The position numbers were made by a program, and so were the translations under genes. This document shows, piece by piece, positions 1 to 64,000 of a stretch of DNA of 64,000 nt (position 1 is the first letter of the stretch; each line of letters begins with the position of its first letter). Origin of the DNA: Luteimonas marina. GTDB lineage: Bacteria > Pseudomonadota > Gammaproteobacteria > Xanthomonadales > Xanthomonadaceae. The notes below the pieces were generated by a model. That model was not told the origin of the DNA and ran no database searches. It saw nothing but the letters and a program-made list of their open reading frames with translations. The DNA is taken from the NCBI RefSeq assembly GCF_007859325.1, contig NZ_VOHK01000002.1, forward strand, positions 62,001 to 126,000, given 5' to 3'.

Positions 1-359
1 GCCAGCAGCTCCTCGGGCATGAACGGCTTGGTGACGTAGTCGACCGCGCCGGCGTCGAACGCGCGCAGCAGCAGGTCGCGGTCGTGGGCGGCGGTCAGGA
101 ACACCACCGGCAGCGCCGACCACGCCGGGTTCTCGCGCACTTCCCCGAGCAGGTCGAAGCCGTCCATGCCCGGCATCATCATGTCCAGCAGCAGCAGGTC
201 GGGCAGCTGCCGTTCCAGCAGGCGCAGCGCCTCCTCGCCGCTTTCGGCGGTCTGCACCGAGTAGCCCTGCCGCGAGAGCAGGGCGCTGATGATGCGCAGG
301 TTCGACGGCTGGTCGTCGACGACCAGCACGCGGCCGGCGATGGTCTTCGCGATCGGCAT
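1..359 (-). CDS. Response regulator, receiver domain (C-terminus beyond window)
   Basis: Only the first 119 residues are in the window; the gene continues past the left edge. The start is the ATG at 357-359 on the minus strand. The visible part is a complete CheY-like receiver fold: acidic pair D15-D16 (VVDDQ), phosphoacceptor D59 in DMMMPGMDG, T89 in FLTAA and K111 in VTKPF. It should be phosphorylated by a partner histidine kinase. No output domain is visible, so it cannot be said whether this is a DNA-binding regulator, a cyclic-di-GMP enzyme or a single-domain protein. The nearest upstream gene on the same strand is the pseudouridine synthase about 150 bases away, probably a separate unit. 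Confidence 0.85.
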   Translation of the reverse strand, partial: MPIAKTIAGRVLVVDDQPSNLRIISALLSRQGYSVQTAESGEEALRLLERQLPDLLLLDMMMPGMDGFDLLGEVRENPAWSALPVVFLTAAHDRDLLLRAFDAGAVDYVTKPFMPEELL

Positions 360-489
360 CTGCTCCCTGCGTTCCCCGTGCAACGAATGGATTGCCGGGA
401 CCGGCAACCGCGACCGTGAAACGTTACCAGACCGGTCGTGCGGTCGGGAATTCAGCTTGATTAACCCGCGACGGACGGGCGCCGGGACG

Positions 490-511
490 GCAGGAGCGGC
501 TTCAGCCGCTC
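490..511. repeat. Single-hairpin GAGCGGC-type repeat at rluE 3' end
   Basis: GAGCGGC-TTCA-GCCGCTC forms a 7-bp stem with a 4-base loop. It resembles one arm of the large palindrome at 8013-8093 (AGGAGCG..TTCAGG). It abuts the TAG stop of the pseudouridine synthase gene at 511-513. It may act as a transcript 3' end but has no T-tract. Confidence 0.5.
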
Positions 512-1068
512 TATCGGGTGACGTGCCGGACATCCTCGAGCTTGCGCCAGTCACCGGACGCAAGCGCGCCAAGCGCATGCGGGCCGATCGCGACCCGCAC
601 CAACCGCAGCGTCGGCAGGCCGACCGCCGCGGTCATCCGCCGCACCTGCCGGTTGCGCCCTTCGCGGAGGGTGAGCTGCAGCCAGGCGTCGGGCACGGTC
701 TTGCGGAAGCGCACCGGCGGCACGCGCGGCCACAGCAGTGGCGGATCGATCGCCTGCACCTCGGCCGGCAGGGTCGGCCCGTCGTTGAGGTCGACGCCGC
801 GGCGCAGCGCTTCGAGCTGTTCCGGCGACGGCGCGCCCTCGACCTGCACCCGGTAGGTCTTGGGCCACTTGTGCCGCGGATCGGTGATCCGGTGCGCGAG
901 CGCGCCCTCGTCGGTCAGCAGCAGCAGGCCTTCGCTGTCGTGGTCCAGGCGGCCGGCGGGATAGACCCCGGCCGGCAGCCCGAACTCCGCCAGCGTGCGC
1001 CGCGGCGGCGTGCCGCGGTCGGTGAACTGGCACAGGACGCCGTAGGGCTTGTTGAAGGCGAGGAGCAT
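511..1068 (-). CDS. rluE: 23S rRNA pseudouridine synthase, RluE type
   Basis: A 185-residue RsuA/RluB-family pseudouridine synthase. The protein starts [15 protein letters not shown] at the ATG at 1066-1068; longer upstream extensions have no family similarity and were rejected. The catalytic aspartate is D42 in the GRLDHDSEG motif, followed by LLLLT. A later [19 protein letters not shown] segment matches the conserved C-terminal motif of the family. There is no N-terminal S4 domain, as in E. coli RluE, which modifies U2457 of 23S rRNA. The length fits RluE. The family assignment is firm and the exact target uridine is inferred. Confidence 0.85.
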
Positions 1069-1236
1069 GGGAATGGGGAATCGCGAAGCGAATGGCAAAG
1101 GGCGTTGCGCAGCCCGCGGACGCCGCCGCCGCTGCTTCGATTCCCGATGCCCCGCCCATTGGGCGCAAAGCGGTTGCACCGTGGCGTCGCGATTCGTCGG
1201 CCGCGGCGGCGGCGCAGGCTTCCCTGTCGCTGCGGG

Positions 1237-2100
1237 TTACTCGCTGCGCGGTTTCACGAACCTCAACGTCATCCGGTCGCTCTCGCCGATCGCGCGGTAC
1301 TTCTCCGCGTCTTCCGCGTCGTGGTTGTTGCCCGGCGGCAGGGTCCACACGCCGTTGGGGTGGTCCTTGCCGTCCTTCGGGTTGGCGTTGACCTCGCTTT
1401 TCGCGTCCAGCCTGAAGCCGGCGGCTTCGGCCAGCGCGATCACCTGCGCCTGGCCGACGTAGCCCGACTTGTCGTCCGCCGGCACGTCGGTCGCGGCGCG
1501 GTGCTCGACCACGCCGAGCACGCCGCCCGGCCTGAGCACGTCGAAGAAGCCCTTGAACATGCCTTCAGCCTGGCCGCTGCCGCGCCAGTTGTGCACGTTG
1601 CGGAAGGTCAGCACGAGGTCGGCGGAGCCGGCGTCGCCGAACTTCGGTGCGGCGGGGTCGTAGCCGACGACGGTGGCGGCGTCGAACTGCGCCGGTGCGT
1701 CGGCGAACCGCTTTTCGAGATTGTCCTTGCTGCGCTGCTGATAGTCGCGTCCGCGGCCTTCCGCCACCGCGGCCGGATCGACGATGGCGGCGACATAGCT
1801 GCCGTTGCCGCGCAGGTAGGGCGCGAGGATCTCGGCGTACCAGCCGCCGCCGGGAGTGATCTCGACCACGGTCTGGCCCGGCTGCAGGCCGAAGAAGGCC
1901 AGCGTCTGCGCCGGATGGCGGTACGGGTCGCGCGCGCGGTTGGCCTCGCTGCGCCAGTCGCCGGCGATGGCCGCCTGCAGCGCGGCGTCCGGCGCCGGCC
2001 GGGCTTCCTCGACGGCGGATTCGGCCGCCAGGGCAGCCGGCAGGGCGGTCGCAAGGGCCAGTGCCAGCAGGCCGGCGCGGAGTGTCGGGTTGCGGACCAT
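1237..2100 (-). CDS. Exported class I SAM-dependent methyltransferase (COG4798 type)
   Basis: A 287-residue protein with a signal peptide of about 25 residues (hydrophobic core [15 protein letters not shown]). After it comes a Rossmann-type methyltransferase fold whose SAM motif I reads [14 protein letters not shown] motif HNW about two thirds in, after DLVLTFRN, is typical of this predicted methyltransferase group. The substrate is not known for the family. Periplasmic location is unusual for an enzyme that needs SAM, so either the leader is a false prediction or the protein has another role. It lies between the rluE-like gene and the isocitrate dehydrogenase gene with no overlap. Confidence 0.75.
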
Positions 2101-2194
2101 GATCGCGGACTCCTGTGGAACGGGGGTGGCGCGAGCCTAGCACGCGGGTTGTCGCGTGCCGGGCGCGCTGCGGCGGACGGGACCGGTGCGGAAC

Positions 2195-4774
<2,580 letters not shown>

Positions 4775-5245
4775 TTACTTCACCTCGAACTCGCTGGTAT
4801 TGACCACGCTGCCGTCCAGCGACACCTCGACCTTGTACTTGCCGGTCGGCCAGCCGTCGGGCTTGGCGATGTGGAAGTCGGTGACCGCTGGGCCCGCGGG
4901 GACGTCCTTGGTCTCCTCGGCCACCGTCTGGCTGCTGTCGACGTGGGTCCACTTCGCGGTCAGGCTGCCGGGGCTCGCGCCGTCGGTCGCGACCGAGGCG
5001 TGGATGGTGTCGCCGGCGGCGAACGCGGTCAGCGGCGTGGCGATGGTGTTGTTGGCGTCGATGGCGTTGCCCAGCGTCACCGAGCTCACGGTCGCCGGGG
5101 CGGCGGCCGGCGGCGGCAGCGGTGCCGGTTCGACCGCGGCCGGCGGCGGTACGGGCGCCGGTTCTTCCTTCTTCTTGCAGCCGATCAGGGCCACGCTGCC
5201 GATGACGGCGACCAGCAGAGCCTGCGACAAACGAGTGCGATTCAT
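4775..5245 (-). CDS. Small lipoprotein of unknown function
   Basis: A 156-residue protein with a lipoprotein signal: positive MNRTRLSQ, hydrophobic stretch, then lipobox VALIGC with C23 as the lipidated residue. A charged KKKEE patch and a Pro/Ala-rich linker follow (residues about 30-52). A 100-residue globular domain, rich in Thr and Val and ending SEFEVK, follows; it may be an Ig-like or beta-sandwich domain. Lys after the Cys does not suggest inner-membrane retention. No family is recognised. It ends in a strong intrinsic terminator and lies 45 bases downstream of the LysM protein gene, so the two may be cotranscribed. Confidence 0.8.
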   Translation of the reverse strand: MNRTRLSQALLVAVIGSVALIGCKKKEEPAPVPPPAAVEPAPLPPPAAAPATVSSVTLGNAIDANNTIATPLTAFAAGDTIHASVATDGASPGSLTAKWTHVDSSQTVAEETKDVPAGPAVTDFHIAKPDGWPTGKYKVEVSLDGSVVNTSEFEVK

Positions 5246-5290
5246 GCGAGTTTCCTCAATGGAGATGGTGTTGGAATGCGTCGGCGCGGA

Positions 5291-5659
5291 TCAGGCCGCG
5301 GCCGGGTCGTCGGGCGTGCCGTCGCCGTCGGTGTCGATCGCCGGCAGCGTGATCACCTGGCCGGGGAAGATCCGGTCCGGGTTCTCGATCTCGGCGCTGT
5401 TGGCCTCATGGATCTGCCTCCAGTACTTGGCCTTGCCGTAGAAGCGCTTGGCGATCTCCGACAGGGTGTCGCCCTTCTCGATGGTGTAGGTGCGCGCGCC
5501 GGTGCTGCCCGCGCCGCCGCCGGCCACGGTATCGGCACCGCTGACCACGTTGGAGAAGTCGGGCTTGCCGCCGGCCAGTCCGCCGCCGCCGCCGCCCGTG
5601 GACTGGGTGTTGGCGCCGCTCTGGACGTTGGAGAAATCGGGTTTCTTGTCGTTGCTCAT
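5291..5659 (-). CDS. LysM-domain protein
   Basis: A 122-residue protein starting MSNDKKPDFSNVQSG. The start is set by a strong ribosome site (GGAGGAG) about 8 bases upstream. Two short repeats, KPDFSNV-QSGA and KPDFSNV-VSGA, fill the N-terminal half, separated by a Gly-rich linker. A LysM domain covers about residues 63-112 (TYTIEKGDTLSEIAKRFYGK ... IFPGQVITLP), predicted to bind peptidoglycan glycan chains. The last residues are acidic (DTDGDGTPDD). There is no signal peptide, so the protein may be cytoplasmic, as in YgaU/BON-LysM-like proteins that act near the envelope. Confidence 0.85.
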   Translation of the reverse strand: MSNDKKPDFSNVQSGANTQSTGGGGGGLAGGKPDFSNVVSGADTVAGGGAGSTGARTYTIEKGDTLSEIAKRFYGKAKYWRQIHEANSAEIENPDRIFPGQVITLPAIDTDGDGTPDDPAAA

Positions 5660-5763
5660 GTTGGGGCGCTCCTCCCCGGGAATGGTGCGTGCGGGAGCGA
5701 AAGTGACATGGGGCATGTTAAGAAATCATCGCGGCCGCGTGCGGGCGGCGTCGGCGGTTCAGC

Positions 5764-6576
5764 TCACTGGCGCAGGTCGCGGCGCGCCGCCGGCGCGGGC
5801 AGGCCGGGGGTGGCGCGCCAGGGATTGATGTCAAGGCCACCGCGGCGGGTGTAGCGCGCCTCCACCGACAGCGCCTGCGGTCGGCAGCGCGCGAGCAGGT
5901 CGACGAAGAGGTGTTCGACGCACTGTTCGTGGAAGCCGGCGTGGTCGCGGAACGAGACGATGTAGCGCAGCAGGCCGGCGCGGTCGATGCGCGGGCCGCG
6001 GTAGGCGATGCGCACGCCGGCCCAGTCGGGCTGGCCGGTGACCGGGCAGTTCGACTTCAGCAGGTCGCTGCGCAGGGTTTCCTCGACGAGGTCGCCGGGA
6101 TCGGCGTGGAGCAGGCCGGCGTCGGGCGGGCCGTAGCCGTCGATCTCCACGTCCAGCGCGTCGATGCACGGCACGTCGTCGTCCCCGGCGAAGGGCGGCA
6201 GTCCGAACGCGACGGCCACCTCGGCGCCGGCCGCCTGCGACAGGTCGGCGGCGATGCGCGCGCGCACCGCCTGCGCTTCGTCGAAGCGTTCGGCGTTGAG
6301 CGAGTTGAGGTAGAGCTTGAGCGATTTCGATTCGACCAGGTTCGGCGAGTCCGCCGGCACCGTGATGGTCGCGGTGGCGACCACGGGCTTGCCGCGCGCG
6401 TCCAGCCACGAGAGCTCGTAGGCGTGCCAGCGGTCGTGGCCGGTGAACGGCAGTGCGGCGCCGAGGCCGAGTTCGCTGCGCCCGGACGCGCGCGGGATCG
6501 GGAACAGCAGCGCCGGGTCGTAGTGCCGCGGGTAGGCGACTTCGCGGCCGAGCTGGGAGTCTTCGGGGCGGGACAT
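5764..6576 (-). CDS. queF: NADPH-dependent 7-cyano-7-deazaguanine reductase
   Basis: A 270-residue QueF of the long two-domain type. It reduces preQ0 to preQ1 in queuosine tRNA modification. The substrate-binding motif [11 protein letters not shown] is at about residues 82-92, the catalytic Cys is C177 in [15 protein letters not shown], and the conserved HEQCVEHLF segment is near residue 226. Length equals that of E. coli QueF (about 280). Other queuosine genes are not in the window. The gene stands alone between the LysM gene and the M20 peptidase pair. Confidence 0.95.
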
Positions 6577-6615
6577 GGCGCCATTCTAGAGTCTGCGCGC
6601 GGGCCCCATGCCGCC

Positions 6616-7923
6616 TCAACCCTGCGACGGCTCCAGGTAATCCAGCACCACCTGCAGCATCGCCCGGAAACCGACGTCCAGCGCGCCTTCGTCCAGGTAG
6701 AACTCCGGCGAGTGGTTGCTCGCGGCGGTCGCCGGGTCCTTGCCCCTGGGCGTGGCGCCGACGAAGAAATACAGGCCCGGCACCTCGCGCGCGAAGAACG
6801 AGAAGTCCTCGGCGCCGGTGATCAGGCCGGGATCGACCACGTTGCCGGCGCCGACCGCCTTGTCCAGGCTCGGTTTCATCCGCGCGAACAGCGCGGGGTC
6901 GTTGGCGGTGACCGGGTAGTTGTGGTCGAGCGGGATGCGCGCGTCGACCTTCGCGCCGTGCGCGGCGGCCGTGTGTTCGGCGACGTTGCGCAGGTCGGCG
7001 AAGATCGCCTCGCGCATGCCGGTGTCGAAGGTGCGGATGGTGCCGATCAGCTCGACCTGATCGGGAATGATGTTGTGGCGGATACCGCCCTTGACCGCGC
7101 CGAAGGTCACGACCGCCGGCAGCCTGGTGATGTCGGTGCGGCGGCTGACGATGGTCTGCGCGGTGGAGACCAGGTCGGCCGCGGCGACGATCGGATCGAC
7201 GCCGTTCCAGGGCCGCGAACCATGCGTCTGCCGGCCCTTGACCGTGATCTCGAAGGTATCGGACGCCGCCATCAGCGGCCCGGGCCGCACCGCGACCTGG
7301 CCGACGTTGAGGCTCGAGCCGACGTGCAGCCCGAACACGGCGTCGGGGCGGAAGTCCTTGAACACGCCCTGCGCGAGCATTTCCTCGGCCCCGCCCGCCT
7401 CGCCTTCCGGCGCGCCCTCCTCGGCGGGCTGGAAGATCAAGAGCACTTCGCCGGCCAGCTCGTCGCGCATCGCCACCAGCGCCTCGGCCACGCCCATCAG
7501 GATCGCCACGTGCGCATCGTGGCCACAGGCGTGCATCACGCCGACGGTCTCGCCGCGGAAGGTGGCAGTAGCCTTCGAGGCGAACGGCAGGTCGACGCGC
7601 TCGGTCACCGGCAGCGCGTCCATGTCGGCGCGCAGGGCGATGCGCGGGCCGGGCCTGCCGCCCTTGAGCACGGCGGTCACGCCGGTGGTGGCGATGCCGG
7701 TCTTCGGTTCCAGCCCGAGCGCGCGCAGGTGGTCGGCGACGAGCGCGGCGGTGCGCGTCTCGCGGTTGCCCAGTTCCGGGTGCTGGTGGATGTCGCGGCG
7801 CCATTCCACCACCCTGCCCTGCAGCCGCTGCGCGGCCTCGGTGACTTCGGTGCGCTGCGCGTCCTGCGCGAATGCGGGCAGGGCGAGCAGCAGGCAGCAG
7901 GCCAGCGGAAGCGGACGGATCAT
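6616..7923 (-). CDS. Exported M20-family amidohydrolase (hippurate hydrolase type), copy 1
   Basis: A 435-residue protein with a cleavable signal peptide (MIRPLPLACCLLLALPAFAQ). The M20D core shows HQHPELGNRE (about 46-55), the first zinc ligand region MHACGHDAH (C133, H135) and FQPAEEGAPEGE. The dimerisation domain and the C-terminal GAEDFSFFA motif are present. Relatives hydrolyse N-acyl or N-carbamoyl amino acids and dipeptides. The next upstream gene encodes a paralogue of the same length and order, with a palindromic repeat between them, so this is a tandem duplication with divergence. Periplasmic location follows from the signal peptide. Confidence 0.9.
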   Translation of the reverse strand: MIRPLPLACCLLLALPAFAQDAQRTEVTEAAQRLQGRVVEWRRDIHQHPELGNRETRTAALVADHLRALGLEPKTGIATTGVTAVLKGGRPGPRIALRADMDALPVTERVDLPFASKATATFRGETVGVMHACGHDAHVAILMGVAEALVAMRDELAGEVLLIFQPAEEGAPEGEAGGAEEMLAQGVFKDFRPDAVFGLHVGSSLNVGQVAVRPGPLMAASDTFEITVKGRQTHGSRPWNGVDPIVAAADLVSTAQTIVSRRTDITRLPAVVTFGAVKGGIRHNIIPDQVELIGTIRTFDTGMREAIFADLRNVAEHTAAAHGAKVDARIPLDHNYPVTANDPALFARMKPSLDKAVGAGNVVDPGLITGAEDFSFFAREVPGLYFFVGATPRGKDPATAASNHSPEFYLDEGALDVGFRAMLQVVLDYLEPSQG

Positions 7924-8012
7924 GGCGGTCTCCCCGGAACGTGAGGGCTGATCATAGTCGCCTGCGCGCACCGCCGCTGCCGGCGCCGGAGAATCGATGC
8001 CCCGCGCACCCC

Positions 8013-8093
8013 TGTAGGAGCGCCTTCAGGCGCGATGCCTTTCGCGCGGTCGTGGATTGCGCGAAAGGCATCGCGCCTGAAGGCGCTCCTACA
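8013..8093. repeat. Large palindrome, TGTAGGAGCGCCTTCAGGCG family
   Basis: Two 35-base arms, TGTAGGAGCGCCTTCAGGCG... and its inverse, flank an 11-base centre. Each arm also contains its own small hairpin (GCGCCTTCAGGCGC). The right end supplies the TAG stop codon of the M20 gene that ends at 8089. Similar sequences are widely dispersed in Xanthomonadaceae and pseudomonads. Confidence 0.85.
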
Positions 8094-9396
8094 AGGAGGC
8101 CTCCGCGCCGGCGAGGAAGTCGAGGGTCGCCTGCAGCAGCGCGCGCAGGCCGAGGTCGAGCGCGCTTTCGTCCGGCGCGTACAGCGGCGAGTGGTTCATC
8201 GGCGCATCCGCGAGGTCCTCGCCCCTGGGCGTGGTGCCGACGAAGAAGTAGAAGCCCGGCACCACGTTCGCGAACTGCGAGAAGTCTTCGGCGATGGTGT
8301 AACGCGGCACCTCGACCACGTTGCCGGCGCCGGCGGCCTTCTCCAGCGACGGGCGCAGGCGCTGCGTGAGCGCGGGGTCGTTGCTGGTGGCCGGTGCGTT
8401 GCCGGCGACCGCCAGCGTCGCGTCCGCGCCGCTGGCCGCGGCGAAGTGCCCGGCGGTGTTGCGGAAGCGGCGGATCACGTCCTCGCGCACGTCCGGATCG
8501 AAGGTACGCAGCGTGCCGACCATGGTCGCCTCGTCGGGAATGATGTTGAAGCGCGTGCCCGACTGGATCTGGCCGGCGGTCAGCACCACCGGATGCGCGG
8601 TGATGTCGACCTGGCGGGCGATGATCGACTGCGCGCCGAGCAGCACCTGCGCGGCGACGGTGATCGGGTCCACGCCCGCCCACGGCTGCGAACCGTGCGT
8701 CTGCCTGCCGGTGATCTTCAGCGTCCACTCGTCGGCGCTGGCCATGAACGGACCGCTGCGCACGCCAAGCTGCCCGGCGTGCAGCCGCGACCAGACGTGC
8801 AGGCCGAGCACCGCGTCGGGCTTGAAGTCGTCGAACAGGCCCTCGTCGAGCATGCGCTTCGCGCCGGCCACCTCGCCCGCCACCGGCGGGCCCTCCTCGG
8901 CCGGCTGGAACACGAACATCACTTCGCCCGGCAGCGTGTCGCGCATCCCGGCGAGCGCTTCGGCCACGCCCATCAGGATCGCCACGTGCAGGTCGTGGCC
9001 GCAGGCGTGCATCACGCCCACGGGTTGGCCGCGGTATTCGCTCTTCACGGTGGAGGCGAAGGGCAGGCCGGTCTGTTCGGTGACCGGCAGCGCGTCCATG
9101 TCGGCGCGCAGCGCGATGCGCGGGCCGGACTTGCCGCCCTTGAGCACCGCGGCGACGCCGGTGGCGCCGATGCCGGTGCGCGGCGCCATGCCCAGGGCGC
9201 GCAGGTGGTCGGCGACGACCTGCGCGGTGCGGGTTTCGTGGTTGCCGAGTTCGGGGTGCTGGTGCAGGTCGCGACGCCATTCCACCACCTTCGACTGCAG
9301 CGCGCGGGCGCTGGCGTCGACGGGATCGGCCGATTGCGCGGATGCGGCCACGGGAAACAGGAACAGCGCGAGCAGCGCGACGGTGGATCGGATCAT
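8089..9396 (-). CDS. Exported M20-family amidohydrolase, copy 2
   Basis: A 435-residue paralogue of the 6616-7923 product, starting MIRSTVALLALFLFPVAASAQ with a signal peptide. Core motifs are HQHPELGNHE, MHACGHDLH, FQPAEEGPP and AEDFSQFA. The two copies share about the same spacing throughout, for example ALRADMDALPVTE in both, but differ in the dimerisation domain, so substrate preferences may differ. The last codons (ASL-stop) run into the palindromic repeat, whose TAG ends the gene. It is the first gene of the pair on the minus strand; the 165-base gap to copy 1 leaves coupling uncertain. Confidence 0.9.
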   Translation of the reverse strand: MIRSTVALLALFLFPVAASAQSADPVDASARALQSKVVEWRRDLHQHPELGNHETRTAQVVADHLRALGMAPRTGIGATGVAAVLKGGKSGPRIALRADMDALPVTEQTGLPFASTVKSEYRGQPVGVMHACGHDLHVAILMGVAEALAGMRDTLPGEVMFVFQPAEEGPPVAGEVAGAKRMLDEGLFDDFKPDAVLGLHVWSRLHAGQLGVRSGPFMASADEWTLKITGRQTHGSQPWAGVDPITVAAQVLLGAQSIIARQVDITAHPVVLTAGQIQSGTRFNIIPDEATMVGTLRTFDPDVREDVIRRFRNTAGHFAAASGADATLAVAGNAPATSNDPALTQRLRPSLEKAAGAGNVVEVPRYTIAEDFSQFANVVPGFYFFVGTTPRGEDLADAPMNHSPLYAPDESALDLGLRALLQATLDFLAGAEASL

Positions 9397-9514
9397 GCGG
9401 GGGAAGCCTCGGCCGGGTTCGCTGCCATCGTAAGCCAGCCCGGGTCCCGGGTTGGAACGATGGAAGACATTTCTGCCGGACGCTCCGGGAGCCGGTTCAC
9501 GATCCGCAATCGAA

Positions 9515-9607
9515 CGTCATCCCGGCGAAAGCCGGGATCCATTTTGCCGTTCGCCCGGTCGCGAAAAGGCAAAGTCCAAATGGATCGCGGCTTTCGCCGG
9601 GATGACG
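9515..9607. repeat. Inverted-repeat element, GTCATCCCGGCGAAAGCCGG family
   Basis: CGTCATCCCGGCGAAAGCCGGGATCCA is mirrored by a slightly imperfect inverse arm ending GGGATGACG at 9607. It lies between the MscS-type gene and the M20 gene, both on the minus strand. Other members are at 17589, 28061 and 62402, with a coding derivative inside recD. Confidence 0.85.
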
Positions 9608-9632
9608 TCCCGATGTTCGATGAGGCTGGTCG

Positions 9633-10295
9633 CTACGGGAAGTTGATCGCCGAGCCACCACCGCCCGACGGCGGCGCCGAGGGACGATCGCCGCCGGCAT
9701 CCGCCGCCGCGGGCGCCGGCTGCGGCACCGGCTCGCCGCGCCAGCGCCGGGTCGCGCGCTGGAAGAACAGGCTGTTGGGCACGCGCAGCACGCTGTCGCC
9801 GCCGGCGGGATGGGCTTCTTCCAGCGTCACGTAGATCAGGTTCATGTCGACCACGCGCCCGCGCAGCCCCGGCTTGTCGCCGCTTTCGACCAGCTCGATG
9901 TGGTCGAGCAGCCGGAACGGGCGCGTGATCAGGATCAGGAAGGCGCAGAAGAGGTTGGTCAGCACGCTCCAGGCGGCGAAGAACGCGATCGCGGCGACCG
10001 CGGCGAAGCCGGTGAACGCGGTCCACAGCACGCTGCCGGAGACGCCGAAGCGTTCCAGGATCATCAGCAGCGCGCCGAAACCGATCAGGAAGCCGGTGAT
10101 GCGGCGCGCGCTGACCACGATCTCGACCGGCAGGTCGTAGCGCCGGTCGAGGCGCTTGATCAGCAGCCGCACCAGCCAGCGCAACACGAGCGCGCCGGCG
10201 ACGATCGCCAGCACCTGCAGCAGCAGGGTGATCTCGCCGAGCCAGGCGTGCAGCCAGGTGGGCAGGTAGGCTTTCATCGGGGGATCGGGCGGCAT
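9633..10295 (-). CDS. Small MscS-family mechanosensitive channel
   Basis: A 220-residue membrane protein. An N-terminal hydrophobic helix (ITLLLQVLAIVAGALVLRWL) is followed by a basic loop, then helices near ITGFLIGFGALLMIL and the pore-lining segment GFAAVAAIAFFAAWSVLTNLFCAFLIL, followed by the MscS beta domain (RPFRLLDHIEL ... GRVVDMNLIYVTLE). The cytoplasmic C-terminal domain is short; the last 45 residues are Pro/Ala/Gly-rich. The start may be this ATG or the one at 10277 (MKAYLP); neither has a clear ribosome site. It likely protects against hypo-osmotic shock. Confidence 0.8.
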   Translation of the reverse strand: MPPDPPMKAYLPTWLHAWLGEITLLLQVLAIVAGALVLRWLVRLLIKRLDRRYDLPVEIVVSARRITGFLIGFGALLMILERFGVSGSVLWTAFTGFAAVAAIAFFAAWSVLTNLFCAFLILITRPFRLLDHIELVESGDKPGLRGRVVDMNLIYVTLEEAHPAGGDSVLRVPNSLFFQRATRRWRGEPVPQPAPAAADAGGDRPSAPPSGGGGSAINFP

Positions 10296-10388
10296 GACGC
10301 GTGGTGCGGAGGCGTCATTCTAGGGAAGCGATGGCATGAAGTCGTCGCCGCTGCCCGGGGGCCACCGGCAGCCACGCCGCCGCCGCGC

Positions 10389-10459
10389 TTGACCCGCCCC
10401 CGGCCCGGCGCTACCGTACGTCCGCCGAGGTTGCATCGCTATATCAAGATAGAGCGATG
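10389..10459 (+). promoter_or_regulatory. Candidate metE promoter and adjoining dyad
   Basis: TTGACC (10389-10394) and TACCGT (10412-10417) are 17 bases apart, a modest sigma70 match just before the riboswitch. A dyad follows at 10434-10459: CATCGCTAT..ATAGAGCGATG around a TATCAAGATA core. The dyad could be a regulator site, for example a methionine-cycle regulator, or the outer stem of the leader. Both parts are inference. Confidence 0.4.
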
Positions 10460-10637
10460 AATTAAAAGGGAAGCCGGTGCGGACCGTTCGCGGTCCAATG
10501 CCGGCGCTGCCCCGCAGCGGTAGGTGGAAACGACCCCCGTCACACGCACTGGCACAGCCCTCGGGCCACGCCGGGAAGCGACGGACAGTAGGCGGATCGC
10601 GCGCGATCCACGTCCACGAGCCCGAAGACCTGCCCCG
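10432..10637 (+). ncRNA. Cobalamin riboswitch upstream of metE
   Basis: All conserved blocks of the AdoCbl aptamer are present in order: AAAAGGGAAGCCGGTGC at 10464-10480, GCCGGCGCTGCCCCGCAGCGGTA at about 10500-10522 (broken here only by naming), CACTGGC near 10546, GCCGGGAAGCG near 10569, and the B12 box GAGCCCGAAGACCTGCC at 10618-10634. About 240 leader bases follow before the metE start. They hold a TTCGCCC-GAGG-GGGCGAA hairpin, but no clear T-tract terminator, so control may be by ribosome-site occlusion or by Rho. Cobalamin should repress metE. Confidence 0.92.
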
Positions 10638-10878
10638 GCCGGCGTCGCGCCCACCTGCGCGGTGCCGTTCGACCTGGGGCCTCCGCGGGGAGGCGATCGG
10701 GATCCCGCGTGGCGCCTTGCGTGGCCGCGCGCGTCCCCTCGTCCGCATCGCGCAGGTTCCGGTTCGCCCGAGGGGGCGAAGGTCGCCGGCGTGTGCGCGC
10801 CAACGCGGGAAGCCGCGGCGGCCGCCTGCGCCGTTCCTTCGTTCCTCATCCGCCATCGACGCAATGAGGACACGCAAC

Positions 10879-13170
10879 ATGACCACCGTGACGACCCTGG
10901 GTTTCCCGCGCATCGGCGCCAGGCGCGAGCTCAAGCGCGCACTGGAAGCCTTCTGGCGCGGCGAGACCGACGCCGACGCCCTGCAGCGCACCGCCCGCGG
11001 CCTGCGCGAGACCCACTGGACCCTGCAGCGCGACGCCGGCGCCACGCAGGTACCGTGCAACGACTTCACGCTCTACGACCACGTGCTCGACGCCGCCTTC
11101 GGCTTCGACGCCATCCCCGAACGCTACCGCGCGCTGGCCGACGCCGATCCGCTGGCCGGCTACTTCGCGCTCGCGCGCGGCCACCAGAAGGACGGCGTCG
11201 ACCTGCACGCGCTGGAGATGACCAAGTGGTTCGACACCAACTACCACTACCTCGTGCCCGAGCTGCACGCCGGCCAGCAGTTCCGCCTGCGCGGCGACAA
11301 GCCGCTCGCGCAGTTCCTCGAAGCCAAGGCGCTGGGCCTGGACGCGCGCCCGGTGCTGCTCGGCCCGGTGAGCTTCCTGCTGCTGGCCAAGACCACCGAC
11401 GGCAGCGACCGCCTCGCCCTCCTCGACCGCCTGCTGCCGGCCTATGCCGAACTGCTGCAGCAACTGAAGGATGCAGGTGCGACGTGGGTGCAGCTCGACG
11501 AGCCCTGCCTGGTGCTCGACCTCGACGAGGCGGCGCGTGCGGCGTATCGCCAGGCCTATGACGTGCTCTCCCAGTTCGTGCGCCCGAAGCTGTTGCTGGC
11601 CACCTACTTCGGCGCGCTGGCCGACAACCTGCCGCTGGCGGCCGCGCTGCCGGCCGACGGCCTGCACGTGGACCTGGTGCGCGCGCCCGAGCAGCTCGAA
11701 GCCGTGCTCGGCCTGCTGCCGGAAAGCCGCGTGCTGTCGCTGGGCCTGGTCGACGGCCGCAACATCTGGCGCAGCGATCTCGACAAGGCGCTCGAACTCG
11801 CGCGGCGCGCGCGCGGACGCCTCGGCGCGGACCGCGTCTGGCTGGCGCCCTCGTGCTCGCTGCTGCACTTGCCGGTCGACCTCGACCACGAGAAGGCGCT
11901 GCCGGCCGACCTGCGCTCGTGGCTGTCGTTCGCGAAGCAGAAGCTCGGCGAGCTGCGCGTGCTGGCCGATGCGCTCGACGGCAAGACCGACAGCGACGCC
12001 AGGCTCGCCGATGCGCGCGACCGCATCGCCTCGCGCAAGGCTTCCGCGCGCGTGCATCGCCGCGAGGTGGCCACGCGCGTCGCCGGGCTGGTGCCGGGCG
12101 CATCCGGCCGCCACGCGCCCTACCCGGCCCGCGAGGCCGCGCAGGCGCGGCGCTTGGCGCTGCCGGCGTTCCCGACCACCACGATCGGCTCGTTCCCGCA
12201 GACGCACGAGGTGCGCGAGGCCCGCGCGCGGAACAGGTCAGGCAAGCTGTCCGACGCCGACTACAACACCTTCCTCGCCGCCGAGACCGCGAAGTGCGTG
12301 CGCCTGCAGGAAGACATCGGCATCGACGTCCTGGTGCACGGCGAGTTCGAGCGCAACGACATGGTCGAGTACTTCGGCGAGCAGCTCGACGGCTTCGCGT
12401 TCACGAAGAACGGCTGGGTGCAGAGCTACGGCTCGCGCTGCGTGAAGCCGCCGGTGATCTTCGGCGACGTCTCGCGCCCGGCGCCGATGACCGTGCGCTG
12501 GACGCAATACGCACAGTCGCTGACGCAGCGCCCGATGAAGGGCATGCTGACCGGCCCGGTGACGGTGCTGCAGTGGTCGTTCGTGCGCGACGACCAGCCG
12601 CGCGCGGCGACCTGCCGGCAGATCGCGCTGGCGCTGCGCGACGAGGTGCTCGATCTCGAGGCGGCGGGCATCGGCATCATCCAGATCGACGAGCCCGCGC
12701 TGCGCGAGGGCCTGCCGCTGCGCCGCTCGGCCTGGAAGCAGTACCTGGGCTGGGCGGTGGACTGCTTCCGCATCAGCGCCTCGAACGTGGCCGACGACAC
12801 CCAGATCCACACCCACATGTGCTACTCGGAGTTCAACGACATCATCGAGGCGGTGGCGGCGATGGACGCGGACGTGATCTCGATCGAAACCTCGCGCTCG
12901 CGCATGGAGCTGCTGGATGCGTTCGCGAAATTCCGCTACCCGAACGGCATCGGCCCCGGCGTCTACGACATCCACTCGCCGCGCGTGCCGAACGTCGGCG
13001 AGATGGTCGCGCTGCTGGAGAAGGCGAAGGCGGTGATCCCGGCGTCGCAGCTGTGGGTCAACCCCGACTGCGGCCTGAAGACGCGCGGATGGCCGGAAAC
13101 GCGCGCGGCGCTGGAGGCGATGGTCGTAGCGGCGAAGGCGCTGCGCGACGACGCGGCGAAGGCGGCCTGA
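10879..13170 (+). CDS. metE: Cobalamin-independent methionine synthase
   Basis: A 763-residue MetE, starting [19 protein letters not shown]. An in-frame ATG 15 bases upstream (MRTRN) is possible, but the family starts at the chosen one, which has GAGG 9 bases before it. It transfers the methyl group of 5-methyltetrahydrofolate-triglutamate directly to homocysteine. Zinc ligands are visible in [10 protein letters not shown] (His and Cys) and [11 protein letters not shown] (Cys). The folate-side N-terminal domain and catalytic C-terminal domain (from [12 protein letters not shown] on) are both complete. It stands behind a cobalamin riboswitch, so it should be made when B12 is scarce. This implies a B12-dependent MetH elsewhere. 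Confidence 0.96.
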
Positions 13171-13265
13171 AGGCGCGCCTGCAGGGGCAGGCGGCGGCCG
13201 CGGGTGGGGGGCGGTATCATGCTGGCTCCCGCCCATTTCCCACCCGACAGCACAGGAAACCGACC

Positions 13266-14159
13266 GTGGCAATCAACCAGCAGCAGCGTGACAGGATCGC
13301 TTCCGGCCAGGGCTTCATCGCCGCGCTCGACCAGAGCGGCGGCAGCACGCCCAAGGCGCTCAAGCTCTACGGCATCGAAGAATCGGCCTATTCCGGCGAC
13401 GCCGAGATGTTCGCGCTGGTGCACGCGATGCGCAGCCGCATCGTCACCAGTCCCGCCTTCGGCGGCGAACGCGTGCTCGGCGCGATCCTGTTCGAGCGCA
13501 CCATGGACGACAGCTTCGGCGGCAAGGACGCGGTCGCCTACCTGTGGGAAGACAAGGGCGTGGTGCCGTTCCTGAAGATCGACAAGGGCCTGGCCGACGA
13601 GGCCGACGGCGTGCAGCTGCTCAAGCCGATCCCGGGGCTGTCCGACCTGCTGGCGCGGGCGAAGGCCAAGGGCGTGTTCGGCACCAAGGAGCGCTCGGTG
13701 ATCAAGGCCAACAACGCGGCCGGCATCGCCGCGGTGCTCGACCAGCAGTTCGACCTGGGCCAGCAGGTGCTCGACGCCGGGCTGGTGCCGATCATCGAGC
13801 CGGAGGTCGACATCAAGGCCGCCGACAAGGAAGCCATCGAGGTCGAACTGAAGAAGGGGCTGCTGGCGCGCCTGGACAAGGTCGATCCGCAGACGCCGGT
13901 GGTGCTCAAGCTCACCCTGCCGAGCGTGGACGGGTATTTCCGGGAGCTGGTCGACCACCCGAGCGTGCTCAAGGTGGTGGCGCTGTCGGGCGGCTACAGC
14001 CGCGACGACGCCAACGCGAAGCTGGCGAAGAATCCCGGCGTGATCGCCAGCTTCAGCCGCGCGCTGAGCGAAGGGCTGAGCGCGCAGCAGAGCGACGCCG
14101 AGTTCAACGCGGCGCTGGATGCGGCGATCGAGTCGATCTATCGCGCCTCGATTGCCTGA
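13266..14159 (+). CDS. Fructose-bisphosphate aldolase class I
   Basis: A 297-residue class I (Schiff-base) aldolase of the short bacterial type. It starts at GTG 13266 (AINQQQRDRIASGQGFIAALDQSGGSTPKAL), with AGGAAA about 6 bases upstream. Characteristic segments are ALDQSGGSTPK, LKIDKGLADE and IIEPEVDIK. VVLKLTLPS carries the expected Schiff-base lysine, and VVALSGGYSRDDA follows it. It cleaves fructose 1,6-bisphosphate to dihydroxyacetone phosphate and glyceraldehyde 3-phosphate and needs no metal. It lies 95 bases after metE and has its own intrinsic terminator. Confidence 0.93.
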   Translation: MAINQQQRDRIASGQGFIAALDQSGGSTPKALKLYGIEESAYSGDAEMFALVHAMRSRIVTSPAFGGERVLGAILFERTMDDSFGGKDAVAYLWEDKGVVPFLKIDKGLADEADGVQLLKPIPGLSDLLARAKAKGVFGTKERSVIKANNAAGIAAVLDQQFDLGQQVLDAGLVPIIEPEVDIKAADKEAIEVELKKGLLARLDKVDPQTPVVLKLTLPSVDGYFRELVDHPSVLKVVALSGGYSRDDANAKLAKNPGVIASFSRALSEGLSAQQSDAEFNAALDAAIESIYRASIA

Positions 14160-14181
14160 ACCTGGCTGCAGACGCATCAGA

Positions 14182-14208
14182 AGCCGGCGCGGAAGCGCCG
14201 GCTTTTTC
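14182..14208 (+). terminator. Rho-independent terminator after the aldolase gene
   Basis: GCCGGCGC-GGAA-GCGCCGGC followed by TTTTTC, 23 bases after the aldolase stop. An 8-bp perfect stem with a GGAA loop and T-tract. Confidence 0.9.
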
Positions 14209-14245
14209 ATGGGCGCTGGCTGGAGGCAGGAAGGCCGTGCCTTGG

Positions 14246-14283
14246 CTCCCTCCCCCGCCTGCGGGGGAGGGTTGGGGTGGGGG
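14246..14283. repeat. CCCTCCCCCGC hairpin repeat
   Basis: CCCTCCCCC-GCCTGC-GGGGGAGGG followed by TTGGGGTGGGGG. This hairpin plus G-rich tail is a dispersed repeat type known from Xanthomonadaceae. It lies in the gap between the aldolase terminator and the nicotinamidase gene. The four G-runs of the plus strand could also form a quadruplex. Confidence 0.6.
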
Positions 14284-14349
14284 CCAGCCGAAGCCATTCC
14301 CGCTACCCCGCCATGACCGCCTGCTACGCTGACATCGAGGCTTCCCCCA

Positions 14350-14991
14350 ATGCCCACACTCCCCGCCACCACCGCCCTGCTCGTGATCGACCTGCAGCCG
14401 GACTTCATGCCCGGCGGCGCGCTGGCCTGCCATGAGGGCGACGCCATCGTGCCCGGCATCGCCGCCCTGCTGGCGTCGCGCCGCTACCGGACCGTCGTCG
14501 CCACCCAGGACTGGCATCCGCCCGGCCACGCCTCGTTCGCCTCCAGCCATCCCGGCCGCGCACCGTTCGAAACCATCGCACTGCACGGCCAGCCGCAGGT
14601 GCTCTGGCCCGACCATTGCGTGCAGGGCACGCCCGGCGCCGCGCTCGACCCGCGCGTGGACTGGCGCGCGGCCGACCTGATCCTGCGCAAGGGCACGAAT
14701 CCGCAGGTCGATTCCTACAGCGCCTTCCGTGAAAACCACGGCCCCGGCGGCACCCGCCCGTCGACCGGACTGGCCGGCTGGCTGCGCGAGCGCGGCATCG
14801 ACGACGTGCACCTGTGCGGGCTCGCGCGCGACTACTGCGTGCTGTGGTCGGCGCAGGACGCGGCGGCGGCGGGATTGCGCGTGCGCTTCCTGTGGGAGCT
14901 GACCCGGCCGGTCACGCCGGACGGCGACGCGTCGACGCGCGAGGCGCTGCGCACCGCCGGCGTCGACATCGACAATCGCGACATTCCGTAG
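14350..14991 (+). CDS. pncA: Nicotinamidase (isochorismatase fold)
   Basis: A 213-residue nicotinamidase that converts nicotinamide to nicotinate in NAD salvage. The catalytic triad is visible as D14 (LLVIDLQPDF), K114 (LILRKGTNP) and C163 (GLARDYCVLW). The metal ligands are D54, H56 and H60 in ATQDWHPPGH. Length and motif order match E. coli PncA. The TAG stop at 14989-14991 lies inside the first bases of a palindromic repeat that separates it from the convergent purU. A plain upstream gap follows the aldolase terminator, so it likely has its own promoter. Confidence 0.95.
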   Translation: MPTLPATTALLVIDLQPDFMPGGALACHEGDAIVPGIAALLASRRYRTVVATQDWHPPGHASFASSHPGRAPFETIALHGQPQVLWPDHCVQGTPGAALDPRVDWRAADLILRKGTNPQVDSYSAFRENHGPGGTRPSTGLAGWLRERGIDDVHLCGLARDYCVLWSAQDAAAAGLRVRFLWELTRPVTPDGDASTREALRTAGVDIDNRDIP

Positions 14992-15050
14992 GTCGGGGCT
15001 ACGCCCCCGACGCTCTGTTTTCGCGCGTCGGGGGCGTAGCCCCGACCTAC
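14988..15050. repeat. Palindrome, GTAGGTCGGGGCTACGCCCC family
   Basis: A 25-base arm GTAGGTCGGGGCTACGCCCC..., a short centre CTCTGTTTTCGCG and the inverse arm ending CCCCGACCTAC. It fills the whole space between convergent pncA and purU and includes the pncA stop codon. A second member is at 27865-27937. It may serve as a bidirectional transcript end. Confidence 0.88.
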
Positions 15051-15051
15051 G

Positions 15052-15903
15052 TCAGCGAAACACCACCGTGCGATGCCCGTTGAGCAGGATGCGATGCTCG
15101 ACGTGCAGCCGCACCGCGCGCGCCAGCACGCGCGATTCGACGTCGCTGCCGATGCGGATCAGCGCGGCCGGCGTCATCGCATGGTCGACGTGGGCCACGT
15201 CCTGTTCGATGATCGGGCCCTCGTCGAGGTCGCCGGTCACGTAGTGCGCGGTGGCGCCGATGATCTTGACCCCGCGCGCGTGCGCCTGGTGGTAGGGCTG
15301 CGCGCCCTTGAAGCTGGGCAGGAAGCTGTGGTGGATGTTGATCGCGCGGCCGGCGAGCGCATCGCACAGCCCCGGCGACAGGATCTGCATGTAGCGCGCC
15401 AGCACGACCAGGTCGATGCGCTCGCGTTCGACCAGGTCGAGGATCTGCCGTTCCTGCACCGGGCGATTGTCGGCGTCGACCGGCAGGTGGTGGAACGGCA
15501 CGCCGTAGGACGCAGCCAGCGGCGCGTAGTCCGCATGGTTGGAGGCGACCGCGGCGATGTCCGCAAGCAGCTGGCGGCTGTGGGTGCGGAACAGCAGGTC
15601 GTTGAGGCAGTGGCCCTGGCGGCTGACCAGCACCAGCAGGCGCGCACGCCGGCGCGTATCGTGCAGCTGCCAGTCCATCGCGTGCGCATCGGCCAGCGGC
15701 GCGAAGGCCGCGTGCACCGCGTCGATCCGCGCCGCATCGGGCGTGTCGAAATGCACGCGCAGGAAGAAGCGCCCCGACTCCGCATCGCCGAACTGCTGCG
15801 CATCGAGGATGTTGCAGCCGTGCTCGAACAGCAGCGAGGAGACGCGGAAGACGATTCCGGTGCGATCCGGGCAGGACAGGGTCAGGATGTGGTCCCGGGG
15901 CAT
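15052..15903 (-). CDS. purU: Formyltetrahydrofolate deformylase
   Basis: A 283-residue PurU. An N-terminal ACT domain covers about residues 5-85 (ILTLSCPDRTGIVFRVSSLL) and a formyltransferase-type catalytic domain follows. The Asn-His-Asp catalytic set is seen in NIHHSFLPSF and TGDLDEGPIIEQDV. It hydrolyses 10-formyltetrahydrofolate to formate and tetrahydrofolate, balancing one-carbon pools and supplying formate for PurT. In E. coli it is controlled by methionine and glycine through the ACT domain. It is convergent with pncA. Confidence 0.95.
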   Translation of the reverse strand: MPRDHILTLSCPDRTGIVFRVSSLLFEHGCNILDAQQFGDAESGRFFLRVHFDTPDAARIDAVHAAFAPLADAHAMDWQLHDTRRRARLLVLVSRQGHCLNDLLFRTHSRQLLADIAAVASNHADYAPLAASYGVPFHHLPVDADNRPVQERQILDLVERERIDLVVLARYMQILSPGLCDALAGRAINIHHSFLPSFKGAQPYHQAHARGVKIIGATAHYVTGDLDEGPIIEQDVAHVDHAMTPAALIRIGSDVESRVLARAVRLHVEHRILLNGHRTVVFR

Positions 15904-16014
15904 CGGCGGCGGTGCGGTGGCGATCGCGCGACTATGTCACACCGGCCCCGGCGGATGTGCGTTCGGTTTCCCGTGCAACCGCGCCGCCCGTGGCCGTCCT
16001 CCCTGCCCGGCAGG

Positions 16015-16272
16015 TCAGAGCCCCGTCTGCCGCTTCACCGCATCCTCGTGCAGCGATTCGTTGAGCTGGTCGACGATGGTCGTCCAGCTCGCGTCGGCCC
16101 CCAGCTGCTCGGCCAGGAACTGGCGCTGGCCGTCGTTCCAGAACGGCGCCTCGGCGATATGCACGTCGGCCTCCAGCTGGTGCTCGCGGATGAACCGGGC
16201 GATCGCGCGGTCGTCGGCATCGAGCCCTAGCTGCAGGAACAGGTTGCTCATCCTGGGTTCGGTATCGTCCAT
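16015..16272 (-). CDS. DUF2789 family protein
   Basis: An 85-residue protein, MDDTEPRMSNLFLQLGLDADD... The pattern LF-QLGL near the N-terminus, the middle APFWNDGQRQFLAEQL and the end WTTIVDQLNESL match the small DUF2789 family of proteobacteria, which has no known function. The start at 16272 is preferred over the internal ATG at 16251 because family members carry about 7-10 residues before the LF-QLGL motif. It lies 80 bases downstream of the thioesterase gene on the same strand. Confidence 0.75.
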   Translation of the reverse strand: MDDTEPRMSNLFLQLGLDADDRAIARFIREHQLEADVHIAEAPFWNDGQRQFLAEQLGADASWTTIVDQLNESLHEDAVKRQTGL

Positions 16273-16351
16273 CGTGCGTGCCCCGTGGCCTGGGTTGAAG
16301 TCGAACGCATCCTGCCACGCCGCCGGTCGATGCCGCGCAAAGACTGCTGGC

Positions 16352-16756
16352 TCAGCCGACCGGCCCCGGCAGCGCGGGCACCCGCGTCGGCGTCCCGTCC
16401 TCGTCCAGCGCGATCATCGTGAAGCGCCCGCGCGTGCACAGTTCGCGTTGGCCGCTCAGCAGGTCCTCGGCCACGACGTCCACCTGCACCTGCATCGAGG
16501 TGTTGCCGACCTCGACCACGCGCGCGACGGTTTCGACCAGCTGGCCCTGGCGGATCGGCAGGCGGAAGTCGACCTGGTCCGACCGCGCGGTGACCACGGT
16601 GCGGCGCGCATAGCGCGAGGCGGCGATGAAGGCGGCCTTGTCCATCCACGCCAGCGCCTGGCCGCCGAACAGGGTGCCGAGGTGGTTGGTGTGGTCGGGG
16701 AACACGATCTCCAGCATCCGCGCCTCGGTCGCGGGCGTGTCCGGCGCGGGCGTCAT
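16352..16756 (-). CDS. Acyl-CoA thioesterase, YciA-like hotdog protein
   Basis: A 134-residue single-hotdog thioesterase. The family signature HLGTLFGGQALAWMDKAAFIAASRYA holds the conserved G-G and the catalytic Asp (WMD). VDFRLPIRQGQLVETVARV and GNTSMQVQVDV complete the fold. It hydrolyses acyl-CoA thioesters, probably as a hexamer. Its start overlaps the stop of the thioredoxin gene by 4 bases (ATGA), so the two are translationally coupled. Confidence 0.88.
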   Translation of the reverse strand: MTPAPDTPATEARMLEIVFPDHTNHLGTLFGGQALAWMDKAAFIAASRYARRTVVTARSDQVDFRLPIRQGQLVETVARVVEVGNTSMQVQVDVVAEDLLSGQRELCTRGRFTMIALDEDGTPTRVPALPGPVG

Positions 16757-17103
16757 GCCGCGGATTCGGCGGGTTCGTCGAGATGCAGGCCCACCGCCTG
16801 CGCGATCTGCCCGGGCGCCTGGAAGCCGGCCAGTCGCCTGGCCTCGCTGCCGTCGCGGAACAGCGACAGCGTCGGCGTCTGGCGCAGGCCGAGGTCGCGG
16901 AAGAAATCCTCGCCGAGGATTTCCATCTTCACCTTCAGCAGCACCAGGCCGGCGGCGGCGTCTTCCCCGGCGAACTTCTGCAGCGATATCTCCAGCATCC
17001 TGCAGCCGGGGCAGTCGTCCTTGTAGTAGTCCACCAGCAGGCGCGGGTGCGCTTTGATGGCGGCGTGGTAGTCGTCAGGCGACGCGGCGTGCAGGGTCAG
17101 CAT
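16753..17103 (-). CDS. Thioredoxin-like protein with CPGC active site
   Basis: A 116-residue thioredoxin-fold protein without signal peptide. The redox motif CPGC is at residues 31-34 (DDCPGCRML) and the cis-proline region reads RQTPTLSLFRDG. The CPGC motif is closer to glutaredoxin/NrdH-like donors than to CGPC of TrxA. It overlaps the flavodoxin gene by 29 bases and the thioesterase gene by 4 bases, placing it in the nrdAB-flavodoxin cluster. A role as electron donor for ribonucleotide reductase is a reasonable inference from context. Confidence 0.85.
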   Translation of the reverse strand: MLTLHAASPDDYHAAIKAHPRLLVDYYKDDCPGCRMLEISLQKFAGEDAAAGLVLLKVKMEILGEDFFRDLGLRQTPTLSLFRDGSEARRLAGFQAPGQIAQAVGLHLDEPAESAA

Positions 17104-17554
17104 GGTCAGTGGTCTCGATGGAATCCAGGAGGTGGTCGGTCCAGCGCTTGATCGCCAGGGCGTCGCGTTCGCCGTGCGGCATCTGCTCGATCTCCAGCCG
17201 CGGATGGCGCGTGCCGAAGAAGTTCGCCATGCGCCGCACCGCGCCGCAGTAGTACTCCTCCCCCCACTGCGTCTCGCCGGTGCCGAACACGGCGAGGTTG
17301 CCGGGCTTGCCGACCGCCTCGACCAACTCGGCTATGAAGCGCTTCATCTCCGGCGGCGTGCGGCCGGCGTTGTCGGACCAGGAGCCGAGCAGGTACAGGT
17401 CGTGGCGGGGATCGTCGCCACCGGCCGCGAGCCCCTCGATATCGGCCTCGATCCAGGTCACCGCGTGGCCCAGCGCCTCGCAGCGCGCCCGCACGGCGCG
17501 CGCGACATCGCGCGTATTGCCGCTGAGTGATGAGAAGGCGATCAGGATGCGCAT
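17075..17554 (-). CDS. Flavodoxin in the nrdAB cluster
   Basis: A 159-residue flavodoxin starting MRILIAFSSLSGNTRDVA; the S-SLSGNT stretch is the FMN phosphate loop. The isoalloxazine regions are GSWSDNAGRTP and FGTGETQWGEEYYCGAV. The longer upstream extension reads through the repeat element and was rejected. It lies 126 bases downstream of nrdB, separated by a palindromic repeat, and its 3' end overlaps the thioredoxin gene. By analogy with YfaE or NrdI, it may reduce the diiron cofactor of NrdB, but this is inference from position. Confidence 0.87.
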   Translation of the reverse strand: MRILIAFSSLSGNTRDVARAVRARCEALGHAVTWIEADIEGLAAGGDDPRHDLYLLGSWSDNAGRTPPEMKRFIAELVEAVGKPGNLAVFGTGETQWGEEYYCGAVRRMANFFGTRHPRLEIEQMPHGERDALAIKRWTDHLLDSIETTDHADPARRVA

Positions 17555-17588
17555 GGCGTCAGTGGGTGGCAGGCGGTTCTCTTTCCTG

Positions 17589-17674
17589 CCGTCATCCCCG
17601 CGAAGGCGGGGATCCAGTGTCTTTGCAGCGGTGCGGCGAAAGACGCTGGGTTCCCGCCTTCGCGGGAACGACGG
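17589..17674. repeat. Inverted-repeat element, GTCATCCCCGCGAAGGCGGG family
   Basis: Left arm CCGTCATCCCCGCGAAGGCG with extension GGGATCCAGTGTCTTTGC; inverse right arm ends CGCGGGAACGACGG. It lies between nrdB and the flavodoxin gene. Its left arm is nearly identical over 34 bases to the segment inserted in recD at 52385. Confidence 0.88.
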
Positions 17675-17679
17675 ATTGG

Positions 17680-18741
17680 TTACAGATCGTCGAAGCCGTT
17701 GTCGGAGTTGGTCTTCTTGTACGACGCGTTGCGCATCTCGAAGAAGTCGGTCTTGGTCTCGGTGAAGTTGTCGGCGTAGGCCTTGATCCAGGGCATCACG
17801 TTGTCGGTGGCGTCCGAGTACAGCTTCTCGATGCCGAGCATGCCGGCCATCTTGTTGGCGCGGTACTTCACGTAGCGGATCATCTCGTCGACGTCGATGC
17901 CGTCGATGCCGTCGAGCACCTCGCCCGTCCACTGCGTCTCCAGCGCGATCGCATGCTCGAAGGCCTGGTGCACGTAGTCGGTCAGCTCGTCGGTCTGCAG
18001 CTCCGGGTTCTCGCCGACGATGGCGCGGATCACCTCGCTGATGAACTTGGTGTGCGCCAGCTCGTCGCGGTTGATGAAGCTGATGATCTTGCCGGTGCCG
18101 GTCATCCGGTTCTGGCGGACCAGGTTGTAGAAGTAGGCGAAGCCGGAATAGAAGTTGATGCCCTCCAGGATCGAGGACTGGATCAGCGAGCGCAGCAGGG
18201 TCTCGGCGGTCTTCTCGCGCATGAAGTCGTCGTACGACGCCATGATCGGCGCGTTGCGCTTCAGGATCGTGGGATGCGTGCGCGCCAGTTCGAACACGCG
18301 GTTCTGGTTGGCCAGGTCGGTGATCGAGGCCAGCACGTAGCTGTAGCTTTCGTTGTGGATCACCTCCTGCTGGCCGATGATCGCGGCGTTGGCGTGCGCG
18401 GCCGGGTCGGTGATGTATTCGGCGACGTTGTAGATGAAGCGCGTCTGCGGCGAGTCGAGCGTGGCCAGCAGGCCGATGATCGAGTCGTAGGCGTTCTTCT
18501 CGCGCGCCGAGAGCTCGCCGTACTGCTTGGCGTCGCCCTTCATGTCGACCTCGTCCGGGATCCAGAAATTGGTCGAGAGCTCCTTGTAGGCGCGGTAGAA
18601 CGACGGGTACGGGATGTCGTTCCAGTTGAGGATGCCGGAGGTCTTGCCGTTGATGATCCCGGTGGAGCGGTTGGGGTGGCGCGGCTCCAGGATCCGGATG
18701 CGGTCGAGCGGCGTGGCGGTCAATGGTGCGGTAGCGGACAT
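17680..18741 (-). CDS. nrdB: Ribonucleoside-diphosphate reductase class Ia, beta subunit
   Basis: A 353-residue radical-generating subunit. The diiron ligands and radical tyrosine align with E. coli NrdB: D96 (LLATLDSPQ), E126 and H129 (QQEVIHNE) and Y133 (SYSYVL), with EGINFYSGFAYFY and NRDELAHTKF supplying the remaining ligands. The tyrosine is retained, so this is a radical-Tyr enzyme and not a Tyr-less Ic type. It pairs with NrdA encoded 161 bases upstream. Hairpins in the intergenic region may set their ratio. Confidence 0.95.
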   Translation of the reverse strand: MSATAPLTATPLDRIRILEPRHPNRSTGIINGKTSGILNWNDIPYPSFYRAYKELSTNFWIPDEVDMKGDAKQYGELSAREKNAYDSIIGLLATLDSPQTRFIYNVAEYITDPAAHANAAIIGQQEVIHNESYSYVLASITDLANQNRVFELARTHPTILKRNAPIMASYDDFMREKTAETLLRSLIQSSILEGINFYSGFAYFYNLVRQNRMTGTGKIISFINRDELAHTKFISEVIRAIVGENPELQTDELTDYVHQAFEHAIALETQWTGEVLDGIDGIDVDEMIRYVKYRANKMAGMLGIEKLYSDATDNVMPWIKAYADNFTETKTDFFEMRNASYKKTNSDNGFDDL

Positions 18742-18794
18742 GGAAGCTTTCTCTGCTTGTCCGGCCGCTCGCGACCGGACCTTCTGGAGGAAAG

Positions 18795-18884
18795 CCCCCC
18801 TGAGTCAGGGGGGGCGCGCCGAAGGCGCGGGGGTATGGATGCAGGTGATGCAGGGTCCACGGTTCGCTTTGCGAACCGTGGAAG
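18795..18884 (-). repeat. Intercistronic hairpins between nrdA and nrdB
   Basis: Three stems lie in the 161-base gap: CCCCCC-TGAGTCA-GGGGGG (about 18796-18815), GCGCGCC-GAA-GGCGCG (about 18815-18830) and CCACGGTTCGC-TTT-GCGAACCGTGG (18858-18882), which is perfect over 11 bp. There is no T-tract, so they more likely stabilise or process the message than terminate it. Confidence 0.6.
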
Positions 18885-18902
18885 CGGAAGCGCGAATGCG
18901 CT

Positions 18903-21398
18903 TCAGCTACTGCACCACTCGCACTCGGCGATGTCGATGTCGTTCGAGCGCACGTAGTAGGTCGTCTTCAGCCCCTCGCGCCAGGCGGTCATGTGCAGCT
19001 CCAGCAGGGTGCTGGCGCGGATGGTGCTGGGCACGTAGAAGTTGAAGCTGATCGACTGGTCGACGTGGCGCTGGCGGCGCGCGTTCTGGCGCACGCTGGC
19101 GAACTGGTCGACCTTGTACGCGCCCTTCTCGTAGTACGGCCAGGTCTCCAGCGACAGTCCCGGTGCGGCCACCGGGCGGCGGTAGTCCTTCTTCTCCTCG
19201 TAGTAGAACGCGGAGTAGATCGGGTCGATCGAGGCGGTGCTGCCTGCGATCTGCGCGGTCGACATGTTCGGCGCGACCGCCAGCAGCCAGCCGTTGCGCA
19301 CGCCGTTGACCGCGACCTGCGCCGACAGCTCCAGCCACTTGCTGCTGTTGTAGTCGCGGGCGCGGAAATACTCGCCGTTGTGCCAGTCGCTGCCGAGGAA
19401 GGCGCTGTAGGTGCCCTTTTCCTTGGCCAGCTCCATGCTCGCCTGCACGGTGAGGAAGTTGATCCGTTCGTACAGCTCGTCGCTGAAATCCTCCGCTTCG
19501 GGCGTGTTCCAGTGGATGCCCTTCTGCGCCAGCAGGTGGTGCCAGCCGAACGTGCCGAGGCCGATCGCGCGGTACTTGCGGTTGGTGATCGTGGCCTGCG
19601 GCACCGGCAGGTCGTTGAGGTCGATCACGTTGTCGAGCATGCGCACCTGGATCGGGATCAGGCGCTCGAGCACGTCGGTGATCAGGTCGCCCTGGTCCTC
19701 CTGCGGCAGCACCGCGCGGCCGAGGTTGACCGAGGACAGGTTGCAGACCACGAAGTCGCCGGCCTGCCTGGTGGTGACGATCTGGTTGCCCGAGATGATC
19801 TCCTGCATCATCCGCGTCGGGCTCATGTTCTGCAGGATCTCGGTGCACAGGTTCGACGAGTACACCATGCCGGCGTGCTTGTTCGGGTTCTTCCGGTTGA
19901 CCTCGTCGCGGTAGAACATGAACGGGTTGCCGGTCTCGAGCTGGCTGACCATGATCCGCTTGAAGATGTCGATGGCCTTGACGGTCTTGCGCGCGATGCG
20001 CTCGTCGGCCACGACCTCCTCGTACTTCTTGCGGAACGTGCCCTCGCCCCGCTTCTCGTCGAAGAAGTCCTGCAGGTACCAGCCCTTGATCCGCTTCACC
20101 TCGTGCGGGTCGAACAGGTACCAGTCGCCGCGGCGCTCGACCGCCTCCATGAACAGGTCGGGGATGCAGACCGAGGTGAACACGTCGTGCGCGCGCAGGC
20201 GCTGGTCGCCGTTGTTCAGGCGCAGGTCGAGGAAGGCCTCGATGTCGCGGTGCCAGACGTCCAGGTACACCGCGACCGCGCCCTTGCGCTGGCCGAGCTG
20301 GTCGACCGACACGGCGGTGTTGTTGAGCTGCTTGATCCACGGCACCACGCCGCCCGACGAATTGGGCACGCCGCGGATCGCCGAACCCGACGAGCGCACG
20401 TAGCCCAGGTAGGCGCCCACGCCGCCGCCGCCCTTGGACACGCGCGCGATGTCGGTGTTGGAGTCGTAGATGCCCTGCAGCGAATCATCGACCGTGTCGA
20501 TGAAACACGAGGACAGCTGGCCGCCGATCTTGCCGGCGTTCTGCAGCGTCGGCGTCGCGACGGTCATGTACAGGTTCGACAGCGCCCAGTAGGCCTCGCC
20601 GACCAGCTGCATGCGGCGCTCGCGGGGCTTTTCATCCTGCATGAGGTACAGCGCGATCGTCAGCCAGCGCTCCTGCGGCAGCTCGTACACCGCGCGCGAG
20701 GTGTCGGTGGCGAGGTAGCGCGTGGCCAGCAGGTACAGGCCGTTGTAGGCGAACAGCTTGTCGCGCCCGGGGTCGATCATCTTCCCGGCCTCGACCAGCT
20801 CCTCCTTCGAGTACGCGCGCAGGATGTCGTTGGAATAGACGTTGCGGTCGGCCAGGCTCTCCTGCAGGCCGACGTAGGAGCCGTACTTCTGCTCGGTGTC
20901 GTAGAAGCGGTTGCGGCTGGCGCGCTTGTACAGGCGGTGCAGGTACAGGCGCGCGGCGAAGATCTCCCACTCCGGCGCGGCGACGTCGACGCGGGCCTCG
21001 GCCTCGCGGATCAGGTGGTCGACGAGGTCGTCGGCGTTCACCGCATCCTTGCGCTCGACGAAGCCGAACACGCTGCGCTTGTAGTCGGCGATGTCGAGCT
21101 GCGGGAATTCGGCGTGGACGCGGTCGATGGCGCGCTCCAGGCGCGCGCGGTCGTAGGGAATCCGGCGGTTGCCGGCTTCCTTGGTGATCCAGGTGGCCAC
21201 GTCCTGGTCGGCGGTGGCGGTATCGGGCATGTCGGTGGCTCTCGGCGCCGGGATGGCATCGTCGGTCTCGACGGCGTCCGGGGCGGGGGCGGCGGGCTTC
21301 GCGGCCGCGGTGGCGGTGGCGGCGGCGGCGGCGGCGGCGGCATCCGCAGCGGTCGGTTCGATGGCCGGCTCTGCGGCCGGTGTGTTGTGGTTGCTCAT
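18903..21398 (-). CDS. nrdA: Ribonucleoside-diphosphate reductase class Ia, alpha subunit
   Basis: An 831-residue catalytic subunit. It starts MSNHNTPAAEP with a strong ribosome site (AAGGAGG) 6 bases upstream. Residues about 15-55 are an Ala-rich low-complexity tail that is not part of the fold. The ATP-cone (KRSVFGFVERKDAV region) and the 10-stranded catalytic barrel follow. Motifs include NLCTEILQN, CNLSSVNLGR and MPTPT-equivalent VATPTLQNAGK. The C-terminal redox pair is C826 and C829 (CEWCSS). It reduces ribonucleotides aerobically with NrdB. It is headed by a cobalamin riboswitch and a promoter with a NrdR-like box, so its expression should fall when B12 is available. Confidence 0.95.
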   Translation of the reverse strand: MSNHNTPAAEPAIEPTAADAAAAAAAATATAAAKPAAPAPDAVETDDAIPAPRATDMPDTATADQDVATWITKEAGNRRIPYDRARLERAIDRVHAEFPQLDIADYKRSVFGFVERKDAVNADDLVDHLIREAEARVDVAAPEWEIFAARLYLHRLYKRASRNRFYDTEQKYGSYVGLQESLADRNVYSNDILRAYSKEELVEAGKMIDPGRDKLFAYNGLYLLATRYLATDTSRAVYELPQERWLTIALYLMQDEKPRERRMQLVGEAYWALSNLYMTVATPTLQNAGKIGGQLSSCFIDTVDDSLQGIYDSNTDIARVSKGGGGVGAYLGYVRSSGSAIRGVPNSSGGVVPWIKQLNNTAVSVDQLGQRKGAVAVYLDVWHRDIEAFLDLRLNNGDQRLRAHDVFTSVCIPDLFMEAVERRGDWYLFDPHEVKRIKGWYLQDFFDEKRGEGTFRKKYEEVVADERIARKTVKAIDIFKRIMVSQLETGNPFMFYRDEVNRKNPNKHAGMVYSSNLCTEILQNMSPTRMMQEIISGNQIVTTRQAGDFVVCNLSSVNLGRAVLPQEDQGDLITDVLERLIPIQVRMLDNVIDLNDLPVPQATITNRKYRAIGLGTFGWHHLLAQKGIHWNTPEAEDFSDELYERINFLTVQASMELAKEKGTYSAFLGSDWHNGEYFRARDYNSSKWLELSAQVAVNGVRNGWLLAVAPNMSTAQIAGSTASIDPIYSAFYYEEKKDYRRPVAAPGLSLETWPYYEKGAYKVDQFASVRQNARRQRHVDQSISFNFYVPSTIRASTLLELHMTAWREGLKTTYYVRSNDIDIAECEWCSS

Positions 21399-21584
21399 GC
21401 GTCCTCCTTGCGTCGCGCACGCGTCCGGCCTGTCCCCCGCAGGCGGAGGCCCGGATCGTCAGGTTGGAAAAGCGGCGTCGCAAAAGCGGGGACTGCGCGA
21501 ACGGCGCCCCGGTCCTGCGTCGCCAGCCCTCTCCCCCCGGAGATCCCGCGGCCGGCACCGCGCGGCGTGCAAACGCGCGGCTGT

Positions 21585-21790
21585 CGGCAGGTCTTCGGAC
21601 TCACGGGCACGGAAGGCAGGCCTTCCACCTTGTCCGCCGCTTCCCGGAAGCCTTCGCTCCAGTGCTGATGGCGGGTTCGTTCCCGATTACCGCTGCGGGG
21701 CAGCGCCGGAATGGCCGCGGACCCTTGCGGGGGTACGGCGTCACCGGCTTCCCTTTTCATCCTCCGGCGTGGGGCGGGAGGAACCGACGG
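21585..21790 (-). ncRNA. Cobalamin riboswitch upstream of nrdA
   Basis: Read on the minus strand the AdoCbl aptamer blocks occur in order: GATGAAAAGGGAAGCCGGTG (21740-21759), GGCGCTGCCCCGCAGCGGTA (21688-21707), GCACTGGAGCG, TTCCGGGAAGCGG, and the B12 box GAGTCCGAAGACCTGCC (about 21586-21602). It begins right after the promoter and ends about 190 bases before the nrdA start. A GCCTCCGCC segment near 21445 could pair with the nrdA GGAGG site, suggesting translational control. The sequence is very similar in layout to the metE leader. Confidence 0.93.
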
Positions 21791-21794
21791 GCAC

Positions 21795-21838
21795 AACATA
21801 GTGGGGTGTCACGGAACCGTCAACACCAAATGTTGTGT
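21795..21838 (-). promoter_or_regulatory. nrdA sigma70 promoter with NrdR-like box
   Basis: On the minus strand TTGACG (21818-21823) and TATGTT (21795-21800) are separated by exactly 17 bases, placing transcription start at the head of the riboswitch. Overlapping the upstream edge of the -35 is ACACAACATTTGGTGT (21823-21838), which fits the 16-base NrdR box consensus at 13 positions. A weak second half-similar stretch overlaps the -10 region. NrdR would repress when dATP is high. Confidence 0.75.
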
Positions 21839-22084
21839 GGAACAGAAACGTTCAATTGCAACCGTGTTCCACGGGCCGCGGAGGGGAAAAACCGGGGTCA
21901 GAGTGCGGTTTCGCCGCCTGCCGAACCGGCAACCGGGCGGAGACCGGAAGGGAAACAGCGCTCCGCCCCCGGTTTTCCCCGGGCCCGGGTCAGTTTCGCC
22001 GCCAGCGGACAGCCGCTGAACGGCCCGCGACGGCGGGGATTCTTTCCGCATGCGCCGCGACGGTCCCCGTCTGCATGGCGTCGG
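21839..22084. other. Gap between porin gene and nrdA promoter
   Basis: About 245 bases with a short A/T-richer start (GTTCAATTGCAACC) and then G/C-rich sequence. CCCCGGTTTTCCCCGGGCC and several short dyads are present, but no gene, clear terminator or repeat family was recognised. Confidence 0.5.
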
Positions 22085-23284
22085 TCAGTGCGCCAGGCTT
22101 GCGACCAGGCGCAGGCCGATCGCCAGCGCGTCGTCACGGCTGCGGTCGAGTCCGGGATTGAAGACGTACTGCAGGTCCGGCTGCAGCGCGAGCCTGTCGG
22201 TGAGCGCGAAGCGGTAGGTCAACTCGAGTGCCGTTTCCGCGCGCGCAGCCGCGATGCCGTCCTGCGCCAGGACATCGAGCTGGTTGCGGCCGGCGACGGC
22301 GTGGGCAATGGCGATTCCGGCCTCGTCGGCCTGCCGCCCGGCGAACGGTCCGACCCAGTGCAGGCCAACGCTGTAGAACCGGTCGAACGGATTGGTCCGC
22401 GCGCTCGCGCCACCGACGCGGAAGAACCCGCGCAGGCCGCGCGCCTCGTCGCCGGACAGCAGCGCCTCGCCGCGCAGGTAGGCGCCCGCGCTGGTGCCCG
22501 TGGCCCCGTCGCCGGCGAGATCGTCCTGGTCCCTGGAATAACCCCATGCGCCGAGCAGAAGCCGTTGCTGTCCGCGCTGCAGGTCGAGCTCCGTGATGCC
22601 GAACGCGCCATCGCTGCCGCCGATGCGCAAGGTGCTGTGGTCGGGACGATCCGGGTCGTTGGGCACGCCGTCGAGCACGGCCGTGCGCAGGGTCGCCTGA
22701 TCGGTGAGCGCGAAGGACAGGCGCAGGCCCGGCGAGGTATGCGGAAAGATCGAGGGCCCGTTGCGGCCACTCTGCGCGATGTCGGTGCCGATGCCGTGGG
22801 CGCTGTGGAGGAACAGCGCCGAACCGTCGAGCGCATCGAACTCGCTGTTGATGTCGTACAGGCCGGCGCGCAGCGACCAGCGGTCGCCGTCGCCGCGATA
22901 CTCGACCCAGGCTTCCAGCGGCAGCAGCGCGCGCCCCCCGGTTTCGATGTTGGAGATCCCCTGGGCGTCTCCGGCCAGCTCGCTGGCGCTGTTGCCGTTG
23001 TTGTGGATCAAGTGGAGCCGCGCGCTCGTCCGCGGCAGGTCGAACAGGCGTTCAAGGTCGAACTCGGCGGCCAGGCCGACCTGCGTCAGGTAGCGCGTCC
23101 CGCGGTTGCCGTCGCCGTCGAGCGACCACGCATCGAGGGTATAGGCCAGCTCCAGCGCGTGCGCATTGTCCTCCGCGGATGTCGCGATGACGGGAGGCGC
23201 CGCCGTCCCCAGGCCGGCCAACAGCAACAGCGCGGGTCCGCGAACGTGCAAGGGGGCCTGTACTGCGGGACCTGGTGAAGACAT
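22085..23284 (-). CDS. OprB-family carbohydrate-selective porin
   Basis: A 399-residue outer-membrane beta-barrel, starting MSSPGPAVQAPLHVRG with a hydrophobic leader LLLLAGLGTAAPP. Family-typical segments are LTQVGLAAEFDLERLF, LHLIHNNGNSASELAGDAQGISNIE, LEAWVEYR, LRAGLYDINSEFDALDGSALF and the aromatic barrel strand pattern to the end (LRLVASLAH). OprB porins pass glucose and other sugars. A longer start at 23341 exists but lacks a signal-like N-terminus. No sugar-uptake genes lie beside it, so the substrate is open. Confidence 0.82.
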   Translation of the reverse strand: MSSPGPAVQAPLHVRGPALLLLAGLGTAAPPVIATSAEDNAHALELAYTLDAWSLDGDGNRGTRYLTQVGLAAEFDLERLFDLPRTSARLHLIHNNGNSASELAGDAQGISNIETGGRALLPLEAWVEYRGDGDRWSLRAGLYDINSEFDALDGSALFLHSAHGIGTDIAQSGRNGPSIFPHTSPGLRLSFALTDQATLRTAVLDGVPNDPDRPDHSTLRIGGSDGAFGITELDLQRGQQRLLLGAWGYSRDQDDLAGDGATGTSAGAYLRGEALLSGDEARGLRGFFRVGGASARTNPFDRFYSVGLHWVGPFAGRQADEAGIAIAHAVAGRNQLDVLAQDGIAAARAETALELTYRFALTDRLALQPDLQYVFNPGLDRSRDDALAIGLRLVASLAH

Positions 23285-23536
23285 TGGCTGCTGGCCTCCC
23301 GGCTGGGCGCGTGGCGACGGACCTTGGGATGATCGCGGCATCCGGGGCCGCGGGCTACGCCCAACAGGCCACAGGCTGCCTCCGACGGGCCCTGGATCTG
23401 GCGTAATCGCACGGTTGCGTGGCCGTTGTGCGACAGCCGGGTGCGCGATGGCTTGCTAGCTTGCGAGGCGACGGAGAGGCGTCGACGCTGCCCGCGATGG
23501 GCGACGGACGCTCCGCGTGACGGGAGGATCGGGACG

Positions 23537-24103
23537 ATGGCAAGCACGGTTCACACGGGCGGCTACCACCGCTGGTCGATCAGGCTGCATTGGGCGATGG
23601 TGTTGCTGTTCGTGGTGGTGTACGCCTTCATCGAACTGCGCGTGCTGTTCGACAAGGGGACGGATGCGCGCGAGGCAATGAAGGCGGCGCACTTCATGTG
23701 CGGCCTGCTGGTCCTGCTGCTGGTGTGGCTGCGAATCGCGTTGAGGCTGATCTACCGCGTGCAGCCGATCGTGCCGCTGCCGCCGGCCTGGCAGCGCGTG
23801 GCGTCGGCGACCATGCAGGGCGCCCTGTACCTGATGATGATCGGCATGCCGCTGGCGGGGTGGGCGACCCTGAGCGCGTACGGCAATCCCGTGCCCTTCT
23901 TCGGCCTGGAACTGCCGGCGATCGTCGCCACCGACCGGGCGCTGGCCTCGCAGCTCCAGGACTGGCACGTGCGGATCGGCGACCTCGGCTATTGGCTGAT
24001 CGGGCTGCATGCCGTTGCCGGCCTCGCGCACCATTACGTGCGCAAAGACAATGCGCTGACGCGGATGCTTCCCGCGAAAGCCGCCAGGACCGACCCGGCA
24101 TGA
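23537..24103 (+). CDS. Cytochrome b561 family protein
   Basis: A 188-residue four-helix membrane protein, start ATG 23537 with GGGAGGATCGGG upstream. Helices lie near residues 18-35, 52-72, 88-108 and 145-165. Candidate haem ligands are His in RLHW, AAHFMCG, DWHVRIG and GLHAVAGLAHHY. It belongs to the CybB/YodB group of two-haem electron carriers that oxidise quinol or relay electrons in the inner membrane. It is divergent from the porin gene and 198 bases before the TonB-dependent receptor. Confidence 0.88.
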   Translation: MASTVHTGGYHRWSIRLHWAMVLLFVVVYAFIELRVLFDKGTDAREAMKAAHFMCGLLVLLLVWLRIALRLIYRVQPIVPLPPAWQRVASATMQGALYLMMIGMPLAGWATLSAYGNPVPFFGLELPAIVATDRALASQLQDWHVRIGDLGYWLIGLHAVAGLAHHYVRKDNALTRMLPAKAARTDPA

Positions 24104-24301
24104 CCGCAGCCGCGCGCGAGCCGTCGGTGGATGCGGCCATGTGACCAGGCCTGTCCCGGGCAAGCCCGCTTGGCCTGAATTCGACGGCTTCCGACCCTCG
24201 TGATGCAACTGTTCGCGTCAGGCGGATCATATTCAGGGCGTCCAGTCGGAAAAGACGCTCGCCGCTCCGTGTTCGCACGACATTTCCAGGGGAAACAACA
24301 G

Positions 24302-26461
24302 ATGAACCAGCACGATATTCCAGGCGGACGCACGTATCGCCGGCGCATCCTGGCGGCGACGGTTGCGATGGCGCTCGCTGCGGGCGCCGCGCAGGCGCAG
24401 CAGGCGTCCAGCGAGTCCACCGCGGAGGCCACCGAACTCGACCGCATCGTGGTCTCCGCGCCGAATTACGTGCCATCGGGCAGCCTGACCGCGACCAAGT
24501 CGTCCGCACCGCTGATCGAGACCCCGCAGTCGATCTCGGTGGTCACCCGCGACCAGATCGACCTGCTCGGCTTCACCGACGTGCAGCAGGCGATCCGCTA
24601 CACCGCCGGCATCGTCGGCGAGAACTACGGTCCCGACCTGCGCTACGACTTCCTGACCCTGCGCGGCTTCACGCCCAAGCAGTACATCGACGGCCTGCAG
24701 GCGCCGATCAGCACCACCATCTTCAACGTCGGCGTCGACCTGTACGGCTTCCAGGAAGTGGACGTGCTCAAGGGCCCGGCCGCGGTGCTGTACGGCAACT
24801 CGCCGCCCGGCGGCATCTACAACCTGACCAGCCGCCGCGCCGAGGACGTCCTCGGTGGCGAGATCGGGGTCAAGTACGGCAGCGACAGCTACAAGGAGCT
24901 GCACGGCACCGTCACCGGGCCGATCGCCGACGGCCTGAGCGCGCGCGCCACGCTGCTCTACCTCGACCGGGGCTCGCAGACCGAGCACGTCGAGGGCGAG
25001 CGCACCTATTTCGCGCCGACCTTCACCTGGAACATCGGCGAGAACACCAGCCTCACCGGCCTGGCCTACTACCAGAAGGACGCCAACACCGGCGACACCA
25101 ACGGCTTCCTGCCGGCCGAGGGCACGCGCCTGGGCAATCCCCACGGCGTGATCCCGCGCGGCCGCAACCTCGGCGAGCCGGACTACAACCGCTACGACCG
25201 CACCCAGACCGCGATCGGCTGGGACTTCCGCCACGCCTTCAGCGACCGCGTCAGCTTCCAGCAGAACGCGAAGTGGTACGAGTACGAGGAGTTCCAGAAG
25301 GTCGTCTATTCCACCGGCCTGCAGGAGGACATGCGCACCGTCAACCGCGCCAGCTATCCGTATGCGGAAGACGTGGACGGCTTCGCGATTGACAGCCGCT
25401 TCACCCTGGTGTTCGGCGGCGACGGCGGCGTGCGCCATACCGTGCTCGCCGGCTACGACTACCGCGACCTCGAGAACTTCGCGCGGTTCGGATTCGCCGG
25501 CGCGCCGTCGCTGGACGCCTTCGCTCCGGTCTACGGCGCGGCCCCGATCGACACCCCGGAGCTGAGCTTCATCTTCAACGACCAGCGGGTGAAGCAGTCC
25601 GGGCTCTACGTGCAGGACCAGATCAAGGCCGGCAACCTCGTCGTCACCCTCAGCGGTCGCTACGACGACGTCAAGCTGCACGACAACCAGGGCGGCGTCA
25701 CCACGAAGCAGGACGAATTCAGCTACCGCGCCGGCCTGAACTACGTGTTCGACAGCGGCTGGGCGCCCTATGTCAGCTACGGCAGCTCGTTCGAGCCGGT
25801 CCTGGGCACGGATTCGGAGACGGGCGAGGGCTTCGAGCCCAGCACCAGCACCCAGCTCGAGGCGGGCGTGAAGTTCGACGCGCGCGGGCTTCCACGCGGC
25901 GTGCGCCTGTTCGCGACCGCCGCGCTGTTCCAGATCGAACAGGACAACCTGGTCAGCGTGCAGTCCGGGCAGACGCCGATGTTCGGCCGCCAGCTCGGCG
26001 AGGTCGAGGCCAAGGGCGGCGAACTGGAAGTGGTGGCCCGCATCCACGACCAGTGGAGCATCAACGCCTCCTACAGCTACACCAGGACCGAAGTCGTGCG
26101 CGACGCGGGCGGGTTCGCCACCGGCGATCCGCTGCCGACCACGCCCGAGCACAAGCTCACCGCGTTCGTCGACTACACCCTCCAGCAGGGCAGCCTCGCC
26201 GGCCTGGGCTTCGGTTTCGGCGGCCGCTATCTCAGCGAATCCGCCGGCAGCCTGGTCGACCAGTGGAATCCGTCGGTGATCTACGCCAAGTCGACCGCGA
26301 TCTGGGACGCCATCGTCCACTACGACCGCGACAACTGGCGCTTCGCGCTCAACGCCAGCAACCTGTTCGACAAGGAGTACGTGGGTCGCTGCGCCGGCAT
26401 CGCCAACTGCATCTACGGCCAGGGCCGCCAGGTCATCGCCACGGTGACGTGGAGGCTCTGA
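24302..26461 (+). CDS. TonB-dependent siderophore receptor
   Basis: A 719-residue outer-membrane receptor. Its signal peptide is residues 1-32, ending AQAQQ. The plug domain (about 45-190) has ETPQSISVVTRDQID and VLKGPAAVLYGNSPPGGIYNLTSRR, a hallmark of the ferrisiderophore (FhuA/FpvA/FecA-like) group. The barrel runs to the terminal aromatic VTWRL. No N-terminal signalling domain is present. Nearby cytochrome b561 and the YncE-like propeller could assist iron release or sensing, but that is inference. No convincing Fur box was found upstream. Confidence 0.92.
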   Translation: MNQHDIPGGRTYRRRILAATVAMALAAGAAQAQQASSESTAEATELDRIVVSAPNYVPSGSLTATKSSAPLIETPQSISVVTRDQIDLLGFTDVQQAIRYTAGIVGENYGPDLRYDFLTLRGFTPKQYIDGLQAPISTTIFNVGVDLYGFQEVDVLKGPAAVLYGNSPPGGIYNLTSRRAEDVLGGEIGVKYGSDSYKELHGTVTGPIADGLSARATLLYLDRGSQTEHVEGERTYFAPTFTWNIGENTSLTGLAYYQKDANTGDTNGFLPAEGTRLGNPHGVIPRGRNLGEPDYNRYDRTQTAIGWDFRHAFSDRVSFQQNAKWYEYEEFQKVVYSTGLQEDMRTVNRASYPYAEDVDGFAIDSRFTLVFGGDGGVRHTVLAGYDYRDLENFARFGFAGAPSLDAFAPVYGAAPIDTPELSFIFNDQRVKQSGLYVQDQIKAGNLVVTLSGRYDDVKLHDNQGGVTTKQDEFSYRAGLNYVFDSGWAPYVSYGSSFEPVLGTDSETGEGFEPSTSTQLEAGVKFDARGLPRGVRLFATAALFQIEQDNLVSVQSGQTPMFGRQLGEVEAKGGELEVVARIHDQWSINASYSYTRTEVVRDAGGFATGDPLPTTPEHKLTAFVDYTLQQGSLAGLGFGFGGRYLSESAGSLVDQWNPSVIYAKSTAIWDAIVHYDRDNWRFALNASNLFDKEYVGRCAGIANCIYGQGRQVIATVTWRL

Positions 26462-26763
26462 GGCAGGCCGCGGCGTCCGTGCGGGCCGGCGCCGGCCGGT
26501 CCGCGCGCTGCGGCGGGTTTCCCGCGCCTGCCGCGTCCGGCGTGCAGGCCACCGCCGCCCACGCCCGCCGCGATGACGACATCCATGCGCGCGCGACCTG
26601 GCGCTTCTGACCGGAACGGCCGTGCGTCGGCGCTGAATGGAGAAGCCGGCGCGCGTCGCCCGCGGCAGGCTGCCATGTCGCCGGCTTCGCACCGGGCGGA
26701 GGTTCGCCCGAGGGCGTGCGGCAGGCCATTTCCGTGCTTTTCCACTCCCGAGGAAGTCATCCG
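26462..26763. other. 302-base gap between receptor and propeller genes
   Basis: Very G/C-rich, with no terminator. A short reading frame around 26570-26610 ends HARATWRF-stop, which resembles a TonB receptor C-terminus, but it is too short to call a remnant. Otherwise nothing was recognised. Confidence 0.4.
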
Positions 26764-27813
26764 ATGACGCCACGTTCCCATCTGCTCGCGGCCGTCGCCG
26801 CGGCCTGCATGGCCGCGCTCGCACCCGCGCAGGCTGGCGACCTGCTCTATACGCTCGCCGACACCGCCACCCTGCCCAGCACCGCAACCGGCTGGGACTA
26901 CATCAAGCTGGAGCCGGGCAGCAGCCGGCTGTTCATGGCGCGCGACAAGGACGGGCTGACCGTGTTCGACGTCGACGCCAACCGCGCGCTGACCACGGTC
27001 GACAACTCCATCGGCGCCAACGGGCCGCTGCTGCTGCCCGAATACAACCGCGGCTACGTCGCGATGACCGACGGCTCGTTGCTCAGCTTCGAGCTGGATT
27101 CGCTCAAGCCGATCGAGCGGCTGGCGCTGGACGGCGACGGCGGCATCAACAGCGCCATCCACGATCCGATCACCCGCCGCATCCACGCCATCGTCGGCAC
27201 GCGGCCGGCGGAATCGACCTGGTACACGCTCGACGCGGCCAGCGGCAAGCTGCTCGGCAGCCGGACCTTCCCGTTCCGCAAGATGGACGACCCGGCCAGC
27301 GACGGCAGGGGCCGCCTGTTCGCGCCCGCGCGCCTGGACAACCTGATCCTGGTGCTGGATGCGAAGACGCTGGACGAACAGACCCGCTGGACGGCGCCGT
27401 GCAACGTGTCCAAGGTCCGCTACCAGGCGCACAGCAACCGCATCCTCGGCGCCTGCGCCGGCGACACCCCCATGTTCTTCGCGCTCGACCCGGACAGCGG
27501 CCGGGTCGTGGCCAGCCTGTCGATCGGCAACGGCATCGACGGTTTCGTCATCGACGAACAGCGCAAGCGCATCGTGACCTCGAACAACGAGGGCACGCTG
27601 ACGGTGATCCGCCAGGAAGGCCCCGACAGCTACGCGCTGGCCGGCACCGTCTCCACCCGCCCCAACGCGCGCATGATGACCATGGACGAGCGCACCGGCA
27701 GGCTGTTCGTGGTCACCGCCGAATTCACCCGCACCCCGCCCGACGCCGACGGCGCGACCCGTAACGTCTACCATCCCGACAGCTTCGTGGTGCTGACCTA
27801 CCAGCCGCAGTGA
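26764..27813 (+). CDS. Secreted YncE-like beta-propeller protein
   Basis: A 349-residue protein with signal peptide (MTPRSHLLAAVAAACMAALAPAQA). About seven repeats of the YVTN/YncE type follow, for example LEPGSSRLFMARDKDGLTVFDV, DPITRRIHAIVGT and DEQRKRIVTSNNEGTLTVI, giving a seven-bladed propeller. E. coli YncE is an exported iron-responsive protein of unclear function. The position just after a ferrisiderophore receptor agrees with an iron-linked role, though no ligand can be read from sequence. Confidence 0.8.
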   Translation: MTPRSHLLAAVAAACMAALAPAQAGDLLYTLADTATLPSTATGWDYIKLEPGSSRLFMARDKDGLTVFDVDANRALTTVDNSIGANGPLLLPEYNRGYVAMTDGSLLSFELDSLKPIERLALDGDGGINSAIHDPITRRIHAIVGTRPAESTWYTLDAASGKLLGSRTFPFRKMDDPASDGRGRLFAPARLDNLILVLDAKTLDEQTRWTAPCNVSKVRYQAHSNRILGACAGDTPMFFALDPDSGRVVASLSIGNGIDGFVIDEQRKRIVTSNNEGTLTVIRQEGPDSYALAGTVSTRPNARMMTMDERTGRLFVVTAEFTRTPPDADGATRNVYHPDSFVVLTYQPQ

Positions 27814-27864
27814 CCGGCAAGGCAGCGGTCGACGGATACGCAATCATATGGAAGCGAGTCAATC

Positions 27865-27937
27865 CGCAGGTCGGGGCTACGTCCCCGACGCCCGGACATC
27901 GGCGGCCACGGCGTCGGGGACGTAGCCCCGACCTGCG
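27865..27937. repeat. Palindrome, GCAGGTCGGGGCTACGTCCC family
   Basis: Left arm CGCAGGTCGGGGCTACGTCC extended by CCGACGCC, inverse right arm ending CCCCGACCTGCG. Same family as 14988-15050. It lies 50 bases after the propeller gene in the 405-base space before the convergent FGE-like gene. Confidence 0.88.
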
Positions 27938-28060
27938 GCATTCGATATTCCTGAACGCAAGTCGGTATCAGTCGATCGCTGGCGCGCTTCACGGGAGCTC
28001 ATCCCGGGCGACGCGCGGGATCCCGTCTGCTGCCGGGCGTGACGCGTGGGCATAACGCCA

Positions 28061-28139
28061 CCGTCATTCCGGCGCAAGCCGGAATCCATTTTGCTTCTTT
28101 CGCAAAAGACGCTGGATCCCGCTTTCGCGGGGATGACGG
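28061..28139. repeat. Inverted-repeat element, GTCATTCCGGCGCAAGCCGG family
   Basis: Left arm CCGTCATTCCGGCGCAAGCC then GGAATCCATTTTG; right arm CTGGATCCCGCTTTCGCGGG then GATGACGG. The two arms differ from each other (GGCGCAAGCC versus CGCGAAAGCGGG inverse) and come from two subtypes, so this is a hybrid member. It lies in the convergent gap 27814-28218, which holds no gene. Confidence 0.85.
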
Positions 28140-28218
28140 CAGCATTTTTTTCCGGCGAGTGGCCGGGGCAAGAGGCAAAGCGCCTGACCGGACCTGATGC
28201 GCAGGCCGGTCCACGCCA

Positions 28219-29097
28219 TCACGGCAGCAGGCGGACGACGCGGAATCCCAGGGTGTTGTTCTGCCGCTTGGGGTCGTCGCCGGAGTAGCGCAGCGCCGGG
28301 CGGACCGTTTCGGGCTTGTTGTACCAGCCGCCGCCGCGCACGACCCGGCGCACGCAGTCGCCGTCGAGCCAGGCGCTGCCGTCGGTCGGCGCACCTTCGT
28401 AGCTTGCGTTGTAGCAGTCCTCCACCCACTCCCAGGCGTTGCCGGCGGTGTCGTACAGGCCGAAGCCGTTGGGCTCGAAGCTGCCCGCGGGGGTGGTGGT
28501 GCGGGCGTGGCCGTCGTTGCAGTCGTGCAGCGGCCAGTCCGGGCGCACCTGCCTGAGCGCTTCGTCGCCGACGTTGCCGAACCCGCAGGCGAGGTTGGGG
28601 TCGTCTCCCCAGAACCAGGGCGTCGTGGTGCCGCCGCGCGCGGCGTACTCCCACTGCGCCTCGCTGGGAAGGCGGTAGCGTTGCCCAGTCCTGTGCGACA
28701 GCCAGCGGGTGTAGCCGACGGCCATGTCGAAGTTCACGTAGAGGACCGGACGGCGGCCGCGCCCCCAATCTTCGTCGGACACCGCCTCGCAGCCGCCGTC
28801 GGCCACGCAGGCGTCCCATTCGTTGTAGGTGATCTCGTATCTGCCGATGGCGAAGGGTTCGGCGAACCTCACCTCGTGCTGCGGCGCCTCGTTGGCCTCG
28901 TGGCCGGGTTCGGCGTCGGTCGAGCCCATCAGGAAGCTGCCGGCCGGCAGCACGACCATCTCCGGGCAGTCGGCGCAGTCCCGGTTGCCTTCGAGCGCGA
29001 ACGGGGAAGTGGCGTCCGCCGGCTCGGCGGCGCAGGCGCTGCCGGCGGCCAGCAGCAGGCAGGCGAGGAGCGATCGCCTGCACCAGGCGTTCGTCAT
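28219..29097 (-). CDS. Exported FGE/SUMF1-fold protein lacking catalytic cysteines
   Basis: A 292-residue protein starting MTNAWCRRSLLACLLLAAGSACA, a clean signal peptide; a longer start at 29148 is possible. The formylglycine-generating-enzyme fold is clear: MVVLPAGSFLMGS, YEITYNEWDACVADGGC, RLPSEAQWEYAARGGT, YDTAGNAWEWVEDCY and RRVVRGGGWYNKP. In true enzymes the last motif carries the active-site cysteine pair a few residues on; here it reads GGGWYNKPETVRPALRY with none. So sulfatase activation is unlikely and a structural, binding or PvdO-like role is more plausible. It lies about 130 bases downstream of the three-amidohydrolase operon on the same strand. Confidence 0.82.
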   Translation of the reverse strand: MTNAWCRRSLLACLLLAAGSACAAEPADATSPFALEGNRDCADCPEMVVLPAGSFLMGSTDAEPGHEANEAPQHEVRFAEPFAIGRYEITYNEWDACVADGGCEAVSDEDWGRGRRPVLYVNFDMAVGYTRWLSHRTGQRYRLPSEAQWEYAARGGTTTPWFWGDDPNLACGFGNVGDEALRQVRPDWPLHDCNDGHARTTTPAGSFEPNGFGLYDTAGNAWEWVEDCYNASYEGAPTDGSAWLDGDCVRRVVRGGGWYNKPETVRPALRYSGDDPKRQNNTLGFRVVRLLP

Positions 29098-29224
29098 GCC
29101 GGGCGTGCCGGGTGCGAGCGATGCGGGCGGGGCCGGGAGGGTCTTCATGGGCGCGTCGTGCCTCGATCGGGGTGCGGGTGGGACAAACCGGGCTGGCGTC
29201 CGCCGTCGCCGGAACCACCTTGCA

Positions 29225-32200
29225 TCACGGCGTCGCCTCCGCGGCGGGCGCGCCCGGATCGGGCGTGCCGGGGGGACGGTCGTCCCAGTACCACGGGCGC
29301 GGCAGCGGCCGCGGGGTCGGCCAGCGTTCGTGAAGGGTGTCGCCGTCGTAGAGGCGGCCGTTCTTCATCACCTGCACGATCGACAGGGCGTTGCCGAGGT
29401 CGCTGCGCGGATCCCTGGCCAGCACCACCAGGTCGGCGAACTTGCCGGCCTCCAGGCTGCCCAATTCCGCTTCGCGGCCGATGGTCGCGGCGCCGCCGAG
29501 GGTCGCGGCGTGCAGCACTTCGGCGTTGCCCATGCCGCCCATCGCATGCGCCTGCATTTCCCAGTGCAGGCCGATGCCGGGCATCTCGCCGTGCGAGCCC
29601 ATGCCGGCGAGGCCGCCGGCGCGGACCACGTCGGCGACGCCGGCGGCGACGCGCGGGAACAGGTATTCGTCCGGCTCGCGCCAGGTCCGCGTGCGCGTCT
29701 TCATGTCGACGATGAACCCGGGCGCGAAGCGGTGCAGCTTCGCGTCGTGGGCGAGGCCGCCGCGCGAGATGAAGTCGTCCTGCCCCTCCGGCCCGCCGTT
29801 GCCGATCATCAGCGTCGCCGAGTACGCGGTGCCGGCGTCGGCGAACAGGCGCACCACGTCGCGCTGCAGCGGCACCGCGACCAGCGCGTGTTCGTTGCCG
29901 GCATAGCCGTCGAGCGCGTGGCCCAGGCCCAGCTTCATCGACAGCGCGCCCTCGGCGGTCGGCATCAGCCCGGCGTCGCGCGCCGCCATCGCCAGCCACT
30001 GGCGCACGCGGCGGTTGCCGGTGCGGTACATCTTGATGTTGCCCAGGCGATAGTGCTCGCGGTAGCGCCGCAGCACGTCGCGGACCTGCGCGTAGGAACT
30101 GAACTCGTTGAACGAGAAGATCGCCGGGCCGGTGGAGAAGATGCGCGCGCCAGGCATCCGTCCGGCTTCGACCAGGTCCTGGTAGGCCAGGGTGTCGATG
30201 CTCAGCGTGGACGGGTCGAACACCGTGGTCACGCCGTAGGCCAGGTTGGCCAGCGGTCCCCAGCTTTCGAGGTCGAGCACGTCGCGGCGGATGTCGGCGA
30301 GGTGGGTGTGGGTGTCGATCAGGCCGGGGATGAGGTAGCGGCCGGACACGTCGACGATGGTGGCGCCGTCGGGCACGTCGAGCGTGCCGCGCTTGCCGAT
30401 GGCGGCGATGCGGTCGTCGACCACCAGCAGGTCGGCGTCGGCGATGGCCTCGTCGCCGCGCATCGTCAGCGCCGTCGCGCCGCGCAGCAGCAGCGCGCCG
30501 CGCGGGGTGTCGCGCGGCACTTCGACCACGGCGGCGAACGCCTGCACGCCGTCGCGGCCGTCGACCGGCGCGTCCACCGCCATCGAGGGCGCGTCGGCCG
30601 GGTGCGTGCGCACGCCGTCGAGCGGGCGCCGGTACCAGGTCGAGCCGACCGCCCAGTGCAGGCTGCGGCCGTCGTCGCTCCAGCCGAAGAAATCGGCGCC
30701 GACCGTGGTCAGCTTCGCGTGCGCCACGCCCGGCGCGGCGAGGTCGAGCGTGCCGCCGGGGTCTTCCGGCATCGCCAGCAGGTGCAGCTGCTGCGCGATC
30801 TGCGCCAGCGCCCAGCGCCCGTCGGGGCTGATGCGCAGGTCGTCGACCGGGGCGCGACCCGCGGCGAAGTACCAGCCCGGGCCGGTGACCTGGAGCACCG
30901 TGTCGCGCCCGCTGCCGTCGAGCGCGACGCGTTCGACGCCGTCGCCGGAGAGCACGTGCACGTGCGCGGCGTCGCCGGCGAAGTGCGGGCGGCCGCCCAG
31001 GCGCCCGCGGGCGATCACCCGCGCGTCACTGCCGTCGCGCCCGAACACCACCAGCTCGCCGTCGCGCAGCGCGCCGTACTCCATGTAGCTGTGCATGCGC
31101 ACGCTGTTGCTGGAGCGGATCGCGACGATGCGCGTGCCGTCGGGGGTGAACACCGGGCGCGTGTGGAAGGCGGGCGTCGCGCTGACCCGCTGCGGCCTGG
31201 CATCGGGCGCATCGAGCGCGATGCGCCAGACGTGGCCGGCGTCCTTCGCGGTCCAGTCGATGTAGGCCAGTTCGCGGCCGTCGGGCGACCACGCGGGATG
31301 GAAGGCCGGGCGCGGGCCGGTGTCGATCCGGCGCAGCGCGCCGCTGCCGTCCAGCGTCATCACGTACAGCGCGCCCAGCGCGGAGAACGCGAGCCGGCGG
31401 CCGTCGGGCGATGGCTCGGGGGTCTGGATCAGGCGCGCGCGGACCGGGCCGGTCTCGTGCCGGATCGACTGCCGGGTCGACGCGCCCAGCTCGATGTCGA
31501 CGCGGGCGTGGAACGGGATCGCCTGGCGCGCACCGTCGGCCAGGGCGATGCGCTGCAGGCCGCCGTCGACGTTGGCGACCAGGGCGCTGCCGTCGGGCGT
31601 GAACGCGTGCCGCGGCAGCAGGTCGCGCCAGTGCGAGGCGCCCAGTTCGTCCTGCTGCACCGGGAACGCGAGCCAGCGGTCGTCGCGGGTGCGCAGGTCG
31701 AGCACGCGCAGGCCGGTGCGCGACTGGTGGCGGGCGCCGTAGACCAGCCAGCGCCCGTCGGGCGAGATCGCCGGACGCATCGCCGTGCCCAGCACCAGGT
31801 CCGGCCGCGGACTGCGCGGCGCCGAGACCAGCGTTTCCTCGCTGCCGTCGTGCAGGTCGCGGCGGCGGATCGTCCACTCCGGCGTGTGCCCGGTCTCGCG
31901 CGGGCCGACGTGCGCGGCGTAGTACACGAAACGGCCGTCGGCCGACGGCGCCGCGCCCAGCGCCGAGCGCCAGGTCGCGGACGGCTGGTCGTCGCGCTCG
32001 CGGATCGGCAGCAGCAGTTCGCCGCTGCCGCTCGCGGCGTCGAAGCGCCACAGCTCCCAGGCCTCGAACTCGGGCCGGTAGCGCGACACGAACAGCGCGC
32101 GGCCGTCGGCGCTCCACGCCGGGGAGGCGAAGATCGGATTGCCGTCGAGCAGGGTGAGCTGGCGCGGCGTGCGGCCGTCGGCATCGACCAGCCACAGGTT

Positions 32201-32605
32201 CTCGGCGCCGGAGCGGTCGCTGAGGAAGGCGATGCGGCGGCCGTCGGGCGAGAACACCGGCTGCGAATCGAAGGCCATGCCGCGGGTGATCGCGCGCGCC
32301 GTGCCGCCCGCGGCCGGCATCGTGTACAGGTCGCCGAGCAGTTCGAACACGATGCGGCGGCCGTCCGGCGACACGTCCGGCGACAGCCAGGTGCCGCGGT
32401 CGGTGTCGAAGGCGATCCGGCGCGCGGGCGTCATCGGCAGCGTCTGCCCCGGCGCGCCGGGCGCGTCCGCCTGCTCGAAGGCGGGGCCCTGCGACAGCCA
32501 CGGCGGCAGCCCGCCATGGCCGTGCCCCTCGTGCGCCCACGACGACAGCGGCAGCAGCGCGAGCGCGACCGCCAGCGCGGGCAGGCGCGGCCGTCTGCGC
32601 GTCAC
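29225..32605 (-). CDS. Exported TolB-like propeller fused to amidohydrolase
   Basis: A 1126-residue protein. The start is taken as GTG at 32603-32605, which overlaps the upstream gene's TGA by 4 bases and opens into a signal peptide (LPALAVALALLPLSSWA), followed by a His-rich HEGHGHGG. Residues about 60-680 carry repeated SPDGRRI-type strands of a TolB/WD40-like propeller. The C-terminal part is an amidohydrolase with metal motif GLIDTHTHLAD near residue 765 and a late GSHGEMPG segment. Relatives are periplasmic peptidase-like or imidazolonepropionase-like hydrolases. It is the third amidohydrolase in a row in this operon. Confidence 0.85.
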   Translation of the reverse strand: MTRRRPRLPALAVALALLPLSSWAHEGHGHGGLPPWLSQGPAFEQADAPGAPGQTLPMTPARRIAFDTDRGTWLSPDVSPDGRRIVFELLGDLYTMPAAGGTARAITRGMAFDSQPVFSPDGRRIAFLSDRSGAENLWLVDADGRTPRQLTLLDGNPIFASPAWSADGRALFVSRYRPEFEAWELWRFDAASGSGELLLPIRERDDQPSATWRSALGAAPSADGRFVYYAAHVGPRETGHTPEWTIRRRDLHDGSEETLVSAPRSPRPDLVLGTAMRPAISPDGRWLVYGARHQSRTGLRVLDLRTRDDRWLAFPVQQDELGASHWRDLLPRHAFTPDGSALVANVDGGLQRIALADGARQAIPFHARVDIELGASTRQSIRHETGPVRARLIQTPEPSPDGRRLAFSALGALYVMTLDGSGALRRIDTGPRPAFHPAWSPDGRELAYIDWTAKDAGHVWRIALDAPDARPQRVSATPAFHTRPVFTPDGTRIVAIRSSNSVRMHSYMEYGALRDGELVVFGRDGSDARVIARGRLGGRPHFAGDAAHVHVLSGDGVERVALDGSGRDTVLQVTGPGWYFAAGRAPVDDLRISPDGRWALAQIAQQLHLLAMPEDPGGTLDLAAPGVAHAKLTTVGADFFGWSDDGRSLHWAVGSTWYRRPLDGVRTHPADAPSMAVDAPVDGRDGVQAFAAVVEVPRDTPRGALLLRGATALTMRGDEAIADADLLVVDDRIAAIGKRGTLDVPDGATIVDVSGRYLIPGLIDTHTHLADIRRDVLDLESWGPLANLAYGVTTVFDPSTLSIDTLAYQDLVEAGRMPGARIFSTGPAIFSFNEFSSYAQVRDVLRRYREHYRLGNIKMYRTGNRRVRQWLAMAARDAGLMPTAEGALSMKLGLGHALDGYAGNEHALVAVPLQRDVVRLFADAGTAYSATLMIGNGGPEGQDDFISRGGLAHDAKLHRFAPGFIVDMKTRTRTWREPDEYLFPRVAAGVADVVRAGGLAGMGSHGEMPGIGLHWEMQAHAMGGMGNAEVLHAATLGGAATIGREAELGSLEAGKFADLVVLARDPRSDLGNALSIVQVMKNGRLYDGDTLHERWPTPRPLPRPWYWDDRPPGTPDPGAPAAEATP

Positions 32606-33834
32606 GGCGCGCGCGCCCGCGCGGGGAGGTAGCGATCGCGCAGCAGCGTCTGCCGCGTGCGCAGTGGAACGGCGTCGCCGGCCATAAACACCGCGACCGG
32701 CGCCGACGCCGGCTCCAGCGGATCGCCGTCCCACAGCACCAGGTCGGCGTCGGCGCCGGGGGCGAGCGTGCCGATGCGCGCGTCCAGGCCCCAGATGCGC
32801 GCCGGCGCTTGGGTGATCGCGGCCAGCGCGGCGGCGTCGGGCAGGCCGTGCGCGGCGGCGATGCCGGCCGCCAGGCGCAGCGACGGCCCCGCGTTCCAGC
32901 TGGTGTAGATGCCCTGCGCGGAGGCGGTGAAGGCGATGTCCACCCCGGCCCGGTGCAGCAGCGCGGCGTTGTCGTGGCGCGCGCCGAGCCGGTCGTAGGT
33001 CGCGGGCAGCGCGTCCAGCGGATCGAGCACGACGGCAATGCCCGCGGCGGCGAGTTCGGGCGCCAGGCGCCAGGCCTCGGCCCCGCCCACGACCACCACG
33101 CGCAGCCGGTGCGTGCGCGCCAGCGCGATGGCCTCGCGGATGTCGGCCTCGCGGTCGGCGACGATCGCCAGCGGCGTGCGCCGCATCGCCACTTCGTGGC
33201 GGGCGAGGTCGTCGGCATCGACGCGGGCGGGGTCGTCGGCGTGCGCCGGCGGCGTGCGCGCGCGCCCGAGTTCGCCATGCAGCCGCTGCCACGCCGCGGC
33301 GTGCGAGTGCGCGCGCGAGGCGTCGGTGCCGATGTAGGCGAACTGCACCACGTCGCCGCTGCGCTCGACGATGTCGCCGCCGCTGCGCAGGTGGAGCAGC
33401 GTCGCGCGGCCGGCGAAAACATTGTCGGACGCCGCCGCCGGCGCGACCAGGGCGCGGCTGACGCCGTCCGCGCGCGCCTGTTCGACCGACTGCGCGTTGG
33501 CGTCGATCGCATGGTGCGTGGTGTAGCCCGCGCGCGACCCGCCCGAGGCGACGGCTTCCTGGCCATCGCCGACCTCGGACAGGCCGATGCGGGTGGCGGC
33601 GTGGAACAGGCCCGGGGTCAGGTCGCGGCCGCCGGCGTCGACGATGCGCGCGCCCGGCGGCGGTGCGCCGCCGGCCTCGATCGAGACGATGCGGCCGGCG
33701 CGCAGCACCACGGTGGCGTCCTCGACTACTGGCGCTGACACCGGATGCGCGCGTGCGTGCACGATCGCGACGCTGTCCGCGGCCCGCGCGGCGGGCAGCA
33801 GCAGGCAGGCCAGCACGAGCAGCAGCCCGCGCAT
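32602..33834 (-). CDS. Exported amidohydrolase-like protein with degenerate metal site
   Basis: A 410-residue protein with signal peptide (MRGLLLVLACLLLPAARAAD). The fold and C-terminal motif GTLAPGADADLVLWDGDPLEP are those of imidazolonepropionase-like amidohydrolases. The expected metal HxH after PGL is replaced: PGLFHAATRIG aligns with PGLIDVHTHLG of its neighbour, giving A80 and R82 in place of both His. It is therefore probably non-catalytic and may pair with the active enzyme encoded just upstream. Starts and stops overlap by 1 base upstream and 4 bases downstream, so stoichiometric coupling is likely. Confidence 0.82.
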   Translation of the reverse strand: MRGLLLVLACLLLPAARAADSVAIVHARAHPVSAPVVEDATVVLRAGRIVSIEAGGAPPPGARIVDAGGRDLTPGLFHAATRIGLSEVGDGQEAVASGGSRAGYTTHHAIDANAQSVEQARADGVSRALVAPAAASDNVFAGRATLLHLRSGGDIVERSGDVVQFAYIGTDASRAHSHAAAWQRLHGELGRARTPPAHADDPARVDADDLARHEVAMRRTPLAIVADREADIREAIALARTHRLRVVVVGGAEAWRLAPELAAAGIAVVLDPLDALPATYDRLGARHDNAALLHRAGVDIAFTASAQGIYTSWNAGPSLRLAAGIAAAHGLPDAAALAAITQAPARIWGLDARIGTLAPGADADLVLWDGDPLEPASAPVAVFMAGDAVPLRTRQTLLRDRYLPARARAP

Positions 33835-35189
33835 CACCGCCCCTGCCCCATCACCGCGCGGCCAAGCTCGAAGTCCGCCAGCGGGCGCGCGCCGTCCTCG
33901 ACCTGGACCACGCCGTCGATCATCACCAGCCGCGGCCGGCTGCGCACGCTGAGCGGATCGCCGCTCCACAGCACCAGGTCGGCGCCGTAGCCGCGGGCGA
34001 TGCGGCCGATGCGGTCGCCCAGGCCCAGCGCCTGCGCGGCGTTGGAGGTGATCCAGCGGATGGCGCGCTCGGGCGGGATGTCGAGCCCGGCGCGGCGCCC
34101 GGCGGCGGCGGCCTTGGCCGCTTCGAGGTTGAGCAGGTTGCCCAGCACCGGGATGTCCGAATGCAGGATCGCGCAGCCACCGGCGGCATCGACGAAGGCC
34201 GCGTTCTCGCGGATGCCGTCCTCGGCCTCGCGCTTGAACCCCCACCAGTCGGACCAGACCGCGGCGCAGGTGCCGTGTTCGCGCAGCAGGCCGGCGATCT
34301 TGTAGGCCTCGGTGGCGTGGTGGACCGCGGCGATCGGCAGGCCGAACTCGTCGGCGACCGCGAGCACGGTGGCGATGTCGTCGGCACGGTAGCAGTGCAC
34401 GTGCACCGGCAGCTCGCCGCGCAGCGCCAGCGCCAGCGTGTCCTGGGCGAGGTCGGGCGCCGGATCGCGGCCGCCGGCGCGCATCCGCGCCCGCGCCTTG
34501 GCCAGCGTCGCGCGCAGCTCGCCGATCACGCCCATGCGGCTGTCGGGGAAGCCGGGACGGCCGTTCCCAGACAGCGACGGATTGCTGCCGCAGGCGAGCT
34601 TGAGGCCCTGCGGCGCGCCGGGGAACTTCATGTCCGCCACGGTCGCCGCCGGCACCGGCTTGAGCACCACGCCGCGACCGGCGATCACCGACGACGAGCC
34701 CGGCAGCACCTGCAGGGTGGTCACGCCGGCGGCGAGCGCATGCAGGAAGGCCGGATCGCCGGCGCGCACGGCATACTCGATCCAGACGTCCGGCGTCTGC
34801 GAGCGGCTGGTCTCGGTGACGTCGGCGAAGGCGTGACTGCCGTGTTCGTAGGGCTGCGGGAAGGTACCCAGGTGGGTGTGCACGTCGATCAGTCCCGGCG
34901 TCAGCCAGGCGCCGCCGGCCTCGACCACGCGCACGCCGGGCCGGCGCGGCAGGTCGCGGCCGATGGCGGTGATCCGGCCGTTCTCGACCAGCACGTCGTG
35001 GCCGTTCAGGCGCGCGCCGATGCCGTCGAGCACGGTGGCGCCGGCGAACAGCGTCGGCGGCGCGGCGGCGGGGACGTAGCGGCTGGCGTAGGGATCCGCG
35101 TCGGCGGCAGGCGCCGCCGGCGATGCGGCGAGCAGGCACGCGGCGAGCAGCGCCGGGGACAGGAACGCCGGGACGCGCATGCGGATCAT
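33834..35189 (-). CDS. Exported amidohydrolase (imidazolonepropionase-like)
   Basis: A 451-residue protein, MIRMRVPAFLSPALLAACLLAAS, with signal peptide. The metal-binding HxH is intact (H104, H106 in GLIDVHTHLG). Later candidate ligands are VHVHCY, AVHHATEAYK and the Asp of ILHSDIP. The C-terminal GYGADLVLWSGDPLS is typical of the family. Related exported enzymes hydrolyse dipeptides or cyclic amides, and the exact substrate is not evident. It begins 4 bases after the PaiB-like gene and overlaps the next gene by 1 base. Confidence 0.87.
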   Translation of the reverse strand: MIRMRVPAFLSPALLAACLLAASPAAPAADADPYASRYVPAAAPPTLFAGATVLDGIGARLNGHDVLVENGRITAIGRDLPRRPGVRVVEAGGAWLTPGLIDVHTHLGTFPQPYEHGSHAFADVTETSRSQTPDVWIEYAVRAGDPAFLHALAAGVTTLQVLPGSSSVIAGRGVVLKPVPAATVADMKFPGAPQGLKLACGSNPSLSGNGRPGFPDSRMGVIGELRATLAKARARMRAGGRDPAPDLAQDTLALALRGELPVHVHCYRADDIATVLAVADEFGLPIAAVHHATEAYKIAGLLREHGTCAAVWSDWWGFKREAEDGIRENAAFVDAAGGCAILHSDIPVLGNLLNLEAAKAAAAGRRAGLDIPPERAIRWITSNAAQALGLGDRIGRIARGYGADLVLWSGDPLSVRSRPRLVMIDGVVQVEDGARPLADFELGRAVMGQGR

Positions 35190-35193
35190 GCGC

Positions 35194-35787
35194 TCAGTCT
35201 TCGCGCATCCGGCGCATCCAGTCCACCAGCGCCCGGTCCTGGTGCCCGGCGAGGATCTCGGCGAACACCTGCGGCGTTTCGTCCTGGCCGAGCTTGAAGC
35301 TCGCGTGCGCGTGTTCGACGTGGGCGCGGAACGCGATGATGTGTTCGCGCAGCTGCGCATAGCGCGCGCCCATGCGTGCGGTCGTCCACGGCTCGGCCTG
35401 GCCGGCCTCGAGGTGCGCCGCCAGCCGCGCCAGCGCCGCGTCGGTCTCGTCGGGCACGAACTCCACGCGCACGTCGAAGCGCGCCACCGCGTAGTTCCAG
35501 GTCGGGCCCCAGTCCGGCTTCGACACCAGCCGCGGCGCGACGTAGGCCTGCGGTCCCTGGAACAGCAGCAGCGCGCGCGGCGCGGCCTGCAGCGCCGCGC
35601 ACAGCGGGTTGCGGCGCGCGATGTGCCCGAACAGCGACACGATCGCGCCGTCGCCATCGCATTCGGCCAGCAGCGGCAGCGGCGTGGCCGGCGCGTTGCC
35701 CTCGCGCGCGACCACCCAGGCCAGCGGGAAGGCCTCGACCAGCGCCAGGACGTCGGCCGGGCTGCGCGGATCGAACGGCGCGCTCAT
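35194..35787 (-). CDS. PaiB-like FMN-binding protein
   Basis: A 197-residue protein of the FMN-binding negative transcriptional regulator (PaiB) family. It has a split-barrel flavin fold: FPLAWVVAREGNAPATPLPLL, GHIARRNPL, LLLFQGPQAYVAPRLV and TWNYAVARFDVRVEF. Despite the family name, direct DNA binding is not established for most members, and here it is embedded in a catabolic operon. The start overlaps the stop of the hydrolase gene by 4 bases, and its stop is 4 bases before the next gene. Confidence 0.85.
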   Translation of the reverse strand: MSAPFDPRSPADVLALVEAFPLAWVVAREGNAPATPLPLLAECDGDGAIVSLFGHIARRNPLCAALQAAPRALLLFQGPQAYVAPRLVSKPDWGPTWNYAVARFDVRVEFVPDETDAALARLAAHLEAGQAEPWTTARMGARYAQLREHIIAFRAHVEHAHASFKLGQDETPQVFAEILAGHQDRALVDWMRRMRED

Positions 35788-36758
35788 GGCGTCGACAGCG
35801 CCTGCCGCAGCCAGTCCGAGGCTTCGTCGAGCGCGCGGTCGGCGAGGTCGGAGATCGACATCGCCTCGAGGAAGCTGTGGGTCGCGCCGGCGTAGGTGCG
35901 CGCCTGCACGGGCACGCCGGCCTCGTGCAGCGCCGCGGCCATCTCGCGGTTGCCGTCGACGAGGATGTCGCATTCGGCGATCGCCAGGAACGCCGGCGGC
36001 AGTCCGCGCAGGTCGGCCAGCAGCGGCATCGCCAGCGGATCGTCGCGGTCGCCGTCGTCGCGCAGGTAGTTGTCCCAGAAGCGGTGCATCTCGTCGGCTT
36101 CGAGCATGTAGGCCGGGCCATCGTAGCGCGCCCACGACGGCGAGGTGCGGTCGCTGTAGGCGCCGTAGTTGAGCAGCATCGCCGCGACCGGCGCGCGGCC
36201 GAGATCGCGCAGCCGCAGCTGGCTGGCGACGGCGAGGTTGGCGCCGGCCGAATCGCCGCCGACCGCGAGCCGCGACGCGTCGATGCCGTGCGCGGCACCG
36301 TGTGCGCGCAGCCAGTCGATCACCTCGACCGTTTCCTCCAGCGCCTGCGGGAACCTGGCCTCGGGCGACAGGCTGTAGTCGACCGCGACCACGGCCACGC
36401 CCGCGCGCGCCGCGTACTCGCGCATCAGCCGGTCGTGGGTGTCGATGCTGAACAGTGTCCAGCCGCCGCCGTGCAGGTAGACCAGCGCCGGCAGCATCGC
36501 CTGCGCCGACGGGCGCAGGATGCGCACCCGCGTGTGCAGCGCGCCCACGCGCAGCTCCTCGCGTGCGGCCATCTCCGGTCCGCCGGCGACCCACTGCGCG
36601 CGCACGGCCTCGGCGATGCGCCGCGCCTCGGGCAGGGAGGCCGATGCCATCTGCGGATAGGCGGCATAGCCGGTGCTCATCCGCTGCAGGAACAGGCGGA
36701 CCTGCGGGTCGACGTCGTCCTGCCCGGCGGCGCGGGGTTGCCCGCTCGCGTTGTCCAT
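35784..36758 (-). CDS. Alpha/beta hydrolase, HSL-type esterase
   Basis: A 324-residue cytoplasmic hydrolase of the hormone-sensitive-lipase family. The oxyanion motif HGGGW is at residues 96-100, the nucleophile S170 is in GDSAG, the acid probably lies in AECDILVDGN and His in GATHSF. It hydrolyses short acyl esters or related amides. It is the first gene of the tight minus-strand operon running to about 28.2 kb, and it is divergent from the AraC regulator gene, which may control it. Confidence 0.9.
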   Translation of the reverse strand: MDNASGQPRAAGQDDVDPQVRLFLQRMSTGYAAYPQMASASLPEARRIAEAVRAQWVAGGPEMAAREELRVGALHTRVRILRPSAQAMLPALVYLHGGGWTLFSIDTHDRLMREYAARAGVAVVAVDYSLSPEARFPQALEETVEVIDWLRAHGAAHGIDASRLAVGGDSAGANLAVASQLRLRDLGRAPVAAMLLNYGAYSDRTSPSWARYDGPAYMLEADEMHRFWDNYLRDDGDRDDPLAMPLLADLRGLPPAFLAIAECDILVDGNREMAAALHEAGVPVQARTYAGATHSFLEAMSISDLADRALDEASDWLRQALSTP

Positions 36759-36927
36759 GGTTCCTCCCGCTTGGAGCGGTCACGTTAGCGTCGGCGGCGG
36801 CGGCGCGGCTGGCCGGGACAGGCCGAAGACTCTCGCGGTCGGGCCATGCGCGCGCATCCGCGCGCGGCGCAGTTGCGCGTGCGCCGCGATTGCGGTGTGA
36901 TCGGGGTTGCACCGACGACGACAGGCG

Positions 36928-37686
36928 ATGAAGCACAGCCACGACTATCCGCTGAAGGCGCGACCGATGATCGGGCTCGAGGACGAGTACGCGGCCGGTT
37001 TCGTCGATCCGGGCCACAGCCACGAGCACGCGCAGTTCCTGTACGCGTCCTCGGGCGTGATGTCGGTGGTCACCCCGGACAGCAGCTTCGTGATCCCGCC
37101 GCAGCGCGCGCTGTGGCTGCCGGCCGGGACGATGCACGAGGTCTCGTGCCGCGGCGCGGTGTCGCTGCGCACGCTGTACATCGATCCGGTGCACGACATC
37201 GACCCGGGCCACTGCCGCGTGCTGGAGGTCTCGGACTTTCTGAAGGCGCTGGTGCTGGAAGTGGTGAAGTTCCCGGCCGAATACGACCTCGACGGGCGCG
37301 AGGGCCGCATCGTCTGGCTGCTGCTCGACGAGATCCGCAGGATGCCCGGCGCGCCCTACCACGTGCCGATGCCGTCCGACCCGAGGCTGGCGCGGGTGTG
37401 CCGGGCGATCATCGCCAACCCCGCCGACCAGCGCGACATCGACGCCTGGTCCTCGCAGATCGGCATGAGCCGGCGCACCTTCACCCGCGCCGTCAGGCAG
37501 GAGCTGGGTATGGGCTTCGCGCTGTGGCGCCAGCAGGTGCGGCTGATGCAGGCGGTGTCGCTGCTCGCCGCGGGGCGCTCGATCACCTCGGTCGCGTTCG
37601 ACGTCGGCTACGAAAGCCCGAGCGCGTTCACCGCGATGTTCCACCGCGCCTTCGGCGAGCCGCCCAGCGCCTACGTCTCGCGCTGA
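36928..37686 (+). CDS. AraC-family transcriptional regulator
   Basis: A 252-residue regulator. An N-terminal cupin part (HSHEHAQFLYASSGVMSV ... LPAGTMHEV, about residues 25-90) is followed by two helix-turn-helix motifs at the C-terminus (IGMSRRTFTRAVRQ and ITSVAFDVGYESPSAFTAMFHRAFGEPP). Divergent orientation to the hydrolase operon, with a 169-base gap, suggests it controls that operon. Its last 16 bases overlap the 3' end of the convergent permease gene. Confidence 0.9.
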   Translation: MKHSHDYPLKARPMIGLEDEYAAGFVDPGHSHEHAQFLYASSGVMSVVTPDSSFVIPPQRALWLPAGTMHEVSCRGAVSLRTLYIDPVHDIDPGHCRVLEVSDFLKALVLEVVKFPAEYDLDGREGRIVWLLLDEIRRMPGAPYHVPMPSDPRLARVCRAIIANPADQRDIDAWSSQIGMSRRTFTRAVRQELGMGFALWRQQVRLMQAVSLLAAGRSITSVAFDVGYESPSAFTAMFHRAFGEPPSAYVSR

Positions 37687-39194
37687 GCGATGCCGATGCG
37701 CGAGTGGCGGTAGCCGTAGCGCGCGTAGATCCAGATGCCCGCGAGCAGGTAGAGCCCCAGGATCACCGCCGGGAACACGTCGCCGCGCGCGGCCTTCAGG
37801 CCGATGTCGTACAGCACCGGCCCGGCCATGCCCAGGCACAGCAGCAGCGCGCAGGCCGGGACCGTGCCGATCCAGACGCCGCGGATGCGCACGCCGCCCA
37901 GCGGCACCCGGGACGGGCGCGGCAGGTCGGGATGGCGCGTGCGCAGCCACATCACGCTGATCGCGACGATCGAGAACGCGAACGCCACGCCGAGGCTGAC
38001 CAGGTCGCCGAGGATCGAGATCGGCAGCAGCATCGCCGCGACCGCGGCGACGCCGGCCACGGCCAGGGTGCCCTTGTGCGGCGTGCGGAAGCGCTCGTGC
38101 ACCTGCGCGAACAGCGGCGGCAGCAGGCCGTCGCGCGACATCGCGAAGCAGATCCGCGAATGGCCGTAGGTATTGACCATCAGCACCGAGCACAGGCCGA
38201 TCACCGCGCCGAACTTGATCACCAGCGCCAGCGCCGGCAGGCCGATGTGGTCGATGGCCAGCGCGATCGGGTCGGGCACGCCGAGGAGGCGGTACGGCAC
38301 CAGCCCGGTCAGCACCAGCGCGACCGCGATGTACAGCGCCGTGCAGATCGCCAGCGAGCCGAGGATGCCGATTGGCATGTCGCGCTGCGGATCGCGCGCC
38401 TCGAGCGCGGCGGTGGAGACGGTCTCGAAGCCGAGGTAGGCGAAGAACAGGATCGACGCGGCGCGCAGCACGCCGGCCAGGCCGTAGCGGAAGTCGCCCT
38501 CGTTCGGCGGCACCAGCGGCGTCCAGTTGCTGCTGTCGACGTACTGCGCACCGACGATCACGAACAGCAGCAGCACCGACAGCTTCAGCGCGACCATCAC
38601 CGCGTTGACGGTGGCCGACTGGCTGACGCCGCGGATCAGGATCCACGCGAACGCCAGCAGGCACAGCCCCGCGACCAGGTTCACGCCGCCGCCGATGCGG
38701 AAGGTCAGTCCCGCATCGGTCATCACGCCCTGCACGAACGGGGTGTTCAGCGCCGCCGGCACCACGATGCCGAAGTCGGCGAGCAGGCTCGACAGGTAGC
38801 CGGCGACGCCGGCCGCCAGCGCGGCGCCGGCCAGCCCGTATTCGAGCATCAGCAACCAGCCCAGCCCCCAGGCGAAGCCTTCGCCGAGCGTGGCGTAGGA
38901 ATACGTGTACGAGGAGCCGGACACGGGCAGGGTCGAGGCGAGTTCCGCATAGCACAGGCCGGTGAACGCGCAGGCGAACCCGGCCAGCGCGAACGACAGC
39001 ACCACGCCCGGGCCGGCGTAGTTCGCGGCCGCGGTGCCGGTCATGATGAACACGCCGGCGCCGACGATGCAGCCGATGCCCAGCATCACCAGGTGCCAGG
39101 GGCCGAGCTTGCGGTGCAGCCCGTGGCGTTCGGCGTCGGCGCGGACCGCGTCGAACGATTTGCGTGCGAGCAACCGCTTGCGCAGTGTGGACAT
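37671..39194 (-). CDS. Amino-acid permease, APC superfamily
   Basis: A 507-residue transporter with about 12-14 membrane helices. The first conserved segment reads LGIGCIVGAGVFIMTG (unwound TM1) and the LPVSGSSYTYSYATLGE segment follows. It resembles the cationic amino-acid transporter/YfnA group (C-terminal RHPDLPRPSRVPLGG and short tail). The substrate is not set by sequence. It may import amino acids released by the exported hydrolases encoded nearby, but it is a separate transcription unit. Confidence 0.9.
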   Translation of the reverse strand: MSTLRKRLLARKSFDAVRADAERHGLHRKLGPWHLVMLGIGCIVGAGVFIMTGTAAANYAGPGVVLSFALAGFACAFTGLCYAELASTLPVSGSSYTYSYATLGEGFAWGLGWLLMLEYGLAGAALAAGVAGYLSSLLADFGIVVPAALNTPFVQGVMTDAGLTFRIGGGVNLVAGLCLLAFAWILIRGVSQSATVNAVMVALKLSVLLLFVIVGAQYVDSSNWTPLVPPNEGDFRYGLAGVLRAASILFFAYLGFETVSTAALEARDPQRDMPIGILGSLAICTALYIAVALVLTGLVPYRLLGVPDPIALAIDHIGLPALALVIKFGAVIGLCSVLMVNTYGHSRICFAMSRDGLLPPLFAQVHERFRTPHKGTLAVAGVAAVAAMLLPISILGDLVSLGVAFAFSIVAISVMWLRTRHPDLPRPSRVPLGGVRIRGVWIGTVPACALLLCLGMAGPVLYDIGLKAARGDVFPAVILGLYLLAGIWIYARYGYRHSRIGIAQRET

Positions 39195-39334
39195 GGAGCG
39201 CTCCGCCTCGGGCAGAGCGCATCATCGATCGACGTGCGGCGCCGCATCCGCGCGCGCGGGTCGCACGCTGTCGCATTCGGGCGCGTCCGGCCGCGGCGGG
39301 CATCGACGCCGCCGCGAAGGAAGGCGATCCGCGC

Positions 39335-40510
39335 CTACGCGCGGTGCCCGGCGGCCAGGTACTCGGCGCTGCGCATCTCGATCAGGCGCGAGGCGGTGCG
39401 TTCGAAGGCGCCGGCGAGGCGTTCGCCGGCGTAGAGTGCGGGCGGCGGTGCGTCCGCGGTGCAGACCAGGTTGACGTGGCGGTCGTAGAGTTCGTCGATC
39501 AGGGTGACGAAGCGGCGCGCGGCGTCGTTGCGGGTGTCGTCGAGCACAGGGATGCCGCCGAGCAGCACGGTGTGGAACTCGCGCGCGATCTCGATGTAGT
39601 CGGTGGCGCCGCGCGGGCCTTCGCACAGCGCATCGAAGTCGAACCAGGCCATGTCCTTGCAGCGCGCACGCACGACGATGCGGCGGCCGTCGATCTCGAT
39701 GCCGGCGTCGCGGTGCGCGTCGTCGCCGCCGAGCTCGCGCCAGCGCGTGTTGAGCCACGCGTCCGAATCGCCGTCGAGCGGCGCGCGGTACACCGGCGAG
39801 CGGGTCAGCGCGCGCAGGCGGTAGTCGGTGTCGCTGTCGAGGTGGACGACTTCGCAGTGTCGCCGGATGAGGTCGATCGCCGGCAGGAAGCGCGCGCGCT
39901 GCAGGCCGTCCTTGTACAGCTCGGGTGGATCGACGTTGGAGGTGGTCACCAGCACGATGCCTTCGGCGAACATGCGTTCGAGCAGGCGCGCGAGCAGCAT
40001 CGCGTCGCCGATGTCGCTGACGAAGAACTCGTCGAGCACCAGCACGCGCAGCTTCAGCGCCGTGCGCCACTCGCGCACGATGCGCGCCAGCGGGTCGCGT
40101 TCGCCGCCGTGCGCGCGCAGCTGCTCGTGCACGCTGCGCATGAAGCGGTGGAAGTGCGTGCGGCGCTTGCCGTCGCCGCCCTCGCCCGCGCGCCGCGGGC
40201 GCGCCGCGCCGGACAGGGCGTCGCCGCGAAGGTCGCGCAGCGGCAGTCCGTCGTAGAACAGGTCGACCAGGAAGGTCTTGCCCCGCCCTACCCCGCCCCA
40301 CAGGTACAGGCCGTCGGGCGCGGCGGGCGCATCCTCGCGCAGCAGCCGGCCGATCAGGCCGCGTCGCGGCGCCGGCGCGAGCAACGCCTCGTGCAAACGG
40401 TCGAGCGCGCGCAATGCGCCCTGCTGCGCGGGATCCTCGCCCCACTCGCCGCGTTCGACGCCGGCGCGGTAGCGCTGCGACGGCGTCGCAGCCCCACCCT
40501 CGTCACGCAT
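39335..40510 (-). CDS. zapE: Cell division ATPase ZapE (AFG1-like)
   Basis: A 391-residue AFG1/ZapE ATPase. The Walker A motif GGVGRGKT is at residues 72-79 and Walker B reads LRVLVLDEFFVSDIGDA. FHRFMRSVHEQL and TTSNVDPPELYKDGLQR are diagnostic, as is the late THLIDELYDRH-type region (VTLIDELYDRHVNL). E. coli ZapE binds FtsZ and affects division under stress. It overlaps the COG2945 hydrolase gene by 8 bases, so the two form one unit. Confidence 0.92.
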   Translation of the reverse strand: MRDEGGAATPSQRYRAGVERGEWGEDPAQQGALRALDRLHEALLAPAPRRGLIGRLLREDAPAAPDGLYLWGGVGRGKTFLVDLFYDGLPLRDLRGDALSGAARPRRAGEGGDGKRRTHFHRFMRSVHEQLRAHGGERDPLARIVREWRTALKLRVLVLDEFFVSDIGDAMLLARLLERMFAEGIVLVTTSNVDPPELYKDGLQRARFLPAIDLIRRHCEVVHLDSDTDYRLRALTRSPVYRAPLDGDSDAWLNTRWRELGGDDAHRDAGIEIDGRRIVVRARCKDMAWFDFDALCEGPRGATDYIEIAREFHTVLLGGIPVLDDTRNDAARRFVTLIDELYDRHVNLVCTADAPPPALYAGERLAGAFERTASRLIEMRSAEYLAAGHRA

Positions 40511-41174
40511 TCGCGTCGGGCAGGTAGGCGCGCACGCCGTGCTTGATCGCGCCGCGCAGGTCGATCATCTTGCGGTGGAAGAAGTGGCCGGTGTCGGGCA
40601 TGCGCACCAGTTCGGCCTGCGCGCCGGTCTTTTCCAGCCAGTCGTAGACCGCCTGCGGATCGACGATCTCGTCGCTTTCGCCCTGGATCACCAGCCAGGG
40701 CATGGTCGGCGGGGCGATGGCGTCGAAGTCCCAGCGCCCGGCCGGCGGCGCGATCGAGAGCAGCAGCGCCGGCTGCAGTTCCGCCGCGGCGCGCAGCGAG
40801 ACATAGGCGCCGAAGCTGAAGCCGGCCAGCCACAGGGTGTCGCCCGGGCGCTGCGCCCGCACCCAGGCCGCGACCGCGCGCAGGTCGTCGAGCTCGCCGT
40901 CGCCGTTGTCGAACTCGCCGTCGGAGCTGCCGGTGCCGCGGAAGTTGAAGCGCACCGTGGCCGCGCCCAGCTCGCGCAGCGAGCGCGCGGCCATGGTCAC
41001 CACCTTGTTGTGCATGGTCCCGCCCTCGGTCGGCAGCGGATGGCAGACGATCGCGACCAGCGGCAGGGCGTCGGTGTCCGCCTCGGGCAGGTCGACCGAC
41101 ACTTCCAGTGCGCCCGCCGGCCCCGGCAGCAGCAGGGTCCCGGATTCGGCGGGAAAGGCGGGGAAGGTGGCCAT
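40503..41174 (-). CDS. COG2945-type alpha/beta hydrolase
   Basis: A 223-residue cytoplasmic alpha/beta hydrolase starting MATFPAFPAESGTLLLPGPAG. CHPLPTEGGTMHNKVV, FNFRGTGSSDGEFD, the nucleophile elbow GFSFGAYVS and the acid/His regions IQGESDEIVDP and DTGHFFHRK match the predicted hydrolases of COG2945. Function is unknown. The longer upstream extension to 41261 runs across the divergent promoter region and was rejected. Confidence 0.88.
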   Translation of the reverse strand: MATFPAFPAESGTLLLPGPAGALEVSVDLPEADTDALPLVAIVCHPLPTEGGTMHNKVVTMAARSLRELGAATVRFNFRGTGSSDGEFDNGDGELDDLRAVAAWVRAQRPGDTLWLAGFSFGAYVSLRAAAELQPALLLSIAPPAGRWDFDAIAPPTMPWLVIQGESDEIVDPQAVYDWLEKTGAQAELVRMPDTGHFFHRKMIDLRGAIKHGVRAYLPDANA

Positions 41175-41226
41175 GCCGGCATGATACCGGGCGGGGGCTC
41201 GCTGGCCGGGAAGAGTCCGGCGGGGC

Positions 41227-41260
41227 TTGACAGGTCTGTTATTGATATAACGTAACAACA
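41227..41260 (+). promoter_or_regulatory. merC promoter with Zur-like dyad
   Basis: A perfect TTGACA (41227-41232) is followed by an A/T-rich dyad, TGTTATTGATATAACGTAACA (named here in two parts: TGTTAT at 41237 and ATAAC at 41247), lying where the spacer and -10 would be. GTTAT-N4-ATAAC is a good inverted repeat and resembles metal-regulator (Zur-type) operators. It is the most A/T-rich stretch for kilobases. Confidence 0.45.
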
Positions 41261-41275
41261 ATCTCGGAACCCCCG

Positions 41276-41662
41276 ATGAGATCCTCCCTCACTTCGATGC
41301 TCGACGCCTCGGCGATCGGCCTGTCGACCCTGTGCCTGATCCACTGCCTGCTGCTGCCGGTGGCCGCCACCCTGCTGCCGGTCCTGGCGGCGGCCGGTGA
41401 GGCGGAATGGGTGCACGGGCTGTTCGTCGCCTTCGCCCTGCCGCTGGCCGGGCTGGCGCTGTGGCGCGCGCATCGGCAGCGGCCGCTGCCGGCCCTGCTG
41501 ATGGGGCTGGCCCTCGCCGGCGCCGCCGGCCTGGCGGCCGGGGCGCTGGGCTGGCCGGACGATGCGCTGGAAACTCCACTGACGGTGGTTGGCAGCGGGC
41601 TGCTGGCGTCGGCGCACGTGTGGAACTGGCGGCGGCGGCCGCATCCGGCGTGCGGATGCTGA
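41276..41662 (+). CDS. MerC-family membrane protein
   Basis: A 128-residue protein with four predicted helices. Cys pair C20/C24 in the first helix (STLCLIHCLLLP) and a Cys-rich C-terminus (HPACGC) match the MerC domain family. Classical MerC imports mercury; chromosomal relatives without other mer genes are often linked to zinc homeostasis. No merR, merA or merP is nearby. The upstream dyad supports metal-responsive control. Confidence 0.82.
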   Translation: MRSSLTSMLDASAIGLSTLCLIHCLLLPVAATLLPVLAAAGEAEWVHGLFVAFALPLAGLALWRAHRQRPLPALLMGLALAGAAGLAAGALGWPDDALETPLTVVGSGLLASAHVWNWRRRPHPACGC

Positions 41663-41708
41663 GGCCGGCATGGGTAGCTTACCTACTGGTGTCATCCCGC
41701 ATTCTGGT

Positions 41709-41783
41709 GTCATCCCGAGCGTAGCGAGGGATCTGCCTTTCACGGCTTGCGGATGCAAGATCCCTCGCTACGCTCGGGATGAC
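41709..41783. repeat. Inverted-repeat element, GTCATCCCGAGCGTAGCGAG family
   Basis: GTCATCCCGAGCGTAGCGAG then GGATCT; inverse arm ends CTACGCTCGGGATGAC. A lone GTGTCATCCCGC half-arm precedes it at about 41690. Another member is at 63859-63933. It lies between the convergent merC-like and nuclease genes. Confidence 0.88.
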
Positions 41784-41809
41784 AATTTTGGGTTGGCGCG
41801 ATGCCAGGG

Positions 41810-43582
41810 CTACAGATCGAAGCCCACGATCAGCGGGTCGTGGTCCGAACTGCGCCACGGGCTTGCCGCATGATCGCGACCGTTCGCGTCAAGATCGCCG
41901 ATGTTCCTGGGCTCATCGGCATTGCTGTGCCACTCCGCCGCGCCGGCGAGCCGCCCTGCCAACGCCGGGCTGAGCAGGGCGTGGTCGAGCCGCCCGGCCT
42001 GGCCGTCGAACACGAAGCTGTAGGGTTCGACGACGTTCGCCGCCGATAGCGCATCCTTCCAGCCACGCTCCAGGAATAGGCGGACGGGATCCTCCTGCGC
42101 GTAGGCGTTGAAATCGCCGACGATGGCGACAAGATCGCTGCCGGAACCGGTCGGGTCGCCGGACACCCAGTCCAGCAGCCGGCGCGCGGAATCGACCCGC
42201 AGCGCGTTCCAGCAGGCTTGGCCGTCGCCCCGGTCGCGATCGGCGCCTTCGGCCCCGCTGCAGCCTTTCGACTTGAAATGGTTGGCAACGACGACGAACG
42301 TGCCGCGATCTGCCTCGTTTCCGCCCACCGGGACGAAGGCCTGCGCCAGCGGCACCCGGCTGCGCGCGCCGAACGGGCCGCCTTCCAGCACCGCCGGCCG
42401 CCCGCGCGGCTGCAGGCGCGCGCTGCGGTAGACCAGCCCGACCCGGATCGCGTCCGTCCCCGGCCCGTGTCCCGCGTCCACGAAGGCCCAGTCGCCGCCG
42501 CCGGCATTGAGCGCGTCCACCAGCTGGGCCAGGCTCGAATCGGAGTCGTAGCCGTCGTTCTCCAGCTCCATCAGCGCGGCCACGTCCGGATCCAGGGCGC
42601 GGATCGTCGCCACCAGGCGGCCCAGCTGGGCCGTCAGTTCCGCCGGCGTGCGGGCGCCGCGCGGGGTGGGGAAGCCGCCGCCGCGGCCGTCGCCGTTGAA
42701 CAGGTTCTCGAGGTTGAACGAGGCCAGGCGGACGCGGCCGGGCACGGTCGGCGCGGCGGGGCGCGGGGCGGGCGCGATCCGCGGCGGCGCGGTCAGCTGC
42801 AGCCGGAACTCGCCCCAGCGCTGGTCGACGATGCCCTCGGCGCCGGTGACCACGCTGCCGGTGCGCGGCACGGGCCGGCCGTCGAGGTACCAGGCTTCGC
42901 CCGGGTTCTCGCGCGACTGTGCGTCGTCGAGCAGCAGCCGGCGGCGGGCGTTGTCGGTGGCGATGCGTTCGGCCTCCGGGCCGGGCGGGGCGAGTTCGGT
43001 CGGCGTGAACAGCCGGCCCTCGAAGCTGGCGTGCAGCACGCCGCGGCGCGCTAGGTCGTGCTGGCCGCTGATCGTCAGCGGCGCGTCGATGCGCACGCGC
43101 ATGCCTTCGAAGCGTTCCCAGTCGCCGGGCGCGCCGTCGATCACGACCGGCGCCACGTCGCCGCGGCCGATCACGTCGATCGCCTCGGCCTGCAGCGCGG
43201 TCAGCGTGCCCCGGGCAGGTTCGCCGTGTTCGACCACCCGGCCGCGCACGCGGACCCGGTCGCCGGCGCGCAGCGCCACGGCGTCGTCCGCGACGACGAA
43301 CAGGCCGTCGGAGGTGGCCTCGTCGCCATCGCCCGCGTCCTGCACGAACCAGCCGCCGAGGCCCTGTCCGAAATCGCCGGTGACCACGCCCTCGACGGTG
43401 ACGCTGCGGTCGAGCAGGGGACTGGCCTCGCCGTCGCCCTGCACCGCGCCGATGGCGACGATGCCGTCCGCGCGCGGCGGCGGTGCGCCGGCCGGCCCGG
43501 TGGCGGGCGTCCGGCAGCCCGCCAGCAGGCAGGCGGCCAGCAGCAGGCCGGGCAGGGCGGGGCGCTGGGGGGAAGGGGGCAT
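41810..43582 (-). CDS. Surface/extracellular endonuclease-exonuclease-phosphatase lipoprotein
   Basis: A 590-residue protein with lipobox LLAGC (C22-23 region). Residues about 35-280 hold OB-fold-like nucleic-acid binding repeats (VTVEGVVTGDF, GDRVRVRGRVVE, FEGMRVRIDAPLTI), and residues 300-590 form an EEP nuclease domain. Catalytic motifs are FNLENLFN, LMELENDGYD, VANHFKSKG, VGDFNAYAQEDP and SSDHDPLIVGF. This arrangement matches ExeM/NucH-type extracellular DNases used for extracellular DNA degradation. It has no partner genes here. Confidence 0.88.
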   Translation of the reverse strand: MPPSPQRPALPGLLLAACLLAGCRTPATGPAGAPPPRADGIVAIGAVQGDGEASPLLDRSVTVEGVVTGDFGQGLGGWFVQDAGDGDEATSDGLFVVADDAVALRAGDRVRVRGRVVEHGEPARGTLTALQAEAIDVIGRGDVAPVVIDGAPGDWERFEGMRVRIDAPLTISGQHDLARRGVLHASFEGRLFTPTELAPPGPEAERIATDNARRRLLLDDAQSRENPGEAWYLDGRPVPRTGSVVTGAEGIVDQRWGEFRLQLTAPPRIAPAPRPAAPTVPGRVRLASFNLENLFNGDGRGGGFPTPRGARTPAELTAQLGRLVATIRALDPDVAALMELENDGYDSDSSLAQLVDALNAGGGDWAFVDAGHGPGTDAIRVGLVYRSARLQPRGRPAVLEGGPFGARSRVPLAQAFVPVGGNEADRGTFVVVANHFKSKGCSGAEGADRDRGDGQACWNALRVDSARRLLDWVSGDPTGSGSDLVAIVGDFNAYAQEDPVRLFLERGWKDALSAANVVEPYSFVFDGQAGRLDHALLSPALAGRLAGAAEWHSNADEPRNIGDLDANGRDHAASPWRSSDHDPLIVGFDL

Positions 43583-43604
43583 GGGATCTCCCGGGAGCGG
43601 AATG

Positions 43605-43637
43605 CGGAAACGACAACGCCGCCCGGAGGCGGCGTCG
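43605..43637 (-). terminator. Terminator of the cytochrome c gene
   Basis: On the minus strand ACGCCGCC-TCCG-GGCGGCGT followed by TGTCGTTT, 25 bases after the cytochrome gene stop. The stem is strong and the T-tract is interrupted. Confidence 0.7.
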
Positions 43638-43659
43638 CGGAACCGAGCGGCGGGGCAGC

Positions 43660-44175
43660 TTACTTCAGGTTGTCGATCATCCAGTCGACGGTCGCGTGCA
43701 TCTGCTCGACCGTCAGCGCGGGGTTGCCGCCCTTGGCCGGCATCACGCCGGCGGCGCCGGTGAAGCCGTCGATCGAATGCTTGTACAGGGTGTCCTTGCC
43801 CTGGGCGATGCGCGCGCCCCAGTGCGCGCGGTCCAGCGTCGGCGCGCCGCCGGCGCCCGAGGTGTGGCAGCCCGAGCACAGGTTCTGGTAGATCACCGAG
43901 CCGTCCAGGGTGCCGCCGTAGGCGACCTGGGCCGCGGCCGCGGCGGCTGCTGCCGCGCTGGCGGCGGCCTGCGCCGCGGCGCCGGTGGCGCCGGCATAGA
44001 CCGAACCGGCCGGGGCGATGCGGTTCTCGGTGCGCTTGGCGGCGGCCGGATCGACCTCCGCCGGCAGCGTGCGGTGCAGGAACAAGGCACCGACGATCAG
44101 GCCCAAGGTCACCAGGACCAGGAAGCCGATCACCATCGAGAAATGCTTCAGGAATTCGAGGTCGTAATTACGCAC
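43660..44175 (-). CDS. Membrane-anchored cytochrome c5 family protein
   Basis: A 171-residue protein starting at GTG 44175 (RNYDLEFLKHFSMVIGF), with AAGGG upstream. One N-terminal membrane helix (about 13-33) is followed by an Ala-rich periplasmic linker (about 60-85) and a class I cytochrome c domain. The haem site is C100-S-G-C103-H104 and the sixth ligand is probably Met in GAAGVMPAKGG. It likely carries electrons between the bc1 complex or quinol oxidising enzymes and terminal oxidases. It is divergent to recC. Confidence 0.9.
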   Translation of the reverse strand: MRNYDLEFLKHFSMVIGFLVLVTLGLIVGALFLHRTLPAEVDPAAAKRTENRIAPAGSVYAGATGAAAQAAASAAAAAAAAAQVAYGGTLDGSVIYQNLCSGCHTSGAGGAPTLDRAHWGARIAQGKDTLYKHSIDGFTGAAGVMPAKGGNPALTVEQMHATVDWMIDNLK

Positions 44176-44316
44176 GGAACACCCTTGGCGCGCAGCCGAC
44201 GGGGCCGCAGCTAGCCGCGGAGTATAAAACAAGCGTTCCGCACTGCCACGCCCGGGCCGCGGCCGGCCTTGCCGTCTCGGCCGCTGCGATGGCGCTGCGG
44301 CACAATGCCCGCGACC

Positions 44317-47300
44317 ATGCCCAGCGCCGTCCCCGACTTCCGCCTGTACCACGCCAACGCGCTGGAAGTGCTGGCCGGCCTGCTGGCGGAGGCGTTGCGC
44401 ACGCCGGCGCCGGGCGCGTCGCTGCTGGCGCCGGACACGGTGCTGATCCCGCAGGTGGCGATGCGGCGCTGGCTGCAGGCGACCCTGGCTGAGCGCCACG
44501 GCGTGGCCGCCAACCTCGAATTCCTGACCCCCGGCGAGTTCGTGCGCCGCGCGCTGGATGCCAATCCCGGACCGGGTCCGGGGCCGGAGGACGCCGACGA
44601 CCTCGACGCCGCCGCGCTGCACTGGCGGCTCTATGCCGCGCTGGCCGATCCGACATTGGTGGCGCGCCCGGCGATGGCGCAGCTCGCCGCCTACCTGTCC
44701 GGCGCGGCTTCAGGACAGCCCGATCCCTTGAAACCATGGTCGCTGGCCGGCGAACTCGCCGACGTGTTCGAGAAATACCAGGCCTGGCGCCGCGACTGGC
44801 TGCTGCGCTGGGAAGACGGCGCCGACCCGGATGATCCGCAGGCGATCCTCTGGCGCCGCGTCGCCGGCGACGGCGCCCACCGCGCGCGCCGCATCCAGCG
44901 CTACCTCGACGGCTTCGAGGGCGCGGACAGGCCGCTGCCCAAGGGCCTGCCGCCGCGCGTGTTCGCCTTCGCCACCCTCAACGTCTCGCCCGACGTGCTG
45001 CGGGTGATGGCGACGCAGGCGCGCGCGGGCACCCTGCACTTCTACCTGCCCACGCCGACCCGGGCCTACTGGGGCGACCTGCAGACGTTGGCCGGGAAAC
45101 TGCGCGCCGGCGACGCCGACCCCTTCGGCGAGGCGACCGGCGAGAACCGCCTGCTGCAGGCCTGGGGCGCGGCCGGCCGCGACTTCATGGCGGTGCTCGG
45201 CAGCTATGAAGTGGTGCATCCGTCCGGCGAGATCGCCGCCTACGCCGATCCGGAAGAAGACGCGCGCCCGACGCTGGCCGAAGGCGGCCTGTCCGACGGC
45301 CTCCTGCACCGGCTGCAGCGCGACCTGTTCCACCGTCGCGCCGACCCTTCCGGCGAGCGGCTGCCCGCCCTGCGCAGGGACGACCCCAGCCTGCAGGTCC
45401 ACGCCTGCCACACCCGCCTGCGCGAACTGCAGGTGCTGCACGACCAGCTGCGCGGCCTGCTCGAGGATCCGCGCTTCGACCCGCCGCTGCAGCCGCGCGA
45501 GATCGCGGTGCTGGCGCCGGACATCGATCCCTACGTGCCTTACCTCGAAGCCGTGTTCGGCGGGCGGGGGGAGGGCGAACACCTGCCCTACGCCCTGGCC
45601 GACACCAGCCCGCTGGCCAACGAACCCCTGGCCGAAGTGTTCCTGCGCCTGCTCGGCCTGCCGCTGTCGCGCTTCGGCCTGGACGAGATCCTCGACCTGC
45701 TCGCCAGCGCGCCGATCGCCGCCGCCGCCGGCCTCGACGCTGCGGCGATCGAGCGCCTGCACGGCTGGCTGCAGGCCGCCGGCGCGCGCTGGGCGCTCGA
45801 CGCCCGCCATCGCGCCGCGCACGACGCGCCTGCCGACGATGCCTACACCTGGCAGTTCGCGCTCGACCGCCTGCTGCTCGGCCACGCCCTCGGCGACGAC
45901 GACGCCATCGCCGCCGCCAGCGGCCAGGTCGTCGCGCCGTGGCCGGAGCTCGAAGGCAGCGCGCTCGATGCGCTGGACACCCTGCTCGGCCTGCTGCGCA
46001 CGCTGGCGCGCCAGCAGAAGGCGCTGGGCGAGGCGATGCCGCCCGCGCAGTGGCGCGAACGCCTGCTCGACCTGCTCAAGGCGCTGCTGCCCGCCGAACC
46101 GACCGATCCCGCCGCCCGGCGCGCGCTCGACCGCCTGCGCAAGCTGATCGAGGAATTCGCGAAACATGCCGCCGACGCCGGCTTCGACGCCGCGGTGCCG
46201 GCCGAAGTCGTGCGCGCGCATTTCGCCGCCGCGCTGGCGCAGGCCGACACCCGCGCGCCGCTGCTCACCGGCGGCATCAGCTTCGGCCGCATGGTGCCGA
46301 TGCGGCTGCTGCCGTTCCGCGTCATCTGCGTGCTCGGCATGAACGACGGCGACTATCCGCGCCGCGATCCCGCCGCGGGCCTGAGCCGGCTCACTGCCGA
46401 ACTCGGCACCGACAAGCGCCGCCCCGGCGACCGCTCGCTGCGCGAGGACGACCGCTTCCTGTTCCTGCAGCTGTTCGCCGCCGCGCAGGACGTGTTCTAC
46501 CTCAGCTACCTCGGCGCCGATCCGCGCGACGGCAGCGTGCGCGAACCCTCGGTGCTGGTCAGCGAACTGCTCGACGCCGCCGCGCGCTACCACGCCGATC
46601 CGGCTGCGGTGAAGCAACAGATGGTCGTGCGCCATCCGCTGCAGCCGTTCTCGCCGGCCGCGTTCGGCGGCGACGACCCGCGCCGCTTCAGCTATCGCGG
46701 GCAGTGGCATCCCGCCGCCGGTGCGACGGCGGTGGCGCGCGCGCGACTGGCGCCATGGATCGACGGCCACCTGCCCGGCGATGAAGACGACGTCGGCACC
46801 GAACTTTCGCTGGACGCGCTGAAGAAGTTCTTCACCGATCCGGCAGGGGAATTCCTGCGCCACCGGCTCGCGCTGCGCCTGCCCGACGGCATCGAAGTGT
46901 CGGACGACATCGAGCCGCTGCTGCTGCCCGCGCGCGGGCTGGACGCGCTGCACCTGCGCCAGGCCGTGGCCGAGGCGCTGCTGCAGGGCGAGGAGCACGC
47001 GCTGCATGCGCGCCTGCGCGCGCGCGCGCTGCTGCCGTCCGGGGCGTTGGGCGAACGCCAGTTCGAAGCGCTGCTCGAAGACATGCGCGCCTATGTCGAC
47101 GCCTACCGCCACTGGCGCGGCGGCAGCGAAGGCGCGACCGTCGAGCACGAGGTCGAGATCGACGGCCTCCGCCTGCGCGGCCGCATCAATGATGTGCATG
47201 CGCACGGCATCGCCGTGCTGCGTCCCGGCAAGCCGGGCGGCCCGGCCGTGATCCGCAGCGGCCTCGACCGCCTGCTGGCCAACGCCGCGGGCGCCGCGCT

Positions 47301-47694
47301 GCCGCTGGTGCAGTTCCACGGGGACGACGGCGTCGGCCCGCATGCCGCGCCCGCGCTCGCCAGTGATGCCGCGCGCGACGCGCTGCGCACGCTGCTGCAG
47401 TTGCGCCGCGCCGGCCTGCGCGCCCCGCTGCTGTACGGCCCGCGCACCGGCTGGGCGATCTGGAATGCATCCAATGACGACAGGATGCGCCGCGCCGCCT
47501 TCGACGCCTGGCACGGCAACGACCATGCTTGGGGCGAAGCGACGTCCGACAGCATGCGGCTCGCGCTGCGCGGGCGCGATCCGTTCGCGGAGGCCTCCGA
47601 CTACGACACGCTGGTCGATACCTGCCAGCGCGTGTTCGCCGCGGTCTGCGCCGGCATGGCCAGCGGCGATGCCGCACAGGACGATGCCGCATGA
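44317..47694 (+). CDS. recC: Exodeoxyribonuclease V subunit gamma
   Basis: A 1125-residue RecC. The N-terminus FRLYHANALEVLAGLLAEAL ... VAMRRWLQATLAERHGVAAN aligns with E. coli RecC. The conserved GRMVPMRLLPFRVICVLGMNDGDYPRRD motif lies near residue 660. It recognises Chi and threads the 3' strand in RecBCD recombinational repair. An ATG 12 bases upstream is an alternative start. Its stop overlaps the recB start by 4 bases. Confidence 0.95.
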   Translation: MPSAVPDFRLYHANALEVLAGLLAEALRTPAPGASLLAPDTVLIPQVAMRRWLQATLAERHGVAANLEFLTPGEFVRRALDANPGPGPGPEDADDLDAAALHWRLYAALADPTLVARPAMAQLAAYLSGAASGQPDPLKPWSLAGELADVFEKYQAWRRDWLLRWEDGADPDDPQAILWRRVAGDGAHRARRIQRYLDGFEGADRPLPKGLPPRVFAFATLNVSPDVLRVMATQARAGTLHFYLPTPTRAYWGDLQTLAGKLRAGDADPFGEATGENRLLQAWGAAGRDFMAVLGSYEVVHPSGEIAAYADPEEDARPTLAEGGLSDGLLHRLQRDLFHRRADPSGERLPALRRDDPSLQVHACHTRLRELQVLHDQLRGLLEDPRFDPPLQPREIAVLAPDIDPYVPYLEAVFGGRGEGEHLPYALADTSPLANEPLAEVFLRLLGLPLSRFGLDEILDLLASAPIAAAAGLDAAAIERLHGWLQAAGARWALDARHRAAHDAPADDAYTWQFALDRLLLGHALGDDDAIAAASGQVVAPWPELEGSALDALDTLLGLLRTLARQQKALGEAMPPAQWRERLLDLLKALLPAEPTDPAARRALDRLRKLIEEFAKHAADAGFDAAVPAEVVRAHFAAALAQADTRAPLLTGGISFGRMVPMRLLPFRVICVLGMNDGDYPRRDPAAGLSRLTAELGTDKRRPGDRSLREDDRFLFLQLFAAAQDVFYLSYLGADPRDGSVREPSVLVSELLDAAARYHADPAAVKQQMVVRHPLQPFSPAAFGGDDPRRFSYRGQWHPAAGATAVARARLAPWIDGHLPGDEDDVGTELSLDALKKFFTDPAGEFLRHRLALRLPDGIEVSDDIEPLLLPARGLDALHLRQAVAEALLQGEEHALHARLRARALLPSGALGERQFEALLEDMRAYVDAYRHWRGGSEGATVEHEVEIDGLRLRGRINDVHAHGIAVLRPGKPGGPAVIRSGLDRLLANAAGAALPLVQFHGDDGVGPHAAPALASDAARDALRTLLQLRRAGLRAPLLYGPRTGWAIWNASNDDRMRRAAFDAWHGNDHAWGEATSDSMRLALRGRDPFAEASDYDTLVDTCQRVFAAVCAGMASGDAAQDDAA

Positions 47695-50600
47695 GCGTCG
47701 TCGAACTCCACGAGGACGACTCCCTGCGCCTTCCGCTCGACGGCGTGCAGCTGATCGAGGCCAGCGCCGGCACCGGCAAGACCTTCACCCTGGCGACGCT
47801 GTTCACGCGGCTGGTGGTCGAACGGCGGCTGCGCATCGGCCAGATCCTCGCGGTCACCTTCACCGACGCCGCCACCCAGGAACTGCGCCGCCGCATCCGC
47901 GAACGGCTCGAACTGGCCTCGCGCATCGCGGGCACGGCGGCGGGCGAGGGCGAGGACCACGAAACCGCGCTGACCCGCGCGATCCTCGAGCGCCGCCTGC
48001 AGGCCGGCGACGAAACCGCCGCGCAGCTGGCGCGGCGACTGGCCATCGCCGCCGAGGAGATCGACCTCGCCGCGATCTTCACCATCCACGGCTTCTGTGC
48101 ACGCGTGCTCTCCGAGCACGCCATCGACAGCGGCCACGCCTTCGACGCGCCGGAGCTGCTCGCCAACCTGCAGCCGCTGCACGCCGAAGTGGCCGCCGAC
48201 CTGTGGCGCAAACACGCCAACGATGCCGACGCACTGGAAGCGCTGACCGCGCTGTGGCGCGGACCGGAGGCGCTCGCCGGCGACCTGCGTGCGCTGCTCG
48301 GCGACCTGCCGCTGCTGCCGGTGGTCGATGACGACGCCGACGATCCGCGCGCCGCCGCCGCCGTGGCCACCGCGCAGCTCGCGCAGGCCATCGACGCGCA
48401 CCTCGACGACGCCCGGGCCGCCATCGGCAAGGCCTTCGACGCCAAGGTGTTCGACGGCCGCCGCGCGCGCCGCGCCAGCTTCGACAAGGCCTTCGAGGAA
48501 CTGCGCAAGGGCCGCGCGGCCGGCCACTGGCCGCGCAGCGACAAGACCCACCTGCAAAAATTGCTGCCGGCGCAGCAGCTCGGCTACTGCAAGGACGGCC
48601 GGCAGGCCGAGCTGCCCGCGTCGCCCCTGTTCGATCTCCTGCAGGCCTGGTGCGAGGCGGACGACGCGATGGAGGCCTGGCGCGTCGCACGACGCGTCGC
48701 GCTGCTGCACCGCATCCGCGACGAGGCGCGTGCGCGCGTCGCCCTGCTCAAGCGCCAGCGCCGGCTGCAGACCTACGACGACCTGATCGACGGCGTCGCC
48801 GCCGCGCTCGACGGCCCGCATCGTCGGCGGCTGGTCGCGCAGCTGCGCCGGCAGTACCGCGTCGCGCTGGTGGACGAGTTCCAGGACACCGATGCGCGCC
48901 AGTGGGCGATCTTTCGCCGCGTGTTCGGCGATTCGGAGGAAGTGCGCGAGGCGGGCGAGCAACCGGCGCTGTTCGTGATCGGCGATCCCAAGCAGGCGAT
49001 CTACGGCTTCCGCGGCGGCGACGTGCAGACGTATCTGCAGGCGAAGGACACGGCCTCTGTCGCACCTCGCCTGCGGCACAACTTCCGCTCGCGCCCGTCG
49101 CTGCTGCGCGCGATCGAGGCGCTGTACGCCAACGCCGGCGACGAGGCCTTCGTCGAACACGGCATCGCCTTCGAGCCGGTCCTGCCCGGCGGCCGGCGCG
49201 ACGACGCCGACTACCTGCGCGACGGCGCGGCGGCGCCCGCGCTCACCGTGCGCCTGGTCCATGGCGAAGACCGCGTGCCGCTCAACGCCGATCCCTCGCG
49301 CGAGGCCGTCACCGCCGCCTGCGTCGCCGACATCCACCGCGTGCTGTCCGATGCCCGCGCCGGGCGCGCGCTGATCGACGGCCAGCCGGTGCAGCCCGGC
49401 GACATCGCCGTGCTCGTGCGCACGCATCGCGAGGCCACGCGCGTGCAGCTGGCGCTGGCGGCGGCCGGCATTCCCGCGGTCGCCGCGGGCAAGCAGAGCC
49501 TGTACGCCACGCCCGAGGCGCAGGACCTGCGCCTGCTGCTGCTGGCGCTGCTGCAGCCGGCCGACGACGGACGCCTGCGCGCCGCGCTGTCCACCGTGCT
49601 GCTCGGTTTCGACGCGGCCGCCATCGCCAACCTCGACCACGACGGCGACGCCCTGCGCGCCGCGCAGGACGCGCTGCTGCGCTGGCGCGAGCGCTGGCAG
49701 CGCGGCGGGCCGTTCGCGCTGGTGTCCGACCTCTGCGCCGGGCAGGCCGAACGCCTGCTGGCGCTGTTCGACGGCGAACGCCGCGTCACCAACTACCTGC
49801 AGCTGGGCGAACTGCTGCAGGAAGCCGCCGGCGCGGCGCTGGGCCTGCACGGCCTGCTCGACTGGCTGCAGCTGCAGATCGCGCGCGCCGACGAAAACGA
49901 CGACACCCAGCTGCTGCGGCTCGAATCCGACGCGCGCCGCGTGCAGATCGTCACCCTGCACAAGAGCAAGGGCCTGGAGTATCCGCTGGTCTACCTGCCG
50001 TTCTCCGGCATCGGCAGCAAGCCGCCGAGCACCGCCCGCCACCACGCCATGCACGACGGCACGCAGCGCAGGCTGTGCTGGAAGGTCGCGAAGGACGAAG
50101 CCTGGGCCGCCGTCGAAGCCCGCGCCGCCGCCGAGCGCGCGGCCGAGGACGCGCGCCTGCTCTACGTCGGACTCACCCGCGCCGAACATGCGCTGTGGAT
50201 CGCCGCCGGCGACCTGAAGGAGTTCAACGACACGCGGCTCGCACCGCTGCTCTCGGACCTCGACGCGCTGCGCGGCAGCGACGGCATCCGCATCGTCGAA
50301 GGCCCGGCCGAGGACGCCCCACCGCGCCTGCCGGTCGAGCGCGATGCGATCGTGCCGCCGGCGCGCGTCGCCGCCCGCCCCATCGCGCCGGACTGGTGGG
50401 TCTACAGCTTCACCCAGCTCGCGCACGCCGACGGCCAGCACGACACCGAGGCCGCGGCCACCGAGGACATCGGCGCGGCCTCGGACGAACCGGCGCAAGC
50501 CATCGACGCGGAACTTCCCGTTGAAGCCGCCGGCGACGCCTTTGACCCGCGCTTCTCCGGCAGCCGCTTCGGCAATGTCCTGCACGCCGCGCTGGAGACG

Positions 50601-51311
50601 GCCGACTTCGCCGCCTGGGCCGGCTGGCGCGAGGGCGATCCCGCGCCACAGGGACAGGATGCGCCGCTGCTGAAGGCGCTGCGCGATGAAGGCTACGCGC
50701 GCGATGACCTCGACGATGGCCTCGCCCTGCTCGTCTCGCTGGTCGGCCGCACGCTCACCGTCGCCCTGCCCGAAGGCGGCGCCCTGCACGCGCTGGGCGC
50801 ACACGAGCGCCGCGCCGAGATCGAATTCCACTTCGCCATGCAGCCCACGTCCGTGCCCGCGCTGCTCGACCTGCTGCACGCGCACGGCGTGGTGCGCGAG
50901 CGCCGCGGCTTCGGCCTGCGCCGCCGGCTCGAAGGCCTGATGACCGGCAAGATCGACCTCACCTACGTGCACGGCGGCCGCTGGCACGTGCTCGACTACA
51001 AGTCCAACCGCCTGCCGCGCTACGACGCCGCGCAGCTCGCCGCCGCCATGGCGCACAGCGAATACGACCTGCAGGCCCTGATCTACACCGTCGCCCTGCA
51101 CCGCTGGCTGCGCTTCCGCCTCGGCAGCGCGTCCGATCACGGCGGCTACGACTACGCCCGCGACTTCGGCGGCATCCGCTACCTCTTCTGCCGCGGCCTC
51201 GACCCCGCGGGCGATCCATCGAAGGGCATCTTCGCGCATCGCTACGCGCCGCAGCTCGTGCACGCGCTCGACGCCCTGTTCGCAGGCCGAGCGGAAGGAG
51301 TCGCCGCGTGA
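47691..51311 (+). CDS. recB: Exodeoxyribonuclease V subunit beta
   Basis: A 1206-residue RecB. SF1 helicase motifs: ASAGTGKTFTL (near residue 24), AVTFTDAATQELRRR, DEFQDTD, VGDPKQAIY-equivalent VIGDPKQAIYGFRGGD, VQIVTLHKSKGLEYP and LLYVGLTRAEHALW. The C-terminal nuclease domain keeps the catalytic set GKIDLTY (about 1085) and LDYKSNRL (about 1101). It is the 3'-5' helicase and sole nuclease of RecBCD. It overlaps both neighbours by 4 bases (ATGA). Confidence 0.96.
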   Translation: MSVVELHEDDSLRLPLDGVQLIEASAGTGKTFTLATLFTRLVVERRLRIGQILAVTFTDAATQELRRRIRERLELASRIAGTAAGEGEDHETALTRAILERRLQAGDETAAQLARRLAIAAEEIDLAAIFTIHGFCARVLSEHAIDSGHAFDAPELLANLQPLHAEVAADLWRKHANDADALEALTALWRGPEALAGDLRALLGDLPLLPVVDDDADDPRAAAAVATAQLAQAIDAHLDDARAAIGKAFDAKVFDGRRARRASFDKAFEELRKGRAAGHWPRSDKTHLQKLLPAQQLGYCKDGRQAELPASPLFDLLQAWCEADDAMEAWRVARRVALLHRIRDEARARVALLKRQRRLQTYDDLIDGVAAALDGPHRRRLVAQLRRQYRVALVDEFQDTDARQWAIFRRVFGDSEEVREAGEQPALFVIGDPKQAIYGFRGGDVQTYLQAKDTASVAPRLRHNFRSRPSLLRAIEALYANAGDEAFVEHGIAFEPVLPGGRRDDADYLRDGAAAPALTVRLVHGEDRVPLNADPSREAVTAACVADIHRVLSDARAGRALIDGQPVQPGDIAVLVRTHREATRVQLALAAAGIPAVAAGKQSLYATPEAQDLRLLLLALLQPADDGRLRAALSTVLLGFDAAAIANLDHDGDALRAAQDALLRWRERWQRGGPFALVSDLCAGQAERLLALFDGERRVTNYLQLGELLQEAAGAALGLHGLLDWLQLQIARADENDDTQLLRLESDARRVQIVTLHKSKGLEYPLVYLPFSGIGSKPPSTARHHAMHDGTQRRLCWKVAKDEAWAAVEARAAAERAAEDARLLYVGLTRAEHALWIAAGDLKEFNDTRLAPLLSDLDALRGSDGIRIVEGPAEDAPPRLPVERDAIVPPARVAARPIAPDWWVYSFTQLAHADGQHDTEAAATEDIGAASDEPAQAIDAELPVEAAGDAFDPRFSGSRFGNVLHAALETADFAAWAGWREGDPAPQGQDAPLLKALRDEGYARDDLDDGLALLVSLVGRTLTVALPEGGALHALGAHERRAEIEFHFAMQPTSVPALLDLLHAHGVVRERRGFGLRRRLEGLMTGKIDLTYVHGGRWHVLDYKSNRLPRYDAAQLAAAMAHSEYDLQALIYTVALHRWLRFRLGSASDHGGYDYARDFGGIRYLFCRGLDPAGDPSKGIFAHRYAPQLVHALDALFAGRAEGVAA

Positions 51312-53311
51312 GCCTGCTCGATGCCCTGTTCCGCGGCGGCCACCTGCGCACCCTCGACCACGCGCTCGCGCAGAGCCTGCGCCGTCTCGACCCGTCCACG
51401 CCCGACGCCGTGCTGGCCGCCGCCGCCCTCGCCTCGCTCGCCGTGTCGAAGGGACATGCCGGCCTGCAGCTCGACCGCGCGCGCGACCTGCTCGACGGCG
51501 ACGATCCCGCCATCGCCTGGCCCGATGCCGGCGACTGGCAGCGACAGCTCGCCGCCTCGCGCTGGGTCGCCGCGCCCGTCGATCCCGTGCAGCCGTCCGA
51601 TACTCAGGCACCGCTGGTGCTCGAAGGCGCGCATGGCGCGCCGGACCTGCTCTACCTGCGCCGCTACCGCGAATACGAACGTGCCCTCGCGCTCGGCCTG
51701 CAGCGCATCGGCGTGCACGCCCCCGACGCGGTCGGTCTCGATGTCCTCGCGCCGCTGTTCGCACAACTCTTCCCGCAGGTCCCCGGCAAAGACCGCCAGG
51801 CCCTCGCCGCCGCCACCGCCCTCCGCCACAACCTCGTCCTGATCACCGGCGGCCCCGGTACCGGCAAGACCACCACCATCGCCCGCCTCCTGGTCCTCCT
51901 CGCCGCCCAGGCGCTGCAGGACCACAAGCCTGCCCCGCGCATCGCCCTCGCCGCCCCCACCGGCCGCGCCGCCGAGCGCATGGCCGACAGCGTCCGCAAT
52001 GCCCTGCAGTCGCTGACTGCCGCCGGCATCGCCCCCGAGCTGCTCGCACAGCTGCCCACCACCGGCACCACCCTGCACCGCCTGCTCGGCACCCTCCCCG
52101 ACTCCCCGCGCTTCCGCCACCACGCCGACCACCCGCTGCCGTTCGACGTCGTCGTGGTCGACGAAGCCTCGATGATCGACCTGCCGCTGATGGCCAAACT
52201 GGTCGACGCCGTCGCCGACGGCGCGAAACTCGTCCTGCTCGGCGACCCCGACCAGCTCCCCTCGGTCGAAGCCGGCGACGTCCTTTCCGGCATCCTCCGC
52301 GCCGTCGGCAACGGCGAACGCATCACTGCCGAAGATGCCACCGCCCTACAGCCGCTGCTGAACCGTCATCCCCGCGAACAAAGCCGTCATCCCCGCGAAG
52401 GCGGGGACCCAGCGTCTTTGCTCCCGAATCACCGCGAAGAAGGGAACCCCGACATTCCCCGGAACGCCGCAACCCCAACCTTCCCCGCCCGCCGCATCCA
52501 CCTCCAGCGCGGCTGGCGCCAGGACGAATCCCTGCACCTCGCCCCCCTCGCCACCGCCGTCCGCGAAGGCAATTCCGACACCGCCCTGTCCCTGCTCCGC
52601 AGCGGCACCCTGTCGAACGTCCACTTCCACGAAGCCCTCGCCGATCCGCTGCAGACGCACCGCGACCAACTGCTCGCCCACTGGCAATCGCTGGCCGAAG
52701 CCGCCACCCCCGCGCAGGCGCTCGCGCTTGCCGGCCGCCTGCGCATCCTCACCGCCGTCCGCGAAGGCCCCCAGGGCGCCCGCACCCTCAACGCCCGCAT
52801 CGAAGAGCTGCTCGCCGGCCCCAGCCGCCGCGGCAGCCGCCCCGCTTCAAACAAGCATTTTCACGGCCAGCTGCTGATCGTCACCGAGAACAGCTACCGC
52901 CACCGCCTGTTCAACGGCGACATCGGCATCTGCCAGCGCGATGCGAACGGCGCCTTGATGGCCTGGTTTCCCGGCGACCAGCCCGATGCCCCGCGCGCCT
53001 TCCACCCCGCCGCGCTGCCCGCCCACGACAGCGCCTTCGCCATGACCGTGCACAAGGCGCAAGGCTCCGAGTTCGACACCGTCTGGCTGCTGCTCCCCGC
53101 GCGATCCAATCGCGTGCTGTCGCGCGAGCTGGTCTACACCGGCATCACCCGCGCGCGGCGCGAGCTGCATGTTGCAGGAAGCGCCGAGGTTCTCCGCGAC
53201 GCGCTGGCACGGCATGCCAGCCGGTGGTCCGGATTGGGGCGGCGGTTGGGGTCGGAAACGGTACGCTGGGATCCCGCGTTGCAACCAACCATGGAAGGAG
53301 GTGGAGGATGA
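51308..53311 (+). CDS. recD: Exodeoxyribonuclease V subunit alpha with repeat-derived insertion
   Basis: A 667-residue RecD, about 60 longer than E. coli RecD. Walker A GGPGTGKTTT is at residues 181-190, VVVVDEASMIDLP is Walker B, GDPDQLPSVEAG is motif III, and TVHKAQGSEFDTVWLLLP and YTGITRARREL are motifs V and VI. It is the 5'-3' helicase. Residues about 352-395 (RHPREQSRHPREGGDPASLLP...) are not RecD-like; they are an in-frame translation of a dispersed palindromic repeat inserted in a loop before the RRIHLQRGWRQDESL motif. All helicase motifs remain intact, so the protein is probably functional. Confidence 0.95.
   Translation: MSLLDALFRGGHLRTLDHALAQSLRRLDPSTPDAVLAAAALASLAVSKGHAGLQLDRARDLLDGDDPAIAWPDAGDWQRQLAASRWVAAPVDPVQPSDTQAPLVLEGAHGAPDLLYLRRYREYERALALGLQRIGVHAPDAVGLDVLAPLFAQLFPQVPGKDRQALAAATALRHNLVLITGGPGTGKTTTIARLLVLLAAQALQDHKPAPRIALAAPTGRAAERMADSVRNALQSLTAAGIAPELLAQLPTTGTTLHRLLGTLPDSPRFRHHADHPLPFDVVVVDEASMIDLPLMAKLVDAVADGAKLVLLGDPDQLPSVEAGDVLSGILRAVGNGERITAEDATALQPLLNRHPREQSRHPREGGDPASLLPNHREEGNPDIPRNAATPTFPARRIHLQRGWRQDESLHLAPLATAVREGNSDTALSLLRSGTLSNVHFHEALADPLQTHRDQLLAHWQSLAEAATPAQALALAGRLRILTAVREGPQGARTLNARIEELLAGPSRRGSRPASNKHFHGQLLIVTENSYRHRLFNGDIGICQRDANGALMAWFPGDQPDAPRAFHPAALPAHDSAFAMTVHKAQGSEFDTVWLLLPARSNRVLSRELVYTGITRARRELHVAGSAEVLRDALARHASRWSGLGRRLGSETVRWDPALQPTMEGGGG
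52362..52490 (+). repeat. Repeat-derived insertion inside recD
   Basis: CGTCATCCCCGCGAACAAAG at 52364, then CGTCATCCCCGCGAAGGCGG with extension GGACCCAGCGTCTTTGC at 52385, then a degenerate TCACCGCGAAGAAGGGAACC at 52429, and perhaps GACATTCCCCGGAACGCC at 52451. The second copy matches the left arm of the 17589 element over about 34 bases with two differences. Total length is about 129 bases, a multiple of three, leaving the recD frame open. Confidence 0.85.
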
Positions 53312-54150
53312 AGAAGGATCTGGTGCACAGCCTGACGCAGAACTTCGAGGCGCATGCCAATCGCACAGAGGGTGGCGTCGAGTTCTGGTTGGCCCGCGAT
53401 CTGCAGCACCTGCTGGGATACAGCAAGTGGGACAACTTCCTGAACGTTGTTTCCAAGGCAAAAACAGCGTGTGAAGTGTCCGGGCATGCGGTCCCGGACC
53501 ATTTTGCCGACGTCGGGAAAATGGTTGGCCTGGGCTCTGGCAGCCAGCGCGAGGTGGACGACATCATGCTCACGCGCTACGCCTGCTATCTGGTCGCCCA
53601 GAACGGCGATCCCCGGAAACAGGAGATCGCATTTGCTCAGACCTACTTTGCGCTGCAGACGCGCCGCGCCGAACTGATCGAACAGCGGCTGCTGGAGGCG
53701 GAGCGGGTACAGGCGCGTCGCAAGCTGAGCGAAACCGAAAAGGAACTGTCCGGCGTCATCTTCCAGCAGACCGGCGGCAACCAGGATTTCGCATTGATCC
53801 GCAGCAAGGGCGACCATGCGCTCTTCGGCCGCAACACGCAGGACATGAAGGCGCGCTGGAAAGTGCCGGCCAGCCGGCCATTGGCCGATTTCGCCCCCAC
53901 CCTGATCCTCAAGGCCAAGGATTTCGCCACCGAGATCACGATCCACAACTCACGCGAACAGCGCATGCGAAGCGAGTCCGAAATCTCGCAGGAACATGTC
54001 TCGAACAACAAGGCGGTTCGCCAGACGCTGCTCGGACGCGGCATCCGTCCCGAAGACCTGCCGCCGGAAGAGGACGTCAGGAAGCTCGAGCGTCGCCTTG
54101 CCGCGGAAGACAAGAAGGCATTGAAAAAGCCGGATGCCCTGGACGATTGA
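53308..54150 (+). CDS. dinD: DNA-damage-inducible protein D, coupled to recD
   Basis: A 280-residue DinD. The BRO-N-like N-terminus FWLARDLQHLLGYSKWDNFLNVVSKAKTAC and the later DDIMLTRYACYLVAQNGDPRKQEIAFAQTYFA match E. coli DinD, an SOS-induced protein reported to affect RecA filaments. The start has an exceptional ribosome site (AAGGAGGTGGAGG) and overlaps the recD stop by 4 bases, so DinD is made with RecBCD rather than from its own LexA promoter. Base composition is lower in G+C than recB and recD, hinting at a later arrival. Confidence 0.93.
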   Translation: MKKDLVHSLTQNFEAHANRTEGGVEFWLARDLQHLLGYSKWDNFLNVVSKAKTACEVSGHAVPDHFADVGKMVGLGSGSQREVDDIMLTRYACYLVAQNGDPRKQEIAFAQTYFALQTRRAELIEQRLLEAERVQARRKLSETEKELSGVIFQQTGGNQDFALIRSKGDHALFGRNTQDMKARWKVPASRPLADFAPTLILKAKDFATEITIHNSREQRMRSESEISQEHVSNNKAVRQTLLGRGIRPEDLPPEEDVRKLERRLAAEDKKALKKPDALDD

Positions 54151-54504
54151 TGGCGCAGGGCGGGGCCGAATCCCTCGGCTGGACGCATGGGAGGGACCGG
54201 TACGGCTTTCCTTGCCGATGAACCGGGAGGCGTCGAAGAAGTCCCTGAAGCCTGGTCGGTGCAAAACGGCCAGTTGTCACGGTCTGCCGTTCATCCCGGG
54301 TGGTGATCGGCGACTGTGGACAAGGTCGTGATCGTCGATCAAATGCTGCGAACTTCCGCGCAAAGCGATGGATTCAAGCCGCAACTCCCCCGGGTTGCCG
54401 CGCCTTCACAACCCGCAGACGTACTCCAATTCCAGCTGAATGCGGATCATGGCGTCGAAGGAAAGGCCGCTATATTCCGAGACCCCGGACGAAGGAGGAT
54501 CGGA
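54151..54504. other. 354-base gap between dinD and lipoprotein gene
   Basis: Lower G+C than surroundings, with no gene recognised. A TATATT at 54471-54476 is a good -10 for the lipoprotein gene, though the -35 region (around ATCATGG) is weak. No terminator with T-tract was seen after dinD. Confidence 0.5.
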
Positions 54505-54774
54505 ATGTTCCTGACCAAGCAACAGCTGGTGTTGGTGCGTACGCTCGGCGTGGCGATCGTCGCCACCGTGGGCCTTGCCGCCTGTGCGACCTATGACGAC
54601 GAGTTTGCAGGGATCAACTCGCGCCTGGATCAACTCGACACGAGGGTGCAGAGCGCGGCCCAGAGCGCCGAATCTGCCAATCAGTCCGCGCAGCAGGCCA
54701 ACCAGCGGCTGGATCAGATCGAAGGTCGCGTCCAGCAGCTCGAAGCGGCGCCGCGCCGCGCGCCGCGCGGCTAA
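54505..54774 (+). CDS. Lpp-like alanine-zipper lipoprotein
   Basis: An 89-residue lipoprotein with start ATG 54505 behind GAAGGAGGA. The lipobox GLAAC gives lipidated C27. The mature 63 residues are a heptad coiled coil (INSRLDQLDTRVQSAAQSAESANQSAQQANQRLDQIEGRVQQLE, shown here as description of residues 34-77) of the Lpp/alanine-zipper type. The C-terminus APRRAPRG lacks the terminal Lys that joins Braun lipoprotein to peptidoglycan. The next gene, 17 bases on, is an L,D-transpeptidase-type enzyme. Confidence 0.85.
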   Translation: MFLTKQQLVLVRTLGVAIVATVGLAACATYDDEFAGINSRLDQLDTRVQSAAQSAESANQSAQQANQRLDQIEGRVQQLEAAPRRAPRG

Positions 54775-54791
54775 TCGTTCCTGCACACTTC

Positions 54792-55610
54792 GTGACGAAC
54801 GGCCTGAACCGGGACCCGGTGGCCTTTGCCGGCCATCCGGTCTCCCTGTCTTCATCCAGCCCTCGTTCCAGGGAACCGCGCATCCGTACGCGCGCGCGCC
54901 CTGCGATCCGGGTCGTTCATGTCGCGCTGGCGCTGGCGTTCGCGGGCTTCGGCGTGGCCGGCGCCAGGGATGCCTCCGCGCAACCGGTCACCGCGGTCGA
55001 CCAGCTTCCGCGAGGCCAGGAGGTGTCCGCTACGGTGACCGGGCTCGCGGGCTGGGTGGTCGCAGCCAAGGATAGCCAGGGCTATCCGTTCGCGGTCATG
55101 GACAAGGCCGCCGCACAGATCCTGGTGTTCGGCGGCGACGGCCGGCTTCGCGGCGCGGCGCCTGCGCTCTTTGGCTCGGCGACCGGCGACCATACGGCCC
55201 CCGGCATCGCCGGCCTCGCGCTTCGCGAGATCCCGGGCCGGGATCGCACCACGCCTGCGGGTCGCTTCGTAGGCGGTTTCGGTCCGTCAATCGACGCCGG
55301 GCGCGTGCTGTGGGTGGACTACGATTCCGCGGTCTCCATCCACCCGACCGCGACCGGCGTTCCGGCCGAGAAGCGCGCCGAGCGCCTCGCATCGCCTTCG
55401 CCGGACGACAACCGCGTCACCCATGGCTGCATCAACGTCTCGCCCGAGTTCTACGAGCGGATCATCCGTCCGACGTTCGAGCGCGGCGGGGTGTTCTACA
55501 TCCTGCCCGATGCGATGCCGATGGCGGAGGTCTTCCCGGAGTTCGCGCAAAGTCGCGCGAATGCGCAACGCAACGATGGAAGACGCGCACGGCGGTCCGC
55601 CCGCCAGTGA
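54792..55610 (+). CDS. L,D-transpeptidase (YkuD-fold) protein
   Basis: A 272-residue protein read from GTG 54792; the true start is uncertain because the N-terminal 40 residues are Arg-rich before a membrane segment (VVHVALALAFAGFGVAG, about 41-57). The C-terminal catalytic core includes TTPAGRFVGGFG, AVSIHPT and RVTHGCINVSPEFYERI, with H211 and nucleophile C213. Family enzymes form 3-3 crosslinks or attach lipoproteins to peptidoglycan. The usual SHGCxR is THGCIN here. It immediately follows the Lpp-like lipoprotein gene. Confidence 0.82.
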   Translation: MTNGLNRDPVAFAGHPVSLSSSSPRSREPRIRTRARPAIRVVHVALALAFAGFGVAGARDASAQPVTAVDQLPRGQEVSATVTGLAGWVVAAKDSQGYPFAVMDKAAAQILVFGGDGRLRGAAPALFGSATGDHTAPGIAGLALREIPGRDRTTPAGRFVGGFGPSIDAGRVLWVDYDSAVSIHPTATGVPAEKRAERLASPSPDDNRVTHGCINVSPEFYERIIRPTFERGGVFYILPDAMPMAEVFPEFAQSRANAQRNDGRRARRSARQ

Positions 55611-55628
55611 ACAGGTCCTGCAATCCGT

Positions 55629-56543
55629 TCAAGCCGAAGCGGCTTCGCGGCTCACCGCCGATGCCTGCAGCCTGACCACCGCGGCCCTGGCATCCGCCGC
55701 CGGCGACTTGCCGAACATCCTTCCGTACTCGCGCGTGAACTGCGGCACGCTCTCGTAGCCCACCGCATAGGCTGCGCTGCTCGCGCTCGCGCCCTGCGAC
55801 TGCATCAGCCGTCGCGCTTCGATCAGGCGCAGCTGCTTCTGGAACTGCAGCGGCGACAGCGAGGTGACGGCCTTGAAGTGCTGGTGGAACGACGAGGCGC
55901 TCATGCCGGCGATGGTGGCCAGGCGCTCGACCGCGATGGGCCTGGCGTAGTCGCGGCGCAGGACGTGCACGGCGCGCGCGACACGTTGCACGTGGCCGTC
56001 GGGCCAGCCGAGCTTGCGGATGGCGTCGCCGTGGCGGCCGGCGAGCAGCCAGTAGTGCATCTCGCGCAGCAGCTGCGCCTGCAGCACGGGCAGGGATTCG
56101 GGGCGGTCGAGCAGCTTCATCAGGCGCAGGGCGGCGTCGGCGGTTTCGGCTTCGGTGGGGTCGACGCGCAGCGGGGCGTGGTCGGCGATGGCGGGCGGGG
56201 CCATCTGTGCGACCAGGTCGGCGATCGTCGCGGGGTCGAGCTCCAGCACCAGCGAGTAGTACGGCGCGGCGGCGCTGGCGCGGGTGATCTGGCTGACGGT
56301 GGGGATGTCGGCGGTTACCAGCAGCGAGTCGCCGGCGGCGAACTCGAACAAGCGGGCGCCGGCGGTCACGCGCTTGCCGCCCTGCAGGACCAGGCAGGCC
56401 AGCGGGCGCTGGACGTCGTGGATCAGGTCGCTGGGCGCGACGGCGCGCACGGCCATCAGGCCGGGGATGGGGGTGGGGGCGAGGCCGTCGTCGCCGGCTT
56501 GGGCGTCGGCGTGGTGGCGGACAGCATCGAGCAAGGTGGTCAT
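55629..56543 (-). CDS. AraC-family regulator (AraC_N type)
   Basis: A 304-residue regulator with an N-terminal AraC_N domain (PLACLVLQGGKRVTAGARLFEFAAGDSLLVTADIP area, residues about 47-80) and C-terminal twin helix-turn-helix (IAGMSASSFHQHFKAVT and SSAAYAVGYESVPQFTREYGRMFGKSP). It is divergent from the short-chain dehydrogenase gene across 160 bases, the usual arrangement for a regulator of that gene. Effectors for this group are unknown. Confidence 0.9.
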   Translation of the reverse strand: MTTLLDAVRHHADAQAGDDGLAPTPIPGLMAVRAVAPSDLIHDVQRPLACLVLQGGKRVTAGARLFEFAAGDSLLVTADIPTVSQITRASAAAPYYSLVLELDPATIADLVAQMAPPAIADHAPLRVDPTEAETADAALRLMKLLDRPESLPVLQAQLLREMHYWLLAGRHGDAIRKLGWPDGHVQRVARAVHVLRRDYARPIAVERLATIAGMSASSFHQHFKAVTSLSPLQFQKQLRLIEARRLMQSQGASASSAAYAVGYESVPQFTREYGRMFGKSPAADARAAVVRLQASAVSREAASA

Positions 56544-56703
56544 GCGGACAGACTAGCGCTTTCGGGCGTCTTGGCGCATTGATCTGGAGGATCGGGCAAG
56601 TCATTGCGAGGTTCCGGCAACTGCCGGGCGGGGCCGAGGCGGACGCTGTGCGGCGTCCGGATCCCTCCTCCCGGCCTGACTCCCAACGAAAGGAACCCAT
56701 CGC

Positions 56704-57459
56704 ATGTCCACGATCACCCTCATCACCGGCGCCAGCCGCGGCCTGGGCCGCAACACCGCCGTCCACGTCGCGCGCCAGGGCGGCGACGTCCTCCTCACCT
56801 ATCGCAGCAATGCCGACGAGGCGCAGGCCGTCGTCGCCGAGATCGCCGCGCTGGGCCGCAAGGCCGTCGCGCTGCAGCTCGACACCGGCGAGGTGTCGGC
56901 GTTCCCGGACTTCGTCGAACGGGTGCGCGCCGCGCTGCGCGAGACCTGGCAGTGCGACCGCTTCGACCATCTGGTCAACAACGCCGGCCACGGCGACGTG
57001 GCGCCGATCGCGGAGACTACCGAGGCGCAGTTCGACCGGCTGGTAAACGTGCACTTCAAGGGCGTGTTCTTCCTGACCCAGGCGCTGCTGCCGCTGCTCG
57101 CCGACGGTGGGCGTATCGTCAACCTGTCGACCGGGCTCACCCGCTTCGCGTATCCCGGCTATGCGGCGTACGCGGCGGCGAAGGCCGCGGTGGAAACGCT
57201 GACGCTGTACATGGCCAGGGAGTTCGGCGCGCGCGGCATCGCGGTCAACACGGTGGCGCCGGGCGCGATCGAGACCGACTTCGGCGGCGGCGTGGTGCGC
57301 GACAACCCGGAGATCAACCGGCACCTGGCCAGCATCACCGCGCTGGGCCGCGTGGGCGTGGCCGACGACATCGGGCCGATGATCGCGGGCCTGCTGGGCG
57401 AGGCGAACCGCTGGGTGAATGCGCAGCGGATCGAGGTGTCGGGTGGGCAGGCGATCTGA
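56704..57459 (+). CDS. Short-chain dehydrogenase/reductase
   Basis: A 251-residue classical SDR. The cofactor motif TGASRGLG is at residues 8-15, NNAGHG in the middle, and the catalytic pair YAAAK with Ser upstream in NLSTGLTRF. VAPGAIETDFGG and the C-terminal VNAQRIEVSGGQAI are typical. It reduces or oxidises an unidentified carbonyl or alcohol with NAD(P). It has GAAAGGAA near the start. Divergent to the AraC regulator. Confidence 0.9.
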   Translation: MSTITLITGASRGLGRNTAVHVARQGGDVLLTYRSNADEAQAVVAEIAALGRKAVALQLDTGEVSAFPDFVERVRAALRETWQCDRFDHLVNNAGHGDVAPIAETTEAQFDRLVNVHFKGVFFLTQALLPLLADGGRIVNLSTGLTRFAYPGYAAYAAAKAAVETLTLYMAREFGARGIAVNTVAPGAIETDFGGGVVRDNPEINRHLASITALGRVGVADDIGPMIAGLLGEANRWVNAQRIEVSGGQAI

Positions 57460-57474
57460 CGCGGGGCGGATCGA

Positions 57475-57969
57475 TCAGGGCGAGCCCGGCGATCCGTCCA
57501 TCAGCCGGTCCAGCGCCCAGGTGTCGAGGAAGGCGGTGACCCGCACCACCTTCCCGTCCGCGAATTCCATGTGCCAAGCGTAGTGGTTGGCGTACCCGCC
57601 GCCCTCACGGGTCGTCGCGCTGCCCTCCCAGAGCACCACCACAGCGTCGTCCTGCGCGACGAGGTGCCGGACCACCGGCGTGATCGGCGTCGCCAGGCGG
57701 GCATGGATCGGCTGCACGGCGCGGTCGAGGAACGCCTGGCGGGAGGCGTAGGTCCCCGACACCGGGCTGGCGCCGGCGACGGTCCAGACGACATCCTCGT
57801 GCAGCAGTTCGAAGACGCTTCCGCGCCCCTGCCGCCAGTCTTCGAACGCCTCGCGCACCAGGCGGGCGTTCGCGGCGGTCCGGTCGCCGGTGTCGGCGGA
57901 CGTGCCGGCCACCGCCAGCGCCAGCAGGAGCGGCGCCGCCACCCGCGCGGCAGCGGGTGCCGGCCTCAT
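57475..57969 (-). CDS. Exported NTF2-like (SnoaL) protein
   Basis: A 164-residue protein starting MRPAPAAARVAAPLLLALAVAGTSA, a probable signal peptide. The rest is an NTF2/SnoaL fold: ANARLVREAFEDWRQGRGSVFELLHEDVVWTVAG, then YASRQAFLDRAV and HMEFADGKVVRVTAFLDTWALDRLM. Members range from isomerases to binding proteins, so no reaction is assigned. Its start overlaps the stop of the SDR gene by 4 bases. Confidence 0.83.
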   Translation of the reverse strand: MRPAPAAARVAAPLLLALAVAGTSADTGDRTAANARLVREAFEDWRQGRGSVFELLHEDVVWTVAGASPVSGTYASRQAFLDRAVQPIHARLATPITPVVRHLVAQDDAVVVLWEGSATTREGGGYANHYAWHMEFADGKVVRVTAFLDTWALDRLMDGSPGSP

Positions 57970-58700
57970 GCCGGGCTCCCGAGCGGGCGGACCACGATGT
58001 CGGTGGTGTCGACGTCGGCCGGCTGCGCGATGGCGTGGGCGATGGCCTGGGCAATCGCCTCGGGCTTGAGCGCGACCCGGCGGAACGCATCGATCGCCTT
58101 CGCCGTTTCGGCATGGGTGATGCTGTGCGCCAGCTCGGATTCGACGACGCCGGGGTAGACGCAGGTGACGCGGACCGTGTCGCTTTCCATCCGCAGCCCG
58201 TCCGAGATCGCGCGCACGGCGTACTTGGTGGCGCAATACACCGCGGCGGTGGGCATCACGTACAGCCCGCCGATGGACGAGACATTGATCACGTGGCCCT
58301 GCTCGCGCGACTGCATCGCCGGCAGCACGGCGGCGATGCCGTGCAGCACGCCGCGGATGTTCACGTCGATCATCGCGTCCCATTCGTCCAGCTTCAGCGC
58401 GGCGATCGGCGAGAGCGGCATCACGCCGGCGTTGTTGACCAGCACGTCGATGCGTCCGAAGCGCTCCAGCGCATGGTCGGCGAAGGCCTGCACGTCCTCC
58501 CGCGAGGTCACGTCCAGTGCACGGGCGACGGCGGTGCCGCCGTTGGCGTTGATCCCGTCGGCGAGGGCCTGGAGCCTGTCGATGCGGCGGGCGCCGAGCA
58601 CGACGGTCGCGCCGTGCGCGGCGAGCACCCGGGCGGTGGCCTCGCCGATGCCGCTGCTGGCGCCGGTGATCAATACGACCTTGCTGGCGATGTTGTCCAT
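57966..58700 (-). CDS. Short-chain dehydrogenase/reductase
   Basis: A 244-residue classical SDR, MDNIASKVVLITGASSGIGEATA. Cofactor motif TGASSGIG, NNAGVMPLSP, catalytic Ser in NVSSIGGLY and YCATK. YPGVVESEL and a C-terminus VDTTDIVVRPLGSPA match the YdfG-like/NADP group that is often LysR-linked. The upstream extension to 58802 overlaps the divergent LysR start and was rejected. It forms a two-gene operon with the NTF2-like gene. Confidence 0.9.
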   Translation of the reverse strand: MDNIASKVVLITGASSGIGEATARVLAAHGATVVLGARRIDRLQALADGINANGGTAVARALDVTSREDVQAFADHALERFGRIDVLVNNAGVMPLSPIAALKLDEWDAMIDVNIRGVLHGIAAVLPAMQSREQGHVINVSSIGGLYVMPTAAVYCATKYAVRAISDGLRMESDTVRVTCVYPGVVESELAHSITHAETAKAIDAFRRVALKPEAIAQAIAHAIAQPADVDTTDIVVRPLGSPA

Positions 58701-58765
58701 GGGAAATTCCAAGAGTGTTGGGAGGTGGAACCACCCTAGGGACCCCGTGGCGTCGATAGAAGACG

Positions 58766-58798
58766 CCAATCTCTGACCACATTGGTTAGACTTGCTAA
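58766..58798 (+). promoter_or_regulatory. Candidate LysR operator in the SDR/LysR divergent gap
   Basis: TTAG-ACTTG-CTAA at 58786-58798 fits the LysR T-N11-A motif with perfect 4-base arms. CCAAT and ATTGG form a second dyad (58766-58785). The first lies only 3 bases before the LysR start codon, which fits autorepression. Confidence 0.55.
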
Positions 58799-58801
58799 TC
58801 A

Positions 58802-59698
58802 ATGGGCCCGGACCTCAATCTCCTGCGCATGTTCCTGGCCGTGGCCGAGGCATCGAGCTTCCGGGCCGCGGCCGACGCGCTGGGCGTCACGCGCTCGGCG
58901 GTGAGCCAGGGCATCCGCCGGCTCGAAGACGGCCTCGGCGTGGCGCTGGTGCAGCGCTCCACGCGCAGCGTCCGCCTCACCGAAGCCGGCGCCCGCCTGC
59001 ACCGGCAGGTGGCCATGCCGCTCAGGACGGTGGGCGCCGCGCTCGAAGACGTGGTGGACGACGGGCCGCCGCGCGGCCTGCTGCGCGTCACCGTGACCTC
59101 GATCGCCGAGCGCTTCCTGTCCGGGCCGCTGGTGGCCGCCTTCGCCGAGGCCCATCCCGGGATCACGCTCGACGTGACCGTGAGCGACGACGCGTCCGAC
59201 ATCGTCGCCGCCGGCTTCGATGCCGGGGTGCGCCTGGGCGAGGTCATCGAACAGGACATGGTGGCCGTGCCGCTGACCGGCCTGCAGCGACAGGTGGCCG
59301 TGGCCGCACCGGCATATCTCGAGAAGCACGGCGCGCCCGCGCATCCCCGCGACCTCGTCCACCACCGCTGCATCGGCTGGCGGCCCGCGCCCGGCGTGGC
59401 GCCCTACCGCTGGGAGTTCGCCGAAGACGGCCGGGACTTCGACGTGGCCGTCAATCCGCAGGTCACGACCAACGACATGCTGCTGATGGTGCGCACCGCG
59501 CTCGCTGGCGGCGGCATCACCTTCGGCATCGAGGACACCTTCCGGCCGTGGCTGGACTCGGGGCGGCTGGTGTTACTGCTCGCCGACTACCTGCCGCCCT
59601 TCCAGGGCTTCTATCTCTACTACCCGAGCCGCCACAACCAGCCGCCGAAGCTGCGTGCGCTGATCGAGCACGTCAGGGCGTTCCGGGCGTTGGCGTAG
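58802..59698 (+). CDS. LysR-family transcriptional regulator
   Basis: A 298-residue regulator. The winged helix-turn-helix covers residues about 3-62 (LNLLRMFLAVAEASSFRAAADALGVTRSAVSQGIRRLE, described not quoted as one motif), and the substrate-binding domain starts near residue 95 (LLRVTVTSIAERFLSGPL). It is divergent to the SDR/NTF2-like operon, its likely target, and a T-N11-A site lies in the gap. Confidence 0.92.
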   Translation: MGPDLNLLRMFLAVAEASSFRAAADALGVTRSAVSQGIRRLEDGLGVALVQRSTRSVRLTEAGARLHRQVAMPLRTVGAALEDVVDDGPPRGLLRVTVTSIAERFLSGPLVAAFAEAHPGITLDVTVSDDASDIVAAGFDAGVRLGEVIEQDMVAVPLTGLQRQVAVAAPAYLEKHGAPAHPRDLVHHRCIGWRPAPGVAPYRWEFAEDGRDFDVAVNPQVTTNDMLLMVRTALAGGGITFGIEDTFRPWLDSGRLVLLLADYLPPFQGFYLYYPSRHNQPPKLRALIEHVRAFRALA

Positions 59699-59744
59699 GG
59701 CGGCTTCGGCCATGGGCGGACGGGCGCGGCCCGGGCCGACGCCC

Positions 59745-61637
59745 TCAACCCGCCAGCAGCCGGTTCATCCGCTGCACGAACGCGGCCGGGTCGGGCAGCG
59801 GTGCGCCCACCGCCAGTTCGGCCTGCTCCAGCAGCAGCGTCGCGAGATCGGTCGCGCGCGCTTCGTCGGTTTCGGCCTCGATCTTCTGCAGCAGCGGGTG
59901 CGCCGGGTTGATCTCCAGCGTGGGCCTGTTCTCGGGCACGTCCTGGCCGGCCTCGCGCAGCAGGCGCGCCAGGTGCGGGGCCATCTCGTGGTCCGACAGG
60001 GCCAGGCACGAGGGCGAGTCGGTCAGGCGCGCGGACACGCGTACCTCCTCGACGCGTTCGCCGAGCAGGGTCTTGAGTTTCTCCAGCAGCGGTGCGGCAG
60101 CCTTGGCGGCTTCCTCCTGCTTCGCCTTGTCGGCGGCGTCCAGCGGCAGCTCGCCCTTGGCGACGTGGCGCAGCGGCTTGCCGGCGTATTCGCGCAGGTG
60201 GCCGAGCATCCATTCGTCGATGCGGTCGGACATCAACAGCACCTCGATGTCCTTGGCGCGGAAGGCCTCGAGCTGCGGGCTGCCGGCGGCGGCGCGGTGG
60301 CCGTCGGCGGTGATGTACCAGATCGCGTCCTGGCCCGGCGCCATGCGGCCGAGGTAGTCGTCCAGCGAGACGGTCTGCGCCGCGCCTTCACTCTTCGTCG
60401 AAGCGAAGCGCAGCAGTTTCGCGATGCGCTCGCGGTTGCCGTGGTCCTCGACGATGCCCTCCTTGAGCGTGTTGCCGAAGGCCTTGAGGAAGGCGGTGAA
60501 CTTCTCCGGCGCGTCGCGCGAGAGTTTCTCGATCAGATCCAGCACGCGCTTCACGCAGGCGCCCTTGATGCGCTCGAGCTGGCGGTTGTGCTGCAGCAGT
60601 TCGCGGCTGACGTTGAGCGGCAGGTCGTCGGCGTCGACCACGCCGCGCACGAAGCGCAGGTAGCTGGGCAGCAGTTCCTCGGCCGCGTCCATGATGAAGA
60701 CGCGCTTGATGTACAGCTTCAGGCCCTTGCGCTCGTCGCGCCCGCCCATCATCAGGTCGAACGGTGGCTGCGAGGGCAGGTAGAGCAGGGTGGTGAAGCT
60801 CTGGCTGCCCTCGACGCGGTTGTGGGTCCAGGCCGCGGCGTCGTTGAAGTCGTGGCCGAGCGACTTGTAGAAGTTCTGGTATTCCTCGTCGCCGATCTCC
60901 GACTTCGGGCGCGTCCACAGCGCGGAGGCGTCGTTGGCGGTCTCCCACTCGGGCGCGGCGTCGGGCTTCGCCTCGTCGTCGCCGGCGAACGGCGCTTCCT
61001 TCGGCATGCGGATCGGGAAGGCGACGTGGTCGGAGTACTTGCGCACCAGCGAGCGCAGCTTCCAGCCGTCGAGGAACTCGTCCTCGTCGGCCTTCAGGTG
61101 CAGCACCACGGTGGTGCCGCGTTCGCGCAGCACGGCCGATTCCAGCGCGTACTCGCCGCGACCGTCGCTCTCCCACTTCACCCCGGCCTCCGGCGCATCG
61201 CCGGCGCGGCGGGTGAGCACGGTCACGCGGTCGGCGACCACGAAGGCCGAGTAGAAGCCCACGCCGAACTGGCCGATCAGGCGGGCGTCGGCCTTCTGCT
61301 CGCCGCTCATGGCTTCCAGGAAGCGACGCGTGCCTGAGCTGGCGATGCTGCCGAGGTTGGCCACGACCTCGTCGCGGCTCATGCCGATGCCGGTGTCGCG
61401 GAGGGTGATGGTGCGGGCGTCCTTGTCCCAGCTGACGTCGATGTGCAGTTCGCCGTCGCCGGCCAGCAGGTCCGGGTTCGCGATCGCCTCGAAGCGCAGC
61501 TTGTCGCAGGCGTCGGAGGCATTGGAGATCAGCTCGCGCAGGAAGATCTCCTTGTGCGAGTACAGCGAGTGGGTCACCAGGTGCAGGACCTGGGCGACTT
61601 CGGCTTCGAATTTGCGGGTTTCGGCGGTCGTGGTCAT
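59745..61637 (-). CDS. htpG: Hsp90-family chaperone
   Basis: A 630-residue HtpG with start MTTTAETRKFEAEVAQVLHL. GHKL ATPase motifs: ELISNASDACDKLR, LRDTGIGMSRDEV, GQFGVGFYSAFVVAD and GTTVVLHLK. The middle domain (NVSRELLQHNRQLERIK) and C-terminal dimer domain (ALSDHEMAPHLARLL) are complete. It assists folding of stress-sensitive proteins in the cytoplasm. A sigma32-type promoter lies upstream. Confidence 0.97.
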   Translation of the reverse strand: MTTTAETRKFEAEVAQVLHLVTHSLYSHKEIFLRELISNASDACDKLRFEAIANPDLLAGDGELHIDVSWDKDARTITLRDTGIGMSRDEVVANLGSIASSGTRRFLEAMSGEQKADARLIGQFGVGFYSAFVVADRVTVLTRRAGDAPEAGVKWESDGRGEYALESAVLRERGTTVVLHLKADEDEFLDGWKLRSLVRKYSDHVAFPIRMPKEAPFAGDDEAKPDAAPEWETANDASALWTRPKSEIGDEEYQNFYKSLGHDFNDAAAWTHNRVEGSQSFTTLLYLPSQPPFDLMMGGRDERKGLKLYIKRVFIMDAAEELLPSYLRFVRGVVDADDLPLNVSRELLQHNRQLERIKGACVKRVLDLIEKLSRDAPEKFTAFLKAFGNTLKEGIVEDHGNRERIAKLLRFASTKSEGAAQTVSLDDYLGRMAPGQDAIWYITADGHRAAAGSPQLEAFRAKDIEVLLMSDRIDEWMLGHLREYAGKPLRHVAKGELPLDAADKAKQEEAAKAAAPLLEKLKTLLGERVEEVRVSARLTDSPSCLALSDHEMAPHLARLLREAGQDVPENRPTLEINPAHPLLQKIEAETDEARATDLATLLLEQAELAVGAPLPDPAAFVQRMNRLLAG

Positions 61638-61665
61638 GGCAAGGTTCCGTTGCGTGGCCAGGGCA

Positions 61666-61701
61666 GTCGCGGGATATGCGTGCCGCGGCGGCGATTTCAA
61701 G
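61666..61701 (-). promoter_or_regulatory. Sigma32-type heat-shock promoter of htpG
   Basis: On the minus strand CTTGAAA (61695-61701) and CGCATATC (61673-61680) are 14 bases apart. The -35 matches the sigma32 consensus exactly and the -10 resembles CCCCATNT. Transcription would start about 30 bases before the htpG start codon. Confidence 0.8.
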
Positions 61702-61760
61702 CGCGGGGTGGGAACGGTTGTTGTTCTTCGCGGATCGGGCTGCCGGTGTATCGTTCCGCC

Positions 61761-62312
61761 ATGGGCAAGGACACCGGCAAGATCCGATTCAAGGTGAAGC
61801 TGCTGCGACCGGCGGAGCCGAAGGGCGCGACGTGGGCGTTCTTCGTCCTGCCCGCCGCGGCCAGCGCGAAGCTGCCGACGCGCAGCATGGTCACCGTGGA
61901 CGGCACGCTCGAGGGACAGGCGTTCCAGGCCACGCTGGCGCCGGACGGCGAGGGCAGTCACTGGCTGAAGGTGGAGAAGGCGCTGCGCGAAGCGGCGGGT
62001 GCGGCGGTCGGCGATACCGTTGCGCTGGAGATCGCGCCGGTGGACGTGGAACCCGAACCCAGGGTGCCGCCCGACATCCGCAAGGCGCTCGCCGAGCACC
62101 CGGCGGCGAAGGCGCAGTGGGCCAGCCTCACGCCGGTGGCGCGACGCGACTGGATCCACTGGATCACCTCGGGCAAGAAGGCCGAGACGCGGGTGAAGCG
62201 CATCGCCACCGCCTGCGACATGCTCGCGTCGGGCAAGCGCCGCGCCTGCTGCTTCGACCGGTCGGGGATGTACAGCAAGGGCAACATGGGCGCGCCCGTG
62301 GCCGCGGAATAG
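61761..62312 (+). CDS. YdeI/OmdA family protein with DUF1905 domain
   Basis: A 183-residue protein, MGKDTGKIRFKVKLLRPAEPKG. The N-terminal DUF1905 barrel (residues about 5-90, ending VALEIAPVDVEPEP) is followed by a YdeI/OmdA-type helical domain (VPPDIRKALAEHPAAKAQWASL, DWIHWITSGKKAETRVKRI). Relatives in plants and bacteria are linked to peptide-resistance phenotypes, but the biochemical role is unknown. Divergent from htpG by 123 bases. Confidence 0.85.
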   Translation: MGKDTGKIRFKVKLLRPAEPKGATWAFFVLPAAASAKLPTRSMVTVDGTLEGQAFQATLAPDGEGSHWLKVEKALREAAGAAVGDTVALEIAPVDVEPEPRVPPDIRKALAEHPAAKAQWASLTPVARRDWIHWITSGKKAETRVKRIATACDMLASGKRRACCFDRSGMYSKGNMGAPVAAE

Positions 62313-62401
62313 ATTTTCCCTCGCGAAGCCAGCGGCTTTGACGGTTGCTGTTCCCGAAGCGCCCGTCGCTTGTCGTGCAGGCGAGCAACGATCCTGCCTT
62401 T

Positions 62402-62499
62402 GCCGTCATCCCAGCGAAAGCTGGGATCCATTGTGCAGTTGCTGCTGTCATTGAATGGAGAAAATCAAAATGGATCCCAGCTTTCGCTGGGATGACGGC
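62402..62499. repeat. Inverted-repeat element, GTCATCCCAGCGAAAGCTGG family
   Basis: Left arm GCCGTCATCCCAGCGAAAGC then TGGGATCCATT; inverse right arm AATGGATCCCAGC... ends GGATGACGGC. The arms carry matched compensating changes (AGC/GCT) relative to the GGC/GCC members, so base pairing is preserved. It lies in the convergent gap before the glycosyltransferase gene. Confidence 0.88.
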
Positions 62500-62523
62500 T
62501 CTTGTGGGGCCGGTGATTCCGGC

Positions 62524-63729
62524 TCACCGACCGCTTGCGGCGTACCTTTCCACCAGTGCCACGCCGGCCGCGAGGCCGTCCTCGTGCCGCATCCGTTCGC
62601 CGATGCGCGCGGCGTTCTCCCTCGCTTCGGCTGTTTCGGCGAACGCGATCGCCTCGCCCAGCTTCGCCGCGGTGATCGAGCCGCCGCGCAGCGCATGGCG
62701 CATGATCCCCGCCGCGCGCAGGCGCGCACCCCAGAAGAACTGGTCGCCGGCAAAGGGCACGACGATCGCCGGGACGCCGGCGCGGCAGGTCGAGTGCGTG
62801 GTGCCGGAGCCGCCGTGGTGGATCGCCATCGCGGTGCGCGGCAGCAGCCAGTCGTGCGGGACGTTGCCGACGAGGTGGAAGTTGCCGGGCAGGCGCGCGG
62901 TGTCGATGCCGCTCCAGCCGGCGCTGAACAGGGCGCGGCGACCGTCGACGGCGCCGACCACGGCGTCGAGCAGGCGCGTGCTGTCGAAGCCGGCCATGCT
63001 GCCGAAGCCGACGTAGACCGGCGGTTCGCCGGCGTCGAAGAAGGCGAGCAGGCCTGCGTCCGGCGTCCACGCCTGCGCCAGCGGCGGGATCCACTGCCCG
63101 CAGACGTGGGCATTGCCGGGCCAGTCGGCCGGCTGCGGCACCAGCGCGGGGGAAATGCCGTAGAGCATCGGGTGTTCGGTCCACAGCGCCTTGCGCGGCG
63201 GCAGGCCGGCGGCGGCGCGTGCGCGATTGGTCGCCTTGCGCAGCAGCTGCCAGGTCAGCTGGTTGAACAGCCGGTGGCTGCCATGGTTGAACGCGCGCGG
63301 CGGCGTCAGCGGCAGGAACGGTGCGGCGAATTCGCGCGTGGGCGTGATCGGGATCAGCATCGCGCCGATGACCGGCACGCCCAGCGCTTCGCCCGCGGAC
63401 AGGCCGACGAAGGCGGCGAGGCCCGAGACGATGACCGCGTCGCAGCCGCGCCCGCGGTCGAGCGCCTGGCGCAGCCAGTCGCCGGTGTGCCTGTTGGCGA
63501 GCCGGCCGAGGTTGCGGGTGATGTCGCGCATCGCGCCGTCGGCGGCGAGCGCGGCGCGGATGTCGCCGGCCAGCGCGGCGCAGGGCACGCCCAGCGCCCG
63601 CGCGACGCCGAGCGTGGAGACGTCGGCGAGCAGTTCGACCTCGTGCCCGGCCTGCATCAGCGCGTGGCCGAGCGCGGCGAGCGGGCGGGTGTCGCCTTCG
63701 GTGCCGTAGGTGAGCAGCAGCAGTCGCAT
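62524..63729 (-). CDS. UGT-type glycosyltransferase
   Basis: A 401-residue GT-B fold enzyme starting MRLLLLTYGTEGDTRPLAALGHAL. N-terminal acceptor domain to about residue 210. The C-terminal donor domain has VYVGFGSMAGFD and the nucleotide-sugar motif AIHHGGSGTTHSTCRAGVPAIVVPFAGDQFFWG, seen here as a conserved block near residues 305-340. It resembles macrolide, sterol and rhamnolipid-type glycosyltransferases. No biosynthetic cluster surrounds it, so acceptor and sugar are unknown. Confidence 0.88.
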   Translation of the reverse strand: MRLLLLTYGTEGDTRPLAALGHALMQAGHEVELLADVSTLGVARALGVPCAALAGDIRAALAADGAMRDITRNLGRLANRHTGDWLRQALDRGRGCDAVIVSGLAAFVGLSAGEALGVPVIGAMLIPITPTREFAAPFLPLTPPRAFNHGSHRLFNQLTWQLLRKATNRARAAAGLPPRKALWTEHPMLYGISPALVPQPADWPGNAHVCGQWIPPLAQAWTPDAGLLAFFDAGEPPVYVGFGSMAGFDSTRLLDAVVGAVDGRRALFSAGWSGIDTARLPGNFHLVGNVPHDWLLPRTAMAIHHGGSGTTHSTCRAGVPAIVVPFAGDQFFWGARLRAAGIMRHALRGGSITAAKLGEAIAFAETAEARENAARIGERMRHEDGLAAGVALVERYAASGR

Positions 63730-63858
63730 GGCGTCAGGGTAGCGTCGTTGCGTTTCAGGGCCGGGGAGATTCATGTGTCCGCCGCGACGGCATGCGGGAC
63801 GGGTACCCATTTGCGGTCAGGAATGGACAACGACGCCCCAAGGGGTGGGGACTTGCAT

Positions 63859-63933
63859 GTCATCCCGAGCGCAGCGAGGGATCCCTGTCTGCAAGTCTTC
63901 GGAGAGAAGATCCCTCGCTGCGCTCGGGATGAC
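63859..63933. repeat. Inverted-repeat element, GTCATCCCGAGCGCAGCGAG family
   Basis: GTCATCCCGAGCGCAGCGAG then GGATCCC; inverse arm ends GCTGCGCTCGGGATGAC. Same family as 41709-41783, with a paired T/C and A/G change in both arms, so pairing is kept. It is the only recognisable item between 63730 and the window end. Confidence 0.88.
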
Positions 63934-64000
63934 AGTTCAAGACACGGCGCATGGTCGAACCCGCGCCGGAAAGCGCCGCGCCCGCAGACGCTGAGTCTGT

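Follow-up and report, generated by a model that had tools for sequence, protein, structure and literature searches.

Why does recD of Luteimonas marina carry, in frame, a palindromic repeat that is dispersed over the rest of the genome? The main text of PMC3733652 (Di Nocera et al. 2013) left undecided whether a REP within a repair gene alters the enzyme or is an accident in a flexible linker. We analyzed a window of 64,000 nucleotides, by which we mean the whole stretch of DNA, together with the recD genes of relatives. The best explanation as a whole, to which we give a probability of about 0.72, is an in-frame REP in a disordered, tolerant linker that acts as a repeat sink.

The host gene is an intact open frame of 667 aa (recD; 51308..53311, + strand) with a GTG start that overlaps the recB stop. 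Its translation scored 539.9 bits against the equivalog profile TIGR01447 (recD; cut-off 310.15), and the top fold match of its model was RecD of RecBCD (5ld2_D; E 3.3e-43; TM-score 0.77 by query length). Upstream lie the recC ORF (44269..47694, +; TIGR01450, 1018.5 bits) and recB (47691..51311, +), whose start was inferred from an ATGA overlap with recC and whose profile TIGR00609 scored 710.7 bits over 47679-51308. Equivalog score, fold, helicase motifs and the gene order recC-recB-recD all support the identity of RecD. A dinD-like gene (53308..54150, +; NF008573, DNA damage-inducible protein D, 379.9 bits) overlaps the recD stop with its start, so that recC-recB-recD-dinD form a single tightly packed run; co-expression with recCBD is conceivable. 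Motif I (GGPGTGKT, residues 181-188; 51848..51871, +) was intact, as judged by invariant alignment columns and a residue check over 82 rows, and alignment and the same residue check showed an intact motif III region (residues 310-323; 52235..52276, +) 5' of the insert. RecD is dispensable in E. coli, and "essential-type", the term used for this helicase in the first-pass annotation, is too strong.

The block within recD contains one full copy of a CGTC-REP; a partial but exact copy precedes it, and two probable, decayed copies follow it. The full copy (52385..52420, +; 27-nt core at 52385-52411) scored 43.4 bits with the PWM. It consists of a CGTC head, a stem of ATCCCCGC and GCGGGGAC around GAAG, a CCA tail and then GCGTCTTTG; the first stem pair is mismatched (A with C), and the translation is RHPREGGDPASL. 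The 20-mer named in the first-pass annotation matches exactly at 52386-52405. The partial copy, CGTCATCCCCGCGAA (52364..52378, +), reads HPRE in the frame of the full copy and is an exact repeat of 52385-52399; the identity covers 15-16 nt (52363-52378 = 52384-52399), and the PWM score over 27 nt is -5.4 bits. One probable decayed copy (52424..52450, +; NHREEGNP) is 82% identical to the full copy over 22 nt (-3.4 bits). The other (52450..52476, +), in a different frame, reads DIPRNAATP and scored 4.8 bits, a value that 3 out of 5000 shuffles of the codons in 52411-52500 reached. The best score on the + strand of the remainder of recD was -13.0. The block itself is a direct array, unlike the inverted pairs typical of this repeat elsewhere. 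Of the two to four direct, partial copies originally described, the direct array stood, with one copy full, one an exact partial and two only probable and decayed.

We designated the CGTC repeat found in recD as F1 and followed it through the window's own genome (G000; 3.91 Mb, 21 contigs). Seven places in the window match the 20-mer with ≤3 mismatches, against 0.03 expected from shuffles. The whole genome has 252 + 267 = 519 such places, and the reversed 20-mer pattern, as a control, had 0 matches there. With the exact 20-mer, these places and the open frame, the proposal of a dispersed repeat in frame within recD was borne out. The F1 consensus, derived from the 168 copies of a 1.2-Mb genome sample, is yCGTCATyCCsGCGAArGCsGGrAyCCA, then a looser GTGTCTTTG-like tail. 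The head letters C, G, T and C occur in these copies at 1.00, 1.00, 0.99 and 0.99, and also in the recD copy; GTC belonged to the search pattern and the first C did not. Within the consensus, ATYCCSGC-GAAR-GCSGGRAY-CCA forms an 8-bp stem starting A,T, with a 4-nt loop and a CCA tail, as described for the CGTC-1 class. Neighboring F1 copies <250 bp apart were inverted (+ then -) in 67 of 71 cases, with starts 53-151 bp apart. The genome has a single Y1_Tnp match (L161; G000:C1:578918-579244, -), which resembles REP-associated tyrosine transposases; the first 193 residues of its ORF scored 54.1 against the REP_Tyr_transpos cut-off of 80. No copies of F1 or of the three further families described below (F2-F4) lie within 1.5 kb on either side of it, and a RAYT was therefore rejected as the mobiliser of F1. 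As far as the Y1_Tnp type is concerned, F1 also agrees with the CGTC-1 class in having no dedicated transposase nearby.

The recD block falls in site C, a variable stretch between motif III and motif IV that takes up repeats (residues 328-398; 52289..52501, +) and connects the two RecA-like domains. The linker is 75 aa long here, 48-49 aa in ten Stenotrophomonas, 46-61 aa in five Xanthomonas and 38-77 aa in eight Pseudoxanthomonas; in eight Pseudomonas/Stutzerimonas RecDs it has 43 aa of unrelated sequence. Relative to Stenotrophomonas, the net gain is thus about 27 aa, and the 43 residues first proposed had to be revised. The block lies in a poorly aligned stretch in the alignment to E. coli RecD. 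In an AlphaFold2 model of RecD built from a 48-row alignment (mean pLDDT 88.7, pTM 0.89), residues 363-380 and 384-387, within the repeat-coded block, are the only internal runs (≥3 residues) with pLDDT <50. With pLDDT as a proxy for disorder, the model suggests that the repeat-coded loop would be disordered in the cell. The statement that the block sits between helicase motifs and breaks none of them proved accurate, since it occupies the motif III-IV linker and the catalytic residues are intact. These results confirm that the recD insert is a real in-frame REP and that the RecD carrying it is intact; the inter-domain linker in which it lies is probably disordered.

The comparison was extended to 82 Lysobacteraceae RecDs, from 50 of 52 genus-group genomes and 32 further named Lysobacteraceae. 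Two genus genomes were left out, one with no match (G035) and one with a contig-end fragment only (G038). From 80 named loci we left out the truncated L069, the rest from L071 on, which lie outside Lysobacteraceae, and those matching already counted genus genomes (L033, L034, L037, L041, L042, L053, L070 and L072). Across these 82 RecDs, 33 motif residues showed two departures, L310A in L058, which has no repeat, and G182S in the repeat-bearing L112; the residues had been picked as invariant in alignment A1, which shares rows with the 82. A1 has 48 chosen rows, and L061, L096, L108 and L109, initially wanted, were dropped.

Besides F1, the RecDs contained three further families. F2 is CTCTCCCGCNNGCGGGAGAG and also comes in a C-rich variant and with GCGCCGAAGGCGC as its right half. 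F3, GTAGGAGCGGCCCATGGCCGCGA, has a GTAG head, as in the other REP superfamily, and F4 is GTCATTCCGAGCGCAGCGAGGAATCC. At least one copy of these four unrelated families was present in 29 of the 82 RecDs, and at site C in 22. Site A (residues ~135-164) lies between the N-terminal domain and the first motor domain, and site B (residues 246-249) was occupied in two Xanthomonas. Outside sites A-C, one weak match was found among the 82, near the C-terminus of L155 (two mismatches to the F2 variant), and reversed family patterns gave 0 matches in all 82. Two linkers were occupied within one recD gene in L124, L129 and L132. Alignment of related Lysobacteraceae RecDs, a check proposed in the first-pass annotation, revealed a variable linker with F1 in some and, as that annotation had missed, unrelated families in others.

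A PWM scan for F1 covered 130 recD loci (linker located in 124; one strain occurs twice). It gave 10 matches in 18.5 kb of linker and none in the remaining 247.5 kb of recD frame, with 2 in 223 kb upstream and 2 in 254 kb downstream of the gene; the best linker copies were near-perfect (46.2, 43.5 and 43.4 bits). F1 was absent from recD at the 40 loci outside Lysobacteraceae (linker located in 36). None of these distant loci carried the same segment at equal similarity, and the Pseudomonas/Stutzerimonas linkers are unrelated, as noted above. It is exceedingly improbable that the segment is a native loop resembling the repeat by chance. Such words are frequent in high G+C coding sequence, and the looser F2 pattern matched motif VI of L084 with 2 mismatches; this match, in a distant RecD that is not among the 82, looks like chance and was rejected. 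Against a chance origin of the F1 block stand the 43.4 bits of the full copy compared with -13.0 for the rest of recD, the 0.03 matches expected in the window, and the reversed F1 PWM, which had 0 matches across the 130 loci. Chance likeness was thereby refuted for the full copy.

Three other features were seen in relatives. The linkers of L116, L138 and L140 (93, 142 and 112 aa) have a G(E/D)PAW(R/T)M(S/R)AT stretch in common and no F1-F4 above threshold. In the RecD linker of L126 (G024), part of the F2 left arm (TCACCTCTCCCGCTG-like) forms a short in-frame tandem array beside an intact F2. Many relatives (e.g. L033, L037, L114 and L159) have one to four F2-type palindromes 50-420 bp 5' of the aligned recD start.

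On a quick maximum-likelihood RecD tree with repeat-site columns removed, the minimum changes, gains and losses pooled, were 7 for F1 at site C, 8, 2 and 7 for F2 at sites A, B and C, 1 and 4 for F3 at sites A and C, and 1 for F4 at site C, a total of 30 that is inflated because copies decayed below threshold were scored as absent. We infer that most RecD occupancies are separate insertions.

We then compared genomic copy numbers with RecD occupancy in the 50 genus genomes scored; kinship was ignored in all of the following tests. Genomes with F1 in RecD had 17, 41, 89, 170 and 519 F1 copies and the others a median of 5 (p 0.002); two genomes with 124 and 134 copies had no F1 in RecD. F3 carriers had 16, 60, 145, 213 and 241 copies, and the other 45 genomes ≤23 (p 6e-5). 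The single F4 carrier had 77 copies (p 0.009), and the highest F4 load, 145, was that of the window's own genome, whose RecD has no F4. F2 load was higher in RecD carriers (p 0.004), with non-carriers reaching 93 and five carriers having counts of 0, 1, 2, 2 and 2; both strands were counted, so that a single copy of the palindromic F2 scores twice, and the counts of 2 probably reflect nothing but the copy in RecD. Linker length correlated with total repeat load (Spearman 0.54). The family that enters RecD thus tends to follow the family common in the genome. Load does not explain every case, as the low-count F2 carriers and the high-load F1 and F4 genomes with empty RecD illustrate, and this counts against a linker that simply takes up what is abundant.

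The same data bear on the possibility that one or a few old insertions were inherited and then lost in the majority of lineages, with dispersed copies refreshing them through gene conversion. This is improbable. The same linker and the same frame in distant species would fit it, as would the near-perfect best copies, and parsimony counts are blind to gain versus loss. It is difficult to reconcile with the presence, in related lineages, of unrelated families at the same linkers, or with two linkers filled in L124, L129 and L132. F3, moreover, is rare or absent (≤23 copies) where RecD has no F3, and the five F2 carriers with counts of 0, 1, 2, 2 and 2 have hardly any donor copy for conversion.

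The frame in which the repeats are read was regular. All eight forward F1 matches in the 82 RecDs were in the RHPREGGDP frame and in one orientation; the sole reverse match, in P. helianthi (L046), was the partner in an inverted pair and read SRLRGSDE. All six F3 matches read GAAHGR(D/E), and the F1 and F3 readings in RecDs are hydrophilic. The hydrophobic F1 frame, VIPAKAG, had no above-threshold match; the decayed copy at 52450 would fall in it. One frame and one orientation for the eight forward matches are more regular than blind insertion, which again weighs against tolerance as the whole explanation.

It is even less probable, we consider, that the repeat acts in the RNA, with a hairpin in recD mRNA lowering or timing RecD synthesis and the peptide a by-product. 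The full copy was able to form a stem-loop in the centroid RNA structure, and many REPs are transcribed according to the main text of PMC3733652. The recD block, however, folded no better than shuffles (z 0.00), and carriers at sites A and B would presumably need an equal effect elsewhere in the mRNA.

To place recD among other genes, we sampled 988 + 645 predicted genes in two genomes with a home-made codon-score caller, scored from the best start. Both samples, of 1.2 Mb from G000 and of two contigs (0.8 Mb) from G019, include the contig bearing recD, so that the rate for recD is biased and the emptiness of other genes is not. In G000, 3 of 168 F1 copies lay in predicted genes with a 5-base overhang allowed (strict containment 2/168), where about 143 would be expected under blind placement at the predicted coding fraction of 0.85. 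The three were the recD copy and an inverted pair coding for the last ~25 residues of a TatD-like DNase (L164; G000:C12:57104-58006, -; copies at residues 275 and 295 of 301 aa). In the same sample, none of the 60 F4 copies (≤4 mismatches) and none of the 7 F3 copies lay in a predicted gene. Four of 37 F2 copies (up to 2 mismatches) were intragenic. One is an in-frame F2-type palindrome (2 mismatches) near residue 473 of a PutA-like proline dehydrogenase/aldehyde dehydrogenase (L171; G000:C12:196586-199915, -), between the best Pro_dh stretch (197-439) and the Aldedh domain. Two more, also in frame and with 2 mismatches, are at residues ~410 and 428 of an AMP-binding enzyme (L217; G000:C17:307725-309461, -), beyond its Pfam domain (14-390), and the last is at the end of a third ORF. 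In G019, where F3 is abundant, 1 of 71 F3 copies was intragenic and its host gene was recD; 0 of 6 F1 copies were in predicted genes, and 1 of 5 F2 copies was intragenic, at residue 1221/1242 of the ORF just upstream of recD (by position recB). Hence recD is not the sole intragenic host, yet it stands out for the abundant REP families. That few other genes were hit among those predicted speaks against tolerance as a sufficient cause, since plain tolerance fails to say why recD was entered over other loose linkers.

Constraint was compared between hand-picked recD/recB pairs. The ratio of dN in the recD core to dN in the 3' part of recB was 0.51-2.81 in eight repeat-bearing pairs and 0.58-1.35 in ten without; in a ninth repeat-bearing pair, recB was without change. 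Because pairwise dS is compressed by codon bias, recD was compared with recB only. The nine repeat-bearing pairs had recD dN/dS values of 0.18-0.36, somewhat higher than the 0.07-0.28 of the ten pairs without repeats. There was no clear recD-specific decay or relaxation, which speaks against a plain mutator idea and leaves room for mild relaxation.

These observations bear on the proposal that the insertions are useful, with loop length or charge tuning RecBCD (speed, Chi response, escape from phage inhibitors) or making mutators. Several of them could be read in its favor: a minimum of 30 changes in a single gene, spread over four families, the lack of any gene but recD with a mid-gene F1 in the 1.2-Mb sample of G000 or with an F3 in the 0.8-Mb sample of G019, the single frame and orientation of F1, the somewhat higher recD dN/dS in repeat-bearing pairs, and the prominence of repair genes among REP-tagged ORFs in the main text of PMC3733652. 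Site C, however, ranges from 18 to 142 aa with several unrelated sequences, which argues against a specific peptide function, and the intact motif residues, together with a recD dN that is not clearly above that of recB, argue against mutators in particular. Usefulness is unlikely, and the RecD insertions appear to be near neutral rather than useful. Somewhat more credible, although still doubtful, is that RecD is a privileged REP acceptor in Lysobacteraceae, in which unrelated families keep returning to the same three places because insertion is steered or a remodelled RecD favored (e.g. against phage RecBCD inhibitors), beyond mere tolerance of loose linkers.

For the in-frame REP in a tolerant linker, the following course may be envisaged. 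A CGTC-tagged REP element would have entered the linker DNA between the two RecA-like motor domains of a Luteimonas-type RecD, kept the frame and come to be read as the hydrophilic peptide HPREGGDP. The insert most likely forms a disordered loop that projects from the folded helicase, so that RecD would still work. Lysobacteraceae RecD linkers may have lost a length constraint and become, again and again, a sink for palindromic repeats common in the lineage, with nearly all other copies presumably remaining outside genes. The repeat, its frame, its dispersal, the unrelated families in the same linkers and the intact motifs are direct observations. In the RecD case, noncoding repeats turn into protein sequence, filtered by frame and place. 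Lysobacteraceae RecDs are a natural series of dozens of enzymes with the same motifs and zero, one or more unrelated repeats in the same joints.

In-frame REPs in repair genes have been known since 2013. GTAG- and CGTC-tagged REPs were reported in frame within ORFs in PMC3733652, many of them DNA replication/repair genes with "recBCD proteins" included, and different REPs occupied about the same recB site in X. campestris and X. oryzae. Some genes were the only REP-tagged ORF of their species, and both linker tolerance and a mutator effect were proposed in its main text. RecD has 0 occurrences by name in that main text; Fig. 7B lists repair genes, and RecD cases may stand there or in the supplements. 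A literature search on Luteimonas with REP sequences gave no match, and one on RecD, Xanthomonas and repeats gave none on topic by title among the matches listed. In-frame REPs in repair genes are thus common to that work and the recD case. Going further than its main text are the tally of how many unrelated families occupy RecD linkers, the count of changes on the tree, the census of genes, the match with load and the comparison with recB. The recD insertion is ordinary in kind and striking in frequency and in the number of families at the same linkers; relative to that main text, what is added is that unrelated families have entered RecD linkers repeatedly and are nearly absent from other genes in the two genomes sampled.

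REPIN/RAYT systems (PMC3116915, PMC2817692), as far as described in the parts consulted, share with F1 short palindromes that are mostly in inverted pairs. Unlike RAYT-mobilised REPs, F1 does not flank the one candidate tyrosine transposase gene of its genome (1.5 kb flanks). Rickettsia palindromic elements (RPE-6/RPE-4) are in-frame palindromic repeats in coding genes. The recD insert differs from them in its non-rickettsial host, its recD target, its high intergenic copy number and the near absence of other intragenic copies in the sample, and is like them in lying in frame in a coding gene and being missing from orthologues. The stem, loop, CGTC head and CCA tail of F1 are those of CGTC-1 REPs in the main text of PMC3733652, which assigns RPE-6 of R. 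conorii to the same class, and the resemblance to Rickettsia palindromic elements noticed in the first-pass annotation is thus upheld.
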